A stretch of 33,701 nucleotides of DNA from Nitrospira sp. CR1.2 (GTDB lineage: Bacteria > Nitrospirota > Nitrospiria > Nitrospirales > Nitrospiraceae): assembly GCA_014055495.1 (NCBI GenBank), contig WIAG01000039.1, positions 1 to 33,701 of the forward strand, written 5' to 3'. The translations under genes and the position numbers were made by a program. Positions 1 through 33,701 of the stretch are shown in pieces. Under the pieces are notes generated by a model. The model saw only the letters and a program-made list of their open reading frames with translations. It searched no databases and was not told the origin of the DNA. Within the stretch, counting starts at the first letter, position 1. Each line of letters begins with the position of its first letter.

Positions 1-2
1 GC

Positions 3-935
3 CTCGTCACCTATGCGTCCCGCTCGGTCCTGCAGGCCATTCATGAACATAAGAATTGGAATACCGTCGCGCTCGGCACCACCACCACCTTCACCGAGCT
101 GCGCAACTGGCCGGTGGCCGACGGGAGTTTTTTCACGCAGACCGATGAGGATACCGCCGCCAAAGTCGTCGTACTGGGGAAAACCGTCGCGGACAATTTG
201 TTCGAGCGAGGCGAGGAGATCATCGGCGCACAGATCCGACTCAAGAATGTCCCGTTACGCGTGATCGGCATCCTGTCGCCGAAAGGCCAATCGCTGTCCG
301 GCCAGGATCAAGACGATCTCGTCGTCCTGCCCTTTACGACGGCGGAACGGAAAGTCCTGGGCACGAAATTCCTCGGCACCGTCGGCATCATCATGGTCGC
401 CGCCCAGCATCGCTACAGCATTCCCGCCGCCGTGGAAGAGATCAACGAACTCCTGCGCGCGCGACACCGGATTCACCCGGCGGAGGAAAACGACTTTACC
501 ATCCGCACCATGGAGGATGTCGCCAAGACCGTCGCCGGCGCCAGCCGCACCATGATGGTCATGCTGCTCAGCATCGCCTCCATCTCGCTCCTGGTGGGTG
601 GTATCGGCATCATGAACATTTTGCTGGTGTCGGTCACGGAGCGCACCAGAGAGATCGGCATTCGCATGGCGGTGGGCGCCACACGCTCCCACATTCTGCT
701 GCAGTTTCTCGTCGAGGCAATTATTCTGACCGCGATCGGCGGCCTGGTCGGTATCCTGTTCGGTGTCGCCGGGGCTCGCATTCTCACTCGTTTCATCAGT
801 TGGCCGACGATTATTTCTTCACAGGCTGTGTCGGTGGCGTTTCTGTTCTCCTTGGCCGTGGGCATCTTCTTCGGTCTCTACCCGGCCAATAAAGCCTCAC
901 GGATGAATCCGATTGAAGCGTTGCATTATGAGTAG
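3..935 (+). CDS. MacB/FtsX-type ABC transporter permease (5' end missing)
   Basis: The reading frame is open from the first bases of the window to a TAG at 933-935, so this is the C-terminal ~310 residues of a larger protein; the GTG at 114 is internal and not a real start. The visible part has an extracytoplasmic MacB-type core domain, then three membrane segments of the FtsX fold. The stretch GGIGIMNILLVSV followed by TERTREIGIRMAVGA is the classic MacB/LolE-like signature, and the protein ends with the usual NKASRMNPIEALHYE-type tail. Family members work with a separate or fused ATPase and an adaptor to move lipoproteins, peptides or drugs, or act as mechanotransmission complexes. The partner genes would lie left of the window. 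The substrate cannot be told. Confidence 0.9.
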   Translation, partial: LVTYASRSVLQAIHEHKNWNTVALGTTTTFTELRNWPVADGSFFTQTDEDTAAKVVVLGKTVADNLFERGEEIIGAQIRLKNVPLRVIGILSPKGQSLSGQDQDDLVVLPFTTAERKVLGTKFLGTVGIIMVAAQHRYSIPAAVEEINELLRARHRIHPAEENDFTIRTMEDVAKTVAGASRTMMVMLLSIASISLLVGGIGIMNILLVSVTERTREIGIRMAVGATRSHILLQFLVEAIILTAIGGLVGILFGVAGARILTRFISWPTIISSQAVSVAFLFSLAVGIFFGLYPANKASRMNPIEALHYE

Positions 936-1109
936 CACTCTCAGCGACGACATTTCGTCTTATCCGTGCGGGGGAGCTTATGGCCAAGTCCTCGCCAGCC
1001 AAGGTCCCGACGAAATCCGCGACGCCATGACTCTCCCATTCGCCACACAGTCGCCTGAGATGGTCAACCGGCGGGTTCTCCCACCGTCCATCTCGGCCTT
1101 CGGCTCCCC

Positions 1110-1873
1110 GTGAGCATCGGCACCAAGCGGCATAGGTCCACCGGAGCGGAACCTGCCCGGGCCAAGAAGCATCGGCGCGCGGCGCCCCGGGTCATCATCC
1201 TCCCCGACACGTGGTCCCCCTTCCAAACTTTGACGGCACGGTTCGGGCTTGCCCTCCTCCTATTCGTCCTGGTCTTCCTCCTGCTCTGGCTACATCGAAC
1301 CGGACTGCGGGATCAGATCGACGGCCATGTGTCCTTCTCCGACGTGGTGTACGTCACCATGATCACCATCACCACCGTGGGTTATGGCGACATTGTTCCC
1401 GTGTCGACAGCCGCCCGCTTGCTGGATGCGCTCATCGTTACCCCGGCGCGGCTGATGATCTGGTTTCTTTTTCTTGGCACCTGAACCTCACCGTGCGCAT
1501 CATTGTCAGCGCGAAGAAGGAGGAGAACGTCAGACTCCTCCGCCAAGGAGGAGCCGACGCCATCGTGTCGCCCGCAACCTTCGGCGGCTATATTTTGGCC
1601 GCTGCCGTCGAGCATGGACACATGGTGCACTATGTGAACGACTTACTGACCGCCGGCGGGAATATCCGCCTGGTCGAACGTCCAGCGCGCGCTGATGAAG
1701 TCGGAAAGAGACCGGAACAGCTCAAGCCTGACCTCTTGCTCCAATTGTATCGAGACAAGTCCATGATTCCGATTTTTGACTTGGACCGGATCGAGGGCCT
1801 GCGACGGGGCGATATCATGGTACTGCTGACGGCCGCGATTCCGCCTACGCACACAACGGAGGCGGACACCTGA
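1110..1873 (+). pseudogene. Broken potassium channel (pore domain plus truncated RCK/TrkA domain)
   Basis: The first frame (GTG 1110 to TGA 1482-1484, 124 aa) has a basic N-terminus, a transmembrane helix (about residues 42-62), a pore helix and the K+ selectivity filter TVGYGD (1374-1391), then the start of the second helix, ending ARLMIWFLFLGT-stop. The homologous continuation is in the +2 frame from about 1478 (HLNLTVRIIVSAKKEEN) to 1873 and looks like the second half of a TrkA-N (RCK) domain plus a TrkA-C-like end. About 80-90 residues expected between them in pore-RCK channels, including the Rossmann glycine motif, are absent. The simplest reading is an internal deletion that also shifted the frame. 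A truncated pore-only protein could still be made. A short ORF at 980-1030 (MAKSSPAKVPTKSATP-stop) after a GGGGAG may be a remnant of the original N-terminus. Confidence 0.75.
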
Positions 1874-1950
1874 ACAGCGATCACCGGTTTAGTTGAGCGC
1901 AGGCATCAGACGGACCGCTCGACGGACTGTGGTCTGGGAGTCGTACTGGT

Positions 1951-2880
1951 TCAACTTCCCGCCACCTGCTGTTCCGCATGGTAGGAACTGCGGACCAGCG
2001 GGCCTGATTCGACGTGGCGGAAGCCGAGGGCGAGCCCCTCTTCTCTCAAGGCGGCGAATTCGTCCGGGTGGTAGAAACGCGCGACAGGGAGATGCGCTTT
2101 GGTCGGCTGAAGATATTGTCCGAGGGTGATGATGTCGCAATCGACCGCTCGCAAGTCGCGCATGACTTCTCGCGCCTCATCCGTCGATTCCCCCATGCCG
2201 AGAATCAACCCGGATTTGGTCGTCATGCCCATCTGCTTGGCGCGGCCCAGCAATTCAATCGACCGCTGATATTTCCCCTGCGGCCTGATCGAGGGAACCA
2301 AACGGCGCACCGTTTCGATGTTGTGATTCAGGATGTCCGGCCGTTCGGCCGCCACCGCCGCAAGGGCGGCCTCGTTGCCCTCGAAATCCGGAATGAGCAC
2401 CTCGATCGTGCAGCTGGGGATCAACCGCCGGATGTGGCGGATGGTGTCGGCGAAGACCGATGCACCGCCGTCTGCCAGTTCATCGCGATTGACCGATGTG
2501 ATCACCGCATGACGCAGATTGAGTGCCTGAATAGCCTCCGCCACACGCAACGGCTCTTCGCGATCAACCGCATGCGGCCGACCGGTCGCCACGGAGCAAT
2601 AATGGCATCTCCTAGTGCAGATATCGCCGAGAATCAAGAACGTCGCCGTGCGCGCATTCCAACATTCCCACATGTTCGGACAACGCGCCTCCTCACAAAT
2701 CGTATGGAGATTAAGCCGATCCATGGTGCTGCGAATCTCGTGATAGTCCGGGCCGGTCTGAAGTTTCACCTTGAACCAGGGCGGCAGGCGGCGGGATTGT
2801 GGAGCTGATGGCTGCTGGGCGATGGCCGATGGCCGATTCTCTCCAGATGAGGACCGAGGATCGATTTGAATGAAGCTCAT
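1951..2880 (-). CDS. lipA: Lipoyl synthase
   Basis: Radical-SAM enzyme that inserts two sulfurs into octanoyl groups on E2 and GcvH domains to make lipoate. About 309 aa from the ATG at 2880. It shows the N-terminal auxiliary cluster motif CEEARCPNMWEC (CX4CX5C), the radical-SAM motif CTRRCHYC (CX3CX2C), and the C-terminal RSSYHA with the conserved serine that ligates the auxiliary cluster. An upstream in-frame start exists at 2985, but the ATG at 2880 overlaps the stop of the E2 gene as ATGA, typical of translational coupling, and the extra residues do not look conserved. It is the last gene of the pdhABC-lipA operon, so the cofactor enzyme is made with the complex that uses it. Confidence 0.95.
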   Translation of the reverse strand: MSFIQIDPRSSSGENRPSAIAQQPSAPQSRRLPPWFKVKLQTGPDYHEIRSTMDRLNLHTICEEARCPNMWECWNARTATFLILGDICTRRCHYCSVATGRPHAVDREEPLRVAEAIQALNLRHAVITSVNRDELADGGASVFADTIRHIRRLIPSCTIEVLIPDFEGNEAALAAVAAERPDILNHNIETVRRLVPSIRPQGKYQRSIELLGRAKQMGMTTKSGLILGMGESTDEAREVMRDLRAVDCDIITLGQYLQPTKAHLPVARFYHPDEFAALREEGLALGFRHVESGPLVRSSYHAEQQVAGS

Positions 2881-4085
2881 GGTTTGACCACCGGAGCCAC
2901 GAGTTCCTGCGGATGCTCCAGCACCCGTTTGAACTCTTTGAGAAACTGCGCGCCCGTGAGTCCATCCAATGCCCGATGATCGCACGACAAGGTGACCTTC
3001 ATGCGTCGCCCGGCGACCACCGATCCTTTGGCCACTACCGGTACGTCCCGAATCGCCCCCACCGCGATGGCAGCGGCCTGCGGCGGCATGAGCAGGGCGA
3101 TGAAGTGGTCCACGTCGAACATCCCCAAGTTGGAAATCGCAAATGTTGCGCCGGTATATTCATCCGGCTGCAACCGCTTTTGCCTGGCCCGCTCGATCAA
3201 TAACCTACTTTCTGTGGAAATCTCCGCGAGCGTTTTCTCGCCGCAGTTTCGAATCACCGGGGTGATCAGCCCGTCCTCCGTGCCGACGGCCACGCCGATA
3301 TCGATCTGCGCATACCGCCTGATCGCGTCACCCGTAAAGGACACATTCACCTCCGGGTGCCTCAGGATAGCCAGTGCCGCAGCCTTGATCAATACATCAG
3401 TAAGCGATGGGTGAGGCTGGCGGCTCTGCTTGAACTCGTCGCGCACCTGCTCCGCCTGTTCCATGTCGATCTCGACGGTCAGATAAAAATGCGGCACCGG
3501 CGCTTTGCTCTGGACGGTCGCCCGGGCGATGGCTTTTCGCATCTGGCTCAACGGCTGATCTGTCCCGACGGGCAACAGGGATGTCGCAGGGGCCAACGCC
3601 GCCACGACATCCTCCTCGAGGATGCGCCCACCAGGACCAGTACCGGTGAGGGTGGCGAGATCGATACTCCGCTCAGCAGCCAGGGCTTTCGCGCGCGGAG
3701 AGGCGAACGGCCGTCCCCCCTCGGGACGCACCGTTTGCGCCCGGGCCGGCCCTTCGCTTTTCACTGCCGCTGCGCCGGCTTTGGGGCCATTGCCGATCGA
3801 CGGCGCCGCTACCACGCCGTCCGACAAAGCCGATGCAATGTCTTCATCGGCGTCAGCGATAACCGCAATCAACGTGCCGGAGGCCACCGTCTCACCCTCA
3901 CGGACGAGGATCTTGCGCAGGAGGCCGGGGGCAAAGGCTTCCAGATCCATGACCGCCTTATCGGTTTCGATTTCGGCGATCACTTCGCCCGCATGCACCT
4001 GCTCACCTTCGCGCTTCTTCCACGCGAGCAACACCCCTTCTTCCATCGTATCCGTCAGTTTGGGCATGACCACACGACTAGCCAT
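2877..4085 (-). CDS. pdhC: Pyruvate dehydrogenase E2, dihydrolipoamide acetyltransferase
   Basis: Core acetyltransferase of the pyruvate dehydrogenase complex, moving acetyl from lipoyl-lysine to CoA. From the ATG at 4085 it is 402 aa: one lipoyl domain (about 1-78, lipoyl Lys43 in EIETDKAVMD), an Ala/Pro-rich linker, a peripheral subunit-binding domain (about 125-165, from FASPRAKALAAE to EEDVVAAL), and the catalytic domain ending with DHRALDG, which carries the active-site His and Asp. The start at 4085 is preceded by GGAGGGGAA at good spacing; the earlier start at 4127 lacks this. It lies 63 bp after pdhB and overlaps lipA by 4 bp. A 2-oxoglutarate or branched-chain E2 is possible, but the E1 subunits favour pyruvate. 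Confidence 0.93.
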   Translation of the reverse strand: MASRVVMPKLTDTMEEGVLLAWKKREGEQVHAGEVIAEIETDKAVMDLEAFAPGLLRKILVREGETVASGTLIAVIADADEDIASALSDGVVAAPSIGNGPKAGAAAVKSEGPARAQTVRPEGGRPFASPRAKALAAERSIDLATLTGTGPGGRILEEDVVAALAPATSLLPVGTDQPLSQMRKAIARATVQSKAPVPHFYLTVEIDMEQAEQVRDEFKQSRQPHPSLTDVLIKAAALAILRHPEVNVSFTGDAIRRYAQIDIGVAVGTEDGLITPVIRNCGEKTLAEISTESRLLIERARQKRLQPDEYTGATFAISNLGMFDVDHFIALLMPPQAAAIAVGAIRDVPVVAKGSVVAGRRMKVTLSCDHRALDGLTGAQFLKEFKRVLEHPQELVAPVVKP

Positions 4086-4148
4086 GGATTCCCCTCCAGG
4101 AAGCGGACCATCTCCGAAGCCTGCCACGGACGATGCGTCGCCCCTGTC

Positions 4149-5126
4149 TCATGCGGCACCACAGACTGATTTCACGGCGGCCACTACGCGGGGCGCGTCC
4201 GGAATGGCCGCGTCCTCCAACGGTCGGCTGTACGGCATGGGCACCTCTTCGCCGGTCACGCGCACGATCGGTGCGTCCAGGTAGTCGAACGCGGCTGCAT
4301 AGACACTCTCTGCAATCTGCGCCCCCAGGCCGCAGAAGCGCCACCCTTCTTCGACGATCACCAGCCTGCCGGTCTTCTTGACCGAGTCGACGATCGTGTC
4401 GAGATCCAACGGCTTGAGCGTCCGGGGATCGATGACCTCGACGTCGAGACCGTCCCGACTGAGCTGCTCGGCCGCCTCCAACGCAACGACCAGCATTTTG
4501 GAATAGGCCACGACCGTCACATCCGTCCCCGCCCGTTTCACGTCGGCCTGCCCGAGCGGAATCGTATACTCACCTTCGGCGACCTCGCCCTTTGTCCCAT
4601 ACAGCAGTTGCGCCTCGATGAAAATCACGGGGTTCTGATCGCGGATCGCGCTCTTCAGCAACCCCTTAGCATCCTGGGGCGTGGACGGCGCTACGACTTT
4701 CAAGCCCGGCACATGGCAGAACCAGGCCTCCAAGCTTTGGGAATGCTGCGCGCCCAGTTGATGCGCCGCGCTGCCGGGTCCGCGAATGACGAGGGGCACG
4801 GACAGTTGGCCACCGGACATGTAGCGGATCTTGGCGGCGTTGTTGACGATCTGATCCAGCGCCACGATGCCGAAATTCATGGTCATCAACTCGACGATCG
4901 GCTGCAATCCCGCCATAGCTGCACCGATCGCCAAGCCGGTGAAGCCCGCTTCGGTGATCGGTGTATCCACCACCCGCTGCGGCCCGAACTCTTCAACGAA
5001 GCCTTTGGTCACCTTGAATGCGCCCTGGTAGTACCCCACCTCCTCGCCGATCAGAAAGATGCGCGAGTCTCGTCGCATCTCCTCCCTCATGGCCTGGTTG
5101 AGCGCTTCTCGATAGGACAGCAGCAT
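4149..5126 (-). CDS. pdhB: Pyruvate dehydrogenase E1 component, beta subunit
   Basis: Forms the alpha2beta2 thiamine-diphosphate E1 that decarboxylates pyruvate and acetylates the E2 lipoyl arm. 325 aa from the ATG at 5126, the usual length. It starts MLLSYREALNQAM and shows IFLIGEEVG, VVDTPITEAGFTGLAIGAA, the QLGAQHSQSLEAWF loop with the conserved active-site His, and the C-terminal transketolase domain with VEVIDPRTLKPLD and IVEEGWRFCG. A longer frame reaches 5192, but it would overlap pdhA; the ATG at 5126 lies 7 bp after the pdhA stop and follows GGAGGA. Second gene of the minus-strand pdh operon. Confidence 0.94.
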   Translation of the reverse strand: MLLSYREALNQAMREEMRRDSRIFLIGEEVGYYQGAFKVTKGFVEEFGPQRVVDTPITEAGFTGLAIGAAMAGLQPIVELMTMNFGIVALDQIVNNAAKIRYMSGGQLSVPLVIRGPGSAAHQLGAQHSQSLEAWFCHVPGLKVVAPSTPQDAKGLLKSAIRDQNPVIFIEAQLLYGTKGEVAEGEYTIPLGQADVKRAGTDVTVVAYSKMLVVALEAAEQLSRDGLDVEVIDPRTLKPLDLDTIVDSVKKTGRLVIVEEGWRFCGLGAQIAESVYAAAFDYLDAPIVRVTGEEVPMPYSRPLEDAAIPDAPRVVAAVKSVCGAA

Positions 5127-5133
5127 GATGAAC

Positions 5134-6111
5134 CTAGTCCTCCACCATGACATCGTGATGGAGAGTCGCCGGATCGGGAAACGGGCTCTCATCGGCGAAT
5201 TTCACTGCAGCGGCCACGATCTCCCCGACCCCCTGCTCCAAAGGTTTGAAGTCGGCTTCCACGCAGAGCGCCTGATCCAGGATCTGCTGCTTCAGCAGCA
5301 CCAACGGGTCCCGCCTGCGATGTTCTTCGACTTCCTCCTTGCTCCGGTAATGGCCATGGGAGGGATCGGCCATCGAGTGGCCCATGAACCGATAGGTCAT
5401 CGCCTCGATGAAAAACGGTCCATGCCCGGCGCGAACCTGATCCACCACGGTGCGCATTAATGCCCGCATTGCCAACACATCCATGCCGTCGACACGCTCG
5501 GCCATGATGCCGTAGGAGCGAGCGGCCTCCGCCACATTGTCATAGAGGGCGACGGCACGTTTCACCGGCGTGCCCATGCCGTAGCGATTATTTTCACAGA
5601 TGAAGATCACGGGAAGTTTCCAGAGGGCCGCCAGGTTGAAGGCTTCGTGAGCCTGCCCACTCGGAACAGCCCCTTCCCCGAAGAAACACACGGTCACGAG
5701 GTCTTGCTTCTGATATTTCGTGGCGAAAGCCAGCCCGGTCGCCAGGGGAATGTGCCCGCCGACGATGGCGTATCCGCCCATGAATCGATTCGCGAGGTCC
5801 ACCAGGTGCATGGAGCCGCCCTTGCCTTGGCACAGCCCGGTCGCCTTGCCGAAGAGTTCGGCCATCACCTTGCCGGGGTCAGACCCGCGCGCAAGACAGT
5901 GCCCGTGGTCTCGGTAGGCGCTGATGACATAGTCATCCGGCCTGAGCGCAGCGATGGCTCCGACGGCGATCGCCTCTTCACCGATATAGAGATGGAGAAA
6001 CCCGGCAATCTTGGCAAGGGCGTACATCTCCGCCGATTTCTCTTCGAACCGGCGGATCAGCAGCATCTGGCGGTAGAGGGAAAGCAGATCGTCCCTGTCC
6101 ATACCGCTCAT
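5134..6111 (-). CDS. pdhA: Pyruvate dehydrogenase E1 component, alpha subunit
   Basis: ThDP-binding subunit of E1. About 325 aa from the ATG at 6111 (MSGMDRDDLL); an ATG at 6102 is an equally plausible start and neither has a clear ribosome site. It shows RRFEEKSAEMYA, GFLHLYIGEEA, YRDHGHCLARG, KGGSMH, GGHIPLATG, and the cofactor region ending ICENNRYGMGT. The metal-binding GDG triplet reads GEG here (FFGEGAVPSG), a conservative but uncommon change. The phosphorylation-loop region YRFMGHSMADPSHGHYR is intact. First gene of pdhA-pdhB-pdhC-lipA; no E3 (dihydrolipoamide dehydrogenase) gene lies in the window, so E3 must be supplied from elsewhere. Confidence 0.94.
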   Translation of the reverse strand: MSGMDRDDLLSLYRQMLLIRRFEEKSAEMYALAKIAGFLHLYIGEEAIAVGAIAALRPDDYVISAYRDHGHCLARGSDPGKVMAELFGKATGLCQGKGGSMHLVDLANRFMGGYAIVGGHIPLATGLAFATKYQKQDLVTVCFFGEGAVPSGQAHEAFNLAALWKLPVIFICENNRYGMGTPVKRAVALYDNVAEAARSYGIMAERVDGMDVLAMRALMRTVVDQVRAGHGPFFIEAMTYRFMGHSMADPSHGHYRSKEEVEEHRRRDPLVLLKQQILDQALCVEADFKPLEQGVGEIVAAAVKFADESPFPDPATLHHDVMVED

Positions 6112-6222
6112 TATGCATGCCACGACTGGACGACTCAACCGGGATGTACGGCGATCGATTCCGAGTGGGGCGGGAAACAGATAGAAAACCGGGTGGAGAG
6201 CTCGGGGGGAACACATCGAGGA

Positions 6223-6253
6223 CTCCGATGCGGGCCTCAGGCCCGCATCGGAG
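6223..6253 (-). terminator. Strong hairpin, probable terminator of the upstream minus-strand gene
   Basis: A perfect 14-bp inverted repeat (CTCCGATGCGGGCC and its complement) closes a 3-base TCA loop. It begins 9 bases past the stop of the secreted hypothetical gene on the minus strand and precedes pdhA. No clear U-tract follows on either strand, so it may be an mRNA-stabilising or factor-assisted terminator rather than a classic intrinsic one. Confidence 0.5.
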
Positions 6254-6261
6254 CGCCGACG

Positions 6262-6936
6262 TCACTTCACCTGCGAAAAATCGGCATCGAACTGCATCGT
6301 CTGCCCATCCTGCAAGGTCACAATGACCGTGGTCTTAGCATTCGGGTCGAACGAGTCATACCCAAACCGCGCCGTGAACCTCGAGCGATACGCAGGGCCT
6401 GCACCGTCGTTCTTTCTGCCGCGATCAGCCGGGCTGAGATCCACCGGGCGGATATTCTTGCCCTTTTGCTGAAACACGAGGTCGGCCTTCTCCGCAAAGT
6501 ATTCATCATCGCCGCAGAGCTGCACTTCCACTTCCATGTTCGGCATATCCACGACTTTTTGAATGAACTCGTCGGGCATGCGCACATCTTTCTTTTGCTT
6601 CTTGGATTCCGCCGCTTCCTGCCGCCCAAACGCTTCAAGCCGATACCGTTTGGTGCGGAGAATGGCGCTGGCGCCACAGGGATCTTTCTCGGGGTCCGCG
6701 CCCACACGCGTCACCAGCGAGGCTTGTTGCAGAATTTTTTTCACGTCTTCCGGCGAGTCGGCTTTCTCCATCGGCGCTCGGCCGGCCTCCAACGCCTTCC
6801 TTGCGTCCTCAGGGGTCAACTTGACGTCGATCGCCCAGACCGGGCCGCTCGCCGCCAACACCAGTGCTCCGACGATGAGTCCAAACACCGCGTGAGCCTG
6901 CCCACGCAGATCTTCTGTGCCACGATTAGCGCGCAT
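6262..6936 (-). CDS. Secreted hypothetical protein
   Basis: 224 aa with an N-terminal signal peptide (basic start, hydrophobic AVFGLIVGALVLAASG, likely cleavage after GPVWA near residue 35), so it is probably periplasmic. The mature part is charged and soluble-looking, with two cysteines (in KDPCGAS and VQLCGDDEY) that could form a disulfide, and a C-terminal beta-rich segment (ARFGYDSF, TTVIVTLQDGQTMQFDADF). I recognise no family. GGGAGGTAGG just upstream of the ATG at 6936 supports the start. It lies 95 bp downstream of maf on the same strand and is followed by a strong hairpin, so it may be the last gene of the DUF692-dus-maf unit or stand alone. Confidence 0.75.
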   Translation of the reverse strand: MRANRGTEDLRGQAHAVFGLIVGALVLAASGPVWAIDVKLTPEDARKALEAGRAPMEKADSPEDVKKILQQASLVTRVGADPEKDPCGASAILRTKRYRLEAFGRQEAAESKKQKKDVRMPDEFIQKVVDMPNMEVEVQLCGDDEYFAEKADLVFQQKGKNIRPVDLSPADRGRKNDGAGPAYRSRFTARFGYDSFDPNAKTTVIVTLQDGQTMQFDADFSQVK

Positions 6937-7031
6937 GCCTACCTCCCTGACGCGTCTCTGAACAAGGGCGCATTGTAAAAGGATTGGGAGGGCCTTTTCA
7001 ATCTCACACCGCTCGACAGGCAGACAGGACG

Positions 7032-7664
7032 CTAGGCACCGAAACGATCCCAGTTGGGGTAGGGCTTGCTGGCGTAGAGCTGTGCAATATCGACGGGGCA
7101 GGACATACCGCGCAGATGCAGCAACTCCGCGACCAACCGCAGCGGCAACCCCACGGCTGCGGTGAAGTCCCCCTCGATCCGCTCGATCAGCGTCGCCCCG
7201 CCGCCCTGGATGGAATAGGCACCGGCCTTGCCCAGACTGTCACCCGTGACCAGATAGGCCGCCAGTGCGGCTTCGTTGAGGGGCTTCATCGTGACCAGAA
7301 CCGTCGCGAGCCGAACCGCACAGACTTCCGATCCAGGCCCGACCAGCGCGACGGCGGTCACGATCCTGTGCGGCCGCCCGGCCAGCCGCCGGAGCATGGC
7401 CTCCGCGTCGGCCATATCAACGGGCTTGCCCATTACTTCCTGCTCGAGGCTAATCAAGGTGTCGCTCCCGAGAATGAGCGCGTCAGGACAGAGCGGGAGA
7501 CAGGAGCAGGCCTTGCCTGCCGCAAACGTCAACGCCTGCTGCTCGGCAGGCCCATGCGACGTGACCTCCTCGAAAAACGGCGGCGCGACGGCCTCAAAGG
7601 GCAGGCCCAATAGGGCCAACAGTTCTTTCCGACGTGGAGATGTCGAGGCAAGAATCAATCGCAT
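7032..7664 (-). CDS. maf: Maf family nucleoside triphosphate pyrophosphatase
   Basis: 210 aa, normal length. House-cleaning enzyme that hydrolyses non-canonical or excess nucleoside triphosphates to monophosphate and pyrophosphate. The N-terminal ILASTSPRRKELL is the family signature, followed by LGSDTLISLE with the catalytic Asp, the loop GRPHRIVTAVAL, and the C-terminal KAGAYSIQGGGATLIERIEGD. The KAG-Y-IQG form resembles the dTTP/UTP-type (YhdE) branch rather than the m7GTP (YceF) branch. The start lies 3 bases after the dus stop, so the two are probably co-transcribed. Confidence 0.93.
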   Translation of the reverse strand: MRLILASTSPRRKELLALLGLPFEAVAPPFFEEVTSHGPAEQQALTFAAGKACSCLPLCPDALILGSDTLISLEQEVMGKPVDMADAEAMLRRLAGRPHRIVTAVALVGPGSEVCAVRLATVLVTMKPLNEAALAAYLVTGDSLGKAGAYSIQGGGATLIERIEGDFTAAVGLPLRLVAELLHLRGMSCPVDIAQLYASKPYPNWDRFGA

Positions 7665-7667
7665 GGG

Positions 7668-8852
7668 TCAAGACGCGCAGGGGGAAGGCAGATGAACGGA
7701 AGGCGCCGGAGACTCGGACGGGGCCACATCTCCCGAACAGGGAACCACGCAAAACTCCGCGACAATGCGCTCCACATCCTGCACCGTCGACACCCCGAAC
7801 ATTTTCGCGCGCATGGCCGCCGCATGGGGAAACCCCTTGCAGTACCACCCGAGATGTTTGCGAAGGCTGCGAAAGCGCTCTACCCCAGCAATGGCTTCAT
7901 ACTGCCGCGCGTGGTCCACCATGACCTGCATGCGATGACTCAATGAGACGGAGGGCTCCCAGGACGCGGCGGGAAGCATGGCGAGATCCTGCTGCTCGTG
8001 GAATGCCCGCCGTGCCTGCTCCTTTTCACGGAAAAACCATGGGGAACCGAGTGTCCCCCGTCCCACTAAGACACCCTGCACCTGACTCTCAGCCACACGA
8101 CGTACCGCATCAACCAAGCTGTTGAGATCGCCGTTTCCCAGCATCAACGTCTCGGTCCCGCGCGCCAGCTTCGCCGCTTCGGCAATGGCCGACCAGTCGG
8201 CAGCGCCACGATACATCTGCTGGAGAGTCCGGCCATGCACCGTGATCGCTGCGGGACGCGCTGCCAACAAATGGTCCACCCATCGTCCGACCACCACACA
8301 GTCAAATCCGAGCCGCGTTTTGATAGAGAGCGGGAGTAGCCGGCGCGAGACGACAGGAGAGCCGGAACGGCGACAATTCAATTCGTGAATGAATTCGATG
8401 CGGGACGGCTTAAACCCCAACGTATGAATGGATTGCCCACCGGCCCAATCCTCCAAGCCGTGCCGGGCGGCGCGCAGAATGGCATGGGCCAACTCCGGTG
8501 TCTTGATCAACGCCGCCCCGGATCCGGACGCGGCGACACTCTTGGACGGGCACCCCATATTGATATCGAGCCCGTCGAACCCCAGCTCACAGACCACCTG
8601 CGCCGCGCGGTAAAACTGCTCCGGATCCTTGCCATAGAGCTGCGCCACAATCGGCCGCTCCATCTCGCTGTAAATGAGCGACGACAGCAGATGATCCGGC
8701 CCTCGGCAGATCTCGTTGACGTTGGTGAATTCGGTGAAGGTAATGTCGGGACGCCCCTCAGTGGCGACCACACGACGGAAGGCCGCATCGGTCACCCCAT
8801 CCATCGGGGCCAGACCGAGAATCGGCTGCGGCAGGGTCTTCCAGAAATTCAT
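7668..8852 (-). CDS. dus: tRNA-dihydrouridine synthase
   Basis: FMN enzyme reducing specific uridines in the tRNA D-loop or arms. 394 aa, somewhat longer than most Dus proteins (about 320-350). TIM-barrel start ILGLAPMDGVTDAAFR; INMGCPSKSV with the catalytic Cys near residue 101; FMN/phosphate-binding KTRLGFD, ITVHGRT, LGNGDL and VLVGRGTLGSPW; a helical C-terminal RNA-binding domain including FRSLRKHLGWYCKGFP. The extra length is a low-complexity Ser/Pro tail (about the last 30 residues). The subfamily cannot be fixed by eye. The ATG overlaps the stop of the upstream DUF692-like gene as ATGA, indicating coupling. Confidence 0.92.
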   Translation of the reverse strand: MNFWKTLPQPILGLAPMDGVTDAAFRRVVATEGRPDITFTEFTNVNEICRGPDHLLSSLIYSEMERPIVAQLYGKDPEQFYRAAQVVCELGFDGLDINMGCPSKSVAASGSGAALIKTPELAHAILRAARHGLEDWAGGQSIHTLGFKPSRIEFIHELNCRRSGSPVVSRRLLPLSIKTRLGFDCVVVGRWVDHLLAARPAAITVHGRTLQQMYRGAADWSAIAEAAKLARGTETLMLGNGDLNSLVDAVRRVAESQVQGVLVGRGTLGSPWFFREKEQARRAFHEQQDLAMLPAASWEPSVSLSHRMQVMVDHARQYEAIAGVERFRSLRKHLGWYCKGFPHAAAMRAKMFGVSTVQDVERIVAEFCVVPCSGDVAPSESPAPSVHLPSPCAS

Positions 8853-10330
8853 GCGCGCTCCCCGACCGACCCGATCGGCTCATTCGCTGTACGATAGGCG
8901 TCCCGTAACCCCTGCGCCTCTTCATTCGCGCTCTGTACCGCCGCCGGGCACGATTGCTCCACAAACTCGACAAACCGATCGATCTTCAACAGGAAGAAAT
9001 CATAATCGTCTTGCTCTGGTCTTGGCCGGCTGAACCACGCGAAGACAAACTGCTCCAGCGACACCCTGGCCTCCGCCAGCAAGCCGCACGTCTTTGGAAA
9101 CATGTCGCGCAACGCTCCTCCCCAGTGGAGCAACTCATGGGGCAGATAGGTCGTACGATACCGGGTCAGGTCATCACACGATCCTCCAAGAAGAGACAGG
9201 TCTCCCATTCCAGCCAGATCCGCCCCGGTCGTCACGCAGTGCACATACGCTTGATACTGTCCCTGTAATGCCGCGCGCTCATCCGCCGTCAGAAGAGGCC
9301 GCACCTCGAGGGCGGAATTGTTCGCCGAATGACTTGGCGCAAGCGATGCCGCCTCTCCGTTTCGTTGCACCTCAGTGATGGATGCCTCGAACCGCGTCAC
9401 GAAGCGCCCGTACTCTTCGACAATCGTCGCAATCGGTTTGGTATCGACCTCCAGAGCCACACCCTTCAATGATCGGAGTCGCGGATGGGCCAACACCTGG
9501 GACAGCATCTCGAACAACAGGGCAGGGATGGGCGCCCCATGGGCATCGATCCAATACGGCCGATCAGGCGCGTCGGCCGCGGTGACGCTATCAGGACGCG
9601 TTGGAAACTCAGCCAACCCGGCGACGTGAATTTCGATCACCCGCTCCATAGGAAATTCGTCCAGAAACTCGGCCACGAAGGATTCGACCGTCTGCCGACG
9701 CCAGGCACCGGTATAGCGATACACGGTCCACAGATGTCCGATATCCAGCACCAGGCCACACGCCGTCTGCTCGGTCACCTGACGGAAGAACCGGGGGATC
9801 GCAAGGGCGCCACAACCGAAATAGGTCAGCGGCGGCATCTCTACCAGCACGAGCGCGGGATCGATGCCATCCTGCCGCGCGTGCGCGTCGACCCGCGCCT
9901 GCAAGAAGCTGACGTTCTCCGCAGTCATGGTTGCCGACAGCTCCGTATAGATCGGCGGCAAATAGGTTCCGAATGCGTAGCCCGCCATCTGCTTGGTGGC
10001 GCATTCATGATTGAGCCACGCGCTCCGCAGGGCGGCCAGCTGCGCACAGGCCTCCGCGACCCCGTGCCGCCCGGAATTACTCCGGGGGAAATTGGGCTGC
10101 GTGGTCCACAGTCCCTCACCGTGGTAGGTCAGCGGCATGCCCGGCAGCTGCCGCCGAACCCAGCGCATGGCCGAGGTCGTTGCCTTGAAGACCTCCAGAT
10201 AGCCGGGATGCCGTTCCGCCTCACCGAGAGCCTGGACGAGCTCCAACACATCGGGGGAATACACATCGACCGACAGCCCCGCACCGAGTGTGGAGAGGGC
10301 ATTCGCGCGTTGTATGAATTCGCTTTCCAT
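8849..10330 (-). CDS. Divergent DUF692/MNIO-like TIM-barrel protein with C-terminal extension
   Basis: 493 aa. The first ~320 residues look like a diverged DUF692 (multinuclear non-heme iron oxidative) barrel: LTYHGEGLW, NHECATKQ, LPPIYTE, ENVSFLQ, LVLVEMPP, GLVLDIGHLWT, EIHVAGL, WIDAHGAPIP and GVALEVD line up in order with the family's metal-binding His/Glu/Asp motifs, though the usual LEN and DVNN elements are changed. Known members modify peptides (methanobactin, 3-thiaglutamate). The last ~150 residues form a helical extension I cannot place; it could take the role of a partner domain. No precursor peptide gene is visible nearby. It is first in a unit with dus and maf (4-bp overlap) and is preceded by AGGAGCTG. 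A different TIM-barrel family cannot be excluded. Confidence 0.6.
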   Translation of the reverse strand: MESEFIQRANALSTLGAGLSVDVYSPDVLELVQALGEAERHPGYLEVFKATTSAMRWVRRQLPGMPLTYHGEGLWTTQPNFPRSNSGRHGVAEACAQLAALRSAWLNHECATKQMAGYAFGTYLPPIYTELSATMTAENVSFLQARVDAHARQDGIDPALVLVEMPPLTYFGCGALAIPRFFRQVTEQTACGLVLDIGHLWTVYRYTGAWRRQTVESFVAEFLDEFPMERVIEIHVAGLAEFPTRPDSVTAADAPDRPYWIDAHGAPIPALLFEMLSQVLAHPRLRSLKGVALEVDTKPIATIVEEYGRFVTRFEASITEVQRNGEAASLAPSHSANNSALEVRPLLTADERAALQGQYQAYVHCVTTGADLAGMGDLSLLGGSCDDLTRYRTTYLPHELLHWGGALRDMFPKTCGLLAEARVSLEQFVFAWFSRPRPEQDDYDFFLLKIDRFVEFVEQSCPAAVQSANEEAQGLRDAYRTANEPIGSVGERA

Positions 10331-10383
10331 CAGCTCCTATTTGTCATATTTTGAAGCGACCATAGTGACTATAGTTTATATGT

Positions 10384-10413
10384 AGTCTAAGCGCCTAACC
10401 TCTTGGTTGACAA
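10384..10413 (-). promoter_or_regulatory. Candidate promoter for the DUF692-like gene
   Basis: On the minus strand TTGTCA (10413-10408) and TAGACT (10389-10384) are 18 bases apart, about 55 bases before the ATG at 10330. The region is unusually AT-rich for this window and lies between divergent genes. The match is moderate. Confidence 0.4.
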
Positions 10414-10524
10414 GGGAAGATGGGGCAAATGATCCGGCGGATCCATCTGCTATACTTTCTTTCGACATGGTGGTCGCCGGGCCGACATGTCAGCCCCTCT
10501 CACGGCGAGAAACAGGCTTAAATC

Positions 10525-11301
10525 ATGACCAAGACCGGCTCCATGCTCCGTGACAAACCGACTCATTTTTCTACCCCTATGGTGGCCCACATGATGACGC
10601 CCGGCGTGGTGCAGATTCCCGGGGATGTCTCTGTCAGCGAAGCCGCCCTGCTCCTGGAACGGGAGCGAATGCCCTGCCTGCTGATCAAGGACGGCGAGGC
10701 CACTTTCGGTATCATGACGTCGGGCGATATCGTCAAAAAAGTCGTAGCCCAGGGATTGGAGCCGCACGACGTGGAAGTGCGATCGATCATGTCGAAGCCC
10801 GTGCATTCCGTGGAATGCGATCAGATCTTAGATGATGCCACCAGCCTGATGGCCTCGACGGGAGCCTCGCTGCTGATCGTCACCAAACAGGGGCAACCGG
10901 TCGGCATTCTGACGGCGCGGGATCTGGCTCTGGCACCGAAACGGTGCGACACCTGTCTCCCCGCAACGATCCGCGTAACGAACGGCGAGGGAGACGGCGC
11001 GAAACACACCGCCACCATCCGCCAGCTCAGTCACGTGGGGGCCTTCATTGAAAGCCGCACCCTGCTGCTGCCCGGGACGACGATCGTCCTCTCGTTCATG
11101 CTGCCCGGGACGGATTCGAGCTTCTCCGTGCGAGGCACCATTCTCAACAGCAGTTATGAACCGGAATTCCATGCAGACCGGGGAATGCTCGGAACGTATC
11201 CGGGCGTCGACATCCAGTTCGCGCCACTCCCGTCTTCCGATGAATCCAAGATTCGCGCTTGGGTGCTACAGAATCTACCGCGGGCATCAGACCTCTCCTA
11301 A
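10525..11301 (+). CDS. CBS-pair and PilZ-like domain protein
   Basis: 258 aa, soluble. Two CBS repeats (about 17-75 and 85-145; MTPGVVQIPGDVSVSEAA, FGIMTSGDIVKKV, IMSKPVHSVE, VGILTARDLAL) would form one adenosyl-nucleotide-binding Bateman module. The C-terminal ~110 residues resemble a PilZ barrel (RQLSHVGAFIES, LPGTTIVLSFMLPG, FSVRGTIL), with the second half of the signature present. The arginine-rich RxxxR c-di-GMP motif that should precede it is not visible, so this domain may not bind c-di-GMP. Probably a cytoplasmic regulator; no partner is obvious. Transcribed divergently from the DUF692-like gene. Confidence 0.75.
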   Translation: MTKTGSMLRDKPTHFSTPMVAHMMTPGVVQIPGDVSVSEAALLLERERMPCLLIKDGEATFGIMTSGDIVKKVVAQGLEPHDVEVRSIMSKPVHSVECDQILDDATSLMASTGASLLIVTKQGQPVGILTARDLALAPKRCDTCLPATIRVTNGEGDGAKHTATIRQLSHVGAFIESRTLLLPGTTIVLSFMLPGTDSSFSVRGTILNSSYEPEFHADRGMLGTYPGVDIQFAPLPSSDESKIRAWVLQNLPRASDLS

Positions 11302-11320
11302 CCCGCCTTCGATGAATGTT

Positions 11321-11349
11321 TTGCGTCAGGCTATCCGGCTTGTTATGAT
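11321..11349 (+). promoter_or_regulatory. Candidate sigma70-type promoter for the LOG-family gene
   Basis: TTGCGT (11321-11326) and TATGAT (11344-11349) are separated by 17 bases, 53 bases upstream of the ATG at 11403. Spacing and sequence are close to the housekeeping consensus. Confidence 0.55.
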
Positions 11350-11402
11350 TTCCCACTCCGACGATGCGCGTCCGGAGATTACCGTCCTTAGGTGACTAAC
11401 CC

Positions 11403-12458
11403 ATGAAAACCCCTGCCACCCGCTCCAAACCGGTGCCGACGAAAGATGAAATTCTCTCGCAAATCACGGCCCTGCTCGATCGTCCCGACGACGATATCCA
11501 GGGAGCGTTGATGAAGGAAATTCTCGTCGGAGTCATCCGCTTGTCCGAATCGAACCTGGATGTCCTGGATCTGAAGATCGTCAACCGGGCGCTGAAAGAG
11601 CTGCGCCACGCGTTCAGAGTCTTTCAAGGCTATCGGCAACGCCTCAAAATCAGCGTCTTCGGATCGGCCCGCACTCCCGCCGACGATCCCAACTATCAAC
11701 TCGCCTTTCAGTTCGCCCGCCGCATGGTGGAAGAAGGGTACATGACCATCACCGGCGGCGCCGACGGGATTATGCGTGCGTCGCAGGAAGGGGCGGGGCG
11801 CGAACACAGTTTCGGCGTGAACATCATGCTGCCCTTCGAGCAGGGCGCCAATGCGGTCATCGCCGATGATCCCAAACTCGTCACCTTCAAATATTTTTTC
11901 ACCCGCAAACTCATGTTCCAGAAAGAGTCCCATGCCATCGCCCTCTTTCCTGGAGGGTTCGGAACACATGACGAGGGATTCGAGATCATGACTCTCGTGC
12001 AAACCGGCAAGAGCGACCCCAAACCCATCGTCTGCCTTCAGGCCCCGGGCTGCGACTACTGGAATCACTGGAATTCCTTCATTACCGACCAACTGCTGGA
12101 GCGACGCCTCATCAATCCCGAAGACCTCTCGCTGTTTACCATCGTCGATAATGTAGAAGACGCCGTGACGGAGATTCGCACGTTCTATCGACGGTATCAC
12201 TCGCTCCGTTTCGTTGGACGACAGCTGGCCATTCGGTTGAAGACCCCGCTCACCGACGCGCAAGTCGAGAACCTCCAGCGGCAGTTCAACGACATGCTCT
12301 CGGAAGGGACCTTCGAACAACGGCCGTCCCTTCCGGAAGAGATGGATGAACCGGGATTGAAGGATCTGGCGCGGCTGACGTTCTCGTTCAACCGCCGTAA
12401 CGCCGGACGCCTCCGGCAGCTGATCAACCATCTCAACCAATTACCCGTAACGGCATAA
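11403..12458 (+). CDS. LOG-family (PpnN-like) nucleotide phosphoribohydrolase
   Basis: 351 aa, longer than plant-type LOG proteins (about 200) and shorter than E. coli PpnN (about 450). Rossmann core with ISVFGSART (84-91), TGGADGIMRASQEGA (117-131) and the signature PGGFGTHDE (183-191). Family enzymes cleave nucleoside 5'-monophosphates to base and ribose phosphate; older annotations call them lysine decarboxylases, which is wrong for this motif. The N-terminal ~75 and C-terminal ~110 residues are helical additions. A GGTGA lies before the ATG. The substrate (purine recycling or cytokinin-type) is not decidable from sequence. Confidence 0.85.
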   Translation: MKTPATRSKPVPTKDEILSQITALLDRPDDDIQGALMKEILVGVIRLSESNLDVLDLKIVNRALKELRHAFRVFQGYRQRLKISVFGSARTPADDPNYQLAFQFARRMVEEGYMTITGGADGIMRASQEGAGREHSFGVNIMLPFEQGANAVIADDPKLVTFKYFFTRKLMFQKESHAIALFPGGFGTHDEGFEIMTLVQTGKSDPKPIVCLQAPGCDYWNHWNSFITDQLLERRLINPEDLSLFTIVDNVEDAVTEIRTFYRRYHSLRFVGRQLAIRLKTPLTDAQVENLQRQFNDMLSEGTFEQRPSLPEEMDEPGLKDLARLTFSFNRRNAGRLRQLINHLNQLPVTA

Positions 12459-12513
12459 CGCCACCCCCTTCGAGATTGGTGGGGGATGCCGCACATCCGC
12501 TCGAACGAGATAG

Positions 12514-12534
12514 CCCTTTAGTCTCTATAAAGGG
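12514..12534. other. Small inverted repeat before the DHH gene
   Basis: CCCTTTA and TAAAGGG form a 7-bp stem with a 7-base loop, 21 bases before the DHH start. There is no U-tract. It could end the LOG transcript or sit in the DHH leader; the case is weak. Confidence 0.3.
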
Positions 12535-12555
12535 ACATGGTATGGTGAAGCGCGT

Positions 12556-13410
12556 ATGAGTGCATCCACCATGCGCGGCCGGTCCGCCGCGCCTCCCACT
12601 CTGATCCTGTATCACGCGGAATGTGCGGATGGGTTCGGTGCAGCTTGGGCCATCTGGCGTCGTTATCCCCACGCGGAATATCGCCCCGTCAAGCATGGAG
12701 AAGCCCCACCGACCAACCTGGCCGGACATCGCGTTGTCATTGTAGATTTCAGTTATGCCCGGCCGATACTTGAAGCCATGGCCAAAGACGCAGCCAACCT
12801 AGTCGTCTTAGACCATCACATTACCGCCGAACAAACGCTGGCCGACCTCCCCTATGCCTACTTCGACCTGAAGAAGTCCGGCGCAGTCCTGGGATGGGAA
12901 TGGGCGCATGATGAGCCGGCCCCCTGGCTCTTGCGCTACATTCAGGACAAGGATCTCTGGAACTGGGCCCTCCCGAACAGTCGTGAAATCAGCGCGGCGC
13001 TCGCATCCTATCCGTTCAACTTTGACCTGTGGAGCAGTTTCGAGCAAGCGGAACTCGAACGGGAAGGCCGGGCTATTCTTCGATACGAAAACGAACTCGT
13101 CACGAAACTGGCCTCCCATGCGAGGCTCGTCCAATTTGAGGGGATGACCATTCCGGCCGTCTACAGCGCCGTGCTGACCAGCCAAATCGGCGAGCGCCTA
13201 TCTGCCGACCATCCGTTCTGTCTCATCTGGCACGACCGCAACGGACGACGGTACTACAGCATGCGCTCACGCGAAGATGGGACCGATGTAGGCACCATCG
13301 CCGCATCCTTCGGCGGCGGCGGCCATACACATGCCGCTGGATTCTCGGTTCCGTTGCATGCCGACGGGTCACTCCCGTCCAACCCCCGACTCCCTCGCCC
13401 GGCCCCATGA
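12556..13410 (+). CDS. DHH/DHHA1-family phosphoesterase
   Basis: 284 aa. The N-terminal YHAECADGFGAAW (19-31) is the first metal-binding motif of the DHH superfamily, VIVDFSY the second, and VLDHHIT (84-90) the name-giving motif. The C-terminal DHHA1 domain ends with the glycine-rich FGGGGHTHAAGF (about 255-266), which binds the nucleotide substrate. Relatives include oligoribonuclease NrnA, cyclic-dinucleotide phosphodiesterases and RecJ. This small stand-alone form lacks GGDEF or PAS regions, so an oligonucleotide or nucleotide phosphodiesterase is likely. The tail after the glycine motif is short and Pro-rich. Confidence 0.85.
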   Translation: MSASTMRGRSAAPPTLILYHAECADGFGAAWAIWRRYPHAEYRPVKHGEAPPTNLAGHRVVIVDFSYARPILEAMAKDAANLVVLDHHITAEQTLADLPYAYFDLKKSGAVLGWEWAHDEPAPWLLRYIQDKDLWNWALPNSREISAALASYPFNFDLWSSFEQAELEREGRAILRYENELVTKLASHARLVQFEGMTIPAVYSAVLTSQIGERLSADHPFCLIWHDRNGRRYYSMRSREDGTDVGTIAASFGGGGHTHAAGFSVPLHADGSLPSNPRLPRPAP

Positions 13411-13434
13411 CGGCCCGCGCTTCGAAAGATCGCG

Positions 13435-14139
13435 ATGCTGCCGCTCAGTGACGATAACCCGACCGAACGGACACCGATCATCACCGTCGCTTTCATCGTC
13501 GCCTGCTCCCTCGTCTTTCTCTATCAAAACTCCCTGAATCCGGTGATCGGCGAAACGTTCGTCTATCGATTCGGCGCCATTCCCTCCATCGTGTTCGGCC
13601 AGGCGACGCTTCCTCCGGAGGTGTCCGCCATTTCTCCCTATGCCACCGTGTTCACAAGCATGTTTCTGCACGGGAGCTGGATGCATCTGATCGGCAATAT
13701 GCTGTACCTGTGGGTGTTCGGGAATAACATCGAAGACATCATGGGACACGTCAGATTTATCGTGTTTTATGTCACCTGCGGAATCCTGGCGGCACTCAGC
13801 CATGCGCTCACCGACCCGACCTCCACGGTTCCCATGGTCGGCGCCAGCGGGGCGATTTCCGGCGTCCTGGGCGCCTACCTGTTGCTGTTTCCCCATGCTC
13901 GCGTGTTGCTGTTGGCCCCGGTCGTGGGAACGACCTACGTCCCGGCCGGCCTTGTCCTGGGATTTTGGTTCGTGATGCAGTTACTGAACGGAGGAGCCAG
14001 CCTCGGGTCGCAGGGAGGCGGGGTAGCGTTTTTCGCTCACATCGGTGGCTTTATCGCAGGGATGCTGTTGATCGGTTTCTTCAAACGGCCCGAGATACGT
14101 TTCTTCGCACCCACTCGTGCCAGAACCTGGCGTGACTAG
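13435..14139 (+). CDS. Rhomboid-family intramembrane serine protease
   Basis: 234 aa integral membrane protein. The catalytic pair is visible: Ser138 in GASGAISGVLGAY and His202 in AHIGGFIAGM. The oxyanion-side HGSWMHLIGNMLYLWVFG (79-96) contains the conserved His and Asn of helix 2, and the L1-loop region between helices 1 and 2 is present. About six helices. Rhomboids cleave single-pass membrane proteins within the bilayer; the substrate is unknown. It follows the DHH gene by 24 bp and is probably co-transcribed. It converges with the histidine kinase gene 66 bp downstream. Confidence 0.93.
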   Translation: MLPLSDDNPTERTPIITVAFIVACSLVFLYQNSLNPVIGETFVYRFGAIPSIVFGQATLPPEVSAISPYATVFTSMFLHGSWMHLIGNMLYLWVFGNNIEDIMGHVRFIVFYVTCGILAALSHALTDPTSTVPMVGASGAISGVLGAYLLLFPHARVLLLAPVVGTTYVPAGLVLGFWFVMQLLNGGASLGSQGGGVAFFAHIGGFIAGMLLIGFFKRPEIRFFAPTRARTWRD

Positions 14140-14205
14140 CTGTCGCCCATCGACTCATTCCACGGCGCGCGCATCAGACGCAGGAGCGTTCCGAAGAAGC
14201 AGCGC

Positions 14206-16068
14206 TCACGCATCCAACAATTCACGGACCTTTTCGGCCAGATCGTGCTGACGATAGGGTTGCTGCAAAAAATACTTTTTGTTCACCCGATGACTGACGA
14301 TCGTGTCATCGGAAAACCCCGAGACGAACAACGCTTTCATCTTCGGATGCTGAAGCACTAAACGCTTCGCCAACTCACGCCCGCTGATCTCCGCCATCGA
14401 CAGGTGACTGACCGTGAGATGAATCGGTCCGTTGTGCTGTTGGGCCACAAGTAAGGCCTCCACCGCCGACCCCGCCTCCAGCACTTGGTATCGATGACAA
14501 TGAAGCGTCGACCATGCCAGCTTCCTGGCAATCTCGTCCTCCTCCACCACCAGAACCGTCTCCGCCCCCTTGGACACGGCCCCGCGGAGCACACGCGTCT
14601 CACGCACCACTCCCCGGCGCTCCACAAGCGGAAGGTAGATCCGGACGGTCGTGCCCTGTCCCGGCTGACTCTGCACCTCAACCATCCCCCCGTGCTGCCG
14701 TACGATCCCGTAGACCTGCGTCAGCCCAAGTCCTACATGGGTTTCCTTCGTCGAATAAAACGGCTCGAACATCTGCGCTTGCACTTCCGAATTCATCCCC
14801 CCGCCGCTGTCGCTCACAGAAATTCTCGCCATGCGTTTGCGGGGATTCTTTTCCAACTGTTCGGCAGGCAGCAACTCACCGGAGACCACCTCCACCGAAA
14901 GGTCCACCCGCCCATTCTTCGGCATCGCATCCCTGGCGTTGGCCACCAAATGGAGCAACAGATATTCCAGTCGATCGTGCCCGATCTCCACCAAGAGGGG
15001 TACCGAGGGATCCGGCACACGGACATCGATCCGTTCGGGAAGCAGTCCGTGAAACGTCTCGCGCATCGATGCGAGCGCCGGCCCCAGCGACAACGTATCC
15101 CGAACGGTTGTTTCATGCCCTTGCAATGCCACCAGCTGAGCCGTCACCGCAGCCGCCCGCTCCCCGCTCCGAAAAATCTCCTCCACCGGGCCATGCAAGG
15201 GATCCCCGGGCTTCAACCGGGACACCAGGACACCCGTCTGGTTCCCGATCACCGCCAGCACGTGATTAAATTCATGCGCCAATCGAGACGCCAGTCGGCC
15301 CACCGCCTCAAACTTTTGAGCCTCGCGTAACTGCCGTTCCAACCCTGTCCGCTCCACCTTCCCTTGACGAATCTCCTGGTTCGCGCGAGACAACCCTTGC
15401 TTCAACCCCTGCACACGCGTCTCCAGCTGTGACCGTCGTTCCTCCAACACCTGCTCGGACTGTTTCAACTCCTGCACATCTTCCCGCAACACACGATTGC
15501 GACGTCGCTCGGCCGCCACCGTTTCAAGCGTCAACCCGTAAAACACCGACATGATCAACAACACGGGAATCCCGAGCACATGTCCCACGGCAAGGGTACC
15601 GGATTGCATCGTCTGTCCGTATACCAGCACTCCATACCCGGCACAGATGATCATCGAGAGGCCGAGCAATTGTTTGAGCGAGGGGGCGGATGAGGCGATC
15701 AGGAGTAGAAGAAAATAGGTCAGGTAGAGTTCCGAACTCGCCGCGCCGGAGAGATAAATCGTCCCCGTGACCAACAAGGTGTTGATGCCGATCAAGGCAC
15801 CGGGAAACCAGGCCCGCTCAAGCACCGCCCTCGGCAACAGTATGATCCCGGTACTGAACAGCATCAGCGCGAGCGCCACCATCCGACTGACGGCGTTCCC
15901 AAAGACGGTGTCATCGCTGACCACGAGTTCGTAGGAGAGAATGCCGGACACCAGGCTCTGCAGAAAGATCGTGCGGGTTCGCACATGGGAGAGCAACCGG
16001 CCCAACCCTCGCGCGGTTGAGTGACGGCCGGTTCTGTCGAGTTCGGAAGAGGAACGGAAAAGACTCAC
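14206..16068 (-). CDS. Membrane hybrid histidine kinase with a degenerate receiver domain
   Basis: 620 aa from the GTG at 16068, which follows AAGGA; a TTG at 16119 would add 17 residues but has poorly spaced ribosome signals. Residues ~35-180 hold about six hydrophobic segments (sensor), then a coiled coil (~188-251). The dimerisation box is LASRLAHEFNHVLAV with phospho-His265. The ATPase domain has VANARDAM (N-box), SDSGGGM (G1), FEPFYSTK (F-box) and VGLGLTQVYGI (G2). The C-terminal receiver (~503-620) starts VLVVEEDE, but the phospho-acceptor Asp is His (SHLSM, codon 14404-14406) and the conserved Lys is Gln (FLQQPY). Kinase function looks intact; relay through this receiver does not. It lies downstream of purEK without obvious linkage. 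Confidence 0.88.
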   Translation of the reverse strand: MSLFRSSSELDRTGRHSTARGLGRLLSHVRTRTIFLQSLVSGILSYELVVSDDTVFGNAVSRMVALALMLFSTGIILLPRAVLERAWFPGALIGINTLLVTGTIYLSGAASSELYLTYFLLLLIASSAPSLKQLLGLSMIICAGYGVLVYGQTMQSGTLAVGHVLGIPVLLIMSVFYGLTLETVAAERRRNRVLREDVQELKQSEQVLEERRSQLETRVQGLKQGLSRANQEIRQGKVERTGLERQLREAQKFEAVGRLASRLAHEFNHVLAVIGNQTGVLVSRLKPGDPLHGPVEEIFRSGERAAAVTAQLVALQGHETTVRDTLSLGPALASMRETFHGLLPERIDVRVPDPSVPLLVEIGHDRLEYLLLHLVANARDAMPKNGRVDLSVEVVSGELLPAEQLEKNPRKRMARISVSDSGGGMNSEVQAQMFEPFYSTKETHVGLGLTQVYGIVRQHGGMVEVQSQPGQGTTVRIYLPLVERRGVVRETRVLRGAVSKGAETVLVVEEDEIARKLAWSTLHCHRYQVLEAGSAVEALLVAQQHNGPIHLTVSHLSMAEISGRELAKRLVLQHPKMKALFVSGFSDDTIVSHRVNKKYFLQQPYRQHDLAEKVRELLDA

Positions 16069-16311
16069 CGCTATGCCAATCCTTCGTGGATGAGTGGGAC
16101 CCAGGCGGTAGCTGAGCAAATCCTATACCCCGTCCAGCGCGCGGCAACTCATCGCAATTGCAGGAAAGGACACTCACGTGTTGTCCATGAACGGTCGGCG
16201 TCGACGGCCGGTCTCACAAAATCGAACAATCTGTTGGCGGGAGGCAAGGCGAACGGAGAGAAACAAGCAACAGCGCAACGACGGATCGATCTGTTCAGAA
16301 AGGTGGGCGAA

Positions 16312-17478
16312 TTAACCAGACGTCGGAACCAGTCGTGCACGGAAGGATGCGGCTTTGGCGAGCGCCTCGTCCCGGGTTGCGGCAAGGAACGACACGTGGC
16401 CCATCTTCCGTTTGGGGCGAATCGCTCGCTTTCCGTACAGATGCACGACGGCACCCGGCTCACGCAACAGGTCTTGCACAGCGGGAGCACCAGTCGCCAG
16501 GCGAACATCGTCCCCGATGAGGTTGAGCATGACGGCGGGACTGAGCAGACGGATTTCTCCGAGCGGCAGGCCGCACACCGTTCGCACTTGTTGTTCAAAC
16601 TGCGACACCGTGCAGGCATCCAACGAATAGTGACCGGAATTATGGGGGCGAGGCGCGACCTCGTTGATCAACAGCCGGTCACCGGACAGAAGAAAGAGTT
16701 CCACGCAAAAGACCCCGACCCCATCCAACGCGTCCACCGCTTGGCTCGCCATAGTCGCCGCCTGCCCGGCGACCGCCGCCGGCACATCCGCAGGCACAGT
16801 GGTCTGGCGAAGAATCCCGTCTTCATGCACATTTTCAACCAATGGATAGGTCCGCGACGCCCCGTCCGCCCCTCGCACAACCAGGATCGACAGTTCGCGC
16901 TCGAAGGGCAGCCATTCTTCGAGGATCCACCGCGAGCCCGGTCGCCTGGTCCTGGCCAATTCCTGCTGCACCGCGAAACAGTCCTCCGCCCGCGTGATTT
17001 TCCATTGCCCCTTGCCGTCATACCCGGCAGTGGCGGTCTTACATACCAGGGGATAGCCGAGACCTTCCTGCCGGTCGAGTTCCTCAGGCGAGGTCATGGC
17101 GGAAAACATCGGCACGGCCAATCCTTGCGCTCGCAAGAACGTCTTCTGCTCGATCCGGTCTTGAATCACTCGGAGTACGCGGCTGGAGGGGCGAACCGGC
17201 ACGTCATACTCCAACTGTTCGCACAGATCAGCCGGGATGTTCTCCCATTCATAGGTGACGGCCCGTACCAGTCGGGTGAATGCCCGGCGGGCGTCGGTAT
17301 CTTCGAACGGCATGATCAGTGAATGGTCGGCCAGGCGATGCGCCGGGGCCTCGGGGTCTGGGTCCCACACCGCAGTCGCATACCCCATCCGTCTGGCGGC
17401 GACGGCGAACATGGCACCCAGCTGCCCGCCTCCAAGTACCCCCAGGGTTGCACCGGGCTCGATGACGGTCACGTTCAC
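16312..17478 (-). CDS. purK: N5-carboxyaminoimidazole ribonucleotide synthase
   Basis: 388 aa, usual length. ATP-grasp enzyme that carboxylates AIR with bicarbonate in purine synthesis. It starts with [20 protein letters not shown] (nucleotide-binding), followed by [41 protein letters not shown] (ATP-binding lysines), [21 protein letters not shown] and [19 protein letters not shown], all typical of PurK. The ATG overlaps the purE stop by 4 bases (ATGA), so the two subunits are translationally coupled. Confidence 0.96.
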
Positions 17479-18029
17479 CGTCGACGGCCCGTCTGGACGC
17501 GTCGTTTCATCGGGAAGGGAGGAGACAACCGGGCGTCGTCTTGGGAATCGAGCACACGTTGCGTTTGGGCCGTGCGGAATGCTTCAACGCGTTGCCTGAT
17601 GCTCGGCGACTGCAATCCCAGAATTTGTGCGGCTAGAATCGCGGCATTTTCGGCCCCGCCGATCGCCACGGTGGCAACCGGAATCCCTCGCGGCATTTGG
17701 ACGATGGACAGCAACGAATCCACCCCCCGGAGATGTTCAGTCGGAATAGGCACCCCGATGACAGGCAGCGGAGTTTTCGCCGCAAGCATCCCCGGGAGAT
17801 GGGCCGCTCCCCCGGCACCGGCAATAATCACCTGAATCCCCCGCTCAACCGCCTGTTCGGCATACGCGAAGAGGCGATCAGGAGTGCGGTGGGCCGACAC
17901 CACTAATAGTTCGCTGGGAATGCCAAGCTCAGTGAGCATGGCCACAGCCTTCTCAAGAATCGGAAAATCCGATGTGCTCCCACCCAACACCCCGACAGAT
18001 GCGCGCGCGGCGCTACGGCTTTTCGACAT
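17475..18029 (-). CDS. purE: N5-carboxyaminoimidazole ribonucleotide mutase, class I
   Basis: 184 aa. Catalyses rearrangement of N5-CAIR to CAIR, the step after Pur[18 protein letters not shown] is the substrate-phosphate loop, SAHRTP (45-50) carries the catalytic His, and [40 protein letters not shown] and [11 protein letters not shown] are all present. The ~25-residue C-terminal tail is Arg-rich and beyond the core fold. GAGGT precedes the ATG, and a good promoter lies upstream. Confidence 0.96.
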
Positions 18030-18070
18030 GGATGCGATACCTCAGGCTGAAGGACACGACGATGCGGCGA

Positions 18071-18100
18071 ACCATAGCCGTTCTGACGCCAAAGGGTCAA
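18071..18100 (-). promoter_or_regulatory. Candidate sigma70-type promoter for purEK
   Basis: On the minus strand TTGACC (18100-18095) and TATGGT (18076-18071) are 18 bases apart, about 42 bases before the purE start. It is back-to-back with the promoter of the secretion-like operon. Confidence 0.55.
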
Positions 18101-18129
18101 GTTGAGCCGTTACGTAACACGACATTGAA

Positions 18130-18159
18130 TTGACCAACTCCGTTGTCTTCCACTATTAT
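18130..18159 (+). promoter_or_regulatory. Candidate sigma70-type promoter of the secretion-like operon
   Basis: TTGACC (18130-18135) and TATTAT (18154-18159) are 18 bases apart and 48 bases upstream of the GTG at 18208. This is among the best promoter matches in the window and suggests constitutive housekeeping-type expression of the locus. Confidence 0.6.
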
Positions 18160-18207
18160 GGCAATCGGTGCGGCTCATCATGATCGGCCAAACCGTGGAG
18201 GGGTCAC

Positions 18208-19644
18208 GTGCAGCGCATTCGTGAAGGGCTCAAAACGCGATTTCGCTCTCTGGTCACCCAGCGCACGGGCTTGGACGAGATGGCCGTCGATGATTTGGCG
18301 ACCTCGACCAAACTGCAATCGTGGGAAGCGGTCCAAATCCCCGAACGGCTTCGATTCTCTTCCCGGCTGGCCATCCTCCTGGTCACCTTTTTCATGCTCA
18401 TCGTGGCGTTCGTCCCCTGGACCCAAACCATCACCGTCACCGGACAACTCTCAGCCTACACTCCCTTTGAGCGGCCCCAGGATGTCGAAGCCCAGATCAC
18501 CGGCCGCATCAAGAAATGGCACATCTTCGAAGGCGTACGGGTGAAAGCCGGCGACGTAATTCTTGAACTTGACGACTATGACCCGAACTTCATGGCTCCG
18601 GATCTGCTGAGCCTCCTGGAACAACGCAAGCAGGCACTGGAGCAAACCCGAAAAGCCGCGCTGAGCCGAGCCGATCAACTCGATAAGCGCATCAAGGAAA
18701 TGCAGAACCTCGTGAAGGCCGCCGTCCCGTCGGCAGGTGCGCGCGTCCTCGAGGCGGAAAGCAAGGTGCGCGAAGCACGACAAAAAATCGAAGCTGCGAA
18801 GATTGCGGTCGCCACAGCCGAGCTGAACGTGGAACGGCACCAGCAATTGGCGCAACAAGGGCTGGTCTCCCAACGCGAACTGGAACTCACCATTCAAGCC
18901 GCCATCGCCAGCAAAGCGGATCTGCAAGCGACACAGGCCAACCTGGCTGCCGCCGAACAAGGAATGAAAGCGCTGAGCTTCGGACGAGAACAGGTGAGCG
19001 CGGAAGTCCTACAACGCCTGCTCGATGCGGAGGCGGCGCGGGATGCCTCGATCGGAGAAGCCGCGCGGGCCGCCGATCAAGTCGCGGACGTCTCGTTACG
19101 ACTCTCCAATGCCAACCAACGGCGCGTGGCCAGCCGGATTCTGTCACCGATCGACGGCACCGTGGTGAAAATGGCGCAGGCCGGAGCCGGCGAAACCGTG
19201 CGGCCCGGGGACAAGCTCGTGAGAATTTCTCCGAGCAGCACGGACAAGGCGATAGAAATGGTCGCCGACGGGATCGATGCTCCGTTGCTGAACGTCGGAC
19301 GGAAAGTGAAGGTTCTCTTCTACGGAATCCCTGCCATCCCGTTGCCAGCTTGGCCGGAAATGATGGCCGGCACCTATAACGGCGTCATCAAGGTCATCGA
19401 CCAGGTCGATGACGGGAAGGGCAATTTCCGTTTCTGGGTCGTGCCCGACCTCGAAGAACGCCCTTGGCCGCCGCAAGAACATGTCCGACAGGGGACCAAA
19501 GCCATGGGATGGGTCATCCTCAACCGCGTCCCGCTCTGGTACGAACTGTGGCGCCGGTTTAATCTCTTCCCGCCCGACTATCAGGAACGGCCTCCGAGCC
19601 TGATCGACACCCTCCTGCCCAAAGCCGGTCGCGGGGCCAAGTAA
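18208..19644 (+). CDS. HlyD-family periplasmic adaptor (membrane fusion protein)
   Basis: 478 aa. A cytoplasmic N-terminus of ~50 residues, one transmembrane helix (~52-70, LAILLVTFFMLIVAFVPW), a split biotinyl-lipoyl-like domain (around VEAQITGRIKKW and VRVKAGDVILELDD), then a long Ala/Glu/Gln-rich coiled coil (~135-285) and a beta-barrel region (SRILSPIDGTVVKMAQAGAGETV). Adaptors of this type bridge an inner-membrane ABC exporter and an outer-membrane TolC channel. The GTG start follows GGAGGGG. First gene of a five-gene run with a TolC-like gene, two ABC half-transporters and a helical-bundle protein. No secreted substrate gene is adjacent. Confidence 0.9.
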   Translation: MQRIREGLKTRFRSLVTQRTGLDEMAVDDLATSTKLQSWEAVQIPERLRFSSRLAILLVTFFMLIVAFVPWTQTITVTGQLSAYTPFERPQDVEAQITGRIKKWHIFEGVRVKAGDVILELDDYDPNFMAPDLLSLLEQRKQALEQTRKAALSRADQLDKRIKEMQNLVKAAVPSAGARVLEAESKVREARQKIEAAKIAVATAELNVERHQQLAQQGLVSQRELELTIQAAIASKADLQATQANLAAAEQGMKALSFGREQVSAEVLQRLLDAEAARDASIGEAARAADQVADVSLRLSNANQRRVASRILSPIDGTVVKMAQAGAGETVRPGDKLVRISPSSTDKAIEMVADGIDAPLLNVGRKVKVLFYGIPAIPLPAWPEMMAGTYNGVIKVIDQVDDGKGNFRFWVVPDLEERPWPPQEHVRQGTKAMGWVILNRVPLWYELWRRFNLFPPDYQERPPSLIDTLLPKAGRGAK

Positions 19645-19733
19645 CCAGCTCCACATTCCCGGCCCACGCGGGAGCGGCGATGATTCCTCGACGCCGATTC
19701 TTTTTCCCTCGAACGCAGAAAGGAGCGCGCTTC

Positions 19734-21221
19734 ATGAGAAACTACGCCGGGATATTGGTCATCACAGCCTGTGCGCTGTGCTGGGTGCCGGATACAAGTC
19801 CAGCCGCCGAGGAGGCTTCAAAATCGAAGGCCCTCCCGCCCATTCCGCTCTCGCTCAACGAAGTCCATGCCTGGATCGATCGGTCCCATCCGCTGCTGAA
19901 GGGAGCCGGCACCGAAAAAACATCGGCCCGAGGGAAAATGCTCAAAGCCCTGGGCGCCTTCGAACCCGTCCTCGTCAACGATACAGAAATCGAACGATTT
20001 ATCGATAAGGGAACCACCAAAACGCAGAGCGTCGGCTTCAACGACACCCTGGTGGAAGCGCGCACGCCTTGGGGGTTCCGGGGCAGCGCGGGCATCCGGC
20101 AATCCATTGGCGACGCCAAGATTCCAGATCTCGCGTTCGGGAACGGTCAACAAGTGATTCTCGGCGGGTTCTTACCCCTGCTGAAAGGGTTGATGATCAA
20201 TCCGGAACATGCGGAGCTCCAACGCTCCGAATTAGCCGATCCCCGGGCCGAGGTGAAGATTTCCCAAACACGCCAGGATCTCTTCCTGGCCGCCGCGACG
20301 CAGTTTTGGGATTGGGTCTCCGCGGCAAAATTCGTTGATGTGCAACGTCGAGCCCTCGGGATCGCCGAAGAGCGGTTGAGGCAGGTCGAAGGCCGTGCCA
20401 AAGCGGGGGCCGTGGCGCCGCTCGACGTGGTCGAAGCGGGACAGGAAGTGCAGCGACGCCGTGAAGTCTCCATTGCTGCGCAGCGGGCCGTGGAGCAAGA
20501 ACAGTACAAAATGTCGATGTTCCTCTGGGAAAACCAAACCCCCACCACGCCGCAACTTGAGCGGGTACCCGATTTTCCGCCGCCTGCCGCACCTCCGACA
20601 TCGGAAACCGTCAAGGCCGACAAACTGCAGGCGAAAACCGACCGGCCGGAGATTCGCGAAGTCGATATCGAAGCGAAGGTCAATAACATCGACTTGGAAC
20701 TCGCCAAAAATAACCTCCTACCCAGCCTCGATCTGGAAGCCGCGCCGGCACGCGCCCCTGAAAAATTCGTCCTCGGATTGGGCTACCGTTTCGGGGCGGA
20801 ATTGCGCATCCCGATCCTGCAACGCCGAAGCCGCGGCGAGGTGATGGAAGCCCAGGCGCAAGCCGATCGGCTGGTGCTGGTGCAGAAATACCGGGAACAG
20901 CAGGTCGTGGTGGACGTGGACAATGCGTTGTCGGCGATCGAGCGGGCGAAAGAACGGGTCGCGGCGGCCGCGGAATCGCTTCGCATGGCCAGGACCCTGG
21001 AGGAGGGTGAGCGCTTCCGCTTCAGCCTGGGGGCCACCAGCGTCCTCTTTGTGAACCTCCGTGAACGGAATTCCGTCGATTCGGAGATGCAACTCGTGCG
21101 GGCGAAAGCCGACTATCAGAAGGCCTTGGCGCTGTACCAGTGGGCCACAGGCTCATGGGCGCGAAGCCAGCCTTCCGCCGTGCCGGTCAACTATCGGGTC
21201 GGCGCAAGCTTCTCCAGGTAG
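19734..21221 (+). CDS. TolC-like outer membrane efflux protein
   Basis: 495 aa from the ATG at 19734, which is preceded by AAAGGAG; the earlier ATG at 19680 would put basic sequence before the signal peptide. Signal peptide ~1-25 (ILVITACALCWVP, cleavage near SPAAEE). The rest is the outer-membrane-efflux fold: two repeats rich in long helices, with RLRQVEGRAKAGAVAPLDVVEA marking the end of the first helical hairpin and LRIPILQRRSRGEVMEAQAQ the second. Such proteins trimerise into a channel-tunnel across outer membrane and periplasm. Placed 89 bp after the HlyD-like gene, as in type I systems. Confidence 0.9.
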   Translation: MRNYAGILVITACALCWVPDTSPAAEEASKSKALPPIPLSLNEVHAWIDRSHPLLKGAGTEKTSARGKMLKALGAFEPVLVNDTEIERFIDKGTTKTQSVGFNDTLVEARTPWGFRGSAGIRQSIGDAKIPDLAFGNGQQVILGGFLPLLKGLMINPEHAELQRSELADPRAEVKISQTRQDLFLAAATQFWDWVSAAKFVDVQRRALGIAEERLRQVEGRAKAGAVAPLDVVEAGQEVQRRREVSIAAQRAVEQEQYKMSMFLWENQTPTTPQLERVPDFPPPAAPPTSETVKADKLQAKTDRPEIREVDIEAKVNNIDLELAKNNLLPSLDLEAAPARAPEKFVLGLGYRFGAELRIPILQRRSRGEVMEAQAQADRLVLVQKYREQQVVVDVDNALSAIERAKERVAAAAESLRMARTLEEGERFRFSLGATSVLFVNLRERNSVDSEMQLVRAKADYQKALALYQWATGSWARSQPSAVPVNYRVGASFSR

Positions 21222-21345
21222 TGGCAATTTAGGGCCCTCTCTGATAGGTTTTAACGATCCTCATCGGTCTGCAGGGACACTGCGCCGGATCATGAGGCGG
21301 CCGTAGAACACACAGGGCCCACTCAGGTGTAGCAAGGGTACCAGC

Positions 21346-23013
21346 ATGGCCCAGGATCATTCCGGCAACCAAAGCAACATGTTCCAAACGGTGGTCGGCC
21401 ACCTGGGCCTCCTCTTCCGTCTCGAACGGCGGATCCTGGGCCTCATCTTTTCCTATTCGATCGCCATCGGGCTCTTCGCGCTGATCGTACCGCTGACCGT
21501 TCAAGAACTCGTCAACACGTTTGCCTTCGCGCTGCAGCCCATCACCATCGTCACGTTGGCCGTGGTGATGGTCGCGGCCCTGCTCTTCGTCGGCGCGTTT
21601 CGAGCCCTGCAGTATTACGCGGTGGAAGTGTTGGAGCGCCGCATTTTCGCCCGCGTCGCCATTGCGATGGCGCAACAGCTCCCGCATCTGCGCTACCAGG
21701 GATTCGAGCCGCGGTTCGCAAATTTTTTCATGGAAACCATGTTCATGCAGCGGGCCGTCTCGGTCCTGTTAGTCGACCTCATCAACGTGATCGTCGGCGG
21801 CGCGGTGGGCATGACGATTCTGGTCTTTTATCACCCCTATTTCCTCCTGTATAACGCGATTCTGCTGCTCGGGTTCAACGCGGTGTTTTTTCTCATGAGT
21901 CACGGCGGGCCCAAGGCCGACCTCGAACTCTCGCACGCCAAGTACGACACGCTGCATTGGTTCCAGGAAATCGCCTACAACCTGCTCCACCTCAAGTCGA
22001 CGGATAGTCAGGCGCTGTTGATTAAAAAAACAGACCACCTTGTCGACACCTACGTCAATGTGCGCAGAACCCGATTCGGCATTCTGATCCGGCAATATCT
22101 GGGATCGCTCGGATGGCAGGCGATTGTGCATAGCGGCCTCATCGCCACCGCCGGCTGGTTACTGGGAATCGGCCAGTTGACCTTGGGACAATTTGTCGCC
22201 GCCGAAGTCGTGGTGAGCGGCATTCTGTCGAGCTTCGACGGAGTCGTGAAACGGATGGGGCATATCTATTACTTCCTCACCGCCTTGACCGAACTCGGCT
22301 TTCTGTTTTCTCTGCCGAAAGACCAGGACACCGCGACGCTGTCGATTCCCCTGCCGGACCCGACCGTGCACGGCATTCGCGTCACCTGCAAGGATCTGAC
22401 GTTCGCCCCTGCCGGAGGTCCGGCCGTATTCGAGCAATTCAACCTGGAGGTCACGCCCGGCGAAAAAGTCGGCATCTATGCAGGGTCGACGATGGCCAAA
22501 ACGACCCTGGCGCGAATCCTGGGTGGCTTGGAATCACCGACCGCCGGCGTGATCCGCTACAACGGCATCGACCTGCGCCACCTCGATCTGGACGCTGTCA
22601 ATCGGTTCAGAGGATTTATTCTGGACTCACGACTGTCGCTCTTCGAAGGCACGCTGGAAGAGAATATCGTGCTTGGGCGGGAGTATATCCCCTACAGCGA
22701 CGTGCGATGGGCGTTGCGCTTCACCGAGCTGGAAGAAGAGGTCGACGCCCTGCCCCAGGGCCTCAAGACCCACGTCCGAACGGCCGGCAAAGCTTTCGCC
22801 CCGACGCACATTGCGCGCATCCTGGTCGCCCGGGCGATCCTGGGTCGCCCGCAACTCCTCATTTTCGAGGGAATTCTTCACAACATGCATCCCGCGATGC
22901 GCGAGACCATCCTCCGCCGGCTCTGCAGCAAGGAAGAACCCTGGTCGGTGATTTTCGTGTCGAACGATCCAAATTTGACTCCACATGTCGACCGACGAAT
23001 CATGCTGAACTAA
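21346..23013 (+). CDS. ABC half-transporter with degenerate nucleotide-binding domain (copy 1)
   Basis: 555 aa. An N-terminal exporter-type membrane domain (about 30-310, six predicted helices, no C39 peptidase domain) is followed by a ~210-residue NBD. The NBD is recognisable (NLEVTPGEKVGIY, GVIRYNGIDL, FEGTLEENIVLG, DALPQGLKT, LVARAILGRPQLLIF), yet every catalytic motif differs: A-loop aromatic absent, Walker A is GSTMAKT (second Gly is Ala384, Lys385 kept), Q-loop Gln is Leu426, the LSGGQ position reads FAPTH (484-488), Walker B Asp is Glu508, catalytic Glu is Gly509, D-loop Asp is His515, H-loop His is Asn540. Family exporters hydrolyse ATP; this one probably cannot do so normally. It likely pairs with the paralogue that follows. 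AAGGG lies before the ATG. Confidence 0.88.
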   Translation: MAQDHSGNQSNMFQTVVGHLGLLFRLERRILGLIFSYSIAIGLFALIVPLTVQELVNTFAFALQPITIVTLAVVMVAALLFVGAFRALQYYAVEVLERRIFARVAIAMAQQLPHLRYQGFEPRFANFFMETMFMQRAVSVLLVDLINVIVGGAVGMTILVFYHPYFLLYNAILLLGFNAVFFLMSHGGPKADLELSHAKYDTLHWFQEIAYNLLHLKSTDSQALLIKKTDHLVDTYVNVRRTRFGILIRQYLGSLGWQAIVHSGLIATAGWLLGIGQLTLGQFVAAEVVVSGILSSFDGVVKRMGHIYYFLTALTELGFLFSLPKDQDTATLSIPLPDPTVHGIRVTCKDLTFAPAGGPAVFEQFNLEVTPGEKVGIYAGSTMAKTTLARILGGLESPTAGVIRYNGIDLRHLDLDAVNRFRGFILDSRLSLFEGTLEENIVLGREYIPYSDVRWALRFTELEEEVDALPQGLKTHVRTAGKAFAPTHIARILVARAILGRPQLLIFEGILHNMHPAMRETILRRLCSKEEPWSVIFVSNDPNLTPHVDRRIMLN

Positions 23014-23135
23014 TGCGCTCCACCGCCTCCGTCCACCTCCGACTCCTGCTCGCACACACGACCGGCGCGTGAGCCTTGACACAGAGTGCGCAATCACCCA
23101 CACTGCGCCCATAGCTGCTCGATACGAGCCGACGC

Positions 23136-24812
23136 GTGAATGACAAGGTCTCCCAACCCGCCATCCATACAGCCTCAGCTTGGACCATTCTCGCACGCCT
23201 CAATCTCCTGATCGGGCTCGAACGCCGCATTCTCGCCATCGTCGCCTCTTACGCGGTCGCCATCGGACTCCTCGCGCTCATCGTACCGCTCACCGTGCAG
23301 GAACTGGTGAACACCTTTGCCTTCGCCATCCAACCGATCATGATCGTGACGCTCGTGGCCACGATGCTTGCGGCACTGCTGCTCATGGGCACATTCCGCG
23401 TGCTCCAGGGACGGGCCGTGGAAGTACTGGTGCAACGAATCTACACACGTCTGGCCCTCGCCTTTACCGAGGTCCTCCCGCGCTTCCGTGAAAGCGTCTT
23501 TTTGCCCCAGCACACCAATACGTTCATCGAGGCCGAGCTGCTCCCGCGTGCGCTGATGGCGATGTTGGTCGACTTCGTCAACGTGTCGATCTCCGGCATG
23601 ATCGGCATGACGATCTTGGTCATGTATCACCCCTATTTTCTCGGCTACAACCTCCTGCTGATCGCAGGCTATGCGTGTGTATTGACTTTTTTCGGCCGCG
23701 GAGGTCTTCACATCACCCAACGGGTCTCGCAGCTGCACTACCGGACCTTTCACTGGTTGCAAGACATCGGGATCAACCGGCTCCATTTCAAATCCACCGA
23801 CAGCCTCCCGCTGCTGCTCAAGAAAACCGACGGTCTCGTCGAAGCCTATGTCCTGGCACGGAAAACACGATCGGATATTCTGACCGGCGGGCAGTATCAA
23901 AGTGCGGTCGTGTTTCAGGCCTTCGCCCACAGCGGCATGATCGGCTTGGGCGGCTGGCTGCTGTCGGTGGGCGATATCACCCTGGGACAATTCGTCGCGG
24001 CAGAGGTCATCGTCGGGACCCTGCTGCTCAATCTCGACACCGTCGCCCGACGCATGTATGCCGCCATCTCTGTCGCCACCTCGCTACATGAACTCTCCAC
24101 CCTGTTCGAAATGCCGAAAGAGGAAGTCTCCGGCCCTATTGCCTCCTGGCTTCCCGATCCCACCGAGCACGGTGTGCGCCTCACCTGCAAAGACGTCTCC
24201 TTTGCCGCGCCGGACGGACAGCCGCTCTTCGACCACTTCAGCCTCGAAGTTCTGCCGGGGGAAAAGATCAGCGTGCTCTCAGGCACTAGTCGAAGCAAAA
24301 CATCCCTCGCGCTCCTCCTCGCCGGCGTCTATCCTCCGACCGGCGGAGTCATTCGCTACAACGACATCGATCTTCGCGATGTGTCCCTCACCTACGTCAA
24401 CCGCTGTCGGGGCCTGATGCTCGATTCCCATCCCACCCTCTTCGACGGCACCCTGGAAGAAAATGTGACGCTCCGACGCCCATCGATTCAGTTCGAAGAC
24501 CTCAGCTGGGCGCTTCGATTCGCCGAGCTTGAAGAAGAAATCGACGCATTGCCCCAGGGCTTGGAGACACTCGTGCATGGGAACGGCGCTAATTTGACCC
24601 GCAGCCAGGTCCTCCGCATTCTCCTGGCTCGCATGATCGTGACCCGGCCGCACCTGTTGATCTTTAACGGCAGTCTCCACAATATCGAACCGACACTCAG
24701 GCTCACCCTGCTCCGCCGTCTGTGCGCCAAAGAGGAACCCTGGTCGGTCGTTTTCGTCTCCAACGACCCCGAGGTCAGCCAGTTGGTCGAACGTCGGGTC
24801 GTGCTGGACTGA
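23136..24812 (+). CDS. ABC half-transporter with degenerate nucleotide-binding domain (copy 2)
   Basis: 558 aa, GTG start, a tandem paralogue of the preceding gene: both share LIVPLTVQELVNTFAFA, MTILV-YHPYFL, LGQFVAAEV and most of the NBD backbone. The changes from functional ABC proteins are parallel: Walker A GTSRSKT (Gly to Ser387, Lys388 kept), Q-loop Leu429, signature LTRSQ (487-491), Walker B Asp to Asn511, catalytic Glu to Gly512, D-loop Glu518, H-loop Asn543. Neither half could complete a composite ATPase site of the other, so a standard heterodimeric exporter with one good site is unlikely. It lies 122 bp after copy 1, and no clear ribosome site precedes the GTG. Confidence 0.87.
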   Translation: MNDKVSQPAIHTASAWTILARLNLLIGLERRILAIVASYAVAIGLLALIVPLTVQELVNTFAFAIQPIMIVTLVATMLAALLLMGTFRVLQGRAVEVLVQRIYTRLALAFTEVLPRFRESVFLPQHTNTFIEAELLPRALMAMLVDFVNVSISGMIGMTILVMYHPYFLGYNLLLIAGYACVLTFFGRGGLHITQRVSQLHYRTFHWLQDIGINRLHFKSTDSLPLLLKKTDGLVEAYVLARKTRSDILTGGQYQSAVVFQAFAHSGMIGLGGWLLSVGDITLGQFVAAEVIVGTLLLNLDTVARRMYAAISVATSLHELSTLFEMPKEEVSGPIASWLPDPTEHGVRLTCKDVSFAAPDGQPLFDHFSLEVLPGEKISVLSGTSRSKTSLALLLAGVYPPTGGVIRYNDIDLRDVSLTYVNRCRGLMLDSHPTLFDGTLEENVTLRRPSIQFEDLSWALRFAELEEEIDALPQGLETLVHGNGANLTRSQVLRILLARMIVTRPHLLIFNGSLHNIEPTLRLTLLRRLCAKEEPWSVVFVSNDPEVSQLVERRVVLD

Positions 24813-24911
24813 GGGTGCGATCTGCGCCAAAACGACCTCGGCTTCTTTCCTCCTGTGCGATCTGCTAGACTGACGCGAGAGTTCGCCTGTAGCCTGACGA
24901 AAGGAACACCT

Positions 24912-25691
24912 GTGTCATTGGCAACACGCTTCAAATTATCCTTTCCCACGACGAACCAACTCATCATCAGCATCTTGATCGCAGCTTTGGGATGGGTGAG
25001 CGGCCAGGCCCTCAGCCGCATCGACCAGGACCTCCGGATCATGTACGCCGAGTACACGCTCGGTGCGGCAGACCTCGCGCATATCTCCGCCGACGTGATC
25101 CGATATCGCAACACGATCATTCGATCGCTGGAGGCGGAAAACCAAACCGTCTTCGAACGGATCACGGAATCCCTCCCGTCTCAACGTGCGAGAATTCAAC
25201 ATGCGGTGGATCGGTATGCGTCGGCGAGCCTTCGCGTCTCACGGAGCGGACGCAGCGAAGAAAAAGACATTCAAGCGGTTCGTGAAAGTCTCGACCAATA
25301 CTTCCATGTCGCCAGCAAAACTATCGATCTGCTGTCGCAGGAGTGGCGGGCAGGATCGGCGGCGGAAGCGACGGAACTTCGGCGCAAAGCCGAAATCCAT
25401 GCAGCCGACAACGGGGGCCCGAAGGTCATGCAGGTGAGCCTCGCGCTGGACCGCCTGCTGGAGACGGTGGCGGAAGTCGCCAAGGACATGCGCGACGAAG
25501 GGACCAAAACAATTGTGACCACAGGGTACTGGATCGTGGGGGGAAGTTTTTTCATTGCCTTATTGAATTTGTTTCTCGGCCGCAGCCAGGCGGCGCCCCC
25601 GATTCCCTCCTCCAGGCCGAACGAGACCGCTCCTTCCGATGCCCCCCCTGCGCCTGTCCGGCGAGGGCTCGAATCCGGCGCTGCGCGCTGA
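24912..25691 (+). CDS. Two-TM protein with periplasmic four-helix-bundle-like domain
   Basis: 259 aa from the GTG at 24912, which follows AAAGGA at good spacing; an upstream GTG at 24855 adds residues without signal. TM1 is about 17-34 and TM2 about 205-223, enclosing ~170 residues of almost pure helix that resemble the four-helix-bundle sensor of chemoreceptors (RIDQDLRIMYAEYTLGAADL, YRNTIIRSLEAEN). After TM2 there is only a ~35-residue Pro/Ala-rich tail: no HAMP, kinase, GGDEF or MCP signalling domain. It closes the secretion-like operon (99 bp after the second ABC half) and might be an accessory or sensing subunit. That is inference from position. Confidence 0.7.
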   Translation: MSLATRFKLSFPTTNQLIISILIAALGWVSGQALSRIDQDLRIMYAEYTLGAADLAHISADVIRYRNTIIRSLEAENQTVFERITESLPSQRARIQHAVDRYASASLRVSRSGRSEEKDIQAVRESLDQYFHVASKTIDLLSQEWRAGSAAEATELRRKAEIHAADNGGPKVMQVSLALDRLLETVAEVAKDMRDEGTKTIVTTGYWIVGGSFFIALLNLFLGRSQAAPPIPSSRPNETAPSDAPPAPVRRGLESGAAR

Positions 25692-25715
25692 CTGAACGCG
25701 CGCTTCACTCTGCGA

Positions 25716-26426
25716 TCACCGCGTGGGCTCGACCGACCGGCCAAGCGCCTGGAAGAGTCGCCCGCGTTCCTCTTCGCTCAGATCTTTCCACTGCCCCGCA
25801 TGCAGCCCCTCCACCGTGATGTGCATGATCCGCACACGATGCAGCAAGACGACTCGATACCCGAGCGCCTGGCACATACGCCGAATCTGACGATTGCGCC
25901 CTTCCGTCAACACGATCCGGAACCGGCGCGCGCCGAGGCGCGTCGCGGTACAGGGGCGTGTGCGCGCGCCCAGAATCACCACACCTTGTGCCATCCGCGC
26001 AAGGAACGCTTCATCGAACTCTCGGTCCACTTCCACGCGATATTCCCGTTCATGCCCATGCTCGACCCGTAGAATCTCATTGACGATATCGCCGTCGTTG
26101 GTCAAGAGGATCAGGCCCGAGGAATCTTTGTCGAGCCGACCGATGGGAAAAATACGTTCGGGATGCCGGATTTCGGAAATGATGTTTCGCGGAACGTGCA
26201 ACTCCGTCGTCGTCGTCACACCAACCGGCTTGTGATACTTGAGGTAGACGGGGCGATTGGCCCTTTGCAGCACTACGCCATCGCAAGCCACGACATCGTG
26301 CGGCGAAACCTGATCACCGAGTTTGGCGACCAGACCGTTGATGGTGACGCGTCCTTCCGCGATCAGTCGATCGGCTTCTCTGCGCGAGCACAGCCCCTGC
26401 TCGGTGAATAGTTTATTGATCCGCAT
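25716..26426 (-). CDS. rluF: 23S rRNA pseudouridine synthase, RluF type
   Basis: 236 aa from the ATG at 26426; a TTG at 26483 is possible but adds non-conserved residues. S4 RNA-binding domain (1-60, RINKLFTEQGLCSRREADRL), then the RsuA/RluB/E/F catalytic domain with FPIGRLDKDSSGLILLTNDG (catalytic Asp99), GRNRQIRRMCQALGY and RIMHITVEGLHAGQWKDLS. The order and wording match E. coli RluF, which modifies U2604 of 23S rRNA, more closely than RluB or RluE; the exact position is inferred. It converges with the preceding plus-strand gene (24 bp gap). Confidence 0.88.
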   Translation of the reverse strand: MRINKLFTEQGLCSRREADRLIAEGRVTINGLVAKLGDQVSPHDVVACDGVVLQRANRPVYLKYHKPVGVTTTTELHVPRNIISEIRHPERIFPIGRLDKDSSGLILLTNDGDIVNEILRVEHGHEREYRVEVDREFDEAFLARMAQGVVILGARTRPCTATRLGARRFRIVLTEGRNRQIRRMCQALGYRVVLLHRVRIMHITVEGLHAGQWKDLSEEERGRLFQALGRSVEPTR

Positions 26427-26602
26427 GGCGGGGAGTGAACTCGTGTGAGCAGTCTCTCGTGCAGCGTATTTCGTATCTCGCAAAGAAGGTATGGACAGCA
26501 GCCTCGGCCGAAAATCACGGACAAAGATCTGTCATTACCTGTGTTCTACGTCATAGACGATACAGTCCGCTCTCCAACGAGCGACGCTTCACACGATGAG
26601 AC

Positions 26603-27535
26603 TCAATGCACGCGCCGGCCGGCACGAATACGACCCAGCATGCGATAGATCAAGCGGGCGATGCTGAATTGCGGAGCGACGAACCCTTCGATCGGGGCGA
26701 TCTCACTGATGTCCATCCCCACAATCCCCGGCCCCTTCGCCAACGCGGTCACCAGCGCCAGGGTATCGTACCAGCCTAGTCCGCCTGGTTCAGGCGTCCC
26801 CAACGCCGGCACGAGCGAGGCATCGAGCCCGTCGCAATCGAAGGTGAGATAGACCGGTCCGGTGCACGCCGCCAGCACCTCGGGAATCCAGCGTGCCGCC
26901 CGGCCTTCATACGGTCCCGACGGGTCCACAATCGACGCGGCAAAAAATGTCTTGATCCGTGGCGTCTTGTCGATGAGATCCACTTCTTCCGGACTGATCG
27001 ACCGGATACCGACCTGCACGAGCGGCAACCCGTCCTGAACCACGCGCGCCATGACGCTGGCGTGACTATAGGGATTGTCCTGGTAGGCCTGGCGAAGATC
27101 GCCGTGCGCATCAATTTGCACGACACACATATCCGAATACGTCCGGGCATGGGCGCGAATGGCGCCCAACGCTCCCGTATGTTCCCCGGTCAGCGTCACA
27201 AGGAATTTCCCTCGGCCGACGTGCGGCTGCACAAAATCCTGAATCGCCTGCACCGCGTGTCCGTCGATACGCCCGCCGAGCTCCAACGTCGCGGCCGTCG
27301 CCACACCACCCCATTCGCGATAAGGTTCCTCGCGCAAGGTTTCATCGTACAGCTCGACTTGCTGGGACGCTTCAATGATGGCGGAGGGTCCCCGATCCGA
27401 CCCCAGGACATAACTCGAGGTGTGCTCGTACGGAGCCGGGAGCACGTAGACTCCCGCCTGGTCCGGATGGCACCAGGGTTCGTCGATTCCGAGGAAATTG
27501 TCGGCTTGACCAAGCCACCCGGACGGGAGCGCCAT
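26603..27535 (-). CDS. speB: Agmatinase / ureohydrolase
   Basis: 310 aa. Mn-dependent hydrolase giving putrescine and urea from agmatine. The arginase-family metal motifs are visible: GEHT (118-121, the family's GGDH site), DAHGD (142-146) and TFDCDGLD (231-238); GMDISEIAP is the usual C-terminal element. The last Asp motif is followed by AS rather than the usual P. A longer frame reaches 27709, but the ATG at 27535 lies 8 bp after the arginine decarboxylase stop, as expected for a two-gene operon. Together they convert arginine to putrescine. Other ureohydrolases are possible; context favours agmatinase. Confidence 0.9.
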   Translation of the reverse strand: MALPSGWLGQADNFLGIDEPWCHPDQAGVYVLPAPYEHTSSYVLGSDRGPSAIIEASQQVELYDETLREEPYREWGGVATAATLELGGRIDGHAVQAIQDFVQPHVGRGKFLVTLTGEHTGALGAIRAHARTYSDMCVVQIDAHGDLRQAYQDNPYSHASVMARVVQDGLPLVQVGIRSISPEEVDLIDKTPRIKTFFAASIVDPSGPYEGRAARWIPEVLAACTGPVYLTFDCDGLDASLVPALGTPEPGGLGWYDTLALVTALAKGPGIVGMDISEIAPIEGFVAPQFSIARLIYRMLGRIRAGRRVH

Positions 27536-27543
27536 GGGAGACG

Positions 27544-28119
27544 CTAGGCCTTGTTCCGAAGACTCTTGGGAATGTTTTCCGTGGGGATAAACACCGCCAA
27601 GGCGATGACGCACGTCCACCGGTTCGGCCGGCCGACTGCGGATTGCGTGATGTTGAGGGTTCTGACGATCTTTCCGCCCATCTTGAACACCTGCTCGCGT
27701 TCCTTCCACGCCACATCAGGATCGAACTCGATCCCTTGCGTCGTGGCGAGCATCTGTGCCGCCAAGTCTTCCGTATATTCACCGGATTCTTCATCCGTTT
27801 CACCGTATGCATGGTGCTCGGAAAGATAGCCGTACGTATCGCGGTCGGTCGGAATCGCCAAGCCGATGGACGCGGAAATCAGCCGATTGCGTTCATTCGT
27901 CTCAGAACGAGCCATGACACAAAACGTGATTTCACCAGGATTAAGAAACTTTTCGCCGCGCTTCCGAGGAAGAATTTTACAATGGGGCGGGAGAATCGAC
28001 GATACACTGACGAGGTTGCAATAGGCCACGCCGGCGCTCCGCAAGGCCTGCTCGAACGCAGCCAGCTTTTCCTTGTGCACCCCGACGCCCCTCGTCAAAA
28101 ACATGTGTGTTGGTACCAT
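27544..28119 (-). CDS. Pyruvoyl-dependent arginine decarboxylase
   Basis: 191 aa from the ATG at 28119, which follows GGGGAG; an upstream ATG at 28146 is less well placed. It makes agmatine from arginine using a pyruvoyl group formed by self-cleavage. The cleavage region [16 protein letters not shown] is present; by analogy with the archaeal enzyme the cut would fall between Ser40 and Ser41, leaving a ~40-residue beta chain and a ~150-residue alpha chain. Also present: VMARSETNE, and [21 protein letters not shown], typical of the family. It is upstream of speB, so the pair makes putrescine. Confidence 0.92.
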
Positions 28120-28223
28120 GTACTCTCCCCTTGTTCCTCGTTGCAATCACTCCGCCTGGAGCACCCGAAGAATGGTCAACGGCCCGGTCCCACACTCGAA
28201 ATCACCCGGCGACATGCGCGAAA

Positions 28224-28252
28224 GTTGTATCAAGTTTGTTCCGCATCCGCAA
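28224..28252 (-). promoter_or_regulatory. Weak candidate promoter for the arginine decarboxylase-speB pair
   Basis: On the minus strand TTGCGG (28252-28247) and TACAAC (28229-28224) are 17 bases apart, in the 170-base gap before the decarboxylase start. The match is only partial. Nothing else was recognised in the gap. Confidence 0.3.
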
Positions 28253-28289
28253 TATGGCGGCCGGGGTTTTTGCCCTGTTTGCGGGCGGT

Positions 28290-29729
28290 TCAGGGTCGAC
28301 GCAGGTTGATGACCAGTAGCTTGGGTTCAGTCATGTCTTCGATCGCATAGCGGAGGCCTTCGCGGCCGATCCCGGAATCCTTGATGCCGCCGTAGGGCAT
28401 GTGATCCGCCCGGAACGTGGGGATTTCATTCGCCAGCACACCGCCGACCTCCAACTCCTCGAAGGCTTGGAAAATGCGTCCGATGTTGTTGGTAAAAATG
28501 CCGGCCTGCAGTCCATACTCCGACTGATTCACCGCCCGCAATGCCGTCTCAAAGTCGCGATACGGGGTAATCGTCACCAGCGGGCCGAAGACTTCTTCAC
28601 AAGACACTTTCATCGTCGCGGTCACGTTGGACAAGACCGTCGGGCGCACGACCGGACCGACCCGCGACCCGCCGGTGAGAAGACGAGCGCCCTGCGCGAC
28701 AGCGTCCCCAATCCATCCCTCAATACGCTGGGCTGCGCCCGTATCGATCAGGGGACCCACGACGGTGGCTTCCTCACCCGGGTCTCCGGTCGACAATACC
28801 TGGACGCGAGCCACCAGATTCTCGGTGAAGGCGTCCGCCACCGACTCATGCACAAAGATCCGTTGAACCGAAATGCAGGTTTGCCCGGAATACGTAAATC
28901 CACCGGTCACGCAGCGCTGAACCACATACTCCAAGTCTGCATCCGGCTCGATGATAACCGCGGCGTTGCCGCCCAGTTCAAGCACCACCTTCTTCTTTCC
29001 ACACTTGGCCTTCAACATCCACCCGACGGGCGCACTTCCGGTGAAGCTGAGCAACTTAAATCGCGGATCGACCACCAAGCGTTCCGCCACCCTGTTGTCG
29101 CAGGGCAGCACATTGAGGCCTCCCGGCGGCACGCCGGCCTGCACCAGCACCTCGCCCAATAACAGGGACGTCAGCGGAGTCTGAGGAGCGGGCTTGATGA
29201 GAATGGCATTGCCCGCGGCCAAGGCCGGAGCCACTTTGTGGACGACGAGATTGAGGGGAAAGTTGAACGGCGTGATGCCAAGAATCGGTCCGATGGGAAA
29301 CCGCCTGGTCACTCCCCAATAGGTCTCCATGCCGGGCGACCAATCCAGGGGCACCACCTCGCCGCCGATACGTTTGGCTTCCTCCGCCGCAATTGAGAAT
29401 GTCTGAATGGCGCGCCCGACCTCCCGGCGCGCATCGGTAACGGGCTTACCGGACTCGGCCGTCATCGTACGGGCGAATTCCTCCTGTCGCGCCTGAAGGA
29501 GTTGGGCAGCCTTCTGCAGCAGGGTTGATCGCGCATAGCCCGACAACGTGCGCATGGCCACCGCGCCGTCGACCGTAGACTGCACAGCCGCCTCTGCTTC
29601 AGCCGGACCAGCCTGGCAGACGTGGTCGATCGTATCGCCTGTATAAGGATTGTGTATAGGAACAACGGTGGTGGAGTGCGACCACCGACCGCCGATGAGA
29701 AAGGGACGTCCATTTTCCAACGGACTCAC
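28290..29729 (-). CDS. NAD(P)-dependent aldehyde dehydrogenase
   Basis: 479 aa from the GTG at 29729, the family's normal size; an earlier ATG at 29834 would overlap the zinc-ribbon gene and add ~35 Arg/Ser-rich residues. Motifs: GPILGITPFNFPLNL (cofactor), ILIKPAPQTPL, SFTGSAPVGW, VVLELGGNAAVI with the general-base Glu, and FTYSGQTCISVQR with the catalytic Cys. The end YGGIKDSGIGREG and MTEPKLLVIN resembles lactaldehyde/GapN-like members. The substrate is unknown; an aminoaldehyde from polyamine metabolism is possible given the flanking genes but unproven. It starts 19 bp after the zinc-ribbon gene. Confidence 0.92.
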   Translation of the reverse strand: MSPLENGRPFLIGGRWSHSTTVVPIHNPYTGDTIDHVCQAGPAEAEAAVQSTVDGAVAMRTLSGYARSTLLQKAAQLLQARQEEFARTMTAESGKPVTDARREVGRAIQTFSIAAEEAKRIGGEVVPLDWSPGMETYWGVTRRFPIGPILGITPFNFPLNLVVHKVAPALAAGNAILIKPAPQTPLTSLLLGEVLVQAGVPPGGLNVLPCDNRVAERLVVDPRFKLLSFTGSAPVGWMLKAKCGKKKVVLELGGNAAVIIEPDADLEYVVQRCVTGGFTYSGQTCISVQRIFVHESVADAFTENLVARVQVLSTGDPGEEATVVGPLIDTGAAQRIEGWIGDAVAQGARLLTGGSRVGPVVRPTVLSNVTATMKVSCEEVFGPLVTITPYRDFETALRAVNQSEYGLQAGIFTNNIGRIFQAFEELEVGGVLANEIPTFRADHMPYGGIKDSGIGREGLRYAIEDMTEPKLLVINLRRP

Positions 29730-29748
29730 TCCAGAAGAGGAACGCTTG

Positions 29749-30027
29749 CTAGGAGACGGACTCGACCGGAGGCGCCGCGGCAGCCGCGGAATGAGCCGCC
29801 TCTTCCGCTTGCTGTGCCGTGACTGCCTTGGCAATCAACTCTTCAGTTCCCCAATCTTGCACCGCCGCCAGGGTAAACGCCTCATAGGTTGAGACGCCGT
29901 GGCAGGTCGGACAGGCCGGCATGGGAACTTTCCGGCAAAACACCTCATTCAAACAGGACATGCACACCCACAGATCCGGCTCCCCATCTTTTGCAGGCAC
30001 AGACCAAAAGGCTTGTTTCGACCCCAT
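29749..30027 (-). CDS. Small zinc-ribbon protein
   Basis: 92 aa from the ATG at 30027 (GAGGG nine bases upstream). Two CxxC knuckles, VCMSC (Cys22/25) and CPTC (Cys39/42), would bind one zinc or iron ion; a fifth Cys is at 31. A helical stretch follows (VQDWGTEELIAKAVTAQQAEE) and then an Ala/Pro/Ser-rich tail. No known family could be named. Placed between the DsbA-like gene (80 bp) and the aldehyde dehydrogenase (19 bp) on the same strand, so it is probably co-transcribed. Confidence 0.7.
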   Translation of the reverse strand: MGSKQAFWSVPAKDGEPDLWVCMSCLNEVFCRKVPMPACPTCHGVSTYEAFTLAAVQDWGTEELIAKAVTAQQAEEAAHSAAAAAPPVESVS

Positions 30028-30107
30028 AGTGCAGTTCCCTCTTTCCTGGCTAAACAATCATTGTCGCCACGATGCGGACTCCCCTGCGGGCCCGCGCATG
30101 GCAGGTC

Positions 30108-30761
30108 CTACTTCGACTGTGCTCCTTGCGAGGCGAGGAGCTTCTCGATTTCTTCCTCAAAGGCTTCGAACGGGAAGGCACCCGGAATGGCCAGCGCCGG
30201 ATTCTTGGCCGTCGGCTGCTGCGTCGTCCGCATCAAAATAAAACCAGGCGTACCATGGAACCCCCAGGCATTCGCCTCGTCGCGGTCCTGAAAAATCGCT
30301 TTCATATGCGGAGCATCGCGCAGGCACTGCCGGAACTGCGCCTGGTCGAGGCCAATAGCCTTGGCATGCTGAGAGTAACTATCCACGTCGAGCCGCCCAT
30401 CGGCCGCAAACAACCGGTCGTGCATGGGCCAGTAGGTGCCCTGATCCCCCGCACAACGAGCCGCGAGGGCGGCCGTCACGCCGGGCCCTTGATCGGCACG
30501 GGGATAATCCTTGTAGAAAAACCGCACTTTCCCGGTCTCGACATACCGAGCTTGAATCTTGGGCCAGGTTTCTTTGAAAAACTTGAGGCAGTACCCGCAG
30601 GTGAAATCCGAATACTCGATCAGGGTCAGGGGGGCATCCATCCTGCCGCGCATCCGACTATCCACCGTAGGCGAGCCCGCCGCCAGGACCCCGACGGCCA
30701 TCACCAGGACAAGAGCGCATGCCGCGCCGCCCCTGCGTATCCATTCGGCCACGCGGCTCAT
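30108..30761 (-). CDS. DsbA-family thiol-disulfide oxidoreductase
   Basis: 217 aa. An N-terminal signal/anchor (hydrophobic CALVLVMAVGVLAAG, ~14-29) directs it to the periplasm. Thioredoxin fold with active-site CGYC (55-58) in YSDFTCGYCLKFF, FFYKDYP, and the cis-Pro loop GFHGTPGFIL; a helical insert lies between. It may oxidise or isomerise disulfides. The ATG at 30761 overlaps the stop of the deoxyhypusine-synthase-like gene (ATGA), so it is coupled to that gene despite no clear functional tie. The other start at 30785 is less likely. Confidence 0.87.
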   Translation of the reverse strand: MSRVAEWIRRGGAACALVLVMAVGVLAAGSPTVDSRMRGRMDAPLTLIEYSDFTCGYCLKFFKETWPKIQARYVETGKVRFFYKDYPRADQGPGVTAALAARCAGDQGTYWPMHDRLFAADGRLDVDSYSQHAKAIGLDQAQFRQCLRDAPHMKAIFQDRDEANAWGFHGTPGFILMRTTQQPTAKNPALAIPGAFPFEAFEEEIEKLLASQGAQSK

Positions 30762-31861
30762 GACGAGACACTCTTCGCGCGACAACGTTCAAGCAATCCC
30801 ACCATAAGGAGCGGCCATACCAAGGTGGCGTCGCTGAGCACCTCGGCAAACCGGCCCCCCTCGGCGGGCGGTACAAACTTACCCCAGGAAATACCCTCCT
30901 GGTACGTACACCCGCTCAAGCCGCCCCAATAATCCGGCTCCGGGCAGATCCGCACGCCATAGTGAAACCGCGGCGGCGGCACGTTGAGCCCCAAACGCGT
31001 ATTGCTGATCTCGACGTACGGTGCCACCTGCTGCGCCCAGTTCCTGGGGACCCCGCCGCCGATGGTGAAAATGCCGAGCCGGGGACACCCCACCACCTCT
31101 TCCGCGTAGTGATTGAGATCGAGGTAGGGATTAAAGGCCGGGTAGACGTCGTGCAACGCCCGCAAGACCGCGAAGTCCCCACCCGCGCCGACCTGACTAC
31201 GGATAAAATCGATTTTCTTGCCCATCGCCCACGTCGCCACATCTAACCCCATTTCAGAATCGGTAAACGCAGGGATATAGACCGGCACGTTTTTCAGATA
31301 GGCGCTCTTCAGAATGCCGGGCCCCTCAAACTCCTCCGCCAACGTTTTCCCGAGTTCACGGGTCAGCAACTGCGACGACAGGGGCTGATCGGTATTGAGA
31401 CGTTTCAAGGTCAGAGCCACGATATGCTCGACGTAGTTGAGATTCGACTCCATCTCAAGCGTATCATAGACACGGTTGTAGCCCTTTTGGAACAACTCCT
31501 CGTCACTGTGGGACGGCTCGTGCCGATAATGCAGCTTCCCGACCGACTCGCTCAATCCGTGCGCGACCAACGCACCGGTCGACACGATGGCCTGGACCAT
31601 CCCACGATCGATCATGGTGCTGATGATGGTCCCCATCTTGGCGATGGTCATGGCGCCGGACAACGTCAACACGACTTTACAGTCGACATCGTCGATCATC
31701 GCGGCGAGGGTTTCGTACGCCTCGCCCAGACGACGGCCGCCGAACGCCGTCTTCCGCATCGCTTCGAGTAGTTCCGAAAACGAGTGGATCTTCTCGGGAT
31801 CCAGAGGCTCCAACGCCTCCAGGCCATCCTTGGCACCGTCGTGAAATTCCCGTCCTGCCAT
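30758..31861 (-). CDS. Deoxyhypusine-synthase-like protein, likely homospermidine synthase
   Basis: 367 aa from the ATG at 31861 (GGGAGG nine bases upstream; the frame continues to 31918 without support). NAD-dependent aminobutyl-transfer fold: LTLSGAMTIAKMG, VSTGALVAHGL, YIPAFTDSEMGLD, IFTIGGGVPRNWAQQ and QEGISWGKF, whose Lys328 corresponds to the catalytic Lys329 of human deoxyhypusine synthase. Bacteria lack eIF5A, and studied bacterial homologues (for example cyanobacterial SpeY) make homospermidine. With the nearby arginine decarboxylase and agmatinase supplying putrescine, the same role is likely here. A strong promoter lies upstream. Confidence 0.88.
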   Translation of the reverse strand: MAGREFHDGAKDGLEALEPLDPEKIHSFSELLEAMRKTAFGGRRLGEAYETLAAMIDDVDCKVVLTLSGAMTIAKMGTIISTMIDRGMVQAIVSTGALVAHGLSESVGKLHYRHEPSHSDEELFQKGYNRVYDTLEMESNLNYVEHIVALTLKRLNTDQPLSSQLLTRELGKTLAEEFEGPGILKSAYLKNVPVYIPAFTDSEMGLDVATWAMGKKIDFIRSQVGAGGDFAVLRALHDVYPAFNPYLDLNHYAEEVVGCPRLGIFTIGGGVPRNWAQQVAPYVEISNTRLGLNVPPPRFHYGVRICPEPDYWGGLSGCTYQEGISWGKFVPPAEGGRFAEVLSDATLVWPLLMVGLLERCRAKSVSS

Positions 31862-31907
31862 GATGCACGCCTCCCGACAACCATCGACCACGAATGGGTC
31901 AGGCCTT

Positions 31908-31937
31908 TTTATACACAACCGACTGTCATGGGGTCAA
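31908..31937 (-). promoter_or_regulatory. Candidate sigma70-type promoter for the DHS-like/dsbA/ALDH operon
   Basis: On the minus strand TTGACC (31937-31932) and TATAAA (31913-31908) are 18 bases apart, about 47 bases before the ATG at 31861. Good match to consensus. Confidence 0.6.
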
Positions 31938-31945
31938 TTGAAGGA

Positions 31946-31968
31946 CCGACCGGCAGGAGCCTGGTCGG
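31946..31968 (-). terminator. Hairpin after the ZIP transporter gene
   Basis: CCGACCGGC and GCC-T-GGTCGG form a 9-bp stem with one bulged base and a 4-base loop, starting 3 bases past the ZIP stop on the minus strand. The following minus-strand bases (TCCTTCAATT) are only moderately U-rich. Confidence 0.4.
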
Positions 31969-31970
31969 CG

Positions 31971-32723
31971 TCAACTGCGGACGCCGCTGACTAGCGTCAA
32001 CAGCATGGCGGTGAGATACATGATCGCCATCCCCGCGAACATGCCGGCCGCCACTTGCACCCGACGTGTCACGGTGTAGGACATCGCTGTGAGCGACAGC
32101 ACGACATAGAGCAACGAGCCTGCCGCCAACGAATAAAAGCAGATGGAGAAATAGGATGACACTCCCTGCCCGCTGAGAAACGTACCGACGCAGGTCGGAA
32201 GACCGGCAATCAGTCCCAGCACCAGCACATCACGCCCAAACATCGGTTGCTTCCCGGCCGCGCCGACAATCCCGAATCCCTCGGTGCCGTTATGCAAGCC
32301 GAACCCAGCCACCAACAGGAGACTCAGCGTATATTCTCCGCCGGCGTAACTGGCGCCGATGGCCAGGCCCTCGCCGAGATTGTGCAGCCCCATCCCCACG
32401 GCAATCATCGTGGGAAGGGACAACCACCGGTTTCCCGCACGAGCCCCGAAGACCTGGCTGGACTCCAACGCGACCAAGCCGACAAACCCGATCCCGAGGC
32501 TGCCCAGGAATATTAACCACGAGACGGGATCGCGCGCGCCGGTCTGTTCGGTCGCTTCGTGCATCAGATCGAAAAAGAGGTAGGTGAGTACGCCGTTGGC
32601 CACGCCGATCAGCGCGCCCTCCCACGTGCGGGGCAGTACCTTTCCCAAAAACAGGGCCGATACAATACCGAGATAGACCGGGATTAGTCCGTCCACGGCG
32701 CCCAGGGCAATGAGACTCAGCAT
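31971..32723 (-). CDS. ZIP-family divalent metal transporter
   Basis: 250 aa, about eight hydrophobic helices. The two metal-site motifs of ZIP proteins are clear: GLHNLGEGLAIG (His114, Asn115, Glu118) in TM4 and GLHNGTEGFGIV (His144, Asn145, Glu148) in TM5. ZIP proteins bring Zn, Fe or Mn into the cytoplasm. There is no long His-rich loop between TM3 and TM4. No clear ribosome site before the ATG at 32723. The metal cannot be told from sequence. Confidence 0.88.
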   Translation of the reverse strand: MLSLIALGAVDGLIPVYLGIVSALFLGKVLPRTWEGALIGVANGVLTYLFFDLMHEATEQTGARDPVSWLIFLGSLGIGFVGLVALESSQVFGARAGNRWLSLPTMIAVGMGLHNLGEGLAIGASYAGGEYTLSLLLVAGFGLHNGTEGFGIVGAAGKQPMFGRDVLVLGLIAGLPTCVGTFLSGQGVSSYFSICFYSLAAGSLLYVVLSLTAMSYTVTRRVQVAAGMFAGMAIMYLTAMLLTLVSGVRS

Positions 32724-32934
32724 GCCAGACTTCTATCAGAACCACCGGCGAGGAAGAAAGATCGTATGCGAGGTTTGAGCATGCCGCTTCGGCGCAGAAC
32801 GGCTACAATGGCGATCCTCGGCCCTCTTACTGAAGCGCGAAGAGAGTGGACAGGAGAGGCCCCGGTAAGCACTGGACTGGGGCGCACCCGCTACGAGTGA
32901 TCAGATATCCCATCGCCGCTCGACAGGAGAAACT

Positions 32935-33701
32935 GTGACCTACAGACAACTCATGGATCTGGCAAACGGATACGCCGATTCGAAGGTGCTGCTTGTCGCC
33001 AACGAACTCGGTGTGTTCACCGCGATCGGGACCGGCGGACATCGGGCCGACGCTTTGGCTACATCATGCCGGACGACACGGGAAGGCATGCGGTTATTGC
33101 TGCAGGCCTTGACCGGACTCGGGCTGCTTCGCCGGAACGCCGGCCGCTATTGGAACACCCCATTGGCTCTCAGGTTTCTGGACGGTCACAGCCCGCACGC
33201 GATCACCAACCTCTTGTGGCTCCTGAACCACCATTGGTCCAACTGGACGGACATGACGCGGGCGATCCTCCGGGGCCGACCCGGATGGGCACCGGTCACA
33301 AAGACCGCGGAATTCCGGCGCCGATTCGCCCTCGCGATGCAGGAACGCAGTCATGTGCTGGCGCCACCCACCATCGCCTCGTTTCGGCTGCCACGACAGG
33401 CCATCCGCGTACTCGATCTCGGCGGCGGGGCAGGCTCCTACTCCATCGCGCTGGCTCGACGGCACCCGGCGCTGCAGGGACTGGTCGTCGATCAGTCGGT
33501 GGCGGTTGCCAGACGATTGATTCGACAACAAGGCCTGACGAATCGTCTCCGCGTCCAGAAAGGGGATCTGTTCACACTTCCGCTGGCGACCGGCTTCGAC
33601 GTCGCCCTGCTGTCCAACGTGCTCCATGATTTTGACGAGAAGGACAACCTCCGGCTGCTGCGCCGGGTGCAGAAGGCCCTGCGGCCGGGCGGGAAGCTGT
33701 T
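32935..33701 (+). CDS. SAM-dependent O-methyltransferase-like protein (3' end outside window)
   Basis: GTG start at 32935 after AGGAG; the frame stays open to the last base, giving ~255 residues of an unfinished protein. The N-terminal ~90 residues are a winged-helix dimerisation domain (NGYADSKVLLVANELGVFTAI, MRLLLQALTGLGLL). The class I methyltransferase core follows with VLDLGGGAGSYSIALA (SAM motif I, about residue 160), VVDQ, KGDLF, LLSNVLHDF and LRPGGKL. This domain pair matches O-methyltransferase family 2 (plant and polyketide O-methyltransferases, acetylserotonin-MT-like). The acceptor is unknown. Confidence 0.87.
   Translation, partial: MTYRQLMDLANGYADSKVLLVANELGVFTAIGTGGHRADALATSCRTTREGMRLLLQALTGLGLLRRNAGRYWNTPLALRFLDGHSPHAITNLLWLLNHHWSNWTDMTRAILRGRPGWAPVTKTAEFRRRFALAMQERSHVLAPPTIASFRLPRQAIRVLDLGGGAGSYSIALARRHPALQGLVVDQSVAVARRLIRQQGLTNRLRVQKGDLFTLPLATGFDVALLSNVLHDFDEKDNLRLLRRVQKALRPGGKL

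Follow-up and report, generated by a model that had tools for sequence, protein, structure and literature searches.

It has long been asked whether the membrane half of an ABC exporter can function in nature when no ATP is hydrolysed, and the evidence comes mainly from engineered truncations and from one natural family (SbmA). SLiPTs are proton-driven relatives of ABC-TMDs that have neither an NBD nor coupling helices (PMC13316013). MsbA without its NBD still catalyses drug efflux driven by the proton gradient (PMC4979069); it gives no support to lipid transport in vivo (PMC8660845), and because of this failure NBD loss can be said to be capable of abolishing physiological function. In type I secretion, the HlyB/HlyD assembly is composed of three HlyB dimers and six HlyD (PMC11026475). 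In addition, SecA_DEAD-HlyD loci of Planctomycetes, Nitrospirae and others encode HlyD proteins with no ABC transporter, and a SecA-like ATPase has been proposed for them (PMC4452313). No description of the putative pseudo-ATPase exporter family presented below was found in the open-access literature. The locus belongs to contig WIAG01000039.1 of Nitrospira sp. CR1.2 (Nitrospirales; Nitrospiraceae), and the whole stretch of DNA analysed, 33,701 nt in length, is referred to here as the window.

Organization of the Operon

The operon order in Nitrospira is HlyD-TolC-ABC-A-ABC-B-4HB_MCP, and all the features given here lie on the + strand of the window. The first gene (18208..19644) encodes an HlyD-family periplasmic adaptor, i.e., a membrane fusion protein (PF13437; TIGR01843 below cut-off), which is syntenic in the Nitrospiraceae loci read, and the second (19680..21221) encodes a TolC-family outer-membrane channel (OEP; PF02321, 102.6 bits, two stretches), which is also syntenic. 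They are followed by the exporter half-transporter ABC-A (21346..23013, 555 aa) and its tandem paralogue ABC-B (23136..24812, 558 aa, ~53% identity to ABC-A), both of which are intact open reading frames located where a preliminary description of this DNA had placed them. ABC-A consists of a membrane domain (residues 16–331, 21391..22338), which was delimited by alignment and corresponds to the part kept alone in the TMD-only relatives, and a degenerate NBD (residues 341–555, 22366..23010); the degenerate NBD of ABC-B lies at 24165..24809. The last gene of the syntenic block (24855..25691), found 3′ of ABC-A/B in most Nitrospiraceae loci and absent from the loci of the sister family f3, encodes a 4HB_MCP-type protein (PF12729, 41.7 bits) with no recognised signalling output domain. 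HlyD and TolC genes beside an ABC gene, as in type I secretion, are thus encoded in the window, and they also accompany the ABC gene in the plasmid, Bacteroidota and Planctomycetota relatives. No substrate gene adjoining the ABC-A/ABC-B operon was recognised, and the defence-system search gave no match.

The structure model of ABC-A, which was run without plasmid-derived rows, has a pLDDT of 86.9 and matches HlyB best (Z 29.0, 534 residues, 2.7 A). HlyB of the HlyB/HlyD complex is the best match of both models made, with Z 29.0 and 27.9; PrtD matches the ABC-A model with Z 26.7, so that the fold is that of a T1SS ABC exporter, and ABC exporters stand at the top of the Foldseek and VIA lists. 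The matches to the NCBIfam T1SS models are far below their cut-offs.

Degeneration of the Two NBDs

Both proteins are recognised as carrying an ABC NBD by the PF00005 profile (cut-off 25 bits), with weak scores of 36.5 bits for ABC-A and 29.2 bits for ABC-B; most other NBDs in the same genome reach 90–135 bits. In Walker A, the second Gly is replaced by Ala384 in ABC-A (remnant GSTMAKT, 380–386, 22483..22503) and by Ser387 in ABC-B (remnant GTSRSKT, 24282..24302), while Lys-Thr is kept in both. The signature has become FAPTH (484–488, 22795..22809) and LTRSQ (487–491, 24594..24608), respectively. Walker B reads LLIFEG in ABC-A (504–509, 22855..22872) and LLIFNG in ABC-B (24654..24671), that is, Asp is replaced by Glu508 and Asn511 and the catalytic position is occupied by Gly509 and Gly512; the H-loop position is Asn540 (22963..22965) in the former and Asn543 (24762..24764) in the latter. 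Neither protein has the LSGGQ, catalytic Glu and H-loop His of a functional ABC ATPase. When the residues were rechecked, the preliminary description proved right in all these replacements and only partly right in the Q-loop: there is no Gln at the canonical spacing in either protein, but the residue in its place is not Leu426 or Leu429. Since the Q-loop region carries a one-residue insertion relative to canonical exporters, the canonical Gln is faced by Asp427 or Ser428 in ABC-A and by Asp430 or Ser431 in ABC-B. In many orthologues, a Gln stands one residue away (DSQ), and a family-wide loss of the Q-loop Gln is ruled out, as some Bacteroidota retain it. Judged by their motifs, both NBDs are without the residues needed for ATP sandwiching and hydrolysis. 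The pair is also not a heterodimer with one competent site, because the signature, Glu and His are gone from both NBDs and ABC-B is dispensable.

Selection on ABC-A and Occurrence of ABC-B

ABC-A is kept in all of the 28 same-genus genomes searched; one copy of it, in the fragmented assembly of genome G009, has an internal stop. The dN/dS of the NBD and the membrane domain is 0.038 and 0.043 in ABC-A, and 0.077 and 0.074 in ABC-B, so that purifying selection on the dead ABC-A NBD is as strong as that on its membrane domain. Moreover, the same motif replacements are fixed throughout the genus and the family, and because of this fixation and the NBD dN/dS of 0.04–0.08, the replacements are not due to chance. 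The earlier proposal that the altered state is under selection is thereby supported, and a homologue with an intact Walker B Glu and LSGGQ at the same locus was sought without one being found. ABC-B, in turn, is absent from the nearest relative and from other species, which rules out an obligate heterodimer of ABC-A and ABC-B; a recent loss of ABC-B in some lineages is plausible.

Relatives That Have Lost the NBD

The NBD is wholly lost in seven genomes, which form two separate clades, one of Nitrospirales (L110, L111 and L166) and the other of Bacteroidota (L249–L252). Each clade has an SH-aLRT of 100 in a quick tree, and two changes are counted by parsimony. In both clades, the TMD-only genes are found beside HlyD and/or TolC genes. 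Their dN/dS is 0.27–0.31 (accompanying HlyD 0.09–0.18, TolC 0.20–0.22), and the TMD-only proteins evolve under constraint. A contig-end artefact was rejected, as the TMD-only ORFs stop within contigs with the next gene close behind. A frameshift or a relocated NBD was ruled out in two ways: the L110 and L111 flanks were searched by tblastn, and whole genomes were queried with NBD sequences, NBD-bearing relatives serving as controls. In the latter searches, the best matches of the TMD-only genomes were generic ABC proteins that also occur in NBD-bearing relatives (1e-20 vs 3e-94 in the sister G052; 8e-30 vs 5e-156 in G422). In the Nitrospirales clade, the identity of the ICL2 coupling segment to the sister consensus is 0.19–0.29 vs 0.67, and it is only this segment that is eroded, the other membrane-domain segments matching the NBD-bearing sisters; in the Bacteroidota clade, the coupling segment is indistinguishable from general divergence. 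Because these seven relatives have discarded the NBD, two ideas of the preliminary description, namely that the pair may bind but not hydrolyse nucleotide and that it may borrow another ATPase, are at odds with the family taken as a whole.

Distribution of the Family and Age of the Losses

The family is spread over Nitrospirales, Bacteroidota, Planctomycetota, one Chlorobiales genome and one sphingomonad plasmid. Among the 84 NBD-bearing members aligned, the Walker A Lys is kept in 73, the catalytic Glu in 11 and the H-loop His in 6, and the complete set of signature, Glu and His is found in only 4. Four competent-looking loci of the Bacteroidota phylum likely represent the ancestral state; a very distant outgroup leaves the root of the family tree uncertain. 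The catalytic Gly, the non-His H-loop and the lost signature are common to ABC-A, ABC-B, both further Nitrospiraceae paralogues and f3, and for these the view that the altered state predates the duplication holds. It does not hold for the Walker A Gly and the Walker B Asp: the Asp is retained by most other Nitrospirales members and the Gly by many, so these changes, which occurred repeatedly, came later and do not go back to the ancestor of the pair. Most Bacteroidota and Planctomycetota members have an intact Walker A, and its Lys and Thr persist in ABC-A and ABC-B; therefore, much of the family could bind nucleotide. In f3, the Walker A Lys is also gone, and one clade then went on to lose the NBD.

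In the membrane domain, Glu287 (TM6) and Asp144 (TM3) are >90% conserved and present in 7/7 TMD-only proteins. No proton pathway was identified in the family; Glu287 is not specific to ATP independence, since it is also kept in most competent-looking members. The 4 competent-looking members have Ser at position 163 and the remaining 87 family members have His; on the tree, this amounts to a single change within the family (in addition to the outgroup split), and His163 was rejected as a marker of ATP independence and is a lead only.

Proposed Mechanism and Alternatives

On balance, the sequences make it probable that the operon encodes an ABC-fold, TolC-coupled exporter that no longer uses ATP and is ion-gradient-driven or gated. 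It would be a tripartite, type-I-secretion-like exporter of an ABC-fold inner-membrane subunit, an HlyD adaptor and a TolC channel, with the ABC subunit turned into a putative pseudo-ATPase and export independent of its ATP hydrolysis. The membrane-domain dimer would cycle between open and closed states on another energy source, for which the ion-motive force is the simplest candidate, as in SbmA/SLiPT and NBD-less MsbA, or may instead act as a substrate-gated gate, and the cargo would be handed from it to the HlyD-TolC conduit. The dead NBD, where present, probably acts as a platform for docking or gating on the coupling helices, and it may also be a cargo receptor; a homodimer of ABC-A could suffice, with ABC-B as an optional partner.

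It is less likely that the ABC-fold dimer performs no work, nucleating HlyD-TolC assembly and opening passively for cargo that moves down its gradient or is pulled by folding outside. That first the ATPase and finally the NBD were lost while the conduit genes stayed would agree with this, as would the structural role of the TMD implied by the three HlyB dimers and six HlyD of HlyB/HlyD (PMC11026475); however, the TMD-only proteins match their sisters in the conservation of the transmembrane core, which goes beyond what a mere anchor needs, and the NBD of the full-length forms is strongly constrained. A regulatory role, in which the NBDs bind nucleotide as a signal without hydrolysing it, is similarly doubtful: the frequent Walker A Lys and the strong NBD conservation speak for it, but the window proteins have lost the Walker A Gly, the Q-loop Gln, the signature and the Walker B Asp, and f3 has lost first the Lys and then, in one clade, the NBD. 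Less likely still is the sharing of the HlyD hexamer between pseudo-ABC dimers and an active ABC exporter encoded elsewhere. Three ABC dimers per HlyB/HlyD complex make mixed occupancy conceivable (PMC11026475), canonical exporters are present in the genome, and ABC-less loci combining a SecA-like ATPase with HlyD are described in related phyla (PMC4452313); nevertheless, the operons read in Nitrospirales, Bacteroidota and the TMD-only genomes contain no second competent ABC gene, the TMD-only genomes have no ABC protein specifically related to the lost NBD, and the eroded coupling segment argues against any NBD docking there. Decaying pseudogenes are highly improbable, and for ABC-A ruled out by purifying selection and conserved frames: the lost catalytic motifs, the absence of ABC-B in some species and the stop-containing G009 copy are set against very low dN/dS, frames intact in nearly all same-genus genomes and preserved motif replacements.

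The family may, as a tentative reading of its sequences that we hold somewhat short of probable, be a widespread TolC-coupled ABC exporter lineage that switched from ATP to an ion gradient. This would be a counterpart of the SLiPT transition that arose independently, runs in the export direction and is caught at all stages: a near-canonical NBD, a conserved pseudo-NBD, and a clean deletion in which the coupling segment is lost along with the NBD. Many natural intermediates, found in free-living bacteria and equipped with a complete tripartite conduit, are available in this family, which includes the ecologically central nitrite-oxidiser genus Nitrospira and makes the transition from primary to secondary transporter directly testable. 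The annotation "ABC transporter ATP-binding protein" may thus cover proteins that do not use ATP at all.

Comparison with Known Systems

The SecA_DEAD-HlyD loci likewise have HlyD parts resembling those of a T1SS and lack a conventional ABC ATPase, and the phyla are partly the same (PMC4452313), but no ABC homologue was found there and their genes are unrelated to those of the present family. Degenerate nucleotide-binding motifs held by selection are shared with TM287/288, TmrAB and MRP1, heterodimeric exporters with one degenerate site (PMC7756269); these keep one competent composite site, whereas the Nitrospira pair has two degenerate NBDs and a dispensable partner. The window proteins share their fold and an operon with HlyD and TolC with the T1SS ABC transporters HlyB, PrtD and PCAT1, but they have no C39 or C39-like domain, their NBD is catalytically dead, and some family relatives have no NBD at all. 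In MsbA-MD and LmrA, which are truncated or dual-energised ABC exporters, too, an NBD-less membrane domain can export drugs on a proton gradient (PMC4979069); these are engineered truncations of ATP-dependent exporters, while the NBD loss in the present family is natural, fixed and at least twofold. In SbmA/BacA, a SLiPT, an ABC-exporter membrane fold also occurs without ATPase, and NBD loss goes with the loss of coupling elements (PMC13316013). The window proteins themselves are not ABC-fold TMDs without an NBD, a state found only in L110, L111, L166 and L249–L252. SLiPTs are peptide importers of YddA origin with a glutamate ladder, whereas the present family has an HlyB-like TMD, coupling to HlyD and TolC, and an NBD that is mostly still present but dead.

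Gene content of the locus

Upstream of the two half-transporter genes, ABC-A (21346-23013, + strand) and ABC-B (23136-24812, +), lie the genes of an HlyD-type adaptor (18208-19644, +) and a TolC/OEP channel (19680-21221, +), preceded by divergent PurE- and PurK-like genes, assigned by reading translations. The stretch is Nitrospira DNA, the closest named relative being Nitrospira defluvii NOB1 (98% in ABC-A). The gene that follows ABC-B (24855-25691, +) encodes a 4HB_MCP-type protein, that is, the ligand-binding bundle of chemoreceptors, with no recognised signalling output domain. Most Nitrospiraceae loci conserve this gene immediately 3′ of their pseudo-ABC genes, but it is missing beside those of the Nitrospirales sister family f3; its product might serve the exporter as a sensor or partner. 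Further downstream, an arginase-family gene (26603-27709) is found near a gene for a deoxyhypusine synthase family protein (30758-31918; PF01916, 240 bits), here in a bacterial host.

Altered nucleotide-binding domains

A position check bore out most replacements listed in the preliminary description: Walker A keeps Lys-Thr and has lost its second Gly (Ala384 in ABC-A, Ser387 in ABC-B), the signature reads FAPTH or LTRSQ, the Walker B Asp is Glu508 or Asn511, the catalytic Glu is Gly509 or Gly512, and the H-loop His is Asn540 or Asn543. The Q-loop indeed has no Gln at canonical spacing, but its assignment to Leu426 and Leu429 was wrong by one or two residues because the loop has a one-residue insertion. 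At the level of sequence, it is clear that neither protein would form a competent ATP site. The structure predicted for ABC-A (pLDDT 86.9) is that of a complete exporter whose NBD is folded; its closest match is HlyB from the HlyB/HlyD complex (Z 29.0 over 534 residues at 2.7 Å).

All 28 same-genus genomes searched contain ABC-A. In 27 of them it matches over its full length with at least 87% identity, one such copy, from a fragmented assembly, having an internal stop; the least complete assembly has the gene in two pieces. By Nei-Gojobori pairwise medians, a rough measure, dN/dS is 0.038 for the NBD and 0.043 for the TMD of ABC-A, and 0.077 and 0.074 for those of ABC-B; NBD values so near those of the TMD agree with the proposed selection on the altered state, and their constraint marks the pseudo-NBD as preserved in both proteins. 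That this state predates the duplication holds for the main losses. The catalytic Gly, non-His H-loop and lost signature are common to ABC-A, ABC-B, the unlinked paralogue L096, the further paralogue L098-L100, and f3, and are therefore older; among these relatives most retain the Walker B Asp and many the Walker A Gly, so these two changes came later.

Paralogues

ABC-A and ABC-B both occur in the earlier-branching locus L067 and the relative L109. An obligate pair is ruled out by L039 (NOB1) and L052, with no ABC-B between ABC-A and the 4HB_MCP gene, and by the eight loci of the Nitrospira lenta type (L056-L063), with ABC-A only. Since ABC-B is missing at several loci, ABC-A probably functions as a homodimer too. 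The third dead-NBD paralogue, L096 (G000:C34:32376-34004, in the window's own genome), has no recognised HlyD or TolC gene nearby and is conserved in other Nitrospira (L097, L114). A fourth, in some Nitrospira (L098-L100, L112), adjoins a gene resembling the window's histidine kinase; it retains the Walker A Lys and Ser/Thr, with Gly at the catalytic position as in ABC-A and ABC-B.

Distribution in the wider family

With a membrane-domain profile (A1), the family was found in 76/296 Bacteroidota and 18/199 Planctomycetota genomes, both samples being assigned to phylum by the centre genome chosen; in Nitrospirota it was seen in 45/198 genomes, confined to the window's order. The gene order ABC-HlyD-TolC recurs at plasmid and genome loci. 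Among 84 aligned NBD-bearing members, the Walker A Lys is retained in 73, the catalytic Glu in 11 and the H-loop His in six, while an LSTG(Q/E) signature with both Glu and His occurs only in L253, L254, L255 and L258; degeneration, judged by these motifs, is therefore the rule. It appears to be parallel in several lineages: the catalytic Glu underwent at least six changes on a quick tree, with the outgroup counted and the root uncertain. Four related loci (L175, L176, L178, L185) carry three tandem TolC-like genes, then one pseudo-ABC gene and HlyD. An N-terminal extension of about 150-200 aa, without a Pfam match, precedes the membrane domain in L075, L077 and L079 and in many members from Bacteroidota and Planctomycetota.

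Relatives without an NBD

In three f3 species (L110, L111 and L166, in genomes G058, G056 and G239) the protein consists of the membrane domain alone (339-348 aa); its gene still lies 3′ of HlyD and TolC, with dabB-dabA-type genes after it. Four Bacteroidota genomes (L249-L252) likewise encode a membrane domain alone (334-349 aa), with HlyD and TolC 3′ of the gene in L249, L251 and L252, and TolC identified at L250. On a quick tree each set is one clade (SH-aLRT 100), and parsimony gives two losses of the NBD. No NBD remnant was found downstream of L110 and L111, nor a relocated NBD by NBD queries of the TMD-only genomes, where the best matches were generic exporters (about 1e-20 in Nitrospirales, 1e-25 to 1e-30 in Bacteroidota) that also occur in NBD-bearing relatives; in control searches the true NBD of such relatives scored 3e-94 and 5e-156. 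The Nitrospirales genes are constrained (dN/dS 0.27-0.31, versus 0.09-0.18 for HlyD and 0.20-0.22 for TolC). On this genomic evidence, the membrane domain and its conduit outlast the NBD.

In the Nitrospirales clade, identity to the sister consensus falls to 0.19-0.29 in the ICL2 segment, the counterpart of the NBD-coupling helix, against 0.67 in NBD-bearing sisters, all other segments being within or beside the sister range. This erosion suggests that the loss is real and that the dead NBDs of full-length proteins still dock at ICL2. The proteins of the Bacteroidota clade have diverged too far for such ICL2-specific erosion to be seen.

Conservation exceeds 90% at Glu287 (TM6) and Asp144 (TM3), and every TMD-only protein has both. 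Since Glu287 is also found in most of the four competent-looking members, it is a candidate residue and not evidence for ATP independence. The TM3-TM4 turn has a YHP motif that includes ABC-A residue 163. This position holds Ser in those four members and His wherever the catalytic set is incomplete or the NBD is missing.

Comparison with known transporters

Transport through HlyD and TolC probably proceeds without ATP hydrolysis by the ABC subunit, which is reasonable in view of two precedents. SbmA-like transporters are proton-driven and descended from an ABC membrane domain after loss of the NBD and coupling helices (PMC13316013). MsbA without its NBD still performs drug efflux powered by the proton gradient (PMC4979069), though it cannot sustain lipid transport in vivo (PMC8660845). 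In addition, the NBD of HlyB also bears candidate substrate-binding regions (PMC11026475), suggesting why a dead NBD may persist, as a receptor or gate.
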